The notes under the pieces are model-generated. The model searched no databases. It worked only from the letters and a program-made list of their open reading frames with translations, and was not told where the DNA came from. A stretch of 64,000 bases of DNA, taken from Haloplanus salinus. Lineage in GTDB: Archaea; Halobacteriota; Halobacteria; Halobacteriales; Haloferacaceae. The position numbers and the translations under genes were made by a program. Of the stretch, positions 1 to 64,000 are shown in pieces (position 1 is the stretch's first letter; the number at the start of each line of letters is the position of its first letter). The DNA is taken from the NCBI RefSeq assembly GCF_003336245.1, contig NZ_QPHM01000001.1:2360113-2424112 (forward strand). Direction: 5' to 3'.

Positions 1-240
1 CGCGACGAAGCCGTGTTCCATCGCTCCCTCGACGCCGAACCGGAGGCGGTCACGGACGTTGTCGAACTCGAGCGGCAGTTCGACGAACGACTCCGCGCCG
101 ACGTCGTTCTCGTCTGCGACCACCACCCTCGGCACGTCCGCGTCCGCGAACCGCTCGTAGTACGCCGCGGACGGGGAGAACAGAAACAGTCCGTCGACGC
201 CGTCCACGAAGTCACCGAGAGAATCCCGTAACGTCGCCAT
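1..240 (-). CDS. dacZ: Probable diadenylate cyclase, N-terminal part (cut by window edge)
   Basis: Only the first 80 codons are in the window; the gene continues past base 1. The protein begins MATLRDSLGDFVDGVDGLFL and continues with an alpha/beta pattern. From memory this resembles the N-terminal domain of haloarchaeal DacZ, which makes cyclic di-AMP with a C-terminal DisA_N domain. That catalytic domain is outside the window, so the call rests on N-terminal resemblance only. The ATG at 240 is supported by an AT-rich TATA box 25-30 nt upstream on this strand. Otherwise it is a conserved haloarchaeal protein of unknown function. Confidence 0.45.
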   Translation of the reverse strand, partial: MATLRDSLGDFVDGVDGLFLFSPSAAYYERFADADVPRVVVADENDVGAESFVELPLEFDNVRDRLRFGVEGAMEHGFVA

Positions 241-264
241 TGACGAACCGTCGAGACGTGACGA

Positions 265-270
265 AATAAA
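265..270 (-). promoter_or_regulatory. TATA box of the first gene
   Basis: Reading the minus strand, GCTTTATTT lies 25-30 nt before the ATG at 240, the spacing expected for a leaderless haloarchaeal transcript. Confidence 0.5.
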
Positions 271-326
271 GCTTCGTGGCGCGTCACGCGCCCGGCATGC
301 GCTTTTCGCCGCGTCCGCCGGCCGCG

Positions 327-1634
327 TCACTCGCGCAGCCTGGTTACGTGCTTGATCCGCCGCTCCACCAGGTCCGCTTTGCCGATGTCGTGGCGGACGC
401 GAAGCCCGTCGCCCGCCGCCGACAGCGCGTCCGCCGCGATGGCCTCCGCGTCCGCGATGGTCGGCGCGATGCCGACGACGGCGAAAGCCCGCGAGGTGGT
501 CGTATAGAGGCCGTCCTCGCGGGCGTCGACGCTCGCGTAAAAGAGGAGGGCGTCGCCGCCGGCCGCCTCGGCGGCGCGGGCGACGCTCCCTTCGTCCACC
601 TCGATCCGCGCCCCGGATTCGGGGTCGGTCGGATACCCCGCCGGCACCGCGTACTTACACACCGTCGCCCGCGCGTCGAAGTCGAGTTCGGGCAAGGGAT
701 CGCCGTCCCGCGCCGCCGTCAGCACGTCGAGGAAGGGCGTCTCGAGGACCGGCAGTGTGTTCATCGCCTCGGGGTCGCCGAACCGGGCGTTGAACTCCAC
801 CACCCGCACGCCGTCGGCGGTGAGCATGAACTGGCCGTACAGGACGCCCGTATACGAGGGGAGGGCGTCGACCGTCGCCTCCAGGATTTCGACCGCTTCG
901 GCGTAGTCCGCCGCGTCCATGAACGGGAGGGTCGGGCCGGCGTCGCTGTAACTGCCCATCCCCCCCGTGTTCGGCCCCTCGTCGCCCTCGTAGGCACGCT
1001 TGTGGTCCTGCACCGCCGGCGTCGGCCTCACGTCCCCGTTCGCGACGAACGCCTGGACGGTGAACTCCTCGCCGATCAGTCGCTCCTCGAGGACGACGCG
1101 GTCGTAGCCGGACTCGCGGAGATACGCCTTGGCCTCGTCTTTCGTCACCTGATCGCCGGTGACGCGGACGCCCTTGCCGCCGGTGAGGCCCACGGGTTTG
1201 ACGGCCAGGTCGCCGTCGGCGGCGTCGACGTAGTCGCAGGCGGCGTCCATGTCGGTGAACGTCTCGAAGTCGGGACAGCCCGGAATGTCGTGGTCCCGCA
1301 TGAACCGTCGCTGGTAGGCCTTGTCCGTCTCGATGCGGGCCGCCTCGGCGCCGGGACCGAAGGTGTAGACGCCGGCGTCGTCGAGGGCGTCGGCGACGCC
1401 CGCCGCGAGCGCTGACTCGGGGCCGACGACGGCGAGAGTGGCTCCCACCTCTTCCGCGAAGGCGACGATAGCCGTCGCGTCCGTCTCGTCGATGGACCGC
1501 ATCCCGTCTGCCAGCGCAGCGATGCCGGGATTGCGGTTGCTCGCACAGGCGTAGCAGTCGGCGTCGGGCGCGACGGCTCGGGCGATGGCGTGTTCCCGGC
1601 CGCCACCGCCGACGAGGAGTACTGTCTCGGACAT
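327..1634 (-). CDS. purD: Phosphoribosylamine-glycine ligase
   Basis: 435 residues, normal PurD length. It joins 5-phosphoribosylamine and glycine using ATP to give GAR, the second step of de novo purine synthesis, in the cytoplasm. The N-terminus SETVLLVGGGGREHAIA is the family's P-loop-like signature, and the ATP-grasp core includes the PNTGGMGSY motif. The start at 1634 is chosen over an upstream in-frame codon because MSETVLLVGG is the canonical N-terminus. A TATA-like CGTTTAGG (about 1658-1667, minus strand) sits at leaderless distance, so purD probably has its own promoter even though the MFS gene ends only 52 bp upstream on the same strand. Confidence 0.97.
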   Translation of the reverse strand: MSETVLLVGGGGREHAIARAVAPDADCYACASNRNPGIAALADGMRSIDETDATAIVAFAEEVGATLAVVGPESALAAGVADALDDAGVYTFGPGAEAARIETDKAYQRRFMRDHDIPGCPDFETFTDMDAACDYVDAADGDLAVKPVGLTGGKGVRVTGDQVTKDEAKAYLRESGYDRVVLEERLIGEEFTVQAFVANGDVRPTPAVQDHKRAYEGDEGPNTGGMGSYSDAGPTLPFMDAADYAEAVEILEATVDALPSYTGVLYGQFMLTADGVRVVEFNARFGDPEAMNTLPVLETPFLDVLTAARDGDPLPELDFDARATVCKYAVPAGYPTDPESGARIEVDEGSVARAAEAAGGDALLFYASVDAREDGLYTTTSRAFAVVGIAPTIADAEAIAADALSAAGDGLRVRHDIGKADLVERRIKHVTRLRE

Positions 1635-1686
1635 GGTCGAGACAGCCCGCGGAATCGGCCTAAACGTTGCCCTTTCCCGCCCGCTT

Positions 1687-2916
1687 TCAGTCCGCAGCGG
1701 CGACGCCGATGCCCGACCGCCCGCCGGCAGCGGCAAAGAGGCCAACAGCGGTGAGTATCGCCCCCAGGCCTGCGAGTGCTAGCGGGAGCTCGTAACCCAC
1801 GTCGAGTTCGGTCACGGGCAGGGTGAACAGCGGCGGGCCGATGGCCTGCGCGCCGAGGATGACGCTCGTGCGCAGGCTCATGACGCCGCCGCGGAACTCG
1901 GGGCCGGCGAGTTCCGACAGCGCCGACGCCACGGATGGAAGGAGGAGTCCGTGACCGATTCCGAAGACGCCGAGGGCGAGGAGGACGGCCGTCGCCGACT
2001 CCGCGGCCCACACGCCGCCGAGGCCGGCGGCGTAGAAGCCGAAGGCGACGGTGACCAGCCCCAGATTCGACAGATAGCGGGCGAAGCGGCCGTTGAACAC
2101 CGCGACCACCGCGGCGACCATCATCGCCGCCGTCACGAGGGCACCGACGCGGCCCGACGCGAGGCCGTAGGTGCCTTCCAGCAGGAAGGGAACGGCGGTG
2201 AGGACGCCGCCGAAGAAGAACGTGAACCCGACGAGCGTCGCGCCGTAGACGGCGAGGGCCTCGCGGGCGGGGAGCGACGCGACGGCGGCGCGGACGTACG
2301 ACCCACCGTGACGTCCGTCGCTCTCGCCGTCGCCCGACTCGACGGCCGGCGGATCGAGATAACGATACGCCAACGCCGCGACCACGACGCTCGATCCGTA
2401 GAGGTAGAAGGGGGCGTCCCACGACCGGGCAGCGAGGACGCCGCCGAGCACCGGCCCCGCCGCTGCGCTGAAGGAGATACCCGCGCTGACGACGCCCATC
2501 ACCGCGTTTCGCTGTGGCCCCTCGTAGTAGTCGCCGACGAGCGCGAGCGTCAGCGAGGCGAGGATGCTCCCGCCGACGCTTCCCTGGACCGCTCGGAGCG
2601 CGAGGACCTGCCACAGGTCGGTCGTGAGCGTCACGGCGACGCCGGCCAGTCCGTAGAGCAACAGACAGGGAACGATCACCCGCCGCCGGCCGAGGCGGTC
2701 GGCGTACATGCCCACGATAGGGGCGAGGACGGCCCCCGGCGCGGCGAAGGCGGTGATGACGAGGCCGCTCCGTGCGCTCGACACCGCGAAGGCGTCGGCG
2801 ATGGCCGGGAGCGCGGGGCCGACGATGTTCACGTCGAGCGGCGCCACCGCCGCCGTCGCGAGGAGGAGGTACAGTCTCGGTGACCGCCACGGGACGCCGA
2901 CCCCGGAGTCCGACAT
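1687..2916 (-). CDS. MFS transporter (drug/metabolite exporter type)
   Basis: 409 residues with about 12 hydrophobic segments, the usual MFS size. The first helix carries a conserved acidic-plus-proline pattern (APLDVNIVGPALPAIA) typical of the Bcr/CflA and DHA1/DHA2 exporter group. The loop after helix 2 has the MFS signature (MYADRLGRRRVI, around residue 65). A charged stretch near residues 190-205 marks the central cytoplasmic loop. It would work as a proton-driven exporter in the membrane; the substrate cannot be read from sequence. It lies upstream of purD on the same strand and downstream of a metal-type Lrp regulator, which may or may not control it. Confidence 0.85.
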   Translation of the reverse strand: MSDSGVGVPWRSPRLYLLLATAAVAPLDVNIVGPALPAIADAFAVSSARSGLVITAFAAPGAVLAPIVGMYADRLGRRRVIVPCLLLYGLAGVAVTLTTDLWQVLALRAVQGSVGGSILASLTLALVGDYYEGPQRNAVMGVVSAGISFSAAAGPVLGGVLAARSWDAPFYLYGSSVVVAALAYRYLDPPAVESGDGESDGRHGGSYVRAAVASLPAREALAVYGATLVGFTFFFGGVLTAVPFLLEGTYGLASGRVGALVTAAMMVAAVVAVFNGRFARYLSNLGLVTVAFGFYAAGLGGVWAAESATAVLLALGVFGIGHGLLLPSVASALSELAGPEFRGGVMSLRTSVILGAQAIGPPLFTLPVTELDVGYELPLALAGLGAILTAVGLFAAAGGRSGIGVAAAD

Positions 2917-2963
2917 CGGACGGACCGACGACCGGGAGGGTGATCAATCCGGGTGCCCCGCGG

Positions 2964-3575
2964 TCACTCCCTGCCGTCGTCCGCCTTCGCCGCCGCGTCC
3001 AGGCGCTCGTATCGCGACTCGAACTGCGCCTCGCAGGAGGGGCAGCAGAACTGGTGGACCTCGCCGCCGATCCGTGCCGTCGTTCCCTCGCTCGTCACCG
3101 TGTTCCCACATTCGGCACAGGCGAGCGCGAAGCCGGTGCCGCCGACGCTCGGCGTCCACTCGCCGTCGGTGAGCAGCGTCACCTCGTAGTCGGCGACGGC
3201 CCCGTCGTCGACGGTCCGCGAGAGCCACCGCGGCACGTCGCCGTCGGGGACGCGGGCGTAACAGACGACGTCGCCCGCCGCGGTCACGAACAGGTGTTCG
3301 ACCGCCTCGGCGGCGCGAAAGGCGTCTCGGAGGTCGCCTCCGGCGTCGCGCGCCGGTTCGACCGTCACCAGCACCGGGACGCCATCCCGCAGTTTCGAGC
3401 GGTCGAGGTCGAGCGTGAACCGCCGGACGACGCCCAGTTCCTGGAGGCGGTCGACCCGGTCCGACACCGCGGGCGGCGAGAGGTCGACCCGCTCGGCCAC
3501 TTCCGCCCACGGCCGGCGGGCGTCGTCCATCAACGCCCGCAGGATTTCGAGATCCGTCTCGTCGAGTTCGCGCAT
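2964..3575 (-). CDS. Lrp/AsnC-type regulator with C-terminal TRASH metal-binding domain
   Basis: 203 residues. Residues 1-50 form an AsnC-type winged helix (ELDETDLEILRALMDDAR, then the helix-turn-helix around PAVSDRVDRLQELG). The middle is an Lrp-like ligand/oligomer domain. The C-terminus has a TRASH-type cysteine cluster: C153-x2-C156, then C177, C178 and C181 (FCCPSC). Haloarchaeal proteins of this architecture take part in copper-responsive gene control. No copper ATPase is nearby; the next gene downstream is an MFS exporter. The start at 3575 (MRELDETD) is preferred over an upstream in-frame ATG because the AsnC domain begins there and the upstream extension is basic and unlike haloarchaeal protein. 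Confidence 0.85.
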   Translation of the reverse strand: MRELDETDLEILRALMDDARRPWAEVAERVDLSPPAVSDRVDRLQELGVVRRFTLDLDRSKLRDGVPVLVTVEPARDAGGDLRDAFRAAEAVEHLFVTAAGDVVCYARVPDGDVPRWLSRTVDDGAVADYEVTLLTDGEWTPSVGGTGFALACAECGNTVTSEGTTARIGGEVHQFCCPSCEAQFESRYERLDAAAKADDGRE

Positions 3576-3622
3576 GCGAGAACGGATACCCGGCGAACGG
3601 ATGTACCTTCGGTCGCGCGCCA

Positions 3623-3964
3623 TCACGACCCGTCGTCCTCGGAGGGGAGGAGGTCGTCGGGGCGCCGGTGAAACCGGTCCTTCTCGAGGTGGCTCCGAAT
3701 CCGTTCGTGATCCGCCGCCGTGATCCGCGACCGACCGGCGTCGTCGCCCTCGGCCGACACGCTCCCGTCCGTCTCGACGGGTCCCGACTCGCCGGCCTCG
3801 ACGACCGTCGACTCGCCGGAGTCCCGTGCCTCCCGCGTCCCATCGTCGGTCCCACGGGCGGGCGGGAGCAGGCCGACTGCGACCGCGCCGGCGCGTACCG
3901 TCACGAACAGCACGGCGGCCACGAGCACCACGAAGCCGACGGTCAAGACTGTGTTCGAATCCAT
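3623..3964 (-). CDS. Small single-pass membrane protein, function unknown
   Basis: 113 residues. Residues 5-33 form one hydrophobic helix (VLTVGFVVLVAAVLFVTV). It is followed by an acidic, disordered linker (residues 35-80) and a charged tail (HERIRSHLEKDRFHRRPDDL). The topology suggests an N-terminal anchor with a cytoplasmic tail. I do not recognise a family. It lies 47 bp upstream of the Lrp-TRASH gene on the same strand, so the two may be cotranscribed. High coding bias and acidic composition support a real gene. Confidence 0.65.
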   Translation of the reverse strand: MDSNTVLTVGFVVLVAAVLFVTVRAGAVAVGLLPPARGTDDGTREARDSGESTVVEAGESGPVETDGSVSAEGDDAGRSRITAADHERIRSHLEKDRFHRRPDDLLPSEDDGS

Positions 3965-4085
3965 GCGTGAGTGGGATCTACGCTACTCCGGTCGGCGTAA
4001 TCAATCGTGCCGACGTGAAAGCCGACTCACACGATTTAATCCGAGTTAAGCGACGGTAGGCACCCCCTTCGGTGACGGCCGGCGC

Positions 4086-4991
4086 TCACTCCCGTTCCCG
4101 CAACTGCTCGCGATGCAGGGAGAGGATCAGGTCGGCGAGCACGCCGAACATCAGGAGTTGGACGCCGACGAGGATGGCGAAGGCGGCGACGACGGCGAGC
4201 ACCTCGTGGGAGATCCGCTGGGTCACCCACTCCACGCCGACGTAGAGGGCGACGAGAAACCCCGTCGCCGTCGACACCGCGCCGAGGCTTCCGAAGTAGA
4301 ACAGGGGGTTGTTGGTCTTCGCACGCCGGTAGAGTTCGAGGAAGATGATCCCGCCGTCGCGGATCGGGTGGAGGTTCGTGTTCGACCCCGCCGGCCGCGG
4401 GTAGTACGTGATCGGGACGACCGTCGTCGGAATCCCGCGTTTCGCGCACTCGACGGCCATCTCGGTCTCGATGCCGAAGCCGTCCGCGGTGAGATGCATC
4501 TCCTCGAAGGAGTCGCGGGTGAAGGCTCGGTAGCCCGAGAGGATGTCGCCGAACCCCTCGCCGTGGATGACGCCGAAGGCGCCGTTGATGAGGCGGTTGC
4601 CGAGCCGATTGAGGGCGGTCATCGCACCGGCACGCATGTCGGCGAAACGGTCGCCGATGACGTGTTCCGCGTCGCCCGAGCGCAAGGGATCGAGCATCGC
4701 CTCGGCGTCGTCGGCGTGGTACGTGCCGTCGCCGTCGAGCATGAGGACGTACTCGCTGTCGACGTGATCGCGGACGGCCTCACGAACCGCCTGACCCTTG
4801 CCCGTCCCCGTCTGCTCGACGACGCGGGCGCCGGCCTCGTGGGCGACCGATTGGGTGTCGTCGGTGGAGCCGCCGTCGATGACGAGGATGTCGGAAAAGC
4901 CTGCCGAGTGGAAGTCGTAGACGACGTCGCCGATGGTCTCGGCCTCGTCGAGGGTGGGGACGAGGACGGTGACGGCGTCGGGATCGGGCAT
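4086..4991 (-). CDS. aglJ: Dolichol-phosphate hexosyltransferase, AglJ type
   Basis: 301 residues, matching AglJ. A GT2/DPM1-like catalytic domain covers residues 1-215, with the nucleotide-binding start VTVLVPTLDEAETIGDVV and the metal-binding DGDGT at 86-90. Two hydrophobic segments follow (about 225-245 and 258-285), ending in a short charged tail. AglJ loads the first sugar of the N-glycan onto dolichol phosphate on the cytoplasmic face. The start at 4991 (MPDPDAVTVLVP) is chosen over one 10 codons upstream because the GT2 fold begins immediately. Its partner aglF ends 47 bp before this start on the same strand, as expected for an agl operon. Confidence 0.88.
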   Translation of the reverse strand: MPDPDAVTVLVPTLDEAETIGDVVYDFHSAGFSDILVIDGGSTDDTQSVAHEAGARVVEQTGTGKGQAVREAVRDHVDSEYVLMLDGDGTYHADDAEAMLDPLRSGDAEHVIGDRFADMRAGAMTALNRLGNRLINGAFGVIHGEGFGDILSGYRAFTRDSFEEMHLTADGFGIETEMAVECAKRGIPTTVVPITYYPRPAGSNTNLHPIRDGGIIFLELYRRAKTNNPLFYFGSLGAVSTATGFLVALYVGVEWVTQRISHEVLAVVAAFAILVGVQLLMFGVLADLILSLHREQLRERE

Positions 4992-5038
4992 CGTGTGCGT
5001 TCCCCTCGCCGGGGCAGGCAAAAAGTCGTTCCTATCCG

Positions 5039-5782
5039 TTACTCGGCTGCACCGGTATCGGGGTCGATCGGGTGCCCTCTGACCCGCCGCTCCGCCTCCT
5101 CGCGGTCCTCCGGATACCCCACGTCGATCCGCCAGCCATCCATCCGGATGGCGTCGATGGTCCGTCCACTCTGGATCAGCAGGTCGATGGCGTCCGGGAG
5201 TTCGTACTCGCCACGGCCGGAGGGCTGGACGAGGTGACAGGCGTGGAAGATAGCCGGTGTGAACGTGTAGAAGCCGGTCATCACCAGATTCGAGGGCGGG
5301 TCGTCCGGTTTCTCGACGACCCGAGTGATCTCGCCGTACTCGTTGGTGTCACAGACGCCGTACCGGGAGGCTTCCTCCCACGGCACCTCCTCGACGAGGA
5401 AGGCGGCGTCCGCGCGCTCCTCGGCCTGTCGGTTCACCACGTCGCCGAGGTTCGCGTCGAACACGTTGTCGCCGAGCATGAGGATGAAGTCGTCGTCGAC
5501 GTAGGGTTCGGCGGTGAGGAGCGCGTGGGCGAGGCCGAGTTGCTCGCGCTGGTGGGCGTACGTGATGGGGACGTCGCGGTACTCGTCGTCGTAGCGCTCC
5601 ATGATCTGTTCTTTCTTGTAACCGACGACGATGATAAACTCGGTGACGCCGATATCGATCAACGAGTCGAAGGCGTACTCGATCAGGGGCTTGTCATCGA
5701 CTTCGACGAGAACCTTGGGTTTGTCCTCCGTGAGGGGACGCAGGCGGGTGCCCTTGCCTGCGGCGAGGATGACTGCTTTCAT
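5039..5782 (-). CDS. aglF: Glucose-1-phosphate nucleotidyltransferase, AglF type
   Basis: 247 residues. The N-terminus MKAVILAAGKGTRLRPLTE is the sugar-nucleotidyltransferase signature (GxGTRLRPLT), followed by the substrate lysine motif DKPKVLVEVDDKP and the LMLGDNVFD metal-binding region near residue 110. No C-terminal beta-helix, so it is the short single-function type. AglF makes a UDP-activated hexose for N-glycan assembly. The ATG at 5782 is fixed by the motif. A minus-strand TATA (GGTATATG, about 5808-5814) lies 26-32 nt upstream, so transcription of aglF-aglJ probably starts here. Confidence 0.88.
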   Translation of the reverse strand: MKAVILAAGKGTRLRPLTEDKPKVLVEVDDKPLIEYAFDSLIDIGVTEFIIVVGYKKEQIMERYDDEYRDVPITYAHQREQLGLAHALLTAEPYVDDDFILMLGDNVFDANLGDVVNRQAEERADAAFLVEEVPWEEASRYGVCDTNEYGEITRVVEKPDDPPSNLVMTGFYTFTPAIFHACHLVQPSGRGEYELPDAIDLLIQSGRTIDAIRMDGWRIDVGYPEDREEAERRVRGHPIDPDTGAAE

Positions 5783-5862
5783 ACGGGTCCCGTCGCCGTT
5801 CCGTCGCATATACCTTCGGCCCTCGCCAGGAGTTGGCGCCGGGGTCGCACGAGTGGACTCCT

Positions 5863-5919
5863 CCAGTCGGCGGCAATACGCTTCCGGTGTCCCAGTCGGC
5901 GGCAATACGCTTCCGGTGT
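5863..5919. repeat. Tandem 28-bp direct repeat in a divergent promoter region
   Basis: A 28-bp sequence beginning CCAGTCGGCGG and ending CTTCCGGTGT occurs twice, at 5863-5890 and 5892-5919, identical and one base apart. It lies in the 180-bp gap between divergent aglF and a GT4 gene, upstream of the plus-strand start. It could be a duplicated regulator site or a simple slippage duplication. Two copies without spacers rule out a CRISPR array. Confidence 0.9.
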
Positions 5920-5962
5920 GGGACTGCGCCCCCGTCGCCGTCTCGGCACGCTTTTGACGCCG

Positions 5963-7096
5963 ATGGGCGTAGCGATGCCCAGACTCGTGACGACGGACTC
6001 CGACCGGAACGTGGTGTTGCTCGGCGACTACGACTACGACTACCCCCGTGAGAAACTGCTTCGCCGGGGGTTCGAGGGGGCCGACGCGTCGGTGATCGAG
6101 TGCCGGTTCAGCGAAACGTCCCGGTTCATCAGTCTCACCAAACTCCTCCTCCTGCCGCTCTTTCTGGTCCGCATCGCCCGCCGGATGCGCGAGATTCGGG
6201 CCTCGGGCGTCGACGTCGACGCCCTCGTGCTGACGAAGTTCAACCCCTTGCTCTTGCCGGCCGCGGCGTACTACGCGTGGCGGCTCGACTGCCCGCTCGT
6301 CTACGATCTGTTCGTCTCGCTGTACCGGACCGCGGAGATGCGGGACGTCCATCCGACCATCGTCAGTGGGCTCGCGCTCCTCGAACGGGTCACGCTCCGC
6401 CTGCCCGACTACCATCTCGTCGGCACCGACCAGTTCATCGACCTCTACAGCGACATGTACGGGATCCCAAAATCGCGATTCGTCCGCCTCCCACCGGGTG
6501 CGGACGGCGACTGGTTCTACCCCCGGGAGGATGTCGAGAAACGCGACACCTTCACTATCCTTTACTGGGGCAACTTCCTCCCCCATCACGGCGTCGGCAC
6601 CATCGTCGGTGCCGCGGCGGAACTGCGGGACGACCCCTACGAGTTCGTCTTCCTCGGAAGCGGGCCGGAACAGGAGCGGTACCGCGAGATGTGCGACGAA
6701 CTCGCGTTGCCGAACGTCCGGTTTGAGGGATTCGTTCCCCGGGAGGACCAACAGGAGTGGATCGCGTCCTCGCACGTCTGCTTGGGCGTCTTCGCCGACG
6801 ACCCACGGACCCTGGCGAGCATCACGAACAAGGTGAGCGAGTCGGTCGCATCGAAGAAGGCGACCCTCACCGAGGAGTCGCCGGCCATCGACGCGTGGTT
6901 CGAACACGGCGAGAGCGTCTACACCGTCCCGCCGGAAGATCCCGTGGCACTCGCCGACGCGATACGGACGCTGGATGCGGATCGTGACCTGATCGAGCGC
7001 CTCGAAGCCGGCGGCTACGCGGTGTATGACCGCGAGTTCGACGTCGAGGCCATCGCCGGGATTCTGGACGAACACCTGTTTGGTTCCCGCGCCTGA
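5963..7096 (+). CDS. Glycosyltransferase, GT4 family
   Basis: 377 residues with a GT-B fold: an N-terminal Rossmann half (residues 10-180) and a C-terminal GT1/GT4 half. The latter has TILYWGNFLPHHGVGTIVGA (about residue 195), FLGSGPEQERY and the E-x7-E type region around NKVSESVASKKATLTEESPA. It likely transfers a sugar from a nucleotide donor to a lipid-linked glycan at the cytoplasmic face. The start may be 5963 or the ATG at 5975 (MPRLVTTDSDRNVVLLGDYD); neither has a clear TATA at leaderless distance. It is divergent from aglF and followed on the same strand by two epimerases, so it belongs to the glycan island. Confidence 0.85.
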   Translation: MGVAMPRLVTTDSDRNVVLLGDYDYDYPREKLLRRGFEGADASVIECRFSETSRFISLTKLLLLPLFLVRIARRMREIRASGVDVDALVLTKFNPLLLPAAAYYAWRLDCPLVYDLFVSLYRTAEMRDVHPTIVSGLALLERVTLRLPDYHLVGTDQFIDLYSDMYGIPKSRFVRLPPGADGDWFYPREDVEKRDTFTILYWGNFLPHHGVGTIVGAAAELRDDPYEFVFLGSGPEQERYREMCDELALPNVRFEGFVPREDQQEWIASSHVCLGVFADDPRTLASITNKVSESVASKKATLTEESPAIDAWFEHGESVYTVPPEDPVALADAIRTLDADRDLIERLEAGGYAVYDREFDVEAIAGILDEHLFGSRA

Positions 7097-7141
7097 TAAC
7101 CGAGTCGGAGAATATATCACGCCTGTGTGTCGATAGCCAGT

Positions 7142-8161
7142 ATGGACTTCGCCGACTCGAAGACACTGGTAACGGGGGGTGCCGGGTTCATCGGCAGCCA
7201 CCTCGTCGACCGCCTCCTCGAGGAGGACTGTGACGTGGTCGTCGCGGACGACTTCTCCCGCGGGAACCTCGAACACATCGAACACGTGATCGACGAGGTC
7301 GAACTGGTCCCGGCGGACCTCACGACCCGCGAGGGTTGCCTCCGTGCGACCGAGGGGGTCGATTACGTCTTCCACCTCGCAGCTCGGGTCGGTGGCATTC
7401 ATTACATCCAGCGCGAGAACGTCGGCGGCCTCACGCCGAGCGTCCTGATGAACCAGCACATGCTGGAAGCGTCCCGCATCAACGACGTGGATCGCTTCCT
7501 CTTTGCCTCCAGCGCCTGCATCTACCGGCAACAGCACGACGGCCTCAACCGCTTCACCGAGGACCAGGCCATCCCGGCGGACCCCCACAGTACCTACGGG
7601 TGGGCGAAAGTCCTCGGCGAGGTGGCGTGTCGGGCCTACCACCAGGACTGCGACCTCGACTGCGCGATGGTGCGCATCTTCAACGCCTACGGCCCCCGCG
7701 AGAACCTCGACCTCGACAGCGCCCACGTCATCCCCTCGTTCATCCGCAAGGCCATCGAGTATCCCGACCGCGAATTCGAGATGTTCGGTGACGGCTCCCA
7801 AGAACGGGGGTTCATCTACGTGACTGACCTCGCGGAGGGGATGATCCGTGCCATCGAACGCAAGGCCGACGGCGAACCGATCAACCTCGGCAACGGCGAG
7901 GAAGTCGTGAGCATCATGGAACTCGCGGAACTGATCGTCGAGATTAGCGGCAAGGACATCGACATCCAACACGACATGGATGCCCCCGAGGGGACCTACA
8001 AATACGCGGCGGACACGACGAAGATGGAAGAGGCACTCGACTGGACACCCGAGGTGAGCCTCACCGAAGGGCTGGCCGAGACGTACGCGTGGGCCGCCGA
8101 GGAACTCGACGCCGACGAAGACGTCGCGAGTATCGAGGCCGACGGTGGTGTGAGCCGATGA
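7142..8161 (+). CDS. NAD-dependent sugar epimerase/dehydratase (extended SDR)
   Basis: 339 residues. The Rossmann motif TGGAGFIGSHL is at residues 10-20, and the catalytic pair is SSACIY with YGWAK (YxxxK) near residue 158. The family resembles nucleotide-sugar epimerases and dehydratases acting on UDP- or GDP-hexoses; substrate not determinable. The ATG at 7142 begins MDFADSKTLVTGG, and an ATG 5 codons upstream is less likely. Its stop overlaps the next gene's start (ATGA at 8158-8161), showing translational coupling with a second SDR of the same subfamily. Confidence 0.88.
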   Translation: MDFADSKTLVTGGAGFIGSHLVDRLLEEDCDVVVADDFSRGNLEHIEHVIDEVELVPADLTTREGCLRATEGVDYVFHLAARVGGIHYIQRENVGGLTPSVLMNQHMLEASRINDVDRFLFASSACIYRQQHDGLNRFTEDQAIPADPHSTYGWAKVLGEVACRAYHQDCDLDCAMVRIFNAYGPRENLDLDSAHVIPSFIRKAIEYPDREFEMFGDGSQERGFIYVTDLAEGMIRAIERKADGEPINLGNGEEVVSIMELAELIVEISGKDIDIQHDMDAPEGTYKYAADTTKMEEALDWTPEVSLTEGLAETYAWAAEELDADEDVASIEADGGVSR

Positions 8162-9174
8162 GCTTCGAGAACGACACCGTCCTCGTCACCGGTGGCGCCT
8201 CCTTCATCGGGAGCCACCTCGTCGAGCAGTTGGTCGACCGGGGCGCGGACGTCCGCGTCGCCGACGACCTCTCCAGTGGCGAGACGGACAACCTCGCGGC
8301 GGTCGAGGACGAGGTGGAGTTTTACCGGGGCAACCTCAAGCACTGGCGCTTCGCGGACGAGGCGACCGAGGGCATCGACCGGCTGTTCCACCTCGCGGCC
8401 GACCACGGCGGCCGGGGCTACATCTCGAACTATCCGGCCAACTGCGCGACGAACATGGCCCTGGACAACATCGTCTTCGAGACGGCCGTCCAAAACGGGG
8501 TGGAGAAGATCACCTTCGCCTCCAGCGCCTGTACCTACCCGACCGACATCCAGACCGAACGGAAGCGTCTCCAGGAGGATATGGTCTCCTTCGACGAACG
8601 CGGCGGCGCCTACGCCGACGAGTCCTACGGCTGGGCGAAGCTCATGGGCGAACTCTCGCTCAACTCTTTCCACGAGCAGTACGGCGTCGACGCGAGTTCG
8701 GTGCGCATCTTCACCGCCTACGGCCCCCGCGAGAACGAGACTCACGCCATCATCGCGCTGATCGCGAAGGCCTACGCGGGCCAAGAGCCCTTCCAGATCT
8801 GGGGCGACGGCGAGCAGACCCGGAACTTCACGTACGTCGACGACATCGTGTCGGCGCTCCTGCTGGCGAACGAGAAGATCACCGACGCCACGCCGGTCAA
8901 CGCCGGCATCTCCGAGTACATCTCGATCAACGACGTGGTCGAGGCCATCTTCGACTACATGGGCGAGGAACCCCCGGAGATGAACTACATGACCGACAAG
9001 CCGGTTGGCGTTCGGCATCGGGCAGCCGACACCACCCGCGCCGAGGAATTGCTCGGCTGGGAGCCCGAAAACACATTGGAGGATGGACTGGCCGAGACCA
9101 TCGACTGGTACACCGCGAACCGGGACCGGGAGTACGTTCGGGAGAATCTGGAGACGCTGTTGCACGAGCGATGA
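8158..9174 (+). CDS. NAD-dependent sugar epimerase/dehydratase with altered Rossmann motif
   Basis: 338 residues. It is a paralogue of the preceding gene in the same overlapping pair. The glycine motif reads TGGASFIGSH: the second glycine of the usual GxxGxxG is serine, which may weaken or change dinucleotide binding. The catalytic SSACTYP and YGWAK motifs are intact. The substrate loop region MVSFDERGGAYADE is longer than in the first paralogue. The pair could form a heteromer or carry out two sequential steps; this is inference. Start fixed by the ATGA overlap. Confidence 0.87.
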   Translation: MSFENDTVLVTGGASFIGSHLVEQLVDRGADVRVADDLSSGETDNLAAVEDEVEFYRGNLKHWRFADEATEGIDRLFHLAADHGGRGYISNYPANCATNMALDNIVFETAVQNGVEKITFASSACTYPTDIQTERKRLQEDMVSFDERGGAYADESYGWAKLMGELSLNSFHEQYGVDASSVRIFTAYGPRENETHAIIALIAKAYAGQEPFQIWGDGEQTRNFTYVDDIVSALLLANEKITDATPVNAGISEYISINDVVEAIFDYMGEEPPEMNYMTDKPVGVRHRAADTTRAEELLGWEPENTLEDGLAETIDWYTANRDREYVRENLETLLHER

Positions 9175-9249
9175 ATCGGCGGGTCTCGCACCGAAGCCGG
9201 ACGTACCCACTGGATCGCCGTCACCCAACCACGGACGGAGCGTCCTGAT

Positions 9250-10212
9250 ATGGTCGAGTACACCATCGCCGTCTGCAACTACAACATGGCTGAGACGCTG
9301 GAGGAGTCGGTCCGGAGTATCGACGACCTAATCGACGACCGCTTCGAGATTCTCGTCCTCGATGACGGATCGACCGACGGCAGTCTGAAGATACTTGATC
9401 GGCTGGAGGCGGAACTCCCTCGTGTTCGTGTCGTCCACGACGACAACAACAACCTCGCGGAGGCGCGGCGGGCGTCGGTTGAGGCCGCACGCGGCGAGTA
9501 CGTCCTCATCCAACTCGACGCGGACGACATCTACTACCGGGGTATTACCGACTTCGTCGAGATCTACCACCAGATCGACGATCAAGTCTTGTTCGACCCA
9601 TTTCTGAAAGGCTACCACATCCAGATGGCTCGCCGGGATCTTCTTCTCACCGTCTCCCACCGAAGTATGGGCTACCACGAAGACCGGGACCTGTGGCGGC
9701 GGATGATCGCGGAGGGACATCTCATCGGACTCCATCATAAACCGATCCGCGAGAGCGTCGGATACGATCGCGGATTCCGGGAGAAAGTTGAGGCCCGGTT
9801 CGACGCCATTGTCTCGCAGTTTCGAAGTGGTGTCTCCTTGGAGAGTTACATGCGGTGGCTCTTCTGGAAGCTCCCGACGTGGCGCCCGGGAAAGAGTCTG
9901 AGTTTCCGCGCGATCGTGTTCAACATCGTCTGCGCACCGCTGGCGTACCTGATCGCCACGCGTCGTGGGGTGTACGGTGGGTTCACAGCGGAATACGCCG
10001 ACATGACGCGCTACACGGTGCTTCTGCCTGCTCGGATCATGACGCTGTCACAGATCGAAGCCGAGTATGGAATTTCAATCGATCGAGACGCCCTCTCAAC
10101 GGATGGGTGTGAGGTCTACGATCTTGAACCCGGCGAGCACCCTGGTCCGCGGTACTGGTTGAACGAACGGGCGAACGTGGCGGCGAACCGGCGGAAAAAA
10201 CAGGGCAGGTAA
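9250..10212 (+). CDS. Glycosyltransferase, GT2 family
   Basis: 320 residues. The GT-A domain at residues 1-110 begins VEYTIAVCNYNMAETLEESV and has LVLDDGSTDGSL and the metal-binding LDADDIYY near residue 97. A segment rich in hydrophobics (residues 210-245, LSFRAIVFNIVCAPLAYLIA) suggests membrane attachment. It sits 75 bp after the SDR pair on the same strand with no obvious promoter, so probably in one operon with it. Codon use is less biased toward GC-ending codons than in the flanking housekeeping genes, as is common in glycan islands. Confidence 0.84.
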   Translation: MVEYTIAVCNYNMAETLEESVRSIDDLIDDRFEILVLDDGSTDGSLKILDRLEAELPRVRVVHDDNNNLAEARRASVEAARGEYVLIQLDADDIYYRGITDFVEIYHQIDDQVLFDPFLKGYHIQMARRDLLLTVSHRSMGYHEDRDLWRRMIAEGHLIGLHHKPIRESVGYDRGFREKVEARFDAIVSQFRSGVSLESYMRWLFWKLPTWRPGKSLSFRAIVFNIVCAPLAYLIATRRGVYGGFTAEYADMTRYTVLLPARIMTLSQIEAEYGISIDRDALSTDGCEVYDLEPGEHPGPRYWLNERANVAANRRKKQGR

Positions 10213-10271
10213 CCCCTGTGACAGTCTCGGGTCACGAACGACGGGAGGAGCAGCCGAACCGAGACGGGGCG

Positions 10272-10278
10272 TTTAATT
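10272..10278 (+). promoter_or_regulatory. TATA box of the AP-superfamily hydrolase gene
   Basis: TTTAATT lies 24-30 nt before the ATG at 10302, consistent with a leaderless transcript and a new transcription unit after the GT2 gene. Confidence 0.65.
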
Positions 10279-10301
10279 CACGTGAACGACTGCTCTGATG
10301 C

Positions 10302-11795
10302 ATGGTAGACAACGTCGCCGTCGTCGTCGTCGATGCACTCAGATCTGATCGGGTTGGGGTCTACAACCAAGATTACGCCGATCTCACACCGACTATCAAC
10401 CAACTGGGAGAGGTAGGGACCGTCTTCACGCGGGCGTTCAGCACCGCGAACACGACCGATCCGGCGATGACGTCGCTCCATACGGGTCGTCACCCAAAGG
10501 GTCACGGCATTCTCAACCACGGTGACCGCGTGACCGACACTGAGAAAGGCCGGGTCCGGCAGGTCACGATGCTCCCCGAAATTCTCACACGAGAAGGATT
10601 CACCACGATCAAAGCCGGGCGGGCGCTGGGCCGCTGGCACAAGCGAGGCTTCGACACGTACCCCGAAGTCGGGGGATTCGACGACACGGACAAACATCCG
10701 ATCGTCGATTTCTGGGACACGCATCTCGAGACGCGCCTCGGGCGGCTGCTATACGGGGCCAGCGACACGCTCGGACACGTGATCGCGACGACGTACCGCC
10801 GGCTCCGAGAGAGCGACGACACATCCCCGATCGATGCCTGTCTTGACGCCATCGACGACGTGGGGAATCGTCCATTCTACGGACTGGTCCATCTGATGGA
10901 CACACACGCGAGCTACCAACCCCGAGAGGAACTGATTCGCGAGAATCTTGACCGGTACGACGCTTCGGAGAACACGCCGCTGACTGAGATGGCCGAAAAG
11001 TATGGCATCGACACCGTGACCGGCGAGCGCTGTGAGTATTGGTCGCGTCGATACAGCAACTGGAAGGACGAACGACATGGGATCGGAACAGCGCACATCG
11101 CCGCCCGGTACGACGGCTCGGTTCGCGAGGCCGACGAGAAGATCGGTCGCCTCCTAGCTGGGTTGGAGGAGCGTGGCCAGCGAGACGAGACGATGGTCAT
11201 CGTACTCGCCGATCACGGGGAGTCCCTCACGGACCACGGCATCCTTCACGACCACCACGGACTGTACGACTGTACGACGCGGATACCGCTCGTGATCGAC
11301 GTTCCGGGGGAACCTTCGACCCGTCGGGACGACCTTGTTCAGATCACCGACATTATGCCGACGATACTCGACTATTTCGGCGCCGAGGCGGGGCAGGAAA
11401 CCGACGGACGTTCGCTTTGTCCGCTATTGAGCGGCGACGACCACGGCGAGTGGAGTCCCAGAGAGTCGGTACTCGCCGAGGAGGCGCACACGCAGCGCCG
11501 CCGGACGATTCGAACGGACAAAAAAAAGTATATCCGCCTGCTCGACGACGATCCGATCTGTCGGTACTGCGGGCTCGAACACGCACCTCCTGAGGAACTG
11601 TACGACCTTCGATCTGATCCGTCCGAACAGGAGAACGTTATCGAGGACAATCCCGACTCTGTCGACGAACTTCGGGAGCGTCTTTGCGAGCGCTGCGCGG
11701 AACTGCTTGAGGCGCCGGAGCCCAGTGATCGGGCCGTGAGTTACGGTGACGAGGAGGAGATCATCGAGCACTTCGAAGCACTGGGCTACCGGTGA
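10302..11795 (+). CDS. Sulfatase-like hydrolase/transferase (alkaline phosphatase superfamily)
   Basis: 497 residues. Residues 3-16 (DNVAVVVVDALRSD) supply the first metal aspartates, and TTDPAMTSLHTGRHP (about 51-65) is the nucleophile region. No cysteine or serine fits the C/S-x-P-x-R sulfatase signature, so the nucleophile would be a threonine. ADHGESLTDHG near residue 305 gives the second metal pair, and a C-x2-C (CRYCG) sits near residue 425. No signal peptide, so it is probably cytoplasmic. It may hydrolyse or transfer a sulfate or phosphate ester on a glycan precursor. A second, shorter family member is at 17009-18193. Confidence 0.8.
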   Translation: MVDNVAVVVVDALRSDRVGVYNQDYADLTPTINQLGEVGTVFTRAFSTANTTDPAMTSLHTGRHPKGHGILNHGDRVTDTEKGRVRQVTMLPEILTREGFTTIKAGRALGRWHKRGFDTYPEVGGFDDTDKHPIVDFWDTHLETRLGRLLYGASDTLGHVIATTYRRLRESDDTSPIDACLDAIDDVGNRPFYGLVHLMDTHASYQPREELIRENLDRYDASENTPLTEMAEKYGIDTVTGERCEYWSRRYSNWKDERHGIGTAHIAARYDGSVREADEKIGRLLAGLEERGQRDETMVIVLADHGESLTDHGILHDHHGLYDCTTRIPLVIDVPGEPSTRRDDLVQITDIMPTILDYFGAEAGQETDGRSLCPLLSGDDHGEWSPRESVLAEEAHTQRRRTIRTDKKKYIRLLDDDPICRYCGLEHAPPEELYDLRSDPSEQENVIEDNPDSVDELRERLCERCAELLEAPEPSDRAVSYGDEEEIIEHFEALGYR

Positions 11796-11881
11796 TGGAT
11801 CGGACGCTTCCGTGCTGTCGCTCGGCACGACTGCGCGACCCGTCGCTGTAACAGTCGTCGACCGATGTCTGTCTCGATCGG

Positions 11882-13438
11882 TCACATTAACCGGCGGGCG
11901 ATCCGTTTTATCGGTTCAAGATTGATGTCGAACCGGTCCTCGATGCTGTTGACGATCATGATTTCATATTGTTCGATGCCGCCGAACCATAACACACCGA
12001 CGGCGTAGAGCGGTACGAAGAGGACAAACATCGACACGATAGAGACAGGCGAAACACCGACGACGCGAACGACGACCGCATACAGCACCGCGGCAACCGC
12101 GATACCGAACACTGCCGGGAGGACGAGCGAACGGCCGAACGGTTGGAGTCGCGCTTGCCGGTAGAGACGGACCGATACGAGTACATCCAGAAGAACTAGG
12201 GCGATAACCGTCGCCGCTGCCGCCCCGACGAGTTCGTAGCGCGGAATCAACAGTACGTTCAGCACGATATTGACCACCGCGGCGAAGATGTTGAACTTCA
12301 TCAACGAACGCGTCCCGCCGATGGACGTGAGGGTCTGGATGTTCGGACCGGTGAGTGCGTTCACGAAGTAGCTGACGATCAGCAACTGGAGGGCGGCAGC
12401 GCCGGCGAGATACTTGCTCCCGAACGTCACGCCAATGATGAACCGTGGGAAGAGAAACGTAACCAACAGGAGCGGTAGCGTGGTGAGAAACACCCACTTC
12501 GCGACCCCTTGGTACAGAACCGCCATCTCGTCGTGTCGTTTCTCTGCGTGCAGTCGAGAGATGACTGGCATCGTCAGGTAACCGAACGCGCTGAGGACGA
12601 AGCCCATCGCCGTCGCGATGGGGTAGATGACGTTGTACGTCCCGACGAGTCCGAGGTCGGCGTAGTAGCCGAGTAAATAGGTGTCGAAGTCGGCCAGTAC
12701 TCGTCCCATCGCCGCCGAGACGACGAGTGGCAGTGAGAAGACGAGTAGCTGTCGTCGCATAGGAACGTACTTTCGCCCGAAAATGAGTGGTCGGACACCT
12801 TCGGAAAACAGCGGTGTCAGTCGATAGAGAAAGTACAAGCCGGCGATGCCGGGAAGGATCCTAGCCAGTGCATAGGCCCAGGCAACGCCGATCGCCTGCG
12901 CACCGAGGACGATCGCCACGACGACGAGTCCGAGTCGGAAGATCGGTGTCGCCAGATTCTCAATGTAGATCTTGGGGAGCGTCCGCTGCATACCTCTAAC
13001 CGCGCCTAGGGATAGCTTCGTCACCGCCAGAAACGGTAACGCGACCGCGAACACTTGGAGGACAGGACCGAGTTCCGAGTCGTTGAAAACGCGTGTCGCG
13101 AGGGGGTCGGCGAGGATGAAGATGCCCGCTGTGACCACGACGGTGATCGGGAGCGAAATCTGGAAGGCCGAGAGGATGACACCGCGCCGGCTATCGTCGT
13201 CGTCGTATCGAGAGAGATAGCGGCTGACGCCCGTATGCATCCCGAGTAGGACAATAACTGAGAGGGTACTGAGTAAGGACGAACCGATCGCGACGGCGCC
13301 GTAGTCGACCCGGGTGAGCCACCGCGCGACCAGAACTTTACCGAAAAACGAGATCAGCATCTCAACGACGAATCCGACGAACACGATAGATCCACTCTTG
13401 AAGATACTCCGGAAGACGCCGTCGAGATCGTCGGCCAT
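11882..13438 (-). CDS. Polysaccharide/oligosaccharide flippase (MATE-like Wzx family)
   Basis: 518 residues with about 14 hydrophobic segments, typical of Wzx/RfbX flippases. The N-terminus ADDLDGVFRSIFKSGSIVFV precedes helix 1. The protein would move lipid-linked glycans across the membrane; AglR of Haloferax belongs to the same broad family. The start at 13438 is chosen because the upstream in-frame extension is basic and overlaps the promoter region of the divergent GT61 gene. A weak minus-strand promoter is assumed between the two genes. Confidence 0.85.
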   Translation of the reverse strand: MADDLDGVFRSIFKSGSIVFVGFVVEMLISFFGKVLVARWLTRVDYGAVAIGSSLLSTLSVIVLLGMHTGVSRYLSRYDDDDSRRGVILSAFQISLPITVVVTAGIFILADPLATRVFNDSELGPVLQVFAVALPFLAVTKLSLGAVRGMQRTLPKIYIENLATPIFRLGLVVVAIVLGAQAIGVAWAYALARILPGIAGLYFLYRLTPLFSEGVRPLIFGRKYVPMRRQLLVFSLPLVVSAAMGRVLADFDTYLLGYYADLGLVGTYNVIYPIATAMGFVLSAFGYLTMPVISRLHAEKRHDEMAVLYQGVAKWVFLTTLPLLLVTFLFPRFIIGVTFGSKYLAGAAALQLLIVSYFVNALTGPNIQTLTSIGGTRSLMKFNIFAAVVNIVLNVLLIPRYELVGAAAATVIALVLLDVLVSVRLYRQARLQPFGRSLVLPAVFGIAVAAVLYAVVVRVVGVSPVSIVSMFVLFVPLYAVGVLWFGGIEQYEIMIVNSIEDRFDINLEPIKRIARRLM

Positions 13439-13561
13439 CACTACTCGGGACGAAGGCGTGTAGTGTAGATGTTGTGAAAGCCCGTGGCCAACGGTGGGAA
13501 CGGACCGGGGACGAACCATTCAGTCTCCGACCTTGTGTGGATCGTGGCGAGATCATATCTG

Positions 13562-13567
13562 TTAAAT
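13562..13567 (+). promoter_or_regulatory. TATA box of the GT61 gene
   Basis: TTAAAT lies 25-30 nt upstream of the ATG at 13592. It supports that start over an in-frame ATG at 13484. Confidence 0.6.
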
Positions 13568-13591
13568 CCTCCACCCGTCTGTACTTTCCAA

Positions 13592-14842
13592 ATGCACGAC
13601 GCCGGCACGCAAGCGTATCGCGCCCTCCGTGACCGGGGGCCCCGTCGGTTCATCGCCGACGCGACCGCCGAGACGGTCGAGCGGTGGCTCGTGCCCCGGA
13701 TCGACCACTGGTTCGCGGACCGAATCCTCGACGAACGGTCGCTTTCGGCAATCTGTGCCGCCGGGGACACCTTCTTTGACCACTACGACCGCGCGGAGTC
13801 CTACGCCCTCGACCTGCCGACCACACCCGACGGGTACCACGGGGCCGAGCGGGAGCGGATGCTGGAGACCTACGCCTCCGGCATGCGCATCGACGCCCCG
13901 TACGTCTGTGAACTGACCGACGTCGACCTCGTCGGCCCGGACGCGGTGTCGATCAAGGACCGGGCGTACGTCTTCGAGAATTCACTGGAGTCGACCAAGC
14001 GACTGACTACGAGCAGCTTACGAGCCGTCGGCGAGGGGACACCGCCGGTGCAGTCCCCGTGGCTCCGTCCCGACCGGGAGTTCGATACCGTCGTCTCCCT
14101 CGTCGGGCCGTGGGTTGGCAACTACACCCACTGGTTTCAGGACTACCTGACGCGGCTGGAGGGATTCGAACACTATCGCTCGAAGACGGGCGTCGATCCG
14201 GCCGTGTTGATCCCTAGTGGTGCGAGCGGTTGGATGCGCGACGCGCTCCGGGCGGTAGGGTACGGTCCCGAGCAGTGTATCGAGTGGGATGGGGGTCGCG
14301 CCCGCGTCGACCGCCTGATCGTCTCGTCGGTTCGGCGGGAAGCGAGAGAACGGGCACCCAATCGACGGATCGTCTACTCGCCGACTGGCGTCCGATGGGT
14401 CCGAAACCGCATCCGGAGCGGCATCGACGCCGAGCGAACCGTCCCCCACTCCGAGCGGATCTACCTCTCCCGGTCGAACGCGCTGACTCGCCGGGTCCGC
14501 AACGAGGACGAGGTGATGGCGCTGCTCGCCGACTGGGGGTTCGAACGCTACCGACCCGAGGAACTGAGTTTCGCCGAGCAGGTGACGCTGTTCTCGAACG
14601 CCGAGGCCATCGTCTCGCCACACGGCTCCGGGCTGATGAACCAGATCTTCGCCGACGACGCCGCCGTGATCGAACTCATGGGGAAGAAACAGACGGTCAC
14701 GAGTCCGGCGACGGAGTACTTCTACGCCGAACTGCTGGGACACGACTACGCCTGCGTGCCCGGCGAGGCGGTCGGCATCGACCTCCGGACCGACGTGTCG
14801 GGTCTCGAAACCGTCCTCGAGACACTCCTCGGGGAGCCGTGA
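13592..14842 (+). CDS. Glycosyltransferase, GT61 family (DUF563)
   Basis: 416 residues. The central and C-terminal parts have GT61 hallmarks: GNYTHWFQDYLTRLEGF near residue 175, SERIYLSRSNALTRRVRNE near 290, and the terminal nucleotide-site motif SNAEAIVSPHGSGLMNQIF near 335. GT61 members transfer xylose, GlcNAc or related sugars in other organisms. A xylosyl role would fit the nearby UXS-type decarboxylase, but this is inference. No transmembrane helix is seen. The start is supported by a TATA box 25-30 nt upstream. Confidence 0.82.
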   Translation: MHDAGTQAYRALRDRGPRRFIADATAETVERWLVPRIDHWFADRILDERSLSAICAAGDTFFDHYDRAESYALDLPTTPDGYHGAERERMLETYASGMRIDAPYVCELTDVDLVGPDAVSIKDRAYVFENSLESTKRLTTSSLRAVGEGTPPVQSPWLRPDREFDTVVSLVGPWVGNYTHWFQDYLTRLEGFEHYRSKTGVDPAVLIPSGASGWMRDALRAVGYGPEQCIEWDGGRARVDRLIVSSVRREARERAPNRRIVYSPTGVRWVRNRIRSGIDAERTVPHSERIYLSRSNALTRRVRNEDEVMALLADWGFERYRPEELSFAEQVTLFSNAEAIVSPHGSGLMNQIFADDAAVIELMGKKQTVTSPATEYFYAELLGHDYACVPGEAVGIDLRTDVSGLETVLETLLGEP

Positions 14843-14851
14843 ACGACGCCC

Positions 14852-15790
14852 TCAGACGACGTCGTCGAGCAGGTCCGGCCGACCGCGATACCACGCGACC
14901 GTCTCGTCGAGCCCCGCCGGCAGCGAGTACGACGGTTCGAAGCCCATCAGGCGTCGGGATCGGTCCACGTCGGCGACGAACCGGTCGACCTCGCCGGGCC
15001 GGTTGTCGTCGACGGTCACCGCCACGTCGGCGTCCACGCGGTCGACGATCAGTTCCGCGAGGTGGAGCAGGGAGTGGCCCCGCCCGGAACCGACGTTCAG
15101 GACCTCGCCTTGTACGGCGTCGATTCGCTCCATCGCGCACGTGAGCGCGTCCACGCAGTCGTCCAGATAGATAAAATCGAGCAGTTTGTCGCCGCCGTAG
15201 ACGGTGAGATCCTCCCCGCGGTCGGCGAGCGCGACGAATACGGGAATCACTCGGTTGTAGTCGTCGTACCGGCCGTAGACGTTCGAGAGCCGGAGCGTGC
15301 AGGTCCGCAAGTCGTAACACTCGCCGTACGAGGCCACCAGCGCCTCGCCGCCGGCCTTGCTGGCGCCGTACGGGTTCTCGGCGTCCCGGACACCCGCGTC
15401 GGATTCCGCGTAGACCGTCTGACCTTGGTCGCCGTACACCTCTCGACTGCTGGTAAAGAGTAGGTCGGCGTCGTTCCGACGGGCGTACTCGAGGGCCGTC
15501 GAGAGCGTCTGGAGGTTCTCCGTGGCGCCAGTCGGCTCCTCGACCAGATCCCGCACCCGGGAGTGAGCCGCGAGGTGGACGACGGTGCCCGCGCCGGTCG
15601 GGAGGCGGTCTTCGGCGTCCGGTTCGAGCAGGTCGATCCGGTCGGTCACCGCGTCGACGGCATCGGACCAGCGGTTCGGACATCTGTCGACGCCGCGGAC
15701 GTCGACTCCCTCGGCGAGCAGTCGCTCGACCAGTGCGGTGCCGATCATGCCGCTGCTACCAGTGACGAGTACCGCGGGCGAGTCGCTCAT
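14852..15790 (-). CDS. NAD-dependent nucleotide-sugar epimerase (extended SDR)
   Basis: 312 residues. TGSSGMIGTALV (residues 10-21) is the Rossmann motif; TSSREVYG and YGASK near residues 115-145 are the catalytic S and YxxxK. The C-terminus has the usual substrate-binding region FIYLDDCVDAL. It could be a UDP-glucose 4-epimerase or a related enzyme. It lies 34 bp downstream of the UXS-type gene on the same strand, so the two are likely cotranscribed and work on related UDP-sugars. The converging GT61 gene ends 9 bp away. Confidence 0.87.
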   Translation of the reverse strand: MSDSPAVLVTGSSGMIGTALVERLLAEGVDVRGVDRCPNRWSDAVDAVTDRIDLLEPDAEDRLPTGAGTVVHLAAHSRVRDLVEEPTGATENLQTLSTALEYARRNDADLLFTSSREVYGDQGQTVYAESDAGVRDAENPYGASKAGGEALVASYGECYDLRTCTLRLSNVYGRYDDYNRVIPVFVALADRGEDLTVYGGDKLLDFIYLDDCVDALTCAMERIDAVQGEVLNVGSGRGHSLLHLAELIVDRVDADVAVTVDDNRPGEVDRFVADVDRSRRLMGFEPSYSLPAGLDETVAWYRGRPDLLDDVV

Positions 15791-15824
15791 CGGTCACCCC
15801 GTCCCGGGGCGCGAAAGTAAACGT

Positions 15825-16811
15825 TTACACGTCGTCGCTGGCTGGCGACGGTGCGTCGTCGAGGGTCTGCCGTTCGTGGGTGCGGAAATGTTCGAGCGTC
15901 CGGCGGAGCCCCACGTCGAGCGACACGTCCGGTTCCCAGTCGAGGAGATGGCGTGCCTTGGTGATGTCGGGTCGCCGTTTCCGGGGGTCGTCCTCGGGGA
16001 GCGGTTCGTACACGAAGTCGCTGTCGGCGTCGCAGATGTCGACGATCAGCTCCGCCACCGTGCGGATCGTCACCTCGTTCTCCATGCCGATGTTGATCGC
16101 CTCCCCCTGCAGGCCGTCGGTCCGCATGAGCGACCGCAACCCTCGGATCATATCGTCGACGTAGCAGAAGCTCCGCGTCTGAGAGCCGTCGCCGTAGATG
16201 GTCAGATCCTCCACGCGAAGCGCCTGTGAGAGGAAGGTGGGGATGACGCGGCCGTCGTCGGGCCGCATCCGGGGGCCGTAGGTGTTGAAGATGCGGGCCG
16301 TCCGCACGTCGAGGTCGTACCGGCGCTCGTAGGCGACGGTCAGCGTCTCGCCGAACCGTTTGGACTCGTCGTAACAGCCACGCTCCCCGCGAATGTTCAC
16401 GTTGCCGTTGTAGCTCTCGGGCTGTGGGTGGACCTCGGGATCGCCGTACACCTCGCTGGTGCTCGCGTAGACGAAGCGGGCGTCACACTCGACGGCGTGT
16501 TCCAACAGGTGACGCGTGCCTTCGGTGTTGGTGAGCGCGATCCGCACCGGAAATTCGGTGAAATCCGCGGGCGAGGCCCGCGAAGCGAGGTGGTAGATCT
16601 CGTCGACTGCGGGCAGGTCGGTCGCCTCCCTGATGTCCGCGTCGAGAAACCGAAAGTTCGGGTGGTCGTCGATCTCTTCGAGGTTCCTCCGCCGACCGCT
16701 TCCGAGGTTGTCGACACAGACGACTTCGCACCCGTCTTCGAGTAGCGCCGAACATAGGTGGCTCCCGAGAAAGCCCGCCCCCCCTGCGACGAGAACGGTT
16801 TTGATTGGCAT
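15825..16811 (-). CDS. UDP-glucuronate decarboxylase-type SDR (UDP-xylose synthase)
   Basis: 328 residues. It starts [19 protein letters not shown]. Catalytic residues: [10 protein letters not shown] and YDESKR (YxxxK). The block [20 protein letters not shown] and the C-terminal [15 protein letters not shown] are strongly characteristic of UXS enzymes, which convert UDP-glucuronate to UDP-xylose. AglM (39180-41894) would supply UDP-glucuronate. A minus-strand TATA-like TCATTAACT (about 16833-16841) sits 22-30 nt before the start. Pentose would therefore be a predicted component of this organism's surface glycan. Confidence 0.85.
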
Positions 16812-17008
16812 CGTCTGTCCCTCTGCAGGCCGGAGTTAATGAGATTGTGGTTGCCGGTGGCAGTATCGGCCGATCCCGAACGGGCGGCGTGACCGCGTCT
16901 GTGGCATGGAACTCGAATGCGTCTAATCCCATCCGGGCCAGTCGAGTGATTCGGAAACCTATTAATTCGTGTGGCGTGGAACGGACTAACAGCGAGTACA
17001 CACTCAGC

Positions 17009-18193
17009 ATGGTGACCAACGCCTTCATTTTCGTCTCCGACGCGCTCCGTCGAGACTACCTCCCCGAGTCGGTGCGGAGACGGGGCGACGCCGTGAAGAC
17101 GATTGCCTCCTCAACGATCACTCCGACCGCGTTTTCGACGATCTGTTCCGGCGTCGAACCTCCGAGTCACGGCGTCCGGACCTTCTACTACCGGCTCGAT
17201 CGGAACCGGAACCTGCTCGGACTCGACGACTACAACACGTCGTTCTGGCAACTCATCGAGAGCGGCGGGCTCTACGACGTTCTCGGACAGGATCCGGACT
17301 CGAAGCAGCCACTCTCGGAGATCGAACCGCCGTTCATTCACGTCGAGCGGGAACTGTCGACACACGCCCCGTACGCCCAGTGGGACGACGAGTACCTGAC
17401 GAAACGAAAACAGGGCAGTGCTGGCGACTTCTTCGAGCAGTATCTCGACGACTGGGACGACCTGCGAGCGGCCTACCGCGCTGGCGCCGAGGAGGCCGCC
17501 GAGCGGTTCGAGACCCGGCTGGAGACACTCGCTGACCGGGGGTTACTGGACGATACGTTGGTGATTTTCACCTCGGACCACGGCGAGTTGCTCGGCGAGT
17601 ACGGCGAGTGGTCACACTCGTCACCACTGGTGCCCGAACTCGTCGACGTCCCGACCGTGTTCGTCCATCCGGACGGGCGGGAGTCAGCGACCGACCTCTT
17701 CAGACACGTCGATGTCCTCCCGACCGTCGCGGACGTACTGGACTTCGAGGTCCCGTGGAGGACGGCGGGGGTGAGCTACTATGCGGACGAGTCGCCGTCG
17801 ACCGGCTACGCCGAGTACTGGAAGCCATCCAACGCGACAGCGACGAGCGAGGCCGCGCCCATCCATCGCCGCTACGAGTACCTCGTTCGGAGCCTGTGGG
17901 ACGTCGACGGTGGGTGGGCGTTCAACCAGTCGAGCCTTCGCGACCGACTCAACCATCTCCCCATCGCCGCCCATCGGCTCCTCTGGCCGCCGAGTCCGGC
18001 GAATCTCCTGCGCGCCCCGTCCGGCCTCCGCCAGCACTTCAGCGCGGTCAGACGGTTCGGCAATCCACACTTTTCACGGGAGGAAGCCGAGGCAACCGTC
18101 GCCGAAATCGTCGCGGACGCGACTACCGACGCAGCGAAGTCGGAACTCTCTGCCGAGCAACGGGAGCAGTTACAGCAACTCGGCTACCTCTGA
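17009..18193 (+). CDS. Sulfatase-like hydrolase/transferase (alkaline phosphatase superfamily), short form
   Basis: 394 residues. VTNAFIFVSDALRRDYL gives the first metal aspartate; ITPTAFSTICSGVEPPSHG (about 33-51) is the nucleophile region, with a threonine or serine candidate. FTSDHGELLGE near residue 190 and LFRHVDVLPTVADVL near 228 are the remaining family blocks. It ends LQQLGYL. It is distinct from the 10302 gene and is the second AP-superfamily member in the glycan island. The ATG at 17009 has a TATA-like TATTAAT at 16960-16966, implying a short 5' leader of about 20 nt. Confidence 0.78.
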   Translation: MVTNAFIFVSDALRRDYLPESVRRRGDAVKTIASSTITPTAFSTICSGVEPPSHGVRTFYYRLDRNRNLLGLDDYNTSFWQLIESGGLYDVLGQDPDSKQPLSEIEPPFIHVERELSTHAPYAQWDDEYLTKRKQGSAGDFFEQYLDDWDDLRAAYRAGAEEAAERFETRLETLADRGLLDDTLVIFTSDHGELLGEYGEWSHSSPLVPELVDVPTVFVHPDGRESATDLFRHVDVLPTVADVLDFEVPWRTAGVSYYADESPSTGYAEYWKPSNATATSEAAPIHRRYEYLVRSLWDVDGGWAFNQSSLRDRLNHLPIAAHRLLWPPSPANLLRAPSGLRQHFSAVRRFGNPHFSREEAEATVAEIVADATTDAAKSELSAEQREQLQQLGYL

Positions 18194-18351
18194 TAGGGGC
18201 TCGGAAGCCACGAATGGTTACGATACGCCCGGCGACTCGCGGCGCGTTCGGCTAGGCAATCGATCGAGCCAGGGTTCCGACGTCGAAACGGAGCGGACGG
18301 GGACACGGAGAGAAAGGTATTAACCCGCGAGCACGGAAGACGTGGACGGTA

Positions 18352-19122
18352 ATGCTACGGAGGGCGAAGAAGCTGTACCGAACGGGTGGCATCCGTGAGG
18401 TTGGCCGGGGAATCAAGGATTTCTTGATATTCAAAACCGATGCAGGGCCGCTCATCTTTAGAGTGCACCCGAACGCGACGCTCGCCGTCGGTGATCTCGA
18501 CGTCGAGTTCCACATCGAACAGAAAGAGGACATTGCACGGGCGTCCGGCCACGGCGAACTCGACGTGCTGACCGACTTCGCCGACGAACTGGCGGCGGAC
18601 GACGTCGTTTGGGACATCGGGGCGAACGTCGGGACCTACTCCATCATCGCGGAGCTTTCCGGAGCAACCGCGGAGGCGTTCGAACCGGGAACCGAGGCAC
18701 GGGCGCGACTCGACCGAAACGCGGCGCTGAACGGGGTTTCGATCGACGTTCACGAATATGCACTCGCCGACCGAAACGGCGAGAGCGTCCTCAGTCACGA
18801 GGACAGATCCGGTATCCGGCGGTTGATCGACGACGGCACGGGCGACGTGATCCCAATCAAGCGGGGCGACGACATCGACGTGCTACAGCCGGATGTGGTG
18901 AAAATTGACGTCGAGGGCGCGGAACTGGACGTTCTCGACGGTATGCCCGAGACGTTGGCCGAGACTCGTGTCTGTTACGTCGAGTACCACAGCGGCGTCG
19001 ACCGTTCGGCGGTGGTGAGCACGGTCGAGCGTGCCGGTTTGTCGCTCGGATCCGAGTTCGACCGAGGCATTCTGAAGTTCACCCGAACGGCCGCGGAGGA
19101 TTCCCCCAAATCTCCTTCCTGA
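18352..19122 (+). CDS. FkbM-family SAM-dependent methyltransferase
   Basis: 256 residues. The SAM-binding motif I is VVWDIGANVGTYSI near residue 85, followed by AEAFEPGTEARARLDRN. The FkbM signature PDVVKIDVEGAELDVLDGM is near residue 182 and is followed by VCYVEYHSGVD. It likely O-methylates a sugar hydroxyl; AglP methylates hexuronate in Haloferax but is not shown to be orthologous. A TATA-like TATTAA (18318-18323) precedes the start. A second FkbM gene follows 52 bp later. Confidence 0.85.
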   Translation: MLRRAKKLYRTGGIREVGRGIKDFLIFKTDAGPLIFRVHPNATLAVGDLDVEFHIEQKEDIARASGHGELDVLTDFADELAADDVVWDIGANVGTYSIIAELSGATAEAFEPGTEARARLDRNAALNGVSIDVHEYALADRNGESVLSHEDRSGIRRLIDDGTGDVIPIKRGDDIDVLQPDVVKIDVEGAELDVLDGMPETLAETRVCYVEYHSGVDRSAVVSTVERAGLSLGSEFDRGILKFTRTAAEDSPKSPS

Positions 19123-19144
19123 CGGTATCCGGCAGGAGCGAAGC

Positions 19145-19152
19145 ATATTAAT
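19145..19152 (+). promoter_or_regulatory. TATA box of the second FkbM gene
   Basis: ATATTAAT lies 23-30 nt before the ATG at 19175, so the second methyltransferase has its own leaderless promoter. Confidence 0.65.
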
Positions 19153-19174
19153 CCGGTGCGGGGCAACGCCGCCT

Positions 19175-19990
19175 ATGGATATCGGTGACGGCCTCCAGAA
19201 AGGCAAACATTTCGTCTATCGCGGCCCGCTGAAGCGACTCGTTCGGTGGGCTGGACTCGAAGTGAGACTCGCTCGGATATACACGGGTCTCCTCCGACGA
19301 ACGTCGGCGAACACCGTCACCTACTCCCTCAGCGGTCGGTCGGCCAGTTTCTACCGCACGGAACATCTCCCCGAGGAACTCCCGGAACGCCCAGTCGTCG
19401 AGGACCTCCTCGGAAGCCTGCGTTCCGATGATGTCTTCTTCGACCTGGGCGCGAATCACGGCATCTACACCTGTCTGGCCGGCACGCGACTCGATTCGGG
19501 ACGGGTCGTCTCGTTTGAGCCGAACCCGGAAACCTTCGCCGAACTCCGAGCGAACGTCGCGCTCAACGATCTGACCGATTGCGTCACGCTCTACCAAGCC
19601 GCTGTCGCCGACGAACCGGGCACGGCCGACTTCTTCGCGGATACGGATTCGACCGGTAGCAGTTTGGCGCAGTCTCGGCACGGACCGGGAACACAGGCCA
19701 TCCAGGTAGATGTCGTCGCGCTCGATTCGCTGGCCGACAACGAATCCCTTCCCACCCCCGACGTGGTGAAAATCGACGTCGAGGGTGCCGAACTCCGAGC
19801 CCTCCGCGGGATGCGGTCACTGCTCGAAGATGGTTGCCGGTTGCTCTACTGTGAGGTTCACGACAGCGCCGTAACCGATTTCAGCGCCGATCCGGTGGAT
19901 GTCGAACGCTTCCTGTCCGAGGCCGGATTCGATGTCCGGACGATTTTCGAACGCGAAGCGGACCAGCACATCCTCAAGGCGACTCAGTGA
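19175..19990 (+). CDS. FkbM-family SAM-dependent methyltransferase
   Basis: 271 residues. Motif I is VFFDLGANHGIYTCLAGTRL near residue 86, the SAM acidic loop is VVSFEPNPETFAELRANV, and the FkbM signature PDVVKIDVEGAELRALRGM is near residue 193. The N-terminus (GPLKRLVRWAGLEVRLARIY) is basic and amphipathic and may contact membrane or lipid carrier. It is a divergent paralogue of the preceding gene, so two different methylations are likely. Confidence 0.85.
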   Translation: MDIGDGLQKGKHFVYRGPLKRLVRWAGLEVRLARIYTGLLRRTSANTVTYSLSGRSASFYRTEHLPEELPERPVVEDLLGSLRSDDVFFDLGANHGIYTCLAGTRLDSGRVVSFEPNPETFAELRANVALNDLTDCVTLYQAAVADEPGTADFFADTDSTGSSLAQSRHGPGTQAIQVDVVALDSLADNESLPTPDVVKIDVEGAELRALRGMRSLLEDGCRLLYCEVHDSAVTDFSADPVDVERFLSEAGFDVRTIFEREADQHILKATQ

Positions 19991-20085
19991 TCGTTCCGAG
20001 GGGACGGAAGACACCGAATTTCCGGCTGAATCGACCGAATCGAACCCCGGTACTTTTTTCGTTCATCTCCGGTTCTGATCGGACG

Positions 20086-21069
20086 ATGGATCTCCTCATC
20101 ACCGGTGGTTGCGGGTTCGTCGGCGGCCACCTCGCGGAATCGTTCGTCGCTGACGGTCACGACGTGACCGTCCTCGACAATCTCGACGACTTCTACTCCC
20201 TCGACATCAAACGGTACAACGTTTCGGCGGCCCGCACCGCGGCGGACGAGAGCGACGGCAGTTACACGCTGATCGAGGGTGATATCCGCGATCAGCCGAC
20301 CGTCGACGAGGCCGTCGACGGCGCCGACGTGGTGTTTCATCAGGCCGCACAGGCCGGTGTTCGTCACAGCGTCGAGGAACCGCAGGCGGTGAACGCGGTG
20401 AACGTAACGGGGACGCTGAACTGCCTGCAGGCCGCCCGTGCGGCTGACGTCGATCGGTTCGTGCTTGCGAGTTCCTCCTCGGTGTACGGCAAACCACAGT
20501 ACCTTCCCTACGACGAGGAGCACCCGACGCTCCCCATTAGCCCGTATGGCGCCTCGAAAGTCGCGGCGGAACAGTACACGCGAGTCTTTCACGAGGTCCA
20601 CGGGGTCTCGACGGTTATTCTGCGATATTTCACGGTCTACGGTCCGCGAATGCGTCCCAACATGGCGATTAGCAACTTCGTCTCGCGATGCATGAACGAC
20701 GAACCCCCAGTCGTCTACGGTGACGGGTCGCAGACGCGTGATTTTACCTACGTCGACGACATCGTGACCGCCAATCGGACGCTTCTCACCTCCGATGCTG
20801 CCGACGGCGAGGTGCTGAACATCGGGAGTAACGACAATATCGACATCCGATCGCTCGCCGCTCTCATCCGTGACCGCCTCGCTCCCGGTCTCGACCTCGA
20901 GTTTACCGAGCGCTACGATGCGGACGCCGAACACACGCACGCGGATGTCCAGAAAGCTCACGAGCGTATCGGCTACGAGCCGACGACGAACATCCGCGAC
21001 GGCGTCGAGAAGTTCATCGGCTGGTATCGCGATAACCGCGACTGGTACGAGCCGCTAGTTCGAAACTGA
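20086..21069 (+). CDS. NAD-dependent epimerase, UDP-glucuronate/UDP-glucose 4-epimerase type
   Basis: 327 residues. It starts MDLLITGGCGFVGGHLAESF (GxxGxxG), with NLDDFYSLDIKRYN near residue 38, a block typical of UDP-glucuronate 4-epimerases. Catalytic SSSSVYG and YGASK are near 125-150; FTVYGPRMRPNMAI follows. The product would be UDP-galacturonate or UDP-galactose. The start at 20086 is chosen because the upstream in-frame extension is not SDR-like. A pyrimidine-rich TACTTTTTT lies about 30 nt upstream. Confidence 0.87.
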   Translation: MDLLITGGCGFVGGHLAESFVADGHDVTVLDNLDDFYSLDIKRYNVSAARTAADESDGSYTLIEGDIRDQPTVDEAVDGADVVFHQAAQAGVRHSVEEPQAVNAVNVTGTLNCLQAARAADVDRFVLASSSSVYGKPQYLPYDEEHPTLPISPYGASKVAAEQYTRVFHEVHGVSTVILRYFTVYGPRMRPNMAISNFVSRCMNDEPPVVYGDGSQTRDFTYVDDIVTANRTLLTSDAADGEVLNIGSNDNIDIRSLAALIRDRLAPGLDLEFTERYDADAEHTHADVQKAHERIGYEPTTNIRDGVEKFIGWYRDNRDWYEPLVRN

Positions 21070-21098
21070 CACGTGTCGCGTTTCCCGACTGTCGACCG

Positions 21099-21992
21099 TC
21101 AGGGTCTGCGGGTAAGCAGTCGGTGGAGTGTGACGGCTTGTTGCTTGTAGATTTCCGGGTTCAGTGGGTCTTGTCGAACGGCTTTGAGGTGATAGCGCAT
21201 TCCGGTCAGATAGTGGCCGAGTTGACAGTGTCGGAGCCCGAGTCGGGCGTAAATCTCGCCTTTGAGTGCAGGCTTCTCATCGAGTTCGGTGGCGAATTTC
21301 TTCAGTTTGGCCTCGTTCGCCTTGATAGCGTTCGCGATACTCTCCGACGTCTCGTCTGTGATACGTTCGTATTCGTGGTCGACGTAATGACGAACCAGGA
21401 CTTCGGGAACGTACTCCACCCTGGACTCCCGGGCCACCCGCCGAATGAAGTCCCCGTCGTTGCCGCGTGGAAGCGATTCGTCGAAGCCGCCTACCTCGTC
21501 AACGACGTCGTCCCGGACAACCAGCGTCGAGCAAGCCCCGATGGGTTGCCCTCCGACCGTCTCCTCGAAGATATCCCCCTCGAGTTGCGGTCGATACTGT
21601 CGGACGGGTGTCTCGCCGTCGTGGTACTCCATCCAGCAGTACACCATGCCAACCGTCCGATTGGCGGCTTCTATGTGGCGGATCTGTCGTTCGAGTTTCG
21701 TCGGAAGCCATTCGTCGTCGTCGTCCAAGAAGGCGAGATAATCCCCCGATGCGTACTCGATCCCAGTGTTTCGTGCAGCGGAGACACGTCGGTTCGTCCC
21801 ATGGCAGAGATAGGTCACTCGCTCGTCGTCGTAGCCACGGACCACAGTCTCGGTGTCGTCAGTCGACGCATCGTCGACGACGACGAGTTCGAAGTTGGCG
21901 TACGTCTGGTGCAAGACGCTTTCGATTGCTCGGGATACGAGGGTCGCCCGGTTGTACGTCGGAACGATCACGCTCACGAGCGGCGGGGCCAT
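21099..21992 (-). CDS. Glycosyltransferase, GT2 family
   Basis: 297 residues. The GT-A domain starts APPLVSVIVPTYNRATLVSR, with LVVVDDASTDDT and the metal site LAFLDDDDEWLPTK near residue 95. GGFDESLPRGNDGDFIRRV (about 175) is the acceptor/catalytic region. The C-terminal 90 residues are helical and charged with no transmembrane segment. Likely cytoplasmic, adding one sugar to a lipid-linked glycan. A minus-strand TATA (ATTAAA, about 22013-22022) lies 21-30 nt upstream. Confidence 0.87.
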   Translation of the reverse strand: MAPPLVSVIVPTYNRATLVSRAIESVLHQTYANFELVVVDDASTDDTETVVRGYDDERVTYLCHGTNRRVSAARNTGIEYASGDYLAFLDDDDEWLPTKLERQIRHIEAANRTVGMVYCWMEYHDGETPVRQYRPQLEGDIFEETVGGQPIGACSTLVVRDDVVDEVGGFDESLPRGNDGDFIRRVARESRVEYVPEVLVRHYVDHEYERITDETSESIANAIKANEAKLKKFATELDEKPALKGEIYARLGLRHCQLGHYLTGMRYHLKAVRQDPLNPEIYKQQAVTLHRLLTRRP

Positions 21993-22116
21993 CGTCGACT
22001 GAACCCTGCCATTTACCTTTAATCCCTCGACTCAATGGTTCGTGCTACGTGGTGTCGGGTATTCGAAACACACCGTTTAATTAACGAGCGGACGAGTCTC
22101 CGACACCTCACCGACG

Positions 22117-22881
22117 ATGTCTCCCGATGTTGCGGACGACGAACAGCAAATCCAAGAGGCCCAGTACGACTACCCCTACCACTACATCCCCCGCGTGGAG
22201 GACGGGCGTTTCTCACAGCTCCAGTACTGGTCTTGGGGCATGCATTATCTCGGCGGGATGCGGGTCGTCATCGACCAACTGGAGCCGTGGTCGTTCGACT
22301 CGCTGATCGACGTAGGCTGTGGCGACGGCCGCTTCCTCCGCGAACTCGCGGCCGAACGCCCGTCGGTCGACAGCCTCGGCATCGACTACTCGGAGCGGTC
22401 CATCGCGATGGCGCGCGGGATGAACCCCGACGTCGACTACGAGGTGGTCGACCTGCTCTCGGACGAGGTCGGCCGGGAGTTCGACGTCGCCACGGCCGTC
22501 GAGGTCCTGGAACACATCCCGCCGGACGATCTTCGGGCCTTCGTCTCCCGAATCGCCGACCTCCTCGCCGACGACGGACGGTTCGTCCTCACGGTGCCGC
22601 ACGAGAACAAGCCGGTCCAGGACAAACACTACCAACACTTCTCGGCGGCGGATCTGGAGTCGTTGTTGACGCCGCGGTTCGAAATCGTGGAGTTCGTCCC
22701 GTTCGACAAGCAGTCGAAGGTATTCACCGCCCTCGAACTCGCGCTCGGCGGCCGCGGGCGCCACTTCGTCGTGAACTCGCCGCCGGTCGTCGACACGCTC
22801 TGGACGCTCTACCGGCGGCGATACCTGTACGCGGATTCGGAGTCGAACTGTAGACGCATCGCGGCCGTCTGTCGGCGATGA
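22117..22881 (+). CDS. Class I SAM-dependent methyltransferase
   Basis: 254 residues. Motif I is LIDVGCGDGRFLREL near residue 63, motif II LGIDYSERSIAMA, and motif III DVATAVEVLEHIPPDDL near 130, as in Methyltransf_11/25 proteins. The N-terminal QYDYPYHYIPRVEDG block is common in glycan-cluster methyltransferases. It overlaps the next GT2 gene by 4 bp (ATGA at 22878), so the pair is translationally coupled. A TATA-like TTTAATTAA (22076-22084) implies a short leader. Confidence 0.84.
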   Translation: MSPDVADDEQQIQEAQYDYPYHYIPRVEDGRFSQLQYWSWGMHYLGGMRVVIDQLEPWSFDSLIDVGCGDGRFLRELAAERPSVDSLGIDYSERSIAMARGMNPDVDYEVVDLLSDEVGREFDVATAVEVLEHIPPDDLRAFVSRIADLLADDGRFVLTVPHENKPVQDKHYQHFSAADLESLLTPRFEIVEFVPFDKQSKVFTALELALGGRGRHFVVNSPPVVDTLWTLYRRRYLYADSESNCRRIAAVCRR

Positions 22882-23945
22882 CCGCCGAGCGGTCGGCCGA
22901 GGGGACGGAGTGGGAGCCCCACCCACTCGCCGTCGACACCGGCGGCGGGCGACTCGACGACGCTGAGGCGACCGCGGACCGACCGCTCGTGACGGCCGTG
23001 GTCACGACTTACGACCGCCCGAAACTCGTCAGGCGGGCGGTCGAGAGCGTCCTCGATCAGACCTACGCGCCGCTCGAGTTCCTGGTCGTCGAGGACGGGA
23101 CCGACAGCGGCGTGGCGGCGTGGCTACGCGAGGCGGGTCACGACGCGGTGCGGTACGTTCGCCACGCGGACAACCGGGGATTGGCCGGCGCCCGGAACAC
23201 GGCGCTCGCACTCGCCGACGGCGACTACGTCGCCTTCCTTGACGACGACGACGCGTGGAAACCGGAGCGGATCGAGCGGCAGGTGTCGCTGTTGGGGTCG
23301 TTGTCGGCGTCGGAGCGCCGTCGGATTGCGGTCGTCTACTGTGGGCTGGAGAGCCGGCAGGACGGGACGGTGCAGTCGATCCTCCACCCCGAGAACGACG
23401 GCGACCTCGCGGCGTCCATCCGCGACTGTGGGGCGTCGACCGTCCAGTCGGCCTGTCTCTTTCGGCGGCCGGCGCTCCTCGACGTCGGCGGCTACGACGA
23501 GGAACTCCCCTCTTCGATCGACCACGACATTTGGATGTCGCTAGCCGTCGCGGGCTACGAGGTGCGGGCGCTCGACGAACCGCTCGTCGTCTCCTTCGAC
23601 GACTTCGCGGACAGCATGATGACGAACACCGACCAGCGTATCCGCGGCGTACGGATGTACGTCGAGAAGTGGCGGCCGACGTACCGCGAGTGGTTCGGCC
23701 CGTCAGCGGGCGACCGGTACGCCCGGCGATACTTCGCCCGCGTCGTGGGGCGGTTGGCGGCGACGAAACTCGTCACCGGACGGGTCGACGAGGCCGCTCG
23801 GGCCGCACGGGCCATCGCCACGGAAGTCGACGTGACCGACTACCCTTACGCTGCCCGTGTCTGTGCGACGCTCCTCGCCGAGACGGGTGTCAAGCGGTTC
23901 CTTCGCCCCGGGGCCGTCCGCCTGCTCGCGCGCGCCGTCAAGTGA
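22878..23945 (+). CDS. Glycosyltransferase, GT2 family
   Basis: 355 residues. An acidic N-terminal extension of about 35 residues precedes the GT-A domain (LVTAVVTTYDRPKLVRRAVE), with FLVVEDGTDSG and VAFLDDDDAWKPERI near residue 120. GGYDEELPSSIDHDIWMSL marks the acceptor site. The C-terminus is helical without clear membrane spans. Coupled to the methyltransferase by an ATGA overlap. Confidence 0.87.
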   Translation: MTAERSAEGTEWEPHPLAVDTGGGRLDDAEATADRPLVTAVVTTYDRPKLVRRAVESVLDQTYAPLEFLVVEDGTDSGVAAWLREAGHDAVRYVRHADNRGLAGARNTALALADGDYVAFLDDDDAWKPERIERQVSLLGSLSASERRRIAVVYCGLESRQDGTVQSILHPENDGDLAASIRDCGASTVQSACLFRRPALLDVGGYDEELPSSIDHDIWMSLAVAGYEVRALDEPLVVSFDDFADSMMTNTDQRIRGVRMYVEKWRPTYREWFGPSAGDRYARRYFARVVGRLAATKLVTGRVDEAARAARAIATEVDVTDYPYAARVCATLLAETGVKRFLRPGAVRLLARAVK

Positions 23946-23976
23946 GGGGAGCCGCCACCGCCCGGGCAACGACAGG

Positions 23977-23983
23977 ATTTAAT
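23977..23983 (+). promoter_or_regulatory. TATA box of the sugar nucleotidyltransferase gene
   Basis: ATTTAAT lies 24-30 nt before the ATG at 24007, the leaderless spacing. Confidence 0.65.
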
Positions 23984-24006
23984 CCGGGTCACAAGCACTA
24001 CCCACT

Positions 24007-25011
24007 ATGAAGGCGGTCATCCCGGCGGCCGGTAGAGGAACGCGACTGTTTCCACAGACGCACACGAAGCCGAAGCCGATGGTCCGGGTCGCCGGCAAGC
24101 CGATCCTCGGCCACATCCTCGATGGCGTGGTCGACAGCCCCATCGACGAGGTGGTCGTCGTCGTCGGCGTGATGCGCGATCACGTCGTCGAGTACGTCAC
24201 GGCGGAGTACAGCGACGACCTTGATGTCGCGTTTGCCGAACAGGAGACGACCGAAGGGTTGGGCCACTGTATCTACCAGACCCGCGAGTACGTCGGCGAC
24301 GAGTCGATGTGCATCCTACTGGGTGATATGCTGTTCGAGACGGACCTCGGCGCCTTCCTCGACGCCCACGACGCCCTCGGCGACGTGGACGGGAGCATCG
24401 GCGTCAAGCGTGTCGACGAACCGTCGAACTACGGCATCGTCACGATGGACGGCGACCGGATCGCCGGCCTCGTCGAGAAGCCCGCTGACCCGCCCTCGAA
24501 CCTCGCTATCAGCGGTGTCTACGTCGTCGAGGACTCGGCGGGGCTGTTCGACGCGCTCGGCGCCCTGATCGAGAACGACGTGCGCGGCGCGGGCGACGAG
24601 TATCAGTTGACCGACGGCCTCCAGCGGATGCTCGACGCTGGCGCCACCTTCGGTACCTTCGAAGTGCGGGACTGGTACGACTGTGGCCGGCCCGAAACGT
24701 TGCTGGAGGCCAATCGCGTCCTCCTCGAATCCGCGGGCAGCACCGACGGGGGCGTCGCGGATTCCAGCGTGCTCATTCCGCCGGTCGACGTGGGCGAGGG
24801 CGCGCTGATCGAACACAGCGTCGTCGGCCCCTACGTCAGCATCGACGACGGCGCTCGCATCGAGGACAGCCGGGTGAAAGACAGCATCGTCGGCCGCGGG
24901 TCCCAGCTACGAGACGTGAACCTCGCGGGCACGCTCGTCGGGAGCGGGTCGGAGGTGACGGGGACGCCGTCCCGGCTCAACGTCGGCGACTCCAGCGAGA
25001 TTCACCTCTAG
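24007..25011 (+). CDS. Sugar-1-phosphate nucleotidyltransferase (RmlA/AglF-like) with left-handed beta-helix
   Basis: 334 residues. The N-terminal nucleotidyltransferase domain starts MKAVIPAAGRGTRLFPQTH, with KPKPMVRVAGKP and the LLGDMLFETD metal site near residue 107. Residues 245-334 show hexapeptide-like repeats (VGEGALIEHSVVGPYVSIDD) of a short beta-helix. It makes an NDP-hexose; the base (UTP or dTTP) cannot be told. It ends 4 bp inside the convergent GT2 gene. Confidence 0.86.
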   Translation: MKAVIPAAGRGTRLFPQTHTKPKPMVRVAGKPILGHILDGVVDSPIDEVVVVVGVMRDHVVEYVTAEYSDDLDVAFAEQETTEGLGHCIYQTREYVGDESMCILLGDMLFETDLGAFLDAHDALGDVDGSIGVKRVDEPSNYGIVTMDGDRIAGLVEKPADPPSNLAISGVYVVEDSAGLFDALGALIENDVRGAGDEYQLTDGLQRMLDAGATFGTFEVRDWYDCGRPETLLEANRVLLESAGSTDGGVADSSVLIPPVDVGEGALIEHSVVGPYVSIDDGARIEDSRVKDSIVGRGSQLRDVNLAGTLVGSGSEVTGTPSRLNVGDSSEIHL

Positions 25012-25955
25012 TCGTCGGCGGTCTCAACTTTCTCCAACAACCCCGGCGTCACCAGCGCGTACAGATACCCCAGCCCAACCGCGCCGGTAAAGACGAGGAT
25101 GGTCAGCACCTGCAACACGGCGGCCACGGACGGCTTCGTCACACAGCCGTTCAGCCGCCGCGGCACCCGATCCAGAACGAGGTAGCGAAGGTAGTCGGTC
25201 TCGTCGCCGTCCTCGTTCGGATACAGCAGATCCATCACCCGCTTCGAGTAGCCCTGCCAGAACGACCGAAAGACGAGCCAGCGGAACTCCCCGCGGTAGT
25301 CGAACAGTTTGTGATCGACGACGGCGTCGTCGGTGTAGAGCACGCCCTTCCCCGTCAGTTCCCGAATCCGGATACAGACGGGCGCCTCGTGGGCCTGGAT
25401 GTGTTTGTCGCCGCGGCGGCCGGTGTGGGTGTCGTAGCCGCCGGCCTCCAGAAACACGTCGCGCCGGAAGGAGATGTTCGAGCCGTAGCCGTTGCGGATC
25501 TCCTCGCCGTCCGCGGCGAAGCCGGGTTCGACGCAGCCGACGAGCCAGTAGAACTCCTCGGGGAAGAACTTCGGTCGCTCCGTCTGCCAGTCGGGGCGCA
25601 CGTCACCGGCGACGGCGACGGCGTCGGTGGACTCGTAGACGGCCACCAGTTCGGCGATCCAGTCCTCGTGGGCGACGGCGTCGTCGTCGATCATCGCCAC
25701 GACGTCGCCGGAGGCGAGTTCGGCGCCTTTCGTTCGCGAGTACGAAATCCCGCGGTTCTCGTCGTTGTTGTGACAGACGACGCCGTCGCGACTACAGAAG
25801 TCCTCTTGCACCCGGTCGTACACCTCTGGATTCCCGTCGACGACGAGGACGACCTCCAGTGGGTCGTACGTCTGTGCGAGCGCGCTCTCGACGGCTTCGG
25901 TGAACGCGTCGTACCGATCCATCGCGTACGTACAGACGACGACCGACACCTGCAT
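25008..25955 (-). CDS. Membrane-attached glycosyltransferase, GT2 family (AglG/AglI/AglE-like)
   Basis: 315 residues. The GT-A domain begins MQVSVVVCTYAMDRYDAFTE, with VVLVVDGNPEVYDR and VVAMIDDDAVAHEDW near residue 90. One or two hydrophobic segments close the protein (VAAVLQVLTILVFTGAVGLG, about residues 276-306). The layout matches glycosyltransferases found beside aglB in other haloarchaea that add hexuronic acids or hexoses; which one is unclear. It is divergent from aglB. The start at 25955 is chosen over an upstream codon whose extension is basic. Confidence 0.82.
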   Translation of the reverse strand: MQVSVVVCTYAMDRYDAFTEAVESALAQTYDPLEVVLVVDGNPEVYDRVQEDFCSRDGVVCHNNDENRGISYSRTKGAELASGDVVAMIDDDAVAHEDWIAELVAVYESTDAVAVAGDVRPDWQTERPKFFPEEFYWLVGCVEPGFAADGEEIRNGYGSNISFRRDVFLEAGGYDTHTGRRGDKHIQAHEAPVCIRIRELTGKGVLYTDDAVVDHKLFDYRGEFRWLVFRSFWQGYSKRVMDLLYPNEDGDETDYLRYLVLDRVPRRLNGCVTKPSVAAVLQVLTILVFTGAVGLGYLYALVTPGLLEKVETADD

Positions 25956-26066
25956 GGACCGGAGTTCCGCCGAGGCGCGAATAAGCGTTTTCGTTGGCGC
26001 TCGTGCCCTCACACGGAGCCGCTACTTCGCGCCCAAAGCCGTTCCGGCCACCGAAAGATAACAAGG

Positions 26067-26071
26067 TTTAT
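26067..26071 (+). promoter_or_regulatory. aglB promoter
   Basis: GGTTTATGCC, with a purine-rich CGAAAGATA element at about 26052-26060 just upstream, lies 27-31 nt before the aglB ATG, giving a BRE plus TATA arrangement for a leaderless transcript. Confidence 0.65.
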
Positions 26072-26097
26072 GCCCATAATCCCAGTCCGTTCGGCCA

Positions 26098-29000
26098 ATG
26101 AGCGACGATCAGAGTCAGGGGTCCTCGTCGGTCGTAGACCTCTTTTTCGACTGGTATCACGTCCCCGCGCTCGTCCTCGTCGTTGCCGCGATGCTCGCCA
26201 TCCGTCTCCAAGCGTACGACAGCTTCGTCCGTGACGGAGCGGTGTACTTCTCCGGCAACGACGCCTGGTATCACCTCCGACAGGTCGAGTACACGGTGCG
26301 ACACTGGCCCTTTACGATGCCGTACGATCCGTGGACGTACTTCCCGTACGGCACGAACGCCGCCCAGTTCGGGACGCTGTACGACCAGCTCGTCGCGACG
26401 GCGGCGCTGGTCGTCGGCCTCGGCAGTCCCTCCAGCGACCTCGTCGCGAAGACGCTGCTCGTCGCGCCGGCGGTGTTCGGCGCCCTCGTCGCCGTCCCCG
26501 TCTACGCCGTCGGCAAGCGTCTCGCCGGCCGCGTGGCCGGCCTCTTCGGCGCCGTCGTCCTCCTGCTCCTGCCGGGGCAGTTCCTCCAGCGCGGCCTCGT
26601 CGGCTTCGCCGATCACAACGTCGCCGAGCCGCTCTTCCAGACCCTCGCCGTGCTGGGGCTGATGGTCGCCATCGGCGTCGCCACGCGCGAGACGCCCGTC
26701 TGGGAGCTGGTGGTCGACCGCGACGTCGAGGCGCTTCGCCGGCCGCTCCTCTGGAGCGCCGTCGCCGGCGCCGCCGTCGCCGTCTACATGTGGGTGTGGC
26801 CCCCCGGCGTCCTGCTCGTGGGCATTTTCGGCACCTACCTCGTCTACCAGCTCACCAGCGACTACGTCACCGGCGGCTCGCCCGAACCGGTCGCGTTCGT
26901 CGGCGTCGTGTCGATGGCCGTGGCGGCGGTGTTGATGCTCCTCCAGTTCGAGGAGGCGAGCTTCGGCCCGACGGACTTCGGCCTCCTCCAGCCGGCCGTC
27001 GCGCTCGGCGTCGCCGCCGCCGCCGCCTTCCTCGCGGGCCTGGCGCGGCTCTTCGACGCCCGTGACCTCGACCGGTCGCTCTACCCGGTCGCGGTCGTCG
27101 GTCTCGCCGCCGTCGGTGCCGGCGTCGTCGCCGTCGCGCTCCCGTCGCTGTTCGGGACGATTCAGACTAACGCCCTCCGCTTCATCGGCTTCAGCGCCGG
27201 CGCGGCGACGCGAACCATCGCGGAGGCTCAGCCGTACCTCGCACCCGACACCCTCCAGCAGAACGCGATGACGCCGACCGGGCGGATCATGGCCGACTAC
27301 GGCTTCGCCCTCTTTACCGGCGTCGTCGCCGTCATCTGGCTGCTCGCGAAGCCGCTGGTGCGTGACGGCGAGACGGAGCGCGTCGCCTACGCCGCCGGCT
27401 CGCTCGCGGTGCTCGGGCTGCTTTTCCTCGTTCCGGGCCCGTTCCAGGCCCTCGGCGACGCCTTCGGCGTCGTCTCCGAACTCGTCGGCGTCGCGCTGGT
27501 TGCGCTGATCCTGTTCGGCGCCGTCCTCCAGACCAACTACGACGGCGAGAAACTCCTCTTCGTCGTCTGGGCGGCCTTCATCACCTCGGCGGCGTTCACG
27601 CAGATCCGGTTCAACTACTATCTCGCGCCGGTGGTCGCCATCGCGAACGCCTACCTGATCGGGCAGATCATCTCTTATCTCGGTCTCGGAGCGAGCTCCG
27701 TCGACGCCCTCCGTGATCTGCAAGGCTACCAGGTACTCGCCGTCCTCGCGGCGGCGATGCTGATAATCACGCCGGTGTTGCTCGTCCCGATGAGCGTACG
27801 CACCACCGGGAACGCCGACTTCGACCGGAGTCAGACGGCGTGGCAGGCGGGGCAGAACTCCGGGCCTGGCGCCGTCACCGAGTGGGATAGCTCGCTCCAG
27901 TGGATGGAGTCGAACACGCCCGCCCCGGGCACCCTGGGCGGTGCGAACAACGAGATGGATCACTACGGCACCTACGCGCTGACCGACGACTACGACTACC
28001 CGGCCGGGGCCTACGGCGTCCAGTCGTGGTGGGACTACGGGCACTGGATCACCGTCCGTGGCGAGCGCATCCCGAACGCCAACCCGTTCCAGCAGGGCGC
28101 CACCGATGCGGCGAACTACCTGCTCGCGCCTAACGAGACGGCGGCCCAGAGTGCGCTCGGCGAACGCGACGAGGAGGCTGCGGGCACCCGCTACGTGATG
28201 GTGGACTGGCAGATGGCCAACCCGCAGTCGAAGTTCGGGGCTCCCGTCGTCTTCTACGACGCGGGCACCGTCTCCCGATCGGACTTCTACGGCCCGGTGT
28301 ACAGTAGCGACCTGCGAGCGAACTTCTACCTGCGCAACCAGCGCTACTACGAGAGCCTGATGGTTCGGCTATACGCCTACCACGGGAGCGCCATGGACCC
28401 GCAACCGGTCGTCGTCGACTGGGAGCAGCGCCGCGCCCAGACACGGAGCGGCGAGACGATCACGATCCGTGCCGGTCCGCAGGACGGCCGCATCGTCCGG
28501 CAGTTCCAAAACATGTCGGCCGCGCGGGACTACGCCGCCAACGATAGCACGTCCCAGGTCGGCGGCGTGGGTCACTACCCCACCGAGCGGGTGCCCGCGC
28601 TCGAACACTACCGCCTCGTGAAGGTGAGCGCGTCGAACGCCAGCGACTCGGGACAGTATCAGCGAATCTCGCAGCGCACCTTCGCGGCGACGGGCGTGCC
28701 GCCGTCCTCACAGACTATCTACGAACCGTCGTGGGTGAAGACGTTCGAGAAGGTGCCCGGAGCGACGGTCACGGCCGACGGACTGCCGGCGAACACGACG
28801 GTTCGTGCGACGGTCCCGATGCGCGTCCCGACGACGAACGAGACGTTCAGTTACCGGCAGGAGGCCCGGACGAACGCCGACGGGGAGTTGTCGATGACGC
28901 TCCCCTACGCCACGACGGACTACGACGAGTACGGCCCCGAGAACGGGTACACGAACGTGAGCGTCCGCGCGGAGGGCCCGTACCTGCTCCAGACGGCGCT

Positions 29001-29298
29001 GCTGAACGACGGCGGGTCGCTCGTCCAGTACCGGGCGCAGGTCAACGTCAGCGAGGGGCGCGTCAACGGCGACGTCGACGAGCCGAAACGGGTGACGCTC
29101 GAGGGTCGCAACCCGCTCCAGAACATCTCGCTCAGTCCCGGCAACGAGTCGAACGCCTCGTCGTCGCTCGAACCGGTCGCGCCGGTCGAGGCGGCGAGCG
29201 ACGACGGCACCGACGACGGGACGCCGAGCACCGACGACGACGCGTCGGTGACCGGACCGTCGGCCCTCCACGCTCCCGCCGCCCAAGTCCGGTCCTGA
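26098..29298 (+). CDS. aglB: Dolichyl-phosphooligosaccharide-protein glycotransferase (oligosaccharyltransferase)
   Basis: 1066 residues. STT3/AglB architecture: an N-terminal membrane region with about 13 spans (residues 20-570) and a large extracellular C-terminal domain. First acidic motif GNDAWYHLR with D55; second DxD-like motif GFADHNVAEPLF near 169-180; catalytic WWDYG at 644-648. It transfers the finished glycan from dolichol phosphate to Asn of N-x-S/T sites on the outer face. The C-terminus is Thr/Ser/Asp-rich and disordered. The DUF368 gene starts 4 bp after the stop. Confidence 0.97.
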   Translation: MSDDQSQGSSSVVDLFFDWYHVPALVLVVAAMLAIRLQAYDSFVRDGAVYFSGNDAWYHLRQVEYTVRHWPFTMPYDPWTYFPYGTNAAQFGTLYDQLVATAALVVGLGSPSSDLVAKTLLVAPAVFGALVAVPVYAVGKRLAGRVAGLFGAVVLLLLPGQFLQRGLVGFADHNVAEPLFQTLAVLGLMVAIGVATRETPVWELVVDRDVEALRRPLLWSAVAGAAVAVYMWVWPPGVLLVGIFGTYLVYQLTSDYVTGGSPEPVAFVGVVSMAVAAVLMLLQFEEASFGPTDFGLLQPAVALGVAAAAAFLAGLARLFDARDLDRSLYPVAVVGLAAVGAGVVAVALPSLFGTIQTNALRFIGFSAGAATRTIAEAQPYLAPDTLQQNAMTPTGRIMADYGFALFTGVVAVIWLLAKPLVRDGETERVAYAAGSLAVLGLLFLVPGPFQALGDAFGVVSELVGVALVALILFGAVLQTNYDGEKLLFVVWAAFITSAAFTQIRFNYYLAPVVAIANAYLIGQIISYLGLGASSVDALRDLQGYQVLAVLAAAMLIITPVLLVPMSVRTTGNADFDRSQTAWQAGQNSGPGAVTEWDSSLQWMESNTPAPGTLGGANNEMDHYGTYALTDDYDYPAGAYGVQSWWDYGHWITVRGERIPNANPFQQGATDAANYLLAPNETAAQSALGERDEEAAGTRYVMVDWQMANPQSKFGAPVVFYDAGTVSRSDFYGPVYSSDLRANFYLRNQRYYESLMVRLYAYHGSAMDPQPVVVDWEQRRAQTRSGETITIRAGPQDGRIVRQFQNMSAARDYAANDSTSQVGGVGHYPTERVPALEHYRLVKVSASNASDSGQYQRISQRTFAATGVPPSSQTIYEPSWVKTFEKVPGATVTADGLPANTTVRATVPMRVPTTNETFSYRQEARTNADGELSMTLPYATTDYDEYGPENGYTNVSVRAEGPYLLQTALLNDGGSLVQYRAQVNVSEGRVNGDVDEPKRVTLEGRNPLQNISLSPGNESNASSSLEPVAPVEAASDDGTDDGTPSTDDDASVTGPSALHAPAAQVRS

Positions 29299-29302
29299 CG
29301 CG

Positions 29303-30244
29303 ATGGACCGGCGCCTCCGTCCGCTGCTCGTCGTCTACCTCAAGGGCCTCTGTATGGGCGCGGCCGACGCCGTTCCGGGCGTCTCCGGTGGGACCATCGC
29401 GCTCATCACGGGCATCTACGAACGCCTCGTCGGCGCCATCACCGCCGTCACGCCAAGACGGGTCGTCGAAGTGCTCGCCGCGCCGCTCCCCGGCCGACGC
29501 GACGACGCCCGCACGGCTTTCTTCGCCGTCGACGGCCCGTTCCTCCTCGTCCTCGGCGCCGGGATTCTCTCGGCCGTCCTGATCGCGACGCGCGCCCTCC
29601 ACGCCGCACTCGAAGCCGACCCCGTCGTCACCTTCGGGTTCTTTTTCGGACTGATCGCCGCGTCGGCCGTCGTCCTTCGGGGACAGGCGTCGCTCGACAC
29701 GCCGGGTCGGATCGGCGCCGCCGTCGTCGGCTTTCTCCTCGCCTTTCTCTCTGCCGGCCGCGCCGCCGCCGCGCTCCCGTCGTCCCCCCTCGTCACGGTC
29801 GCCGTCGGCGCCGTCGCCATCAGCGCCATGGTCCTCCCCGGCATTTCGGGGTCGCTCATCCTCGTCATCCTCGGGCAGTACGAGTTCCTCGTCACCCGGC
29901 TGACTACCTTCGTCGACGGCCTCTTGGGCCTCCTCGCCGGCGGGTCGGTCGACGCCGTCGTCGACCCCGCGACGACGGTCGTCGCCTTCCTCGCCGGCGC
30001 CGTCGTCGGCCTCGTCACCGTCGCCCACGCCGTCCGCTGGGCGCTCGTGCGCTACCGCTACGCGACGCTCTCCTTTCTCGTGAGTCTGGTCGTCGGTGGC
30101 CTGCGCGCGCCCGTCGTGAAGGCCGGCGAGAACCTCCCCGCCGGGTGGACGACCGACGCCCTCCTCGCGTTCGGCCTCGCGGCCGTCGTCGGCGCCGCCC
30201 TCGTCGGCGTCCTCGAACGGTACACCGACAACATCGAGATCTGA
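29303..30244 (+). CDS. DUF368 membrane protein, probable polyprenyl-phosphate translocase (PopT-like)
   Basis: 313 residues with about 8-9 hydrophobic segments. The family's duplicated signature is seen twice: GAADAVPGVSGGTIALITGI (about residue 19) and ISAMVLPGISGSLILVILGQ (about 173). Bacterial DUF368 proteins have been shown to recycle undecaprenyl phosphate. Position 4 bp downstream of aglB strongly suggests a matching job for dolichol phosphate: returning the carrier released by AglB to the cytoplasmic face. That role in archaea is inferred here. Confidence 0.85.
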   Translation: MDRRLRPLLVVYLKGLCMGAADAVPGVSGGTIALITGIYERLVGAITAVTPRRVVEVLAAPLPGRRDDARTAFFAVDGPFLLVLGAGILSAVLIATRALHAALEADPVVTFGFFFGLIAASAVVLRGQASLDTPGRIGAAVVGFLLAFLSAGRAAAALPSSPLVTVAVGAVAISAMVLPGISGSLILVILGQYEFLVTRLTTFVDGLLGLLAGGSVDAVVDPATTVVAFLAGAVVGLVTVAHAVRWALVRYRYATLSFLVSLVVGGLRAPVVKAGENLPAGWTTDALLAFGLAAVVGAALVGVLERYTDNIEI

Positions 30245-30245
30245 A

Positions 30246-30395
30246 CTACTCCCGCGGCACGGCGAGGTTCCGTACGTCGGCCCCACAGATCGAACAGGCA
30301 GTCAGTCGGTCCTCGCTCGCTTCGCGGTGCGTACAGCCGCGACATTCGTAGTATCCTCGCTCCGGCGTGTACGGGTCTATAAGATTGTGTCGCAT
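30246..30395 (-). CDS. 49-residue zinc-ribbon (rubrerythrin-like domain) protein
   Basis: Found by direct translation. The product starts MRHNLIDPYTPERGYYECRG and has two C-x2-C pairs, C18/C21 (CRGC) and C34/C37 (CSIC), enough for one zinc ribbon. Many haloarchaea carry such small proteins. The role is unknown; metal or redox sensing and nucleic-acid binding are possible. It is convergent with the DUF368 gene, its stop lying 1 bp after that gene's end. A 15-bp palindrome lies just upstream of the start. Confidence 0.8.
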   Translation of the reverse strand: MRHNLIDPYTPERGYYECRGCTHREASEDRLTACSICGADVRNLAVPRE

Positions 30396-30397
30396 CC

Positions 30398-30412
30398 GTA
30401 CGACGATCGTAC
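30398..30412. promoter_or_regulatory. 15-bp palindrome upstream of the zinc-ribbon gene
   Basis: GTACGA-CGA-TCGTAC is a perfect 6-3-6 inverted repeat ending 3 bp before the ATG at 30395. It could be an operator overlapping the transcription start; no regulator can be named. Confidence 0.35.
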
Positions 30413-30465
30413 ACCGTTTACCCAAATGACTGTTTCGGGCGCCGAAGAATCGTCCCGATCGACGC

Positions 30466-31029
30466 TCAGTCGGTCAGCCGCGCAACCGAGACGAACGTCT
30501 CCGGGCGGCGTTCGGCGCGGTCGACGACGAAGCCCGCGTCGGTCTGGAGGGCGATGGCGCCGTCGAGGCCGTACGTCTCGTCGCGGGGCGGCCCGGCCTC
30601 GCCCGCCCCGTCGCGGTCCCAGTCGACGGTGACCAGGCGGCCCCCCGGCCGGAGGACGCGCGCTACCTCCGCCAGCGACCCCGCGTCCGCGAACTCGTGA
30701 AACGTCATCGTCGAGACGGCGGCGTCGAGTGTGTCCGTCCCGAACGGCAGGTCGGCGGCGTCGGCCTCGACGAGTTCGACGTTCGCCGGGAGGCCCTTCT
30801 CCCGGTAGTGGTCGTGCATCACGGACTGTACGTCGACGGCGTACGCCGTCCCGACGTGGGGGGCGAGGTCGTCGGTGTAGAAGCCGGTACCGCTCCCCAA
30901 GTCGGCGAGGCACATTCCGGCGTAGGGTGCGACGAGGCCGTGCAGTTCCTCGCGCGAGCAGTAGCGGTACCGTTCGGCGGCGTCTTCGAGTGCCGCCGCC
31001 CGGTCGCTGTCGAACGTATGAAAGCCCAT
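30466..31029 (-). CDS. Class I SAM-dependent methyltransferase (UbiE-like)
   Basis: 187 residues. Motif I is CLADLGSGTGFYTDDL near residue 40, motif II AYAVDVQSVMHDHYREKG, and motif III LDAAVSTMTFHEFADAGSL near 105; VLRPGGRLVTVDW is the usual post-III block. Substrate unknown. The start at 31029 (MGFHTFDSDRAAALED) is set by a TATA box 23-30 nt upstream on this strand and by the family's usual short N-terminus. Confidence 0.85.
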   Translation of the reverse strand: MGFHTFDSDRAAALEDAAERYRYCSREELHGLVAPYAGMCLADLGSGTGFYTDDLAPHVGTAYAVDVQSVMHDHYREKGLPANVELVEADAADLPFGTDTLDAAVSTMTFHEFADAGSLAEVARVLRPGGRLVTVDWDRDGAGEAGPPRDETYGLDGAIALQTDAGFVVDRAERRPETFVSVARLTD

Positions 31030-31051
31030 GTGCCCTCCCTGCCGCCGCGGC

Positions 31052-31059
31052 AATATAAG
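31052..31059 (-). promoter_or_regulatory. TATA box of the methyltransferase gene
   Basis: Minus-strand CTTATATT, 23-30 nt before the ATG at 31029. Confidence 0.65.
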
Positions 31060-31084
31060 TGTCGCGCGCGAACATGAGACAGCG

Positions 31085-31090
31085 TTAAAT
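31085..31090 (+). promoter_or_regulatory. TATA box of the HEWD gene
   Basis: TTAAAT, 25-30 nt before the ATG at 31115. It is divergent from the methyltransferase TATA, with 25 bp between the two boxes. Confidence 0.65.
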
Positions 31091-31114
31091 CCCCGCCCGA
31101 CGCTACCGTCGGGT

Positions 31115-31324
31115 ATGGGCGTCACGATCAGGAAGCCGACCGCGAGACAGTGTGAGGACTGTGGCCGGCGGGAGGTCTGGAACGACGCGACGGGCACCTG
31201 GCAGGTCGCACGCGACGACGACGGCGACCGCATCGCCGGCAGGGTGTACTGCATCCACGAGTGGGACATCAACGGCACGTTCGTCCCCCTAGAAACGGAC
31301 GGGACGGACGCAGCCGACGCGTAG
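31115..31324 (+). CDS. HEWD family small protein
   Basis: 69 residues. It carries CEDCGRREVWND near residue 13 and the family-naming HEWD motif in YCIHEWDINGTFVPLE near residue 45. The cysteine pair and histidine suggest a small metal-binding fold; function unknown. The original cutA reading frame begins at 31330, only 5 bp after this stop, so the two formed one transcription unit. Confidence 0.8.
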   Translation: MGVTIRKPTARQCEDCGRREVWNDATGTWQVARDDDGDRIAGRVYCIHEWDINGTFVPLETDGTDAADA

Positions 31325-31329
31325 GTCGG

Positions 31330-31741
31330 ATGTCCGACGAAGACGCACCGGTGACCGCCTATCGTAGCGTTTGTAAGTCATCACACGTCGGATCGCAAGG
31401 CTGCGTGCGATCCGACGTGCAAACAGTTCCAAACGCTACTATACGTCACCGCCCCCCGCGACGCGGCGACCGACCTCGCCCGTCGCCTCGTCGACGAGCG
31501 TCTGGCCGCCTGCGTCAACGTCGCCGACTGCACGTCGACGTACCGCTGGGACGGGGCCGTCCACGAGGACGCCGAGGCGATTCTGCTGGCGAAGACGACG
31601 GACGACCGGTACGACGAACTCGCCACCCGAGTCGTCGAGTGGCACCCCCACGCCGTGCCCTGTGTCGAACGGATCGACACGGTGGACGCCGACGCCCCGT
31701 TCGCGGCGTGGTGTGCCGGCGCCGTCGCGGACGCGGAGTGA
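31330..31741 (+). pseudogene. cutA: cutA (divalent cation tolerance protein) interrupted by a palindromic element
   Basis: From 31442 the frame reads YVTAPRDAATDLARRLVDER and continues through LAACVNVADC and STYRWDG to a stop at 31739-31741: a nearly complete CutA1 (trimeric metal-tolerance protein). The expected start is present upstream in a different register: ATG at 31330 gives MSDEDAPVTA, which would join cleanly to YVTAPRD if the intervening element were removed. The net insertion is 82 bp with a TA repeated at both edges, and 82 is not a multiple of 3. The 3' frame has no ATG, GTG or TTG before the conserved region. As read, CutA cannot be made unless the element is spliced or bypassed. 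Confidence 0.75.
31360..31443. repeat. Palindromic hairpin element 1, inserted in cutA
   Basis: Outer arms GTAGCGTTTG (31364-31373) and CAAACGCTAC (31430-31439); inner arms CACGTCGGATCGCA (31384-31397) and TGCGATCCGACGTG (31406-31419); 8-nt loop AGGCTGCG. Between outer and inner arms lie TAAGTCATCA on the left and CAAACAGTTC on the right. AAGTCATCA and ACAGTTC recur exactly in the element at 35072-35145, whose arms are otherwise unrelated. A short TAT/ATA pair and a TA repeat flank it. Structured RNA, folded single-stranded DNA substrate and mobile mini-element are all possible. Confidence 0.85.
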
Positions 31742-31843
31742 GCAGCCCGCGTACCGGACGCGACGGTCCCGACCGGCCACGACACCGGGAGGTGGCCGAG
31801 CGGACGCCCGGACACGGATTCGCCCCGAGTCGATACCGGTCCA

Positions 31844-32509
31844 TCACCGCAGCGACGCCAGCGCTTCGAGCGTCCCGTCCATGTGTGCCCCCTCGGTGAC
31901 GTGGTCGGCGGCGGCGCGCGCCCGGTCGTCGGCGTTCGCGACGGCGAAGGACTCGCCGACCGCCTCGAACGTCGACACGTCGTTCTCGCTGTCGCCGACG
32001 GCGACGAAGTCGGTCGGCTCGTAGCCGACCGCCTCGGCCGCCGCCCGCACGCCGTCGCCCTTCTCTACCTCCGGCGTCACGAGGTGGTAGGCGTAGCCCG
32101 TATCCACCACGTCGACGCCGAACTCCTCGGCGACGGCCCGCAGCAGAGCTTCGTCGGCGTCCATGCTGACCGCCACCTCCGTCTCGCGCCACCGGTTGAC
32201 GGTGTCGGCGGCGCCCCAGCCCAAGTCGCCGCCGCGGTCGACGAACGCCTCGGCGGCCGCCCGCGGTCGGTCGGGATCGACCGTCACCCGAACCTCGTCG
32301 TCGACGTAGACGACGCCGCCGTGTTCGGCGATCACTCGTTCGGGAACGTGGAGGAAGTGACAGAGCGCGACCGGATACGGGAACGCCTTCCCCGTCGCGA
32401 GGACGACCGGCGCGTCCCACGCTGGCAGCGCCTCGAAGACCCGGGGGTCGATTCCGCCCGACGCCCGCGTCAGCGTTCCGTCGATGTCGAGTACGAGCGG
32501 CGGCACCAT
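31844..32509 (-). CDS. Phosphoglycolate phosphatase, archaeal type (HAD IIB)
   Basis: 221 residues. HAD motif I is LVLDIDGTLT (residues 5-14), motif II VLATGKAFPYP, and motifs III/IV VEKGDGVRAAAEAVGY and VAVGDSENDVSTFEAVG near residue 170. Length and motif spacing match archaeal phosphoglycolate phosphatases related to sucrose-phosphate phosphatases. It dephosphorylates 2-phosphoglycolate or similar small phosphates in the cytoplasm. A minus-strand TATA (TTTATC, about 32531-32538) lies 22-29 nt upstream. Confidence 0.9.
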   Translation of the reverse strand: MVPPLVLDIDGTLTRASGGIDPRVFEALPAWDAPVVLATGKAFPYPVALCHFLHVPERVIAEHGGVVYVDDEVRVTVDPDRPRAAAEAFVDRGGDLGWGAADTVNRWRETEVAVSMDADEALLRAVAEEFGVDVVDTGYAYHLVTPEVEKGDGVRAAAEAVGYEPTDFVAVGDSENDVSTFEAVGESFAVANADDRARAAADHVTEGAHMDGTLEALASLR

Positions 32510-32651
32510 ATCGGGTTCAGCGGCGCGAGGGTGATAAACGACGCGTCACGGGGCGACCGACGGGACCGCGCGTCGGCGGGCGCGCGCCGGCGGGCACGCC
32601 CGACGACCCTTCACCGACGCCGTGAAGTGACCCGCCTCCACATTCTCGGCC

Positions 32652-33845
32652 ATGCAGACGACCGTCCTCGTGATCGGCGGCGGCGCGACGGGCGTCGGCG
32701 TCGCCCGCGACCTGGCGCTCCGCGGCGTCGACGTGACGCTCGTCGACCGCGGTTCGCTCGCCGCCGGCACCACCGGCCGCTCGCACGGCGTCCTCCACAG
32801 CGGCGCACGGTACGCCGAGGCCGACCCCTCGGACGCGGCCGCCTGTCTCGCCGAGAATCGGGTGCTTCGGGAGGTCGCCCCGGCCTGTCTCGACGAGACG
32901 GGCGGCTACTTTCTCCACCTCGACGGCGACGATCCCGACTACTTCGAGCGCAAGCGCGCGGCCTGCACCGACCTGGGGATGGCCGTCGAGACGCTCTCGG
33001 GTGCCGAACTCCGAAAGCGCGTCCCCGAAGCCAGCCCCGCCGTCGAACGCGCCCTCGCGGTGCCCGACGCCGTGGTATCGCCGTCGCGACTCGTCGTCGC
33101 CAACGCCGCCGCTGCCCGCGATGCGGGGGCGACGATCCACGCGCACGCGCCGGTCGAGGACGTCCACGTCGTGGACGGTACCGTCGCGGGCGCCGACATC
33201 GGCGGCCGTCTCGGCGCGACCGTCGAGGCCGACGTCGTGGTGAACGCGACCGGCCCCTGGGCCGGGCGGTGTGCGGCGCTCGCGGGCGTCTCGGTGCCCA
33301 TGCGGCCGACCCGTGGCGTGATGGTCGGCGTCGACAACCCCGGCGTCGACGCGGTGCTGAACCGGTGTCGGGCGCCCACGGACGGCGACATCGTCGTTCC
33401 GCGGGGCGACGAGGCGGTCCTCGGCACCACGAGCGTCGCCGTCGGCGACCCCGACGACTTCGAGCGAAGCGAGGCGGAAATCGAGCGGACCGTCGCGGAG
33501 TGTGCCGCGATGTGTCCCGCGGTCGATGGGTCCGTTCGGCGTACGTACTGGGGCGTCCGCCCGCTCTACGCGCCGGCCGAGGCCGACCGGGACGGTCGGG
33601 CCATCTCCCGCGGGTTCGCGCTCCTCGATCACGCCGACGGCGGTGCGGCCGGCTTCTTCACCGTCGTCGGCGGAAAGCTCACCACCTACCGGAAGATGGC
33701 CGAGGCGACGGCCGACCGGGTGTGTGAGCGCCTCGGCGTCCCGGCGACCTGTCGGACCGCCGACCGCCCGCTCCCCGGCGCCGACGACCCCGCCGAACTC
33801 GACGCGCTGTGTGCGGCGTTCGGCGTCGACGCGCCGGCCCGCTAG
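32652..33845 (+). CDS. FAD-dependent glycerol-3-phosphate dehydrogenase-like oxidoreductase (GlpA/DAO family, short)
   Basis: 397 residues. FAD motif VLVIGGGATGVGVARDLALR (residues 5-24), the second block GTTGRSHGVLHSGARY near 44, the C-terminal GGKLTTYRKMAE near 340, and the conserved YWGVRPLYAP region. It resembles subunit A of anaerobic glycerol-3-phosphate dehydrogenase but lacks the C-terminal BFD-like iron-sulfur domain, and no GlpB/GlpC genes follow. It may oxidise glycerol-3-phosphate or another 2-hydroxy acid. It overlaps the convergent nucleotidyltransferase by 4 bp. Confidence 0.8.
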   Translation: MQTTVLVIGGGATGVGVARDLALRGVDVTLVDRGSLAAGTTGRSHGVLHSGARYAEADPSDAAACLAENRVLREVAPACLDETGGYFLHLDGDDPDYFERKRAACTDLGMAVETLSGAELRKRVPEASPAVERALAVPDAVVSPSRLVVANAAAARDAGATIHAHAPVEDVHVVDGTVAGADIGGRLGATVEADVVVNATGPWAGRCAALAGVSVPMRPTRGVMVGVDNPGVDAVLNRCRAPTDGDIVVPRGDEAVLGTTSVAVGDPDDFERSEAEIERTVAECAAMCPAVDGSVRRTYWGVRPLYAPAEADRDGRAISRGFALLDHADGGAAGFFTVVGGKLTTYRKMAEATADRVCERLGVPATCRTADRPLPGADDPAELDALCAAFGVDAPAR

Positions 33846-35026
33846 CGACCCCGGTCCCGCCGCACCGTCTCGCCCGGGTCGGTGCGTGCGCCCGCCCCGA
33901 GGACGACGCCCGCGTTCAGCGCCGTGTCGATGCCCGTCTTCACCGCGTCGCCACAGACGACGCCGAACTTGCGTCGTCCCGTCGATGTCGACTCGCCTTT
34001 CACCCGGACGCGCACGGCCGCGTCGTCGTGACGGAGGTTGGCGACGGTCGTGCCGGCGCCGAAGTTCACGTCGCGCCCGAGGACGCTGTCGCCGACGTAG
34101 GAGAGGTGGCCGACCGTCGCGCCCGCCATCAACACGCTGTTTTTCACCTCGACGGCGTGACCGACGCTCGCCCCCTCGCCGACCACCGTCGCGCCGCGGA
34201 CGTAGGCGTTCGGGCCGACGCTCGCGCCCGCCCGGACGAGCGCCGGCCCTTCGATCACGACGCCGGCGTCCACCGTCGCGCCCGCCTCGACGACGACCGA
34301 CCCGCGCAGGTCGGCGTCGGGGTGTACGTCGCCGTCGATCCGGCGCTCCATCTCGCCCAGCTTCCACTCGTTGGCGGCGAGGAGGTCCCACGGCCGCCCC
34401 ACGTCCAGCCACCGGTCGACGGCGACGGCGCGCACGTCGGCGGCGTCGCAGGCACGTTCCAGCACGTCCGTGAGTTCGTACTCGCCGCGGTCGCTCTCGC
34501 CCACGTCCAGCCAGTTCCGCGCCGCCGTGGGGAAGACGTACGCGCCGGCGTTGACGAGGGTCGACGCGGGAGTCGCGGGCTTCTCGACGACGCTCCGAAC
34601 GTGACCGTCCGCGTCGGTCTCCAACACCCCGTAGTTCTCCGGGTCGTCGACCCGGCACGCGCCGACGGCGGGGCCGGCGTCGTAGAGGGCGGCGAGTGAG
34701 CCGCGGTCGTAGAGCACGTCGCCGTTCAGGACCGCGAAGGGCGCGTCGTCGAGTTCGCCGCGCGCGGCCCGCACCGCGTCGGCTGTGCCGCGTTGGCGGT
34801 CCTGGGTGACGAACTCGACGGCCTCGCGGTCGCCGAGGGCGCCGCGCACCGCGTCCGCAGCGTAGCCGACGACGACGACGATACGGCTCGCTCCGGCCGC
34901 CGTCGCGGTGTCGACGACGTGTTCGACGAGCGTCCGGTCCGCGACGGGGAGGGTCGGTTTCGGCCGACGGTCGGTGAGCGGACGCATCCGCGTCCCCTCG
35001 CCGGCCGCGAGCACGACGGTCTGCAT
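33842..35026 (-). CDS. Bifunctional sugar-1-phosphate nucleotidyltransferase/acetyltransferase (GlmU-like)
   Basis: 394 residues. It starts MQTVVLAAGEGTRMRPLTDR, with KPTLPVADRTLVEHVVDT and FAVLNGDVLYDRGSLAAL near 95. From about residue 240 it has many hexapeptide repeats (VDAGVVIEGPALVRAGASVG) forming a left-handed beta-helix, ending in the acetyltransferase-type GAGTTVANLRHDD and KTGIDTALNAGVVLGAG. It probably makes UDP-GlcNAc. A second, related enzyme is at 37891-39084. Hairpin element 2 lies just upstream of its start. Confidence 0.88.
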   Translation of the reverse strand: MQTVVLAAGEGTRMRPLTDRRPKPTLPVADRTLVEHVVDTATAAGASRIVVVVGYAADAVRGALGDREAVEFVTQDRQRGTADAVRAARGELDDAPFAVLNGDVLYDRGSLAALYDAGPAVGACRVDDPENYGVLETDADGHVRSVVEKPATPASTLVNAGAYVFPTAARNWLDVGESDRGEYELTDVLERACDAADVRAVAVDRWLDVGRPWDLLAANEWKLGEMERRIDGDVHPDADLRGSVVVEAGATVDAGVVIEGPALVRAGASVGPNAYVRGATVVGEGASVGHAVEVKNSVLMAGATVGHLSYVGDSVLGRDVNFGAGTTVANLRHDDAAVRVRVKGESTSTGRRKFGVVCGDAVKTGIDTALNAGVVLGAGARTDPGETVRRDRGR

Positions 35027-35071
35027 AGTGGGGCCACGGCGAGCGCCGACAAAGCCGTTGTCCCTACTTTA

Positions 35072-35122
35072 GGGATTATCGGAAGTCATCAGAGATTCTC
35101 GCCGGGACGGTCCGGCGAGAAT

Positions 35123-35145
<23 letters not shown>
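35072..35145. repeat. Palindromic hairpin element 2, overlapping the 3' end of a gene
   Basis: Outer arms GGGATTATCGGAA (35072-35084) and TTCCGATAATCCC (35133-35145); inner arms AGATTCTCGCCGG (35093-35105) and CCGGCGAGAATCT (35112-35124); 6-nt loop. The internal loops hold AAGTCATCA (35083-35091) and ACAGTTC (35129-35135), identical to element 1, in the same order and orientation. The minus-strand gene's last codons and TAG stop lie inside the right half. It separates that gene from the GlmU-like gene downstream on the same strand. Confidence 0.85.
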
Positions 35146-36007
<862 letters not shown>

Positions 36008-36088
36008 CACGTTCGGTACGGGGCGGCCGATTAAGTGGGTTCCGTCGGCACCGGCGTCGGCATCGTGATCCGACGGGGCACCGCCCGC

Positions 36089-37891
36089 TCACTCCACGGT
36101 CACGCTTTTGGCCAGGTTCCGGGGCTTGTCGATGGCCCGCTCCAGCCGCGCGGCCATGTGGTAGGCGACGAGCTGGAGCTGGACGTTCGCCAAGAGCGGC
36201 GCCAGCCGCTCGTCGGTCCGCGGAATCTCCAGAACGTGATCGGCGTACCGACCGGCTTCGGCGGCGCCGTCGGTGACGACGACCACCGGTGCGTCCCGCG
36301 CCTCGACTTCCTTGACGTTGCCGAGCGTCTTGCGGGCCGCCTCGCCGTCGCCCGTGATCACCGCGAAGACGGGTGTGTTCGACGTGACGAGCGCCAGGGG
36401 CCCGTGTTTCAACTCGCCCGCCGCGAACCCCTCGGCGTGTTCGTAGGTGATCTCCTTGAACTTCAGGGCGCCCTCCAGCGCGACGGGGTAGTCGAGGCCG
36501 CGGCCGAGGAAAAAGAAGGCGGTGGCGTCGACGAACTCCTCGACGACCGCCGCGGCGGTCGACCCGTCGAGGACCGCCTGCACGTCGCTCGGCACGCCCC
36601 GAAGCCCGTCGATCAGGTCGCGCCGCCGGTCGACGCCCCGGCCCGCCAACCGGGCGGTGAGCAGGTTCACCCCCACGAGCTGTGAGGAGAACGTCTTGGT
36701 CGCGGCGACGCCGATCTCCGGCCCGGCGCGGATGTAGACGACGTGGTCGCTCTCGCGGGCGGCGGTGCTGCCGACGACGTTCGTGAGCGCGAGCGTCTCG
36801 GCACCCCGACCCCCTGCCTCGCGGAGCGCGCTCAGCGTATCCGCCGTCTCGCCGCTTTGGGTCACCCCGACCACGAGGTCGGCCCCCGACACCGGCGCCG
36901 GCGCCGTCGCGTACTCGTGGGCGTAGTAGGCGTTGGCCGGGATGCCGGCCGCTCGCAGGAGCCGGGCCCCGTAGAGGGCGGCGTGATACGAGGTGCCACA
37001 GGCGACGAACTGCACCGTCTCCGGGGCGCCCACATCGTCGAGTTCCTCGACCGTGATCCGGCCGTCGAGTTCGTCCACCCGTCCGCTGATGCACTGTCGG
37101 AGCGAGACGGGTTGCTCGTGAATCTCTTTCAGCATGTAGTGGTCGTAGCCGCTCTTACCGGTCTGTTCGGCCTCCCACTCGACCGTGCGGACCTCCTTCT
37201 CGACGGCCGCGCCGTCGGCGTCGGTGACGGTCCACCCGTCGGCGTCGAGGCGGACGAACTCGTCGTCGTCGAGGTAGACCACGTCGCGGGTGCGCTGCAA
37301 GAATGCGGGCACGTCGCTGGCGACGAACGACTCGCCCTCGCCCACCCCGAGGACGAGCGGCGAGTCGTGGCGCACGGCGAAGAGGGCGTCCGTCCCCGCG
37401 ACGACGACGGCGAGGGCGTAACTCCCGTCGAGTCGGTCGGCCGCCGCCCGCACCGCCGCCTCGGGGGCGAGCCCCCCGCGGAGTTCGCGGGCGATCAGGT
37501 GGGGGACGACCTCCGTGTCCGTCTCCGAGGCGAAGGTCACGCCCGCCCGTTCGAGTTCGTCACGGAGTTCGCGGTAGTTCTCGATGATGCCGTTGTGGAC
37601 GACGGCGACGCGGCCACGCTCGTCCGTGTGGGGGTGGGCGTTGTCGTCCGTCGGCGGCCCGTGCGTGCTCCAGCGGGTGTGGGCGATACCGACCGGACCG
37701 GAGACGGTGGCGTCGTGGAGGGCGGCCTCCAGCGCGTCGAGTTGGCCCGCGCGTTTCTCGACGCGGAGGCCGTCGCCGCCGACGGCGACGCCCGCGGAGT
37801 CGTAGCCGCGGTACTCAAGGTTCGAGAGGCCATCGAGCAGGACCGAGAGCGTCTCGTCGGCGTCACCGACGTAGCCGATGATGCCACACAT
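36089..37891 (-). CDS. glmS: Glutamine-fructose-6-phosphate aminotransferase (isomerizing)
   Basis: 600 residues, standard GlmS length. The N-terminal class II amidotransferase starts MCGIIGYVGDADETLSVLLD with catalytic Cys2, followed by HTRWSTHG and HNGIIENY. Two SIS domains follow (FVACGTSYHAALYGARLL near 290; FFFLGRGLDYPVALEGALK near 455), and the C-terminus DKPRNLAKSVTVE is the classic GlmS end. It converts fructose-6-phosphate plus glutamine to glucosamine-6-phosphate. The gene overlaps its upstream neighbour's stop by 1 bp (TGATG), so the two are cotranscribed. Confidence 0.98.
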   Translation of the reverse strand: MCGIIGYVGDADETLSVLLDGLSNLEYRGYDSAGVAVGGDGLRVEKRAGQLDALEAALHDATVSGPVGIAHTRWSTHGPPTDDNAHPHTDERGRVAVVHNGIIENYRELRDELERAGVTFASETDTEVVPHLIARELRGGLAPEAAVRAAADRLDGSYALAVVVAGTDALFAVRHDSPLVLGVGEGESFVASDVPAFLQRTRDVVYLDDDEFVRLDADGWTVTDADGAAVEKEVRTVEWEAEQTGKSGYDHYMLKEIHEQPVSLRQCISGRVDELDGRITVEELDDVGAPETVQFVACGTSYHAALYGARLLRAAGIPANAYYAHEYATAPAPVSGADLVVGVTQSGETADTLSALREAGGRGAETLALTNVVGSTAARESDHVVYIRAGPEIGVAATKTFSSQLVGVNLLTARLAGRGVDRRRDLIDGLRGVPSDVQAVLDGSTAAAVVEEFVDATAFFFLGRGLDYPVALEGALKFKEITYEHAEGFAAGELKHGPLALVTSNTPVFAVITGDGEAARKTLGNVKEVEARDAPVVVVTDGAAEAGRYADHVLEIPRTDERLAPLLANVQLQLVAYHMAARLERAIDKPRNLAKSVTVE

Positions 37892-39084
37892 CAGCGCCGC
37901 ACCTCCGCGCTCTCTGGGACGACGCCGTCGGCGTACGCCCCGGTTGCGACGCGCGCGTCCGGCCCGATCAGGGTGCCGGGCGCGACGGTGGCGCCGCCCT
38001 CGACCGTCGCGCGGTCGGCGGCGATACAGCCGAGTCGCCGCCCCTCGTGGACCGTCGTCCCCACGCGCACGTCGGCTTCACCGCCCGGAATCGCCGCCCC
38101 GGGGCCGACGGTCACGCCCTGGCCGGTCACCGCGTCGACCACCGTCGCGTTCGCCCCGACGCGGGTGTCGATGTCGAGGACCGACGCCTCGACGACGGCG
38201 CCGGCGTCGACGGTCGTGTTCCGGCCGAGCGCGGTGTCGGGGCCGACGACGGCGCTGGGGCCGATGGCCGCGTCGGGGCCGACGACGACCGGCGCTCGGA
38301 GCGTGGCGTCGTCGTGGACGCTCGCCGTCTCGTCGACGTAGACGCCCCGCGAGCGTTCGGGTTCGTCGACGTGCCCGACGGCCAGCAGGTCGCGCGCGAC
38401 CGTCAGCAGGTCCCACGGATACGTCGCTGTCGACCACAGCCCCTCGATCCGAACGCCCCGAACGGCGTTGCCCCCGCGGATCTGATCCGCGATGGCGTCG
38501 GTCAGATAGAGTTCGCCCGCCCGCCGCCCCGTCGACTCGATGTCGGCGAAGAGGGAGGGACCGCAGGCGTAGATGCCGGCGTTCAAGAGGCGGTAGGAGT
38601 CGTCGTCCGGGCGCTCGACGAGTTCGACGATCCGGTCGCCGTCGAGGCTGACGGCGCCGTACTCGGCCGCCCGGTCGCTCTCGACGACGCCGAGCGTCGC
38701 CGCGTCGGTCGCCGAGTGGGCGTCCATCACCGCCTCGACCATCCCGGCGGTCACCACCTCGTCGCCGTTGACGACGAGGAAGTCCGCGTCGATGGCGTCG
38801 CGGGCCTGCAGAACCGCGTGACCGGTGCCCAACTGCTTCTCCTGGACGTGGTAGGTGACGGTGCGGCCGCGATACGTCGGGCCGACGTACTCCTGCACCC
38901 GGTCGCGCTGGTAGCCGACGACGAGGTGAAGGTCGTCGACGCCGGCGTCGACCAAGGCGTCGAGAACGTACGAGAGGATCGGTCGGTTCGCGGCCGGTAG
39001 CAACGGCTTCGGCCGGTGTTTCGTCAACGGCCGGAGCCGCGTCCCTTCCCCGGCCGCGAGCACTACCGCGGAGTCGAGTCGCAT
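37891..39084 (-). CDS. Bifunctional sugar-1-phosphate nucleotidyltransferase/acetyltransferase (GlmU-like)
   Basis: 397 residues. It starts MRLDSAVVLAAGEGTRLRPL, followed by KHRPKPLLPAANRPILSYV and FLVVNGDEVVTAGMVEAV near 97. Residues 245-397 are hexapeptide repeats of a beta-helix (VVGPDAAIGPSAVVGPD). Paralogue of the 33842 gene; it lies directly upstream of glmS with a 1-bp stop/start overlap, so it most likely makes UDP-GlcNAc from the GlmS pathway. The start is set by a minus-strand TATA 24-30 nt upstream. Confidence 0.88.
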   Translation of the reverse strand: MRLDSAVVLAAGEGTRLRPLTKHRPKPLLPAANRPILSYVLDALVDAGVDDLHLVVGYQRDRVQEYVGPTYRGRTVTYHVQEKQLGTGHAVLQARDAIDADFLVVNGDEVVTAGMVEAVMDAHSATDAATLGVVESDRAAEYGAVSLDGDRIVELVERPDDDSYRLLNAGIYACGPSLFADIESTGRRAGELYLTDAIADQIRGGNAVRGVRIEGLWSTATYPWDLLTVARDLLAVGHVDEPERSRGVYVDETASVHDDATLRAPVVVGPDAAIGPSAVVGPDTALGRNTTVDAGAVVEASVLDIDTRVGANATVVDAVTGQGVTVGPGAAIPGGEADVRVGTTVHEGRRLGCIAADRATVEGGATVAPGTLIGPDARVATGAYADGVVPESAEVRR

Positions 39085-39107
39085 GGACCTGTATTCGCAA
39101 TGACGAC

Positions 39108-39114
39108 TAATAAG
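39108..39114 (-). promoter_or_regulatory. TATA box of the glmU-like/glmS operon
   Basis: Minus-strand CTTATTA, 24-30 nt before the ATG at 39084. Confidence 0.65.
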
Positions 39115-39148
39115 CCTCCGTGCGTCCCGGCCCCGCCGATCCGAACCC

Positions 39149-39155
39149 TCTTTAC
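39149..39155 (+). promoter_or_regulatory. TATA box of the UDP-glucose dehydrogenase gene
   Basis: CTTTACT, with an upstream CCGAACC element, lies 25-31 nt before the ATG at 39180. Confidence 0.6.
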
Positions 39156-39179
39156 TCCGGCACCCGCCAACGCTACAGC

Positions 39180-41894
39180 ATGAAGATCGGGATCGTCGGG
39201 AGCGGGTACGTGGGAACGACAATCGCGGCCTGTTTCGCCGACCTCGGCCACGAGGTCACGAACGTCGACGTCGACGAGTCGGTCGTCGCGGCGCTGAACG
39301 ACGGCGAGGCGCCGATCTCCGAACCCGGCCTCGGCGACTTGCTCGACCGCTACGCCGGGGAGACGCTCCACGCGACGACCGAGTACGAGGCCTTCGTCGA
39401 CTTCGCTCCCGACGTGATCTTCCTCGCGCTCCCAACGCCCGCAACGGAGGACGGGAGCATCGACACCGCGATAGTGGAGGCCGGCGCCGAATCCCTCGGC
39501 CGCGTCCTGGCCGACGTCGACGGCTACCCGACCGTCGTCGTCAAGAGTACCGTCGTCCCCGGGACGACCGAGGACGTCGTCGGCCCGATCCTCGAACGCG
39601 AGTCCGGCGGCGAGGTCGGCGTCGACTTCGGCCTCGCCATGAACCCCGAGTTCCTGCGGGAGGGTAGCGCCGTCGACGACTTCACCGATCCCGACAAACT
39701 CGTCTTCGGGACGAGCGACGACCGCAGCCGCGAGGCGCTCGACGCGGTGTACGAACCCCTCACCGACGGCGCCGACGTCCCCGTCGTCCACACCGGGCTC
39801 CGCGAGGCCGAGATGATCAAGTACGCCAACAACGCCTTCCTCGCCGCGAAGGTGAGCCTCATCAACGAACTCGGGAACATCTGCAAGGCGTACGGGGTCG
39901 ACGCCTACGAGGTGGCCGACGCAATCGGCCTCGACGACCGCATCGGCGAGCGTTTCCTCCGCAGCGGCGTCGGCTGGGGCGGGAGCTGTCTCACTGGCGA
40001 CCAGCGCGTCTTGGCGAAAGATGACGACGGGACGACGCTCCTTTCGCTGGCCGACTTTTTCGACCGGTACGTAGCCGATGGATCGGTGGATGGCGTTTCG
40101 GTGCTCAGTTATGCGGAGGGGGATGTCGAATTCAAACCGGTGGTGGCTGCGACCTGCCGCCCATACGAGGGGATCTTACACACTATCGAAACGAGCATGA
40201 ACAAGAAGGTGACCGCCACTCACGATCATCCCATGGTCGTCGTCGAGGGCGAATCCACGGTCGTTCGACAGGCGCAGACTATCGACGAAGGCGACGCCCT
40301 TCCCGTCCAGACCGGCTTACCGGTCGATCCGGTCGGATCGTTCGATCTCATCGACCTCGTCGAGGCATCGTCCGTTATTGACGACGGCTCGGTGTATCTC
40401 AACCCGTCGTTCGAGATGAGTTCCCTCGCGGAACGGTTCCACGACTGCCTCGACGAGTACAACGGCCGGTACGACTACGACAGAGTCCACGAGTTCATCC
40501 GGAACGACTACATCCCGCTCGATGTCTTTCTCGAATTCGAGGACCGCCTTCCACTCGATCGGAACGAGGTCGCCCTGTATACGACCGTCGGCGGTGGACA
40601 GACGTACGTGCCCGCGATCATCCACGCGGATGAGCGATTCTGGCGGTTCATCGGCTACTACCTCAGTGAAGGGCATATCAACACCGACGATTCGGGCAAC
40701 GGATCGGCCCCTCGGAAGCGTGTCTTTCTGAGCTTTCATCCGACCGACGAGCAGGAGTACGTCTCGGATGTCGAGTCCTACCTCGGCGAAATCGGAATCC
40801 GATACCGGACGGATACACAAGAGACGGCAACCCACGTCGAGATTTCGAGCCGTGTGTTCGCACACTTCCTCGAACGACTCGGCTGTGGGACGGGCTCGTA
40901 CTCCGCACGGATTCCCGAGCCGGCATATCGGGAGACAGATGCGAACCGACGGGCGCTCTTGTCGGGGCTATTCCGAGGTGACGGTTACATCGAGTACACG
41001 AACCACTCGAACGCCGTGGTCTACGACTACGGTTCGGTTAGCGAGGAGCTGATCCAAGGGATGCAGTTCCTCTTACACGGTCTCGGAATCGTCCCGAGCT
41101 ACAAAGCCTCACAGTCCGAGAAATCGACGCGACCAGCCCACTTCCTCCGGATAAGTTCGGAACGACAGATCGCCGAGTTGTCCGGGATGTTTCTCCCGGA
41201 CGAGCAGGAGCGGATCGAGCAACGACTCGCGAGTTACGACCGGAACGTCGCTCCGACCGGTTACACCGATGGGGGACGACATACGACCGTGAGTGTGAAC
41301 GAGGTCACTACACAAGAGACGGCTGTCGATGTCTACTCCCTCGAAGTCGCGGACAACCACACGTTCGTGACGACCGACGGCCTCGTCGTTCACAACTGCT
41401 TCCCGAAAGACGTAAACGCCATCGTCGCCGCCGCCCGCGAGGCGGGGTACGACCCGCAACTCCTGCAGGCTGCCATCGACGTGAACGACCGTCAGCCCGA
41501 GCGGATGCTCGATCTGATGGACGACCACGTCGACGTCGAGGGAAAGCGCGTCGCCGTCCTCGGCCTCGCATTTAAACCCGGCACCGACGACATCCGCAAC
41601 TCGCGGGCCATCCCGATCATCGAGGGCCTACAGGAGCGCGGCGCGGAAGTCGCCGCCTACGACCCCAACGACGGCGCGAGGGCCGCGATGCGCGAGCGGT
41701 TCCCCGGCGTCGAGTATCCCGCCGGCCCGTCGCCGACGCTCTCCGGCGCCAACGCAGCCCTGATCGTCACCGACTGGCCGGAGTTCGGCGACCTCGACTC
41801 CGAGTTTGATCTGCTGTCGAACGCGGTCGTGATCGACGGACGGCGGATCGTCGAGCGCCGAGAGGGACTCACGTACGAAGGGCTGACCTGGTGA
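39180..41894 (+). CDS. aglM: UDP-glucose 6-dehydrogenase (AglM) containing an intein
   Basis: 904 codons. The extein parts (residues 1-269 and 740-904, 434 residues) form a normal UDP-glucose/GDP-mannose dehydrogenase: NAD site MKIGIVGSGYVGTTIAACF, the middle domain AEMIKYANNAFLAAKVS, and the C-terminal VAVLGLAFKPGTDDIRNSRA. It oxidises UDP-glucose to UDP-glucuronate for the N-glycan and for the UXS-type enzyme. The catalytic cysteine motif GGSCFPKD is split exactly before the cysteine by a 470-residue intein, so the enzyme is inactive until spliced. Confidence 0.95.
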   Translation: MKIGIVGSGYVGTTIAACFADLGHEVTNVDVDESVVAALNDGEAPISEPGLGDLLDRYAGETLHATTEYEAFVDFAPDVIFLALPTPATEDGSIDTAIVEAGAESLGRVLADVDGYPTVVVKSTVVPGTTEDVVGPILERESGGEVGVDFGLAMNPEFLREGSAVDDFTDPDKLVFGTSDDRSREALDAVYEPLTDGADVPVVHTGLREAEMIKYANNAFLAAKVSLINELGNICKAYGVDAYEVADAIGLDDRIGERFLRSGVGWGGSCLTGDQRVLAKDDDGTTLLSLADFFDRYVADGSVDGVSVLSYAEGDVEFKPVVAATCRPYEGILHTIETSMNKKVTATHDHPMVVVEGESTVVRQAQTIDEGDALPVQTGLPVDPVGSFDLIDLVEASSVIDDGSVYLNPSFEMSSLAERFHDCLDEYNGRYDYDRVHEFIRNDYIPLDVFLEFEDRLPLDRNEVALYTTVGGGQTYVPAIIHADERFWRFIGYYLSEGHINTDDSGNGSAPRKRVFLSFHPTDEQEYVSDVESYLGEIGIRYRTDTQETATHVEISSRVFAHFLERLGCGTGSYSARIPEPAYRETDANRRALLSGLFRGDGYIEYTNHSNAVVYDYGSVSEELIQGMQFLLHGLGIVPSYKASQSEKSTRPAHFLRISSERQIAELSGMFLPDEQERIEQRLASYDRNVAPTGYTDGGRHTTVSVNEVTTQETAVDVYSLEVADNHTFVTTDGLVVHNCFPKDVNAIVAAAREAGYDPQLLQAAIDVNDRQPERMLDLMDDHVDVEGKRVAVLGLAFKPGTDDIRNSRAIPIIEGLQERGAEVAAYDPNDGARAAMRERFPGVEYPAGPSPTLSGANAALIVTDWPEFGDLDSEFDLLSNAVVIDGRRIVERREGLTYEGLTW
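39987..41396 (+). other. Intein with LAGLIDADG homing endonuclease
   Basis: Residues 270-739 of the precursor. It begins CLTGDQRVL (splicing Cys1). Block B is VTATHDHPMVV with the T-x2-H pattern. Endonuclease blocks are RFIGYYLSEGHI (about residue 492) and LLSGLFRGDGYIEY (about 600). Block F is VDVYSLEVADNHTFVTTDGL and block G is VVHN followed by the extein Cys. All splicing residues (Cys1, His, terminal HN, Cys+1) are present. Both endonuclease motifs keep an acidic residue, so homing may still work. GC and codon bias are lower than in the exteins. Confidence 0.95.
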
Positions 41895-41912
41895 GGAACG
41901 CCCCACGCTCCC

Positions 41913-42155
41913 TCACCGATCCCGGGGAGAAGCCGTGTCCAGCCCGAGCAGCCGGTGGATGGGACACTTCCGCGTGTAGCCGGTTACGAGCAGCACCGCG
42001 CCGAGCAACACGAACACCAGCGCCAGCAGCGCCTGCGGGACGGGCCCCACGGCGACGCGCATCAGTCCGGCGTAGCCGGCGACACCCACCACGAGAAGCA
42101 CCGCGCCGACGACGAGCCGGCCGATTCGGTCGTAGCCGCCCACGTTCTCGTTCAT
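41913..42155 (-). CDS. DUF2892 family small membrane protein
   Basis: 80 residues with two hydrophobic helices (IGRLVVGAVLLVVGVAGYAG and LALVFVLLGAVLLVTGYTR). The N-terminus MNENVGGYDRIGRL and the C-terminal KCPIHRLLGLDT are the DUF2892 (YgaP membrane-part) hallmarks. Function unknown; some members are fused to or sit beside rhodanese domains. Convergent with aglM, 18 bp between stops. Confidence 0.85.
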   Translation of the reverse strand: MNENVGGYDRIGRLVVGAVLLVVGVAGYAGLMRVAVGPVPQALLALVFVLLGAVLLVTGYTRKCPIHRLLGLDTASPRDR

Positions 42156-42396
42156 CTGGCCTTCACCGACAACATCTTGATCGTTTGAAAAGATAATTCA
42201 CCCGGACGGTTCTCAATTGCCGGGAGTCCGGGGGCAGGGGGTGCGGTGACCCGGCCGCCGATTACGGAAGTGCGAGGAGAAAGCCCCGTGCTTTAGCGCG
42301 GGGATGAATCCGACAGTCGATGACACGAACCACCGACCATAGCGCGCCAGATATTCCACCAGATACGTAATGATAGCATGTCCAATTACAAATGTA

Positions 42397-46917
<4,521 letters not shown>

Positions 46918-46985
46918 ACCCGACCCAATCTCCGCGCGCATATCAAAACGGTGGTCGCGTGGTCACGGGGACACCGACCGCCGCG

Positions 46986-47705
46986 TCAGGCGTCGTCGCA
47001 CGTCTCCACCTCGAGGGCGGCGGCCAAAACGTTCCGCAGGGCCGAGCGGAGATGCTGCGAGAACGTCGCGCTCGAAATGCCGAGCTTTTCGGCGACCTCT
47101 TCGCCGGTGTGTGCCCGTGGCCGCTCGAAGTAGCCACAGCGGTAGGCCGTCCGGAGCACTTCCCACTGCCGGTCGGTCACCCCTTCACGGAGGATCTGCC
47201 GGACCCCCCAGGGGGAGAACGACGGCATCGACACGTCGAGTTGCCGGTGAGCGACGAGGTTCGCGCTCGGATGCGTCTCGAGGACGGCGCCGATCACTTC
47301 CGTGGAGTCGGTGTCCCGCGGCACCTGTGCGGTCACGCGGCCGGCGCCGTCGGTCGCCGCGACCGACTCGGGAATGCCGCCCGCGCCTTCGATCGTCTCG
47401 ACGATGCAGTGCCCCGAGACGGACACCCGAAACAGGACGCCGTTCCGCCCCTCGTGGACGACGCTAGCGGAGTCGATCCCGGTGGCGACGTCCGCGTACT
47501 CCCGGATGGCCGTCCGTGAGCACTCCCGCCCGGAGAAAAACTCGATCAGCGTCCCGTCCGCGAGGCGAATCATCTCCTCGAGCTGGACCCGACAGGACTC
47601 CGCTTCCGACAGCCCGACGAAGAAGTACGCCGGATCGGTAATCTCGAACTCGACTTCGATGAGTCCGTCCGCAGTACGGTCGGTGGGTTGTGATGTCGAC
47701 GACAT
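46986..47705 (-). CDS. Bat-type transcriptional regulator (HTH_10, bacterio-opsin activator family)
   Basis: 239 residues. An N-terminal sensor-like alpha/beta domain (LIEVEFEITDPAYFFVGLS) is followed by a C-terminal HTH_10: GVTDRQWEVLRTAYRCGYFE (about residue 175) and TGEEVAEKLGISSATFSQHL (about 200). Such proteins regulate light-, oxygen- or metabolism-linked genes. Small ligand not predictable. The start at 47705 (MSSTSQPTDR) is the first plausible ATG. Divergent from a much larger bat-type regulator with 218 bp between starts. Confidence 0.85.
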   Translation of the reverse strand: MSSTSQPTDRTADGLIEVEFEITDPAYFFVGLSEAESCRVQLEEMIRLADGTLIEFFSGRECSRTAIREYADVATGIDSASVVHEGRNGVLFRVSVSGHCIVETIEGAGGIPESVAATDGAGRVTAQVPRDTDSTEVIGAVLETHPSANLVAHRQLDVSMPSFSPWGVRQILREGVTDRQWEVLRTAYRCGYFERPRAHTGEEVAEKLGISSATFSQHLRSALRNVLAAALEVETCDDA

Positions 47706-47894
47706 GGGTAGTGGCTCGGGGACTGTGGCCGCGGGCGCCGTGCGTTCGTCGCGTTCGGCGCCGACGGTCAAGTGGCCGATGGCAAATGCTTTAGTGTCGC
47801 TCTCGCTCTCGCCCGGACTCCAACCCGGACTGCCGTCCGCACCGCCGGTTCCGCACGGTCCAGCGTCGCCTATCCGTTCTGTTGACGGCGGTAT

Positions 47895-47900
47895 CTTATG
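47895..47900 (+). promoter_or_regulatory. TATA box of the PAS/GAF bat-type regulator
   Basis: CTTATG, 24-29 nt before the ATG at 47924. Confidence 0.5.
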
Positions 47901-47923
47901 TGCTTCGGGGGACACGTGGGTGT

Positions 47924-50407
47924 ATGGGGACTCCGGGACCGGCGCCGAGAGTTACGCCCGCGGACGTGTTGGGTGTCTTCCGGCGGTTGGACGAGCCGAC
48001 GACGCCGCTCACCGCCAGCGACGTCGCGGCCGAGGTGGACTGTTCGCGCCGCACCGCGTTCGACAAGTTGTCGACGCTCGCCGAACGCGGCTCCCTGCGG
48101 AGCAAGAAGGTAGGCGCCCGCGGGCGGGTGTGGTGGCGACCGGTCGACGGCGTCGACGACGCAGCCGGGATGGCCGTCGCCGTCGTCGACGCGTCGGGCA
48201 CTATCCTCCGCGTCAACGACCGTGCGAAGGAGTTGGGCGTCGAGACGGGCGCCGCCGTGCAGCCGACGGCGGGGCCGCTGGCGCGGGCCGTCCGGACGGG
48301 CGAGTCGGTGTCCGGTGGCCACGTTCGGCTCCCGACGGCGGGCGGCGGTCACGTTCGGTTGGCCGCCGCCGTCGACCCGCGTTCGGATCCGAGCGGCGAC
48401 GACCGCCGGGTCGTCGTCAGGGGCGTGGACGTCACCCGGGACGCCGCACGGAGACAGCGGCTGATGCGACGGCGCGACGACCTGCGCGCCGAACTCGACG
48501 ACGTGTTGGACCGGATGACCGACGCCGTCTACGCGCTCGACGAGGAGTGGCGATTCACCCACGTCAACGAGCGCGCGGCGGAGATCCTGCGCCGGCCCGC
48601 GGCGTCGCTGGTCGGCAAGCACCTCTGGACGGAGTTCCCCGACGCCGCAGAGGGCGTCGTCTGGGATCGATTCCACGAGGCGATGGAGACACAGGAAGTG
48701 GTCACGTTCGACCTGCTCTACGACCCGCTCGACATCTGGGCCGAGATCACGGCCTACCCTTCGGAGACGGGGCTGTCCGTCTACTTCAGGGACGTCTCCG
48801 AGCGAAAGGAACGCGACCGAGCGCTCGAAGCGAGCGAGCGGCGGTACCGGACGCTGGCGGAGACGGCGACGGATCCCATCGTTACCGTCGACGATGGGGG
48901 AACGATCCGGTACGCGAACCCGGCCGCCGAGGACGTCTTCGGCCACGCCCCGGACGAACTGGCCGGCGAATCGCTGGGAACGCTGATCCCCGACGCGTCA
49001 CGAGTGCGCGACGGAGTCGGCCGGTTACTCGGCGCGCACGGGTGGACCGACCCGTCGGGCGTCGACCTATCGGGAGTTCGAACCGACGGGGAGGAACTCG
49101 ACCTGCAGGTCACCTTCTCGGACTGGACCCTCGACGGCGAGCGACGGTTCACGGGTATCGTCCGGGACGTGACCGAAGAGCGGGAGCGGGAACGCGAACT
49201 CGCCGCCCAGCGGGAACGGCTCGCCACCCTGAACCAGCTCAACACCGTCGTCCAGCGGATCACCCACGCCGTGATCGAATCGTCCACCCGCGACGACATC
49301 GAGACGCTGCTCTGTGAGCGGCTGGCGGCGGCCGACGCCTACCGGTTCGCGTGGATCGGATCGATCGAACGCGGGAGCACACGCCTCCGGATCCGGACGG
49401 CGGCCGGTATCGACGACGACTTCGGTGCCGGAACGAGTACGGCCGACGACGGTCCGTCGGCGGGCGGCCCGATCGAGCGGGCGATCCGAGCCGGCGAAAT
49501 GGGGACGGCACGGCACCTCGCCGACCGGTCGGACGACGCCGACTGGCGGCAGCGTGCGATCCGACACGGGGCCCGGTCGGTAGCTGCTATCCCCATCGCG
49601 TACGACGACACGCTCCACGGCGTGTTGGTGGTCGGCTCGGAACGGCCGGCGGCGTTCGGCACGGACGAACGTGCCGTCGTCGGCCAGTTGGGCGACGTCG
49701 TCGGCCACTCGCTGACCGCAATCGAGCGCAAGCGCGCCCTGACGAGCGAGCACGTCGTCGAACTACAGCTCCGCGTCACCGACCTGTTCGACTCGGCCGT
49801 CGACTCGGTCCGGTTCGACCGGGCTGTCCCCACGGGCGACGGCACGTTCCTCACGTACGGGACGGTCCCCGAGGCAGCACCCGCGACGCCGGCGTCGCTC
49901 GCCGACACCCTGCCACACGCCAGAGGCGTCACCGTTCTCGGCACCGACGACGGCCACACGCGGTTCGAAATCGCGCTCGCGGAGCCGCCGACGACCTCCC
50001 TGGTCGCCTCGCAGGGCGGCCGCGTCGAATCGGCCGTCGTCGAGGACGGCGACTACGAGATGGTGGTCCACCTCCCACGCGAGGCGGACGTCCGGGACCT
50101 CGTCCGGTCCGTTCGGACGCGATACCCGGACACCGAGGTGGTCGCGCAGCGACAGACGACGACCACGAGGCGGACGATACAGCACGTCGAGGCGGTCCTC
50201 GATCAGGGGCTGACCGAACGCCAGCAGGCCGCCCTCGAGGCGGCCTTCTTCGCCGGCTTCTTCGCGTGGCCACGCGAGAGCACGGGCGAAGAGGTGGCCG
50301 ACTCCCTCGGCATCTCGCCGCCGACCTTCCACCGGCACGTCCGCGTCGCCGAGCGAAAACTCCTCCGCGCGCTCCTTGCCGATGACGCCGGCCGTCGGTG
50401 GCCGTGA
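47924..50407 (+). CDS. Multidomain sensor-regulator: N-terminal HTH, PAS repeats, GAF, Bat HTH_10
   Basis: 827 residues. Order: N-terminal winged helix (residues 8-60, TASDVAAEVDCSRRTAFDKL); a short PAS-like segment (about 75-165); PAS (about 180-290, AVYALDEEWRFTHVNERAAE); PAS (about 300-415, TDPIVTVDDGGTIRYANPAA); GAF (about 430-590, ending RALTSEHVVELQLRVTDLFD); a Bat sensor domain (600-755); and HTH_10 (about 760-815, GLTERQQAALEAAFFAGFF then EEVADSLGISPPTFHRHV). A soluble one-component regulator with several small-molecule or redox inputs. Having a second DNA-binding domain at the N-terminus is notable. Divergent from the smaller bat-type gene. Confidence 0.85.
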   Translation: MGTPGPAPRVTPADVLGVFRRLDEPTTPLTASDVAAEVDCSRRTAFDKLSTLAERGSLRSKKVGARGRVWWRPVDGVDDAAGMAVAVVDASGTILRVNDRAKELGVETGAAVQPTAGPLARAVRTGESVSGGHVRLPTAGGGHVRLAAAVDPRSDPSGDDRRVVVRGVDVTRDAARRQRLMRRRDDLRAELDDVLDRMTDAVYALDEEWRFTHVNERAAEILRRPAASLVGKHLWTEFPDAAEGVVWDRFHEAMETQEVVTFDLLYDPLDIWAEITAYPSETGLSVYFRDVSERKERDRALEASERRYRTLAETATDPIVTVDDGGTIRYANPAAEDVFGHAPDELAGESLGTLIPDASRVRDGVGRLLGAHGWTDPSGVDLSGVRTDGEELDLQVTFSDWTLDGERRFTGIVRDVTEERERERELAAQRERLATLNQLNTVVQRITHAVIESSTRDDIETLLCERLAAADAYRFAWIGSIERGSTRLRIRTAAGIDDDFGAGTSTADDGPSAGGPIERAIRAGEMGTARHLADRSDDADWRQRAIRHGARSVAAIPIAYDDTLHGVLVVGSERPAAFGTDERAVVGQLGDVVGHSLTAIERKRALTSEHVVELQLRVTDLFDSAVDSVRFDRAVPTGDGTFLTYGTVPEAAPATPASLADTLPHARGVTVLGTDDGHTRFEIALAEPPTTSLVASQGGRVESAVVEDGDYEMVVHLPREADVRDLVRSVRTRYPDTEVVAQRQTTTTRRTIQHVEAVLDQGLTERQQAALEAAFFAGFFAWPRESTGEEVADSLGISPPTFHRHVRVAERKLLRALLADDAGRRWP

Positions 50408-50453
50408 CTCGGAGGAGTAGAGACGGACGAGGGGGGGAGTTCGTCCGGGGGCG

Positions 50454-50505
50454 CCCGAGGTGGGTGCCATACAGGGAGAAGGGGGGCTCCCCAACCCACC
50501 TCGGG
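50454..50505. repeat. Long inverted repeat downstream of the bat-type regulator
   Basis: CCCGAGGTGGGT (50454-50465) and ACCCACCTCGGG (50494-50505) are perfect 12-bp arms around a 28-nt loop. Inside it, GGGAG and CTCCC could form a second stem. It could be a transcript-end structure or a small RNA. It does not carry the conserved loop sequences of the two elements at 31 and 35 kb. Confidence 0.7.
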
Positions 50506-50581
50506 TCTCGTTGGGGGAAAATCGTCTACCTCGATACGTAGGTTGGGCCGATGGGCGGTCAGTGCTGTACGCCCCGAACAG

Positions 50582-50587
50582 CTTTAT
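50582..50587 (+). promoter_or_regulatory. TATA box of the 50612 gene
   Basis: CTTTAT, with CCGAACA just upstream as a BRE-like element, 25-30 nt before the ATG at 50612. Confidence 0.65.
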
Positions 50588-50611
50588 CGCCGTCCTCGCC
50601 GAACACGACGT

Positions 50612-51070
50612 ATGGCACTGGACGTCGAGGTTCCCCCGCCGCCGGAACTGAACCGCGTCGACCCCAACGAGTACGAAGACGCCGAGGTGGTCGGGGACAC
50701 GGACTACAAACGCGACGACATCGAGGCGCTCCTGCGGGACGGCGCGTGGACGGAGGCGTTCACCGACTGGGCCGCGGGGACGAACATGGACGAACGGACG
50801 TTCGACATCGTCACCGACCTGGATATGCTCCGGCAGTTCGACTTCTTCTGGGACGCCTTCGCCGAGCGCGTCGGCTACCACGCGCCCGGCATCCCCGAAG
50901 ACTGGAAGGAGCGCGAGTACCACCCCGAACTGGACTCGTGGGGGACAGTCTCGTCGATCAACGCGGGGCTGACCGAACTCGGCCAGATCGTCTGTGACGT
51001 GTTGCTCGACGACTACATCGACTGGGAGAGCGAGTACGAGGCGCCGGACGACCTGCCGGACTTCGAGTAG
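50612..51070 (+). CDS. Conserved haloarchaeal protein of unknown function
   Basis: 152 residues, very acidic, starting MALDVEVPPPPELNRVDPNE. No membrane segment or recognised motif; aromatic-rich helices (RQFDFFWDAFAERVGYHAPG) and a C-terminal EYEAPDDLPDFE tail. A good leaderless promoter and strong coding bias support it. Its stop lies 10 bp from the convergent histidine kinase stop. Confidence 0.8.
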   Translation: MALDVEVPPPPELNRVDPNEYEDAEVVGDTDYKRDDIEALLRDGAWTEAFTDWAAGTNMDERTFDIVTDLDMLRQFDFFWDAFAERVGYHAPGIPEDWKEREYHPELDSWGTVSSINAGLTELGQIVCDVLLDDYIDWESEYEAPDDLPDFE

Positions 51071-51079
51071 GCGCGACCG

Positions 51080-52555
51080 TTACGCCAGCGGCACGGCGAG
51101 CGTGACGACGCTCCCGCCGTCCGCAGCCTCGGCGACGTCGAACCGACCGCCGACTTTGGTGACGACCCAGTGGATCAACCAGAGGCCGAGTCGGTCCGCG
51201 TGGTTCAACGACGTCTCCCCGCCTTCGAGCACCCGAATCTCCTGGTCCGGAATGCCCGGACCGTCGTCCTCGATTTCGATGTCGACCCAGCCGTCCCGTT
51301 TCGTGATCCGCACGCCGACGCGCGGCGTCCCCGAGTCGTCGTGTTTGATGCCGTTCTCCACCGCCTCCTCGATGGCGGCGAGTATTCCGGTCGTCCCGAC
51401 CGGACAGGAGTCGTCGGGTAACGACGCCGTGATCACCGCCTCCGGATACCGGTCGTCGAACATATCGAGCAACCCGACGACGTGGTCGGTCAGGTCGACG
51501 GACCGATCCGCCGTGTCGACGTCGGAGATGAGCCGCTCGGCCTCTTGGACCGACTCCGCCAGGCCCATCAGATCGAGCGCCGCGTCGGTGACGGTATCGA
51601 GCGACTCGGGCGCCTCGTCCCCGTCGAGCGCCTCGCGGAGCAACGCGACGTGCCCCTCGATCACGTTCATCTTGTTTTTCAGGTTGTGGCTGAGAACGCG
51701 ATTCAACACTTCGAGCCGCCGCTCCCTGATCTTCCGATCGGTGATCTCGGTCTGGAAGCCGACGAAGTTCGTGACGCGCCCGTCGTCGTCGCGGACGGGC
51801 GCGATGTCGAGTTTCTCCCACATCCGCTCGCCGTTTTTGCGGTAGTTCACGATGTCGACCGACACCGGCCGCTCGGCGTCGACACTTTCCCGCAGGCGCC
51901 GGCGCGTCTCGGGGTCGGTGTCCTCGCCCTGTAAGAAGCGGCAGTTCCGGCCGAGCGCCTCCGAGCGATCGTAGCCGGTCAACGACTCGAACCGGTCGTT
52001 CACGTACACCATCGGGTTGTCCTCGCGGTCCGGGTCGGTGATGGTGATGCCGACGGGCGCCTCGTCCATCGCTCGCTCCTTCAGTCGGAGGTCCGCGACC
52101 GTCTCCTCGAGTTCCCGTGACTGCTCCTCCAGTTCGACCGCCGTCCGGCGGCGTTCGACCAGATTCCCGACGCGAGTCCGTAACTCGGCTTTCCCGACCG
52201 GTAGTTCGATCACGTCGTCGACGTACTCCCAAGGCTCGCCGTCCAGCGTGTCGGCGGCTGCGGGGGGGACCAGCAACACGAACGGGAGGAAGACGGTCGT
52301 CCGCTCGCGCGCCCGCTCGACGGCGTCGGTGACGTGGCCGAACTCGGTGTGGCCGAGCACACAGCAGTCGAACGGCGTCCGCAACGCGGCCGGATCGGTC
52401 GCCGTCTCGATCCGGTACCGGTCGCCGAGCGCCTCGGCCAGCAGTTCGCGGTTCCGTCCGGAGCGCATGAACAGCAGGACGCGTGGCTCGTCGCTGGCGG
52501 GAGACCTCCCGTCGGCATGCCCGGACGCCCCGTCGTGCTCCACTTCCTTTGACAT
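51080..52555 (-). CDS. LOV-domain histidine kinase with receiver-like N-terminus
   Basis: 491 residues. Residues 25-130 are receiver-like (PRVLLFMRSGRNRELLAEAL) without a clear phospho-Asp pocket. Residues 160-275 are a PAS/LOV domain with the full LOV signature GRNCRFLQG (Cys205, the flavin-adduct cysteine) and the partner Gln268 in NFVGFQTEIT. The H-box is LSHNLKNKMNVIEGH with His290, and the ATPase has N401 (EAVENGIKHDD) and DGPGIP at 431-436. This predicts a blue-light sensor kinase. The start at 52555 (MSKEVEHDG) gives the shortest sensible N-terminus. Divergent from the KaiC-like gene. Confidence 0.87.
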   Translation of the reverse strand: MSKEVEHDGASGHADGRSPASDEPRVLLFMRSGRNRELLAEALGDRYRIETATDPAALRTPFDCCVLGHTEFGHVTDAVERARERTTVFLPFVLLVPPAAADTLDGEPWEYVDDVIELPVGKAELRTRVGNLVERRRTAVELEEQSRELEETVADLRLKERAMDEAPVGITITDPDREDNPMVYVNDRFESLTGYDRSEALGRNCRFLQGEDTDPETRRRLRESVDAERPVSVDIVNYRKNGERMWEKLDIAPVRDDDGRVTNFVGFQTEITDRKIRERRLEVLNRVLSHNLKNKMNVIEGHVALLREALDGDEAPESLDTVTDAALDLMGLAESVQEAERLISDVDTADRSVDLTDHVVGLLDMFDDRYPEAVITASLPDDSCPVGTTGILAAIEEAVENGIKHDDSGTPRVGVRITKRDGWVDIEIEDDGPGIPDQEIRVLEGGETSLNHADRLGLWLIHWVVTKVGGRFDVAEAADGGSVVTLAVPLA

Positions 52556-52684
52556 TTGTTGCCCGAACGAGCGTCTCGTCTCCGACACAGAGTGCCTAAA
52601 CAAGTAACTGTTCTCCCTGTGTCGTACGGCGAGTGACACGTCACTCGGCAATTTATGTACGTGACGGCCGAATTCGGCGCTATC

Positions 52685-54139
52685 ATGACATCGGCGACGG
52701 CGAGTCGGCTCTCGACGGGCATCGAGGGTCTCGACGAGATCCTACACGGCGGGTTCGTGCCACGGCGGAACTACATGGTCCACGGCTCCGCAGGGTCGGG
52801 CAAGACCATTCTCGCACTACAGTTCCTGCAAGCCGGGATCGACGCCGGGGAGACCAGCCTCTTCATCAACGTCGAGGAGGACATCGACGACCTCATCGCC
52901 AACGCCGACGCGCTCGGCTTCGACACCGACGCCATCGACTTTCTCGACCTGAGTCCGACCGCCGACGTGTTCGTCGAGGACCGAACCTACGACGTGTTCG
53001 ACGCGGCCGAAGTCGAGCAGGAGCCGCTCCGCGAGGCCATCGTCGACCGGGTCGAGGGCCTCGACCCGACCCGCGTCGTCGTCGATCCGTTGACCCAGTT
53101 CCGGTATCTCTCCACGGACGACTACCAGTTCCGCAGGCAGGTCGTCGGGTTGATGCGCTTTCTCGAACAGCACGGCGCGACCGTGGTCTTCACCGCCCAA
53201 GACGCCCGGAACCAGCCGACGGAGGAACTCGAGTTCGTCGCCGACGGGACGATTCGCCTGTCGACGACTTCGTACGGGTCGACGGTCGAGGTGCCGAAGT
53301 TCCGTGGCTCGCGGACCCAGAGCGGGGACCACGCCTACCGCATCACCGACGGCGGCATGACCGTCTACCCGGCGTTGGTGCCGCGCGACCACCACGGCGC
53401 GTTTACGGCCGAACCCATCTCCTCGGGCGTCCCCGAAGTCGACGACCTCCTCGACGGCGGCATCGAACGCGGGACGGTCAGCGTCGTCAGCGGACCGACG
53501 GGCGTCGGGAAGACGACGCTCGGCACCCAGTTCGTGAACGCGGCCGCGGACCGCGGCGAGCGCTCGGTCGTCTACCTGTTCGAGGAGAGCGAGACGACGT
53601 TTCTGTCCCGCTCCGAGGCCGTCGGCATCCCCGTCGAGCGGATGATCGACCGCGGCACGCTGGACGTCCAGGAGATGGACGCGCTGGAACTGTCGCCCCA
53701 GGAGTTCGCACGGACCGTCCGGACGGACGTGGAGGCGGACGACGCCGACATCGTGATGCTCGACGGCGTTGCGGGCTACCGGCTGACGCTCAACGGCGAG
53801 ACGAACCTGGTGCTCAACCGACTCCACGCGCTGGGGCGGTATCTCCAGAACATGGGCGTAACGACCATCTTCATCGACGAGACGGACAGCCCGACCGGCC
53901 CGTTCACCGCGACGCAGGAGAACATCAGTTATCTGGCCGACAATATCGTCTTCCTGCGCCACCTCGAACTCCGCGGCGAACTCCGGAAGGCCATCGGCGT
54001 TCTCAAAAAGCGCACGAGCGACTTCGAACGGACCCTCCGCGAGTTCGAAATCACGGCCGACGGTATCGTCGTCGGCGAGCCGCTCACGGGGATGCAGGGA
54101 ATCCTCAGCGGGACGCCGGACCTCATCGACGACGAGTGA
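52685..54139 (+). CDS. KaiC-like double RecA-domain ATPase
   Basis: 484 residues with two KaiC domains. Domain 1 has Walker A GSAGSGKT at 34-41 and the catalytic glutamate pair EE at 64-65; domain 2 has GPTGVGKT at 270-277 and EE at 300-301. Family members include circadian KaiC and the haloarchaeal Cir proteins; no KaiA or KaiB is nearby. Likely a signalling ATPase tied to the divergent LOV kinase (129 bp between starts). The ATG at 52685 is chosen because the TATA (ATTTAT, 52651-52656) lies 29-34 nt upstream and overlaps an alternative upstream start. Confidence 0.9.
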   Translation: MTSATASRLSTGIEGLDEILHGGFVPRRNYMVHGSAGSGKTILALQFLQAGIDAGETSLFINVEEDIDDLIANADALGFDTDAIDFLDLSPTADVFVEDRTYDVFDAAEVEQEPLREAIVDRVEGLDPTRVVVDPLTQFRYLSTDDYQFRRQVVGLMRFLEQHGATVVFTAQDARNQPTEELEFVADGTIRLSTTSYGSTVEVPKFRGSRTQSGDHAYRITDGGMTVYPALVPRDHHGAFTAEPISSGVPEVDDLLDGGIERGTVSVVSGPTGVGKTTLGTQFVNAAADRGERSVVYLFEESETTFLSRSEAVGIPVERMIDRGTLDVQEMDALELSPQEFARTVRTDVEADDADIVMLDGVAGYRLTLNGETNLVLNRLHALGRYLQNMGVTTIFIDETDSPTGPFTATQENISYLADNIVFLRHLELRGELRKAIGVLKKRTSDFERTLREFEITADGIVVGEPLTGMQGILSGTPDLIDDE

Positions 54140-54151
54140 CGACCGTCCCCC

Positions 54152-54640
54152 TCACGCGCTCTCGGAGCCTTCCATCCGCGCGACGAGCCGTTCCAGTTGT
54201 GTCGCTCGCTCGTCGAGGGCGTCGTCCCGGAGGCGACGCTCGCCCTCGGTCGGACAGTCGAGGTCGGGGACGGGCGTCGGATCGCCGTCGTCGTCGACGG
54301 CGACGAACGTGAAAAACGACGACGTCGTCGCGTGTTCGGTGTTCGTCCGGGGGTTCTCCGCGCGCACCTCGACGGTCACGTCGAGGCTCGTTCGTCCCGT
54401 GCCGTAGACGTACGCCTCGATCACCACCACCTCGCCGAGGTCGATCGGGCGTTTGAAGTCGACGTGTTCCATCGAGGCCGTGACCACGCCCTCGTTGGCG
54501 AAGCGCATGGCCGCGATGGCACCACAGACGTCCATCCAGTGCAGTACCGCGCCACCGAGCGCCCGCCCGTGCGTGTTCGTGTCGTTCGGGAGGACGATCT
54601 CGGTCATCTCGGTGTGGGACTCCGCGAGCGTCGCCGTCAT
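54152..54640 (-). CDS. Acyl-CoA thioesterase (YciA-like hotdog)
   Basis: 162 residues. A single hotdog domain with NDTNTHGRALGGAVLHWMDV (residues 19-38) containing the family's conserved helix and acidic residue, then VDFKRPIDLGEVVVIEAYVY. It hydrolyses acyl-CoA esters in the cytoplasm. Convergent with the KaiC-like gene, 12 bp between stops. Confidence 0.9.
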   Translation of the reverse strand: MTATLAESHTEMTEIVLPNDTNTHGRALGGAVLHWMDVCGAIAAMRFANEGVVTASMEHVDFKRPIDLGEVVVIEAYVYGTGRTSLDVTVEVRAENPRTNTEHATTSSFFTFVAVDDDGDPTPVPDLDCPTEGERRLRDDALDERATQLERLVARMEGSESA

Positions 54641-54697
54641 GCGTGACCGGTGGCTCCCGGGGAGGAAAAGTGCCGGCCATCGCGACTCCCGCCGGTC

Positions 54698-55159
54698 TCA
54701 TCGTTCGTCGTCGAAGTCGTCGATCCGCTCGGGTTCGAACTCGTCCTCGTCGCGGCCGGCCCGGTCGAGGACGCCGTCGGAGACGGTGATCGGACAGTCG
54801 ACGCGGACCGCGAGCGCGATGGCGTCGCTCGGGCGGGCGTCGAAGACGAACTTCCGGGCCTCCCCGTCGTCGTACCGTTCCACGTCGACTTTGGCGTAGA
54901 AGGTGCCGTCAGCGAGGTCGTCGATCCGAATGCCGTCGACGGCGCCGCCGAACTCGGTGAGCATCTCGACGAGCAGGTCGTGGGTGAGCGGCCGCTCGAA
55001 CGGCTCGCCGGAGAGCCCGAGCTGGATCGCCCGGGCCTGATCGGCCGTGATGACGATGGGGAGATACTCCTCGCGGGCGGCCAACAGGACCGCCGGCACG
55101 TTCGAGCCGTCCTCGCTCGTGCCCACCCCGATGCCGGTCACCTCGGCGGTGTACTCCAT
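54698..55159 (-). CDS. DUF151 / bifunctional nuclease family protein
   Basis: 153 residues. The DUF151 core has VLLAAREEYLPIVITADQAR (about residue 24), GEPFERPLTHDLLVEMLTEF and FDARPSDAIALAVRVDCPIT. Related proteins show DNase/RNase activity; here the role is unknown. ATG at 55159 (MEYTAEVTGIGVG); a GTG two codons upstream is possible. It ends 58 bp from the thioesterase start on the same strand, possibly one operon. Confidence 0.85.
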   Translation of the reverse strand: MEYTAEVTGIGVGTSEDGSNVPAVLLAAREEYLPIVITADQARAIQLGLSGEPFERPLTHDLLVEMLTEFGGAVDGIRIDDLADGTFYAKVDVERYDDGEARKFVFDARPSDAIALAVRVDCPITVSDGVLDRAGRDEDEFEPERIDDFDDER

Positions 55160-55208
55160 GGGCACCGTTTCGAGCGGGAAGTATGAATAGCTACGGGGCC
55201 GGCGTAGG

Positions 55209-55850
55209 CTACCGCCGCACGTACCACGCGACGCCGACGAGGACGAGGACGAGGAGCCCCCCGAGGAACACGAGGAGGCCGGGTGGGAGTCCCGCGCCGG
55301 CGGCGCCCGCGGCGTCGGCGGCCGTCGGGGTCGCCTCGGTGCTCATCGTCCCCATCCCGCCGTCGCCCCCGGCCCCGGCCTCGGCGCCGCCCGCCCCCGC
55401 GCCGAACGGCGGCCCCTCGAGGTACCACTGGACGAGGAGGCTCGCGACGCCGAGGACGCCGACGGCGCCGAGGAGGTTCTTGAGCGCGCTCTCGAGGCCC
55501 TGACTCTCCTCTTCGCGGCCGGCGAAGACGACCAGCGGCCGGTCGGCGGGGGCGTAGCGGTTCATCTCCCTGCCCTTCTCGGAGTAGACGGTGTCGGCCA
55601 CCTCGATCAACCCCGCGTCTTCGAGGTTGCCGAGGTGGTACTGGGCGTTCTGGAGCGACGTGTCGACTCGTTCGGCGACGTTCGCCGGCGTGTCCGGCTC
55701 CTCGTGGAGGGTCGCGAGCACCTCGCGGGCGGTGTCGGAGGAGAGCGCCGACAGTAGGTCGTCGGCGTCCTCGCTGTCGAGGCCGATGACACGCGGGTCG
55801 GCCTCCTCCGCCGCGGGGACGTCGGGACGGGAGGGCAACAGATCTGCCAT
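55209..55850 (-). CDS. Winged-helix (ArsR-type) regulator with C-terminal membrane segments
   Basis: 213 residues. Residues 25-100 are an ArsR-like winged helix (LSSDTAREVLATLHEEPDTP, then VDTSLQNAQYHLGNLEDAGL). After a linker come one hydrophobic segment (about 130-147), a Gly/Ala-rich stretch, and a second (LLVFLGGLLVLVLVGVAWYV) at the C-terminus. A membrane-tethered transcription factor is the natural reading. Start 55850 (MADLLPSRPDVPAAEEAD). Confidence 0.82.
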   Translation of the reverse strand: MADLLPSRPDVPAAEEADPRVIGLDSEDADDLLSALSSDTAREVLATLHEEPDTPANVAERVDTSLQNAQYHLGNLEDAGLIEVADTVYSEKGREMNRYAPADRPLVVFAGREEESQGLESALKNLLGAVGVLGVASLLVQWYLEGPPFGAGAGGAEAGAGGDGGMGTMSTEATPTAADAAGAAGAGLPPGLLVFLGGLLVLVLVGVAWYVRR

Positions 55851-56055
55851 ACGCGCCCTACGGCGGGCCACGGGACAAGCTTTCGGCTCTCCGCCGTCAG
55901 CGCGTAACGGCCGGTCCGGGCGCAGTCCCGCCCGTCCACCGCCGATCTACATCATCCGTTCAACACCGTTATCCGCCGAATTTTGGCGTCTGAACGCGTG
56001 TGAACGGCTCACAGCGGAAACGGATAAGTGCCTGGAGGCCCAACTGGTAGTTGTA

Positions 56056-56604
56056 ATGAGCACGCAGAAATCAGTCCGGCAGCAGGCCGACGAAGTCGAA
56101 GCCACCGAGGCACTTCGGCTCGACCAGGAGAAGACCGAACAGCTCGTCGAGGCGCTCAACACCGACCTCGCCGCGACGTACGTCCTCTACCACCAGCTGA
56201 AAAAGCACCACTGGAACGTCGAGGGTGCGGAGTTCCTCTCGGTTCACGAGTTCCTCGGCGAGGCGGCCGAGGACGCGGAGGAGGCGGCCGACGAAATCGC
56301 GGAGCGTGCCCAGGCGCTCGGCGGCGTTCCCCTCGCCGGCGGCAAGCGCCTCGAGGAGAACGCGCCCGTCTCCCCCGAGGGCGACGACGTCTACGACATC
56401 CGGACCTCGCTCCACAACGACATGGAACTGTACGGCGACATCATCGAGATGGTGCGCGAGCACGTCGAACTCGCCCGCGGGTTCGGCGACCACGCCACCG
56501 CCGAGATGCTCCAGCAGATCCTCATCGAAACCGAGGAACACGCCCACCACATCGAACACTACCTCGAAGACGACACGCTCGTCCTAGAGTCGGCGACCAA
56601 CTAG
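56056..56604 (+). CDS. dpsA: DpsA, Dps-family iron-storage/protection protein
   Basis: 182 residues. Dps ferritin fold with ATYVLYHQLKKHHWNVEGAE (about residue 39), DAEEAADEIAERAQALGGVP for the dinuclear iron site at the subunit interface, and the C-terminal EETEEHAHHIEHYLEDDT-like helix. It assembles a 12-mer that oxidises iron and protects DNA. The ATG at 56056 follows a TATA-like GATAAG (56023-56028). A T-run ends the transcript. Confidence 0.95.
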   Translation: MSTQKSVRQQADEVEATEALRLDQEKTEQLVEALNTDLAATYVLYHQLKKHHWNVEGAEFLSVHEFLGEAAEDAEEAADEIAERAQALGGVPLAGGKRLEENAPVSPEGDDVYDIRTSLHNDMELYGDIIEMVREHVELARGFGDHATAEMLQQILIETEEHAHHIEHYLEDDTLVLESATN

Positions 56605-56650
56605 CGACCGTCGATCCTGCTGGCGGACGGTCTCGCGCCGTTTGCCGTTC

Positions 56651-56655
56651 TTTTT
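56651..56655 (+). terminator. T-rich transcript end of dpsA
   Basis: TTCTTTTTCCCC about 45 bp after the dpsA stop is a typical archaeal T-rich termination region. Confidence 0.4.
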
Positions 56656-56670
56656 CCCCGCCAGCCGTAG

Positions 56671-58002
56671 CTATCCGACGACCAGCACCCGCAGGTCGTT
56701 GACGTTCGTCCCCGTCGCGCCGGTGCTGATCACGGCGCCCCGTTCGCCCAGATAGCCGTAGGCGTCGTTGTTTCCGAGCGCCGCCCGCGCCTCGTGGGTG
56801 TCGTCCACGGTGTCGGCGTCGACGAGGGCGCCCGCGAAGTCGCTGCTGCCGTCCTTGCCGTCGGTGTCGACGCAGGCGAGTGCCGCCCCGTCGGGGAGTT
56901 CGACGGCCGCCGCCAGCGCGAACTCCGCGTTCGGGCCGCCCACGCCGTCGCCGCGGACGGTGACGGTCGCCTCCCCGCCCGAGAGGATCACGGCCGGCGC
57001 GTCGAGGGGGTTGCCCGTCGCTCCGACTTCCTCCGCGACGGCGACGTGGGTGAGGGCGGCCTCCCGCGCCTCGCCACGGACCGACGAGGACAGGATGCAC
57101 GGGTCGTAGCCCCGGTCCGCCGCCACCTCGCGGGCGGCGTCGATGGCGGTGAAGCCGTCCGCGAGGACGTGGTTGGTCACCCGGTCGAAGACGGGGTCGT
57201 CCGCCCGCGGCGTCTCGGGCAGCTCCCCCGCCACACCGGCGTCCAGCCGCCTGCGGACCGCCTCGGGCGGGTCGACGCCGTACCGATCCAGCGCGTCGAG
57301 GGCGTCCCCGTACGTCGACTCGTCGGGCGCCGTCGGGCCGCTGGCGATGACGCTCAGGTCGTTGCCGACCACGTCGCTGAACACGAGGCCGACTACCGTC
57401 GCGGGCGCGGCGAGTTCGGCGAGACCGCCCCCCTTGAGCGTCGAGAGGTGTTTGCGGACGGCGTTGAGCGCGCCGATTTCGGCGCCAGCATCGAGGAGCG
57501 CGTCGGTCGTCGTCTGCAGATCCGCGAGGGTGATGCCTTCCGCGGGCGCGGGGAGGAGGGCGCTCCCGCCACCGGTGACGATGGCGAGGACGAGCGTCCG
57601 GTCGTCGGCCTCGGCGACGAGTTCGTGGATGCGGTCGGTGCCCTCGACGCCCGCCCGACTGGGCACGGGGTGGTGGCCGCGCAGGCGCTCGATCCGGTGG
57701 TCCTCGCCCGTACTGGGATCGGGCGTCACGACGGCACCCGCGTCGAGACGGTCGCCGAGGACGGTCTCGAGCGCGTCCGCGACGCCGTTGGCCGCCTTCC
57801 CGCCGCCGACGGCGACGATCCGATCCACGCCCGACAGGTCGTAGGTGGCGTCGGCGACGCGGAGTCGGTCGCCGTCGAGGCGGACCGAATCGGCGACGAC
57901 GCGGTCCGGTCTGGCGGCGTCGATGCCGGCCCCGACGCAGGCCAGTGCCGTCTCCCGCGCGGCGGTCGACCCCAGCGCGGCTTCGTTCTCGATGGAGACC
58001 AT
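56671..58002 (-). CDS. Glycerate 2-kinase (MOFRL family)
   Basis: 443 residues. N-terminal domain with DRIVAVGGGKAANGVADALE (about residue 60) and VLAIVTGGGSALLPAPAEGI; the C-terminal MOFRL domain has GGEATVTVRGDGVGGPNAEF and VDTDGKDGSSDFAGALVDAD. It phosphorylates D-glycerate to 2-phosphoglycerate. Start 58002 (MVSIENEAALGSTAARE), with a minus-strand TATA (TTTTTA, 58026-58031) 24-29 nt upstream. Confidence 0.92.
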   Translation of the reverse strand: MVSIENEAALGSTAARETALACVGAGIDAARPDRVVADSVRLDGDRLRVADATYDLSGVDRIVAVGGGKAANGVADALETVLGDRLDAGAVVTPDPSTGEDHRIERLRGHHPVPSRAGVEGTDRIHELVAEADDRTLVLAIVTGGGSALLPAPAEGITLADLQTTTDALLDAGAEIGALNAVRKHLSTLKGGGLAELAAPATVVGLVFSDVVGNDLSVIASGPTAPDESTYGDALDALDRYGVDPPEAVRRRLDAGVAGELPETPRADDPVFDRVTNHVLADGFTAIDAAREVAADRGYDPCILSSSVRGEAREAALTHVAVAEEVGATGNPLDAPAVILSGGEATVTVRGDGVGGPNAEFALAAAVELPDGAALACVDTDGKDGSSDFAGALVDADTVDDTHEARAALGNNDAYGYLGERGAVISTGATGTNVNDLRVLVVG

Positions 58003-58051
58003 ACCCCGTGTCTCTCCGACAAGGGTAAAAAGCGTGCCCCAGTAGCGACCG

Positions 58052-59743
58052 ATGATGAGTGATGCCGCCGCCTCGGATTCGGAGGGTGAGGGTGGTGTCC
58101 GCGTCGTGGGCACGGCCCACGTCTCCGCCGAGAGCGTGCGAGAGGTGGAGAACGTGATCGAGGCCGACCGGCCCGACGTGGTCGCCGTCGAACTCGACGA
58201 CGGGCGTTACCGACAGATGCAGGGCGAGACGCCCGACGACATCGAACCCGGCGACCTCCTGCGGGGCAATACGGTGTTTCAGTTCTTGGCCTACTGGATG
58301 CTATCCTACGTCCAGTCGCGGCTGGGCGAGAAGTTCGACATCCAGCCCGGTGCCGATATGCTCGCGGCCGTCGAAACGGCCGAGGGCCTCGGGATCGACG
58401 TGGCGCTGGTCGACCGCGACATCCAGACGACGATCCAACGGTTCTGGGCGCGGATGGGCGTCACGGAGAAGGTCCGCCTCGTCGGCGGCCTCGCCTTTGG
58501 CCTCACCGACGCCCGTGGCCTCGGCCTCGTGCTCGGCGTCTTCGCCGGCGTCGTCCTCGGCCCCCTGTTGGGCCTGTTCGGCCCATCCCTCGGTCTCTCG
58601 ACGGCTCTCCTGACACGCGTGACGGGCGGCGTCCTGCTCGCCATCGCCGCTGGCCTCGTCGTCCACACGCTCGCGGACACGGTCGACGCCCTCCGCCCCG
58701 ACGACCGCCTCGTCGCCGCCGCGGGTCTCGGCGTCGCCGCCGGCCTGATCGGCGGCGTCGGCTTCGGCCTCGCGGACGGCGTCGTCGCCTCGCTCGGCAC
58801 GTTCGCCGCTCGCGTCGTCGGCAGCCTCACCCTCGGCCTCGCCGGCGGCCTGACCGTCGGCCTCGTCGTCGGCTTCCTCGCCGACCGCGCCGGCTACGGC
58901 GCCACCGCCGACGAGGAGTTCGACGAGTTCGACGTCGAATCGCTCACCGACGCCGACGTGGTGAGCGTCATGATGGAGGAGTTCCGGACGTTCAGCCCCG
59001 CCGGCGCCCGCGCCCTGATCGACGAGCGCGACGCCTACATCGCCCACGAACTCGTGCGACTGCGCGAGGCGGGCCACCACGTCGTCGCCGTCGTCGGCGC
59101 GGGGCACCGGGAAGGCATCGAGCGCTACCTCGACGCGCCGGAGACGCTCCCGCCGTGGGAGTCGCTCGTCGGGACGGACTCGGGCGGCGGCGTCCCGTGG
59201 CTGAAGGCCGCGGGCGTCCTCGTCTCCCTCGGCTTCGTCGCCTTCTTCGCCCTCCTCGCGATGGCGGGGGTCCGTAACGGGTTCCTGCTTCGCCTCTTCG
59301 CGGCGTGGTTCGTCGTCAACGGCGTCTTCGCAGCCGGCCTCGCCCGCCTCGCGGGCGCCCGCTGGGACTCGACGCTCGTCGGCGGCCTCGTCGCGTGGAT
59401 GACCTCCGTCAATCCCCTGCTCGCGCCGGGGTGGTTCACCGGCTACGTCGAACTCCGCCACACCTCGGTCAACGTGAGCGACATCGGGACGCTCAACGAA
59501 CTCTTGAGCGACGAGGAGACGCCGATCCGCACGCTGATCGGGCAGTTGTTCGACGTGCCGCTCTTCAGGCTCATCATGGTCGTCGCCATGACGAACGTCG
59601 GGAGCATGATCGCCAGCCTCCTCTTTGCGGTGTACGTCCTGCCGCTTTTCGCCACCGAAATCGGCGGCGTTGAGGGCGTCTCGCGGCTCATGCTCGAAGG
59701 GGCTCGAAACAGCGCCGAACTCCTCTGGAGGACCGTCGCGTGA
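58052..59743 (+). CDS. TraB/PrgY-family membrane protein
   Basis: 563 residues. The N-terminal TraB domain has VRVVGTAHVSAESVREVENV and the paired VVAVELDDGRYRQM, with the third conserved block VVAVVGAGHREGIERYLDAP near residue 345. An insertion of hydrophobic segments (about 145-290) splits the domain, and more helices follow (about 385-550). The role in archaea is unknown; PrgY reduces peptide pheromone signalling in bacteria. Overlaps the M50 protease gene by 4 bp. Confidence 0.87.
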   Translation: MMSDAAASDSEGEGGVRVVGTAHVSAESVREVENVIEADRPDVVAVELDDGRYRQMQGETPDDIEPGDLLRGNTVFQFLAYWMLSYVQSRLGEKFDIQPGADMLAAVETAEGLGIDVALVDRDIQTTIQRFWARMGVTEKVRLVGGLAFGLTDARGLGLVLGVFAGVVLGPLLGLFGPSLGLSTALLTRVTGGVLLAIAAGLVVHTLADTVDALRPDDRLVAAAGLGVAAGLIGGVGFGLADGVVASLGTFAARVVGSLTLGLAGGLTVGLVVGFLADRAGYGATADEEFDEFDVESLTDADVVSVMMEEFRTFSPAGARALIDERDAYIAHELVRLREAGHHVVAVVGAGHREGIERYLDAPETLPPWESLVGTDSGGGVPWLKAAGVLVSLGFVAFFALLAMAGVRNGFLLRLFAAWFVVNGVFAAGLARLAGARWDSTLVGGLVAWMTSVNPLLAPGWFTGYVELRHTSVNVSDIGTLNELLSDEETPIRTLIGQLFDVPLFRLIMVVAMTNVGSMIASLLFAVYVLPLFATEIGGVEGVSRLMLEGARNSAELLWRTVA

Positions 59744-60369
59744 ATCTGACGTTCAGCGCCCGCGAACTCCAGGACCTGGCCATCGCGTGGGTGGCCCTCG
59801 GCGTCGCCTTCGCCATCTTCTTCGCCGGCGGGGGGAGCCGCGCCCTCTCGATGCTCGCCGACCAGGGACTGATCCAGCCCCTCGTCGTCTCGCTGGTCAC
59901 CGCCGGCCTGGGCTTCCTGCTCCACGAACTCGCCCACAAGGTCGTCGCCGTCCGGTTCGACCAGATCGCCGAGTTCCGCGCCGACTACGGTATGCTCTTT
60001 ATCGCCGTCGTGAGCGCGATGGTTGGCTTCCTCTTCGCCGCCCCTGGCGCCGTCCATCACCGCGGCCGGCTCACGGCGCGGGAACACGGCCTCATCGCCC
60101 TCGCCGGTCCGGTGACGAACGGACTGCTCGCCCTCGTGTTCGCCCCGATTTACCTCGCTGGCCTCTTCGTCGGGTCACCGCTTCTCTCCCTGATCGGCGG
60201 CCGGGGGGTCGCCATCAACCTCTTTCTGGCGGCGTTCAACCTCGTCCCGTTCGGGCCGCTCGACGGGAAGACCGTCCTCGGCTGGAGCAAAGCGGCGTTC
60301 GTCCTCACGTTCGTCCCCGCGGCCGCCGTCACGGTGGTCGTGGTGTTCGTCCTCGGAATCGGATTCTAG
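59740..60369 (+). CDS. Site-2-protease-like metalloprotease (M50 family)
   Basis: 209 residues, about 6 hydrophobic segments. The zinc motif HELAH (HExxH) is in GFLLHELAHKVVAVRF near residue 63, and the second ligand block is NLVPFGPLDGKTVLGW near residue 167. It cuts membrane proteins within the bilayer. GTG start at 59740 overlaps the TraB stop (GTGA), so the two are translationally coupled and may act together. It overlaps the convergent UspA gene by 4 bp. Confidence 0.87.
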   Translation: MNLTFSARELQDLAIAWVALGVAFAIFFAGGGSRALSMLADQGLIQPLVVSLVTAGLGFLLHELAHKVVAVRFDQIAEFRADYGMLFIAVVSAMVGFLFAAPGAVHHRGRLTAREHGLIALAGPVTNGLLALVFAPIYLAGLFVGSPLLSLIGGRGVAINLFLAAFNLVPFGPLDGKTVLGWSKAAFVLTFVPAAAVTVVVVFVLGIGF

Positions 60370-60794
60370 CGAACCACGGTCACCGTCGCCTCGGCCCGGC
60401 GGAGCACCCGTTCGGCGACGCTCCCGAGGTAGAGCCGTTCCAGCCCCGACCGACCGTGACTTCCTACCACGACGTGGTCGACGTCGTTGGCCGCGACGTA
60501 GCGAACGATTTCCCGCCCCGGCTTGCCGACGGCCGTCGCCGTCCGGAGTGAGACGCCCGTCTCGGCCGCCCGCGTCCGCGCCCGGTCGAACAGGTCCTCG
60601 ATGGCCGCCATCTCGGACTCGTACCACCGTTCTGCCTCGATCGGACCGCCGACCGCCGACTCGTAGACGGCGTCGATTGGGTCGACGACGTGGAGGACGA
60701 CCACCTCGGCGTCGGGCCACTCCTCGAGGGCGTGTTCGAGCGCCCGCGTCGCCAGCGGTGAGTCGTCGAGCGGCACCAGTACGCGTGTCACCAT
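60366..60794 (-). CDS. Universal stress protein, UspA family
   Basis: 142 residues. VTRVLVPLDDSPLATRALEH at the N-terminus and the ATP motif GSHGRSGLERLYLGS (G-x2-G-x9-GS) near residue 113. ATP-binding stress protein, usually a dimer. TATATA 25-30 nt upstream of the ATG. Confidence 0.93.
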   Translation of the reverse strand: MVTRVLVPLDDSPLATRALEHALEEWPDAEVVVLHVVDPIDAVYESAVGGPIEAERWYESEMAAIEDLFDRARTRAAETGVSLRTATAVGKPGREIVRYVAANDVDHVVVGSHGRSGLERLYLGSVAERVLRRAEATVTVVR

Positions 60795-60818
60795 AGTGAA
60801 CAGTTCTCGGTCACGGCG

Positions 60819-60824
60819 TATATA
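60819..60824. promoter_or_regulatory. Symmetric TATATA between uspA and the VIT gene
   Basis: TATATA is 25-30 nt from the uspA start. The VIT start is 43-48 nt away on the other side, so one symmetric box could direct both, with a short leader for the VIT gene. Confidence 0.4.
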
Positions 60825-60866
60825 GCTCGGCGCCAACGCTACAGTATCGGCCGTGCAAGCTGGGGT

Positions 60867-61400
60867 ATGCTCGACACGCTCCTCGACGACGACGTGACCG
60901 ACCGGGGTCGGTATCTCCCCGAACTCATCTACGGTGCCAACGACGGGATCGTCACCACGTTCGCCGTCGTCGCGGGCGTCGCCGGCGCCGCTCTCGACCC
61001 CGCAATCGTGCTCGTCCTCGGCGCTGCGAACCTCTTCGCCGATGGCTTCTCGATGGGTATGAGCAACTTCCTGAGTCGCCGGTCGGAGGCGGACTACCAC
61101 GACGCACAGGGTGCCACGGCCGACGACGGCGGCAAATCCCCCGCCTCGACGGCGCTGGTCACCTTCGCCGCGTTCGTCGTCTTCGGTGGGTTTCCCCTCG
61201 TGCCGTACCTGCTGGCCGTGGAGCCGCTCTTTCCCGCCTCCATTGTCGTCACCGGCCTCACTTTCTTCCTCGTCGGCGCGAGTCGGTCGCTCGTGACCGA
61301 CCGAACGTGGCTGCGCAACGGCGGGGAGATGTTCGCCGTGGGGATGGCCGCCGCGACGGTGGCGTACGCCGTCGGCGACGTGCTCGCGTCGGTGGCGTAG
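60867..61400 (+). CDS. VIT1/CCC1-family iron/manganese transporter
   Basis: 177 residues with about 5 hydrophobic segments. ELIYGANDGIVTTFAVVAGV (residues 19-38) and GAANLFADGFSMGMSNFLSR (about 52-71) are the family motifs with metal-binding acidic and Met residues; there is no N-terminal ferritin-like domain. It likely exports or sequesters Fe2+/Mn2+. Its neighbours do not indicate iron control. Confidence 0.88.
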   Translation: MLDTLLDDDVTDRGRYLPELIYGANDGIVTTFAVVAGVAGAALDPAIVLVLGAANLFADGFSMGMSNFLSRRSEADYHDAQGATADDGGKSPASTALVTFAAFVVFGGFPLVPYLLAVEPLFPASIVVTGLTFFLVGASRSLVTDRTWLRNGGEMFAVGMAAATVAYAVGDVLASVA

Positions 61401-61419
61401 GTTCCGAAGCCTTTTGCTG

Positions 61420-61433
61420 ACTGACCGGTCAGT
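61420..61433. promoter_or_regulatory. TetR-type operator
   Basis: ACTGACCGGTCAGT is a perfect 14-bp palindrome starting 20 bp before the GTG of the TetR gene, in the core promoter region. It matches the TGACCGGTCA type of TetR-family sites, so the repressor probably controls itself and the MATE gene. Confidence 0.65.
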
Positions 61434-61439
61434 TACACC

Positions 61440-62042
61440 GTGACCGGCGACTCGCCCTCCGGCCCGACCGACGACATCATGTGCGCGACGTATCGCGCGC
61501 TCTGTCGGCACGGGTACGCCGACCTGACGATGCAGGATATCGCCGACGAGTGGGCAAAGAGCAAGGCCGCCCTCCACTACCACTACGACACCAAGCGCGG
61601 CCTCCTCCTCGCGTTTCTGGATCACCTCTTCGAGTCGTACACCGAACGCGTCGCGGACCCCGCCGAGGGGACGCCCCGGGAGCGTCTCGACGGTCTCGTC
61701 GCCGCCGCCCTCGACCCGCCGCGCGCGGATGCGACCCGCGAACTCCGCACGGCGCTGTTCGAGGTCAAAGCGCAGGCCCCCCACGACGACGCCTTCCGCG
61801 AGCGTTTGGAGCGGTTCGATCGCTACCTCCAGGCCGAGATTCGCGGCGTCGTCGGCGCCGGCGTCGAGTCCGGCCCGTTCCGGGCCGACGTCGACCCGGA
61901 CGAGATCGCGACGCTGCTGGTGACGCTCGTCAACGGCGCACACTCCCGTCGCGTCGTCCTCGGCGACGACGCGGGCATGCCCGAGACCATCCGGTCGTTC
62001 GTCGACGACCACCTCGCCGGGGAGGCGACGACCGACCGATGA
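61440..62042 (+). CDS. TetR-family transcriptional repressor
   Basis: 200 residues. HTH in RALCRHGYADLTMQDIADEW then SKAALHYHYDTKRGLLLAFL (about residues 18-58), followed by a helical ligand domain. It is predicted to repress the MATE exporter gene that overlaps it by 4 bp (ATGA at 62039). GTG start at 61440; the operator palindrome lies just upstream. Confidence 0.9.
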   Translation: MTGDSPSGPTDDIMCATYRALCRHGYADLTMQDIADEWAKSKAALHYHYDTKRGLLLAFLDHLFESYTERVADPAEGTPRERLDGLVAAALDPPRADATRELRTALFEVKAQAPHDDAFRERLERFDRYLQAEIRGVVGAGVESGPFRADVDPDEIATLLVTLVNGAHSRRVVLGDDAGMPETIRSFVDDHLAGEATTDR

Positions 62043-63448
62043 AGATCCCCGACGTTTTCAAATCCCGCGACGAGTTCGACCTGACCGCCGGCGGCGTGGG
62101 AAAACCCCTGTTCTATCTCTCCCTTCCGATCGTCGTCACGAATCTGCTCCAGACTGCGTACAACCTCGCCGACACCTTCTGGATCGGCCAGTACAGCACG
62201 AACGCCCTCGCCGCCATCAGCTTCGCCTTTCCGATGGTCTTTCTCATCATCTCGCTCGGGATGGGGCTGGCCGTGGCCGGGAGCATCCTCGTCGCCCAGC
62301 ACACCGGCGCGGGTCAGGACGGTGAAGCCGAGTACGCCGCCTCCCAGACCGTCGGCTTCGCCGCCGTCGCCGCCGTCGTCCTCGGCGCCGTCGCCTACTT
62401 TCTCGTCGGCGACGTCCTCGCACTCCTGGGCGCCTCCGAGGACGTCCTTCCCCTCGCCACCGCGTACATGGAGATCATCTCGCTCGGCATCCTCTTCATG
62501 TTCGGCTTCTTCGTCTTCATCTCGCTCATGCGGGGGTACGGCGACACCATCACCCCGATGCTCGTCATGCTCGGCTCCGTCGCCCTCAACGTCGTCCTCG
62601 ACCCCTTCCTCATCTTCGGGTGGTGGATCTTCCCTCAGTGGGGTATCGAGGGTGCCGCCATCGCCACCGTCTTCTCCCGCGGCCTCGCCCTCGCCGTCGG
62701 CCTCTGGATCATGCTCTCCGGCCGGCGCGGCGTCCGCATCCGCCCCCGCGATATCGTCCCCGACCTGCACTACGGCCGGCGACTCGTCCGCATCGGCGTC
62801 CCCGCGTCCGTCGAGGGCACCGGCCAGGCCGTCGCGATCAACCTGCTCATGTTCATCGTCGGCACGTTCTCGACCCCCGTCGTGGCGGCGTTCGGCATCG
62901 GCGTCCGCGTGTTCTCCGTCATCTTCCTCCCCGCCATCGCCGTCGCCCGCGGGGTGGAGACGATGTCCGGGCAGAACATCGGCGCCGACAAGCCCGACCG
63001 GGCGGCGCTGACCGCTCGTGTCGCCGCCAGGACGACGTTCGTCGTCCTCGCCGTCGCGGGCGTGGTCACGTTCCTCTTCGCCGACCCCATCGTCGCCCTG
63101 TTCACGAACGACCGGGCAGTGATCGAGGTGGGGGCGACCTTCCTCCGCTACGTCGCGCCCTCCTTTGGCTTCATCGGCATCATGCGGTCGTACAACGGCG
63201 GATTCCGCGGCGCCGGCAAGACGCTCACCGCCGCCGCCATCGCCGTCTCGATGCTCGGCCTGATCCGTCTCCCCATCGCGTGGGTTGCCTCCGGATTCAT
63301 GGGACCGCCCGGCATCTGGCTCTCCTTCGTCGTCTCGAACGTCGCCGGCGCCGTCATCGCCTACGTCTGGTTCGGGCGCGGGGGCTGGCGGTCGGCGGAC
63401 GTGCGTGGATCGTCGGTCGACGTGGCCGACGAACCGGCGACCGACTGA
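62039..63448 (+). CDS. MATE-family multidrug/cation efflux transporter
   Basis: 469 residues with 12 hydrophobic segments in two halves. N-terminal FYLSLPIVVTNLLQTAYNLA and ADTFWIGQYSTNALAAISFA are MATE hallmarks; the second half repeats them at VPASVEGTGQAVAINLLMFI. It exports cationic compounds using Na+ or H+. Coupled to the TetR gene by an ATGA overlap and probably induced by its own substrate. Confidence 0.92.
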   Translation: MKIPDVFKSRDEFDLTAGGVGKPLFYLSLPIVVTNLLQTAYNLADTFWIGQYSTNALAAISFAFPMVFLIISLGMGLAVAGSILVAQHTGAGQDGEAEYAASQTVGFAAVAAVVLGAVAYFLVGDVLALLGASEDVLPLATAYMEIISLGILFMFGFFVFISLMRGYGDTITPMLVMLGSVALNVVLDPFLIFGWWIFPQWGIEGAAIATVFSRGLALAVGLWIMLSGRRGVRIRPRDIVPDLHYGRRLVRIGVPASVEGTGQAVAINLLMFIVGTFSTPVVAAFGIGVRVFSVIFLPAIAVARGVETMSGQNIGADKPDRAALTARVAARTTFVVLAVAGVVTFLFADPIVALFTNDRAVIEVGATFLRYVAPSFGFIGIMRSYNGGFRGAGKTLTAAAIAVSMLGLIRLPIAWVASGFMGPPGIWLSFVVSNVAGAVIAYVWFGRGGWRSADVRGSSVDVADEPATD

Positions 63449-63500
63449 CCGCCGACCCTCGGCGCGAAGGCCTAAGTGACCGTTCGCCGTAAGGGCGTTC

Positions 63501-64000
63501 ATGTCAACACACTCAAGAAACGATCCGACGTTCCACATCTCGAACGACGCCTCACCCTCGACTACCGTCGTCGCCGGCTTCTCGGCGTTCGGCCTCGCCG
63601 GTCTCACGGCCGCCGACTTCCTCGTCGACCACCTCGAACTGGAGCAGACCGGCCACCTCACCGCCGAATACCTCCCCTCGATCACGCCGTTCGAGGCGGG
63701 CCGCCCCCGACACCACTCGCGCTTTTTTTCACGGCCGGACCTCGACCTGACCGTTCTCGTGAACGAACTGTTCTTGCCGACGCCGGTGGCCGACCCCTTC
63801 GCCGACACCTTGCTCGCTTGGACGGACGAACACGACGTCTCGGAGATACTCGTCCTCTCGGGCATCCCGTACGCCCACGGTCCCGACGAACACGACGCGT
63901 TCTACGTCGCCTCGGACGACTACCGCGAGCGACGACTGGCCGCCGCCGACATCCGTCCCATGGGGCGAGGGTTTCTCGACGGGATCGACGGATCGCTGAT
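63501..64000 (+). CDS. Proteasome assembly chaperone (PAC2) family protein, 5' part
   Basis: The first 166 codons are present; the gene runs past the window end. It begins MSTHSRNDPTFHISNDASPS, followed by TTVVAGFSAFGLAGLTAADF and ILVLSGIPYAHG, the PAC2 (PF09754) pattern. A purine/pyrimidine element CCTAAGTG about 25-32 nt upstream may serve as TATA. Archaeal PAC2 proteins are related to proteasome assembly chaperones, but their function is not settled. Confidence 0.85.
   Translation, partial: MSTHSRNDPTFHISNDASPSTTVVAGFSAFGLAGLTAADFLVDHLELEQTGHLTAEYLPSITPFEAGRPRHHSRFFSRPDLDLTVLVNELFLPTPVADPFADTLLAWTDEHDVSEILVLSGIPYAHGPDEHDAFYVASDDYRERRLAAADIRPMGRGFLDGIDGSL

Follow-up and report, generated by a model that had tools for sequence, protein, structure and literature searches.

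Both hairpins in the window, the 64,000-nucleotide stretch of Haloplanus salinus DNA that we analysed, are with a probability of about 0.92 MITEs, ~80 bp non-autonomous elements in which a left and a right end of the IS630 family (DDE_3, Tc1/mariner superfamily) stand head to head. They represent two subfamilies (C for element 1, A for element 2) of one gene-less 78-80 bp transposon, which is found in many salt-loving archaea. Multicopy mobility, two classes of target duplication, empty sites and nested insertions were observed directly, and a genome of the same genus (G075) contains IS630 elements with register-matched ends and the same duplication classes. MITEs, including IS630-type ones, are already known; we found no published description of this haloarchaeal family in the open-access literature, and among the papers listed by a literature search with the end sequence there were only coincidental primer matches.

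Two elements and their empty sites

The initial annotation had described hairpins at 31360-31443 and 35072-35145 with identical internal-loop strings; we find both hairpins at these coordinates, and their loop strings agree in sequence, order and orientation. When 35 aligned copies were turned into a covariance model, the model recovered both elements in the window (86 and 71.5 bits) and no other convincing match. Elsewhere in the window, a 924-aa UDP-sugar dehydrogenase-like ORF (39120-41894, + strand) contains an apparent intein (CLTGDQRVL...VVHNC).

Comparing the flanks with relatives lacking the element, as had been suggested, yielded empty sites in G071 and G074 for element 1 and in G074 for element 2. 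At the first site, G071 and G074 have accgccTAcgtcacc and the window has accgccTA[80 bp]TAcgtcacc. From this comparison it follows that the duplicated target is TA and that cutA is frameshifted after codon 11. Intact cutA orthologues are present in genomes of the same genus. The features at this locus are:

31330-31741, + strand: cutA, broken by an 82-bp insertion that shifts the frame after codon 11; intact orthologues of relatives have MPDSDADAPVTAYVTAPR..., the window has MSDEDAPVTAY[element]
31360-31361, no strand: left target-site duplication TA (G071 and G074 empty site accgccTAcgtcacc)
31362-31441, + strand: element 1, an 80-bp MITE of subfamily C with TAGTAGCGTTTG ends (86 bits on 31361-31442; exact boundaries from the G071/G074 empty site)
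31362-31376, + strand: outer box of the left end (TCGTAGCGTTTGTAA), in register with IS630 type I ends (profile positions 1-12, p ~0.002)
31377-31379, + strand: left spacer GTC, part of the initially annotated loop string AAGTCATCA; near-invariant in 185 copies, never pairing with its partner
31384-31397, + strand: left inner arm (CACGTCGGATCGCA), from fold and covariation
31406-31419, + strand: right inner arm (TGCGATCCGACGTG), from fold and covariation
31424-31426, + strand: right spacer CAG (CTG read inwards), from the copy alignment
31427-31441, + strand: outer box of the right end (TTCCAAACGCTACTA), from family copies and comparison with IS ends
31442-31443, no strand: right target-site duplication TA (same G071/G074 comparison)

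The empty site of element 2 is known from one relative, G074, which has ccctactcggcg where the window holds 80 extra bases. Judging from the two sequences, the right TCG has probably been kept and the left copy eroded. Element 2 supplies the stop codon of an uncharacterised gene, changing the protein end from ...VLVAE to ...VLVADGDYRNCP. The features are:

35069, no strand: probable eroded remnant of the left target duplication (G074 empty site CCCTACTCGGCG)
35070-35147, + strand: element 2, a 78-bp MITE of subfamily A with TAGGGATTATCG ends (71.5 bits on 35069-35148; G074 empty site)
35085-35087, + strand: left spacer GTC, from sequence and copy alignment
35093-35105, + strand: left inner arm (AGATTCTCGCCGG), from sequence and fold
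35112-35124, + strand: right inner arm (CCGGCGAGAATCT), from sequence and fold
35130-35132, + strand: right spacer CAG, from sequence and copy alignment
35148-35150, no strand: probable right-hand TCG of the duplicated triplet (G074 comparison)
35123-36010, - strand: uncharacterised gene, its last codons and stop now inside element 2 (G074 end GTCCTCGTCGCCGAGTAG, window end ...GCCGATGGGGATTATCGGAACTGTCCATAG)

A mobile family in haloarchaea

The family, initially annotated as having two members, occupies ~50 places in the own genome (3.55 Mb) according to the covariance model. Within the same taxonomic family, 167 genomes were searched with the model (27 candidates scored per genome), and 57 gave matches. 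In the own genome, both loop strings stand at hairpin spacing 4 times, compared with 0 for a reversed control; many relatives have them too. The loops are indeed conserved, more distant members retaining only AAGTC...CAGTT of the two strings. Among flanked copies (78-80 bp), the end types are A (TAGGGATTATCG), B (TACGG/TAGTG...GTAA), C/D (TAGTAGCGTTTG/TCTG) and F (TACTGTCGGCTG), and G075 contains 24 near-identical type-C MITEs. Haloarchaeal plasmids carry copies too; pHME505 of Haloferax mediterranei, for example, has them at 28 places. In 84,980 genomes, a 20-base pattern for the type-C end hit 68 loci, all of them haloarchaeal by title. No family member was found in a phage collection; in viral contigs, a loose pattern gave chance matches and a strict pattern gave four lone matches that do not look haloarchaeal.

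Several related arrangements were noted. Contig C3 of genome G000 has a dense cluster of at least 13 MITEs at ~185-220 kb, types A, B, C and F among them. Cousins of 107 bp (L376, L380, L389, L411, L421 and in G006/G007) have the type-C terminal repeat and TA duplication around a different, non-palindromic core, and are present in many copies in one genus. Elements of ~100 bp with type-A ends contain yet another core (TTCATCGGTTCGGTTTCG...; L129, L132, L134), and two 45-bp type-A forms have lost the inner stem (L117 and L121, the latter with CTA on both sides).

The duplicated target depends on the subfamily. TA flanks type C on both sides in 90 of 107 copies, preceded by C in 84 and followed by G in 82, i.e. 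mostly CTAG. Types A and B have TNA instead, identical on both sides in 15/26 and 32/50 copies, respectively. Some copies are inserted into others: type A lies within type C at L381 and L433, where AATCAGTT has become AATCA[element]TCAGTT, and type F lies within type C at L431 and L437 with a TCA or TAA duplication. These nested insertions represent empty sites within the family itself. As the hairpins are mobile, duplicate their targets, have empty sites in relatives and insert into one another, the initial statement that they are not a copied repeat finds no support.

The elements have the properties of MITEs: they are non-coding and 78-80 bp long (MITEs range from 50 to 500 bp), they are multicopy with target-site duplications and empty sites, and their terminal inverted repeats form a helix of positions 1-16 with 67-82 in which 88% of cells are paired.

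Covariation of the stems

Both elements fold far better than dinucleotide shuffles on either strand (z -6.2 to -9.2; 0/200 shuffles as good). The 35-copy alignment pairs symmetrically, column i with 83-i, and the covariation proposed initially is borne out: 90% of cells are paired, with 264 double changes compared with 103 in shuffles, and a slid-alignment control gives 31-43% paired. The initial annotation had taken it as a mark of selection on structure. We attribute it to the arms being inverted transposon ends; paired arms are expected from two inverted ends, and covariation is therefore not proof of RNA-fold selection.

A structured small RNA or cis-regulatory hairpin family, with stems under RNA-fold selection and internal loops serving as a protein-binding motif, would account for the strong fold, the covariation and the conserved loops. 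It would also suit type B, where copies are 85-90% alike and compensated double changes in the inner stem (47) outnumber unpaired single changes (19). Selection on one RNA strand would, however, favour G-U, yet G-T and A-C mismatches in the inner stem are balanced in types A and B (9 v 14 and 13 v 10), which therefore have no RNA signature; in type C, two columns account for most of the excess. Both strands fold equally well, copies are inserted inside genes such as cutA, and the flanks differ at each copy, so no promoter is carried. Rfam and tRNA scans of the window, H/ACA included, returned nothing. In addition, inverted-repeat arms are open to homogenisation by template switching, a process for which arm homogenisation and loop inversion have been described (PMC8794818, PMC8604942). 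Template switching would fit as the source of both in our MITEs, whose central 14-mers are found in both orientations relative to GTC...CAG (five exact reverse-complement pairs). We consider selection for an RNA fold very improbable and have dropped the new small-RNA class that had been put forward.

IS630 elements with matching ends

A CTAG/TA target points to IS630, and the CTAG/TA target of type C was the reason for us to search for IS630 partners. This search concentrated on genomes with many type-C copies, and one of these, G075, has 20 IS630 (DDE_3) transposase loci alongside its type-C MITEs. We set the boundaries of these IS elements by comparing the copies of each type. Type I is 1055 bp long, begins with TAGTA and has TA, mostly CTAG, as target. 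Types II, III and IV (~1.1 kb) begin with TAGTGATTAA, TACGGTCGTG and TAGTGT, respectively; those of their copies that were read lie between TNA duplications. The G075 types encode proteins in two frames that match NF033545 (transpos_IS630), HTH_33 and PF13358 (DDE_3), i.e. an IS630 transposase. The IS630-family elements at L485-L487, L488-L494 and L496-L499 of G075 have 3-bp TNA duplications and a transposase split over two frames. A 3-bp TNA duplication appears unusual for IS630, and a search of the open-access literature returned no paper describing it.

MITE and IS630 ends match in a gapless register at positions 1-12 and 19-28. Positions 19-26 of type B are TTTACCGG, as in the right ends of types II, III and IV (II.R, III.R, IV.R), and positions 20-25 of type D are TTGCTC, as in IS type I. 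When end profiles were scored against shuffled ends, with p-values per comparison, both boxes of type C matched IS type I only (p 0.0002-0.0045, uncorrected for the 48 end pairs tested). The inner box of the type B right end matched II.R, III.R, IV.R (p 0.0002) and IV.L (0.0005) and not the type I right end (likewise uncorrected). Type A matches IS types II-IV more weakly than types B and C match their partners, and the spacer region (13-18) mostly gives no profile match. The kinship with the autonomous types I-IV is a statistical match over short boxes: MITEs and IS elements have only a short stretch of terminal sequence in common, and none of the G075 IS elements has ends identical to those of the MITEs.

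The own genome has no DDE_3 match and therefore no helper now. Autonomous elements with MITE ends were also sought in parts of contigs C3 and C4, which gave only MITE pairs or chance matches, and a scan of 1.5 Mb of DNA for long end pairs gave only neighbouring MITEs or chance pairs.

IS1031-type elements give 3-bp TNA duplications, and the own genome has DDE_Tnp_1 genes and no DDE_3. A non-IS630 DDE transposase, e.g. of the IS5/IS1031 type, might thus move the TNA subfamilies. Against this, IS630 types II-IV of G075 give TNA duplications themselves and match type B ends in both boxes. We set the IS5/IS1031-type mover aside as the IS5-type DDE_Tnp_1 elements of the own genome have unrelated ends (GGCTCTGTTGAAATCC), and grant a non-IS630 DDE transposase only a small chance.

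The elements are palindromic, short, multicopy and common in haloarchaea, from which IS605-derived PATEs have been described (PMC3119063), and they could on these grounds be single-stranded DNA substrates of a Y1/HUH transposase (PATEs of the IS200/IS605 type, or REP with TnpA_REP). PATEs, however, have neither terminal inverted repeats nor target duplications (PMC3119063), and our MITEs have both. The target-site duplications at the empty sites contradict a Y1/HUH mechanism, and the MITE ends match those of DDE_3 elements whose duplications are the same, leaving it scarcely any probability. Of the folded single-stranded transposase substrate in the initial annotation, the transposase substrate stands, while for the single-stranded part the double-stranded DDE mechanism of IS630 fits better.

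A model for IS630-dependent mobilisation

In this reading, an outer box (positions 1 to ~12-15) and an inner box (starting at ~19) make up each end, both of them putative transposase-binding sites, and between them lies a 3-bp spacer, which read inwards is GTC on the left and CTG on the right. The outer stem corresponds to the paired outer boxes, the fixed internal loop contains the spacers, and the inner stem contains the paired inner boxes, from which the inner arms continue to the hairpin tip. An IS630 transposase supplied in trans, for which the G075 types are candidates, would recognise the two ends and integrate the MITE with duplication of the target, which is TA for type C and TNA for types A and B.

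Like other IS630-family MITEs (Stowaway-like, bacterial or archaeal), the elements are short and non-coding with IS630-related inverted repeats, and type C duplicates TA in CTAG. Unlike these, they are palindromic over nearly the whole element, duplicate TNA in types A and B, and have a 3-bp spacer with unlike left and right versions, each the same in every subfamily. They share the end register (1-12 and 19-28) and the target duplications with haloarchaeal IS630 types I-IV, which differ in size (1.06-1.15 kb), in encoding a two-frame transposase and in having no GTC/CTG spacer. REP/REPIN elements, which are likewise short palindromes in many copies, are not known to duplicate their targets and use a Y1 (RAYT) transposase, whereas our MITEs have target duplications and DDE_3 partners. 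The resemblance to PATEs extends to palindromic, multicopy haloarchaeal elements, and ends at the terminal inverted repeats and target duplications (PMC3119063). SMR-A and SMR-B of Haloquadratum walsbyi are also short, palindromic, non-coding repeats (the SMR HqIRS41 is 80 bp), and their mobiliser has been reported as unknown; they are described as having no target duplications and transposon-unrelated ends, which sets our MITEs apart by description (PMC3119063).

The asymmetric spacer

The GTC/CTG spacer is ~99% invariant and always left/right asymmetric. Columns 17/66 are G.G and columns 19/64 are C.C in 180/185 copies, and column 20/63 is A.A (112) or T.T (37), almost never pairing. None of the IS ends that we found contains the spacer, and only IV.L comes near it, with AACTG (one base different). 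In a search for symmetric (left-left or right-right) elements, 116 were left-right, and we recognised no genuine symmetric one; three scored as symmetric look like GC-rich coding palindromes. A class-wide pattern for spacer-less ends returned mostly the 107-bp cousins; the few other matches were nested or degenerate copies. As these cousins share the type-C end without the spacer, that end can move without GTC/CTG.

The spacer may be either a signal or a breaker of a too-perfect palindrome. As a signal in its own right, it might stay unpaired and fixed while the arms homogenise by template switching, because elements with symmetric spacers would be unable to transpose or, being perfect palindromes, would be destroyed. 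That the spacer is a functional signal and that, at the same time, the TNA-duplicating haloarchaeal IS630 elements form a distinct subgroup is a tentative and rather doubtful combination.

Taken together, our analysis replaces a candidate new RNA class by a specific assignment, open to testing, to a mobile element that occurs across haloarchaea. Palindromic transposons can mimic RNA covariation, as inverted ends and arm homogenisation give co-changing stems and fixed loops. The analysis also brings to light the left/right spacer rule and the choice of TNA targets, and it provides candidates for the helper transposases of small palindromic repeats of a kind that has been described as enigmatic in its mobility in haloarchaea.
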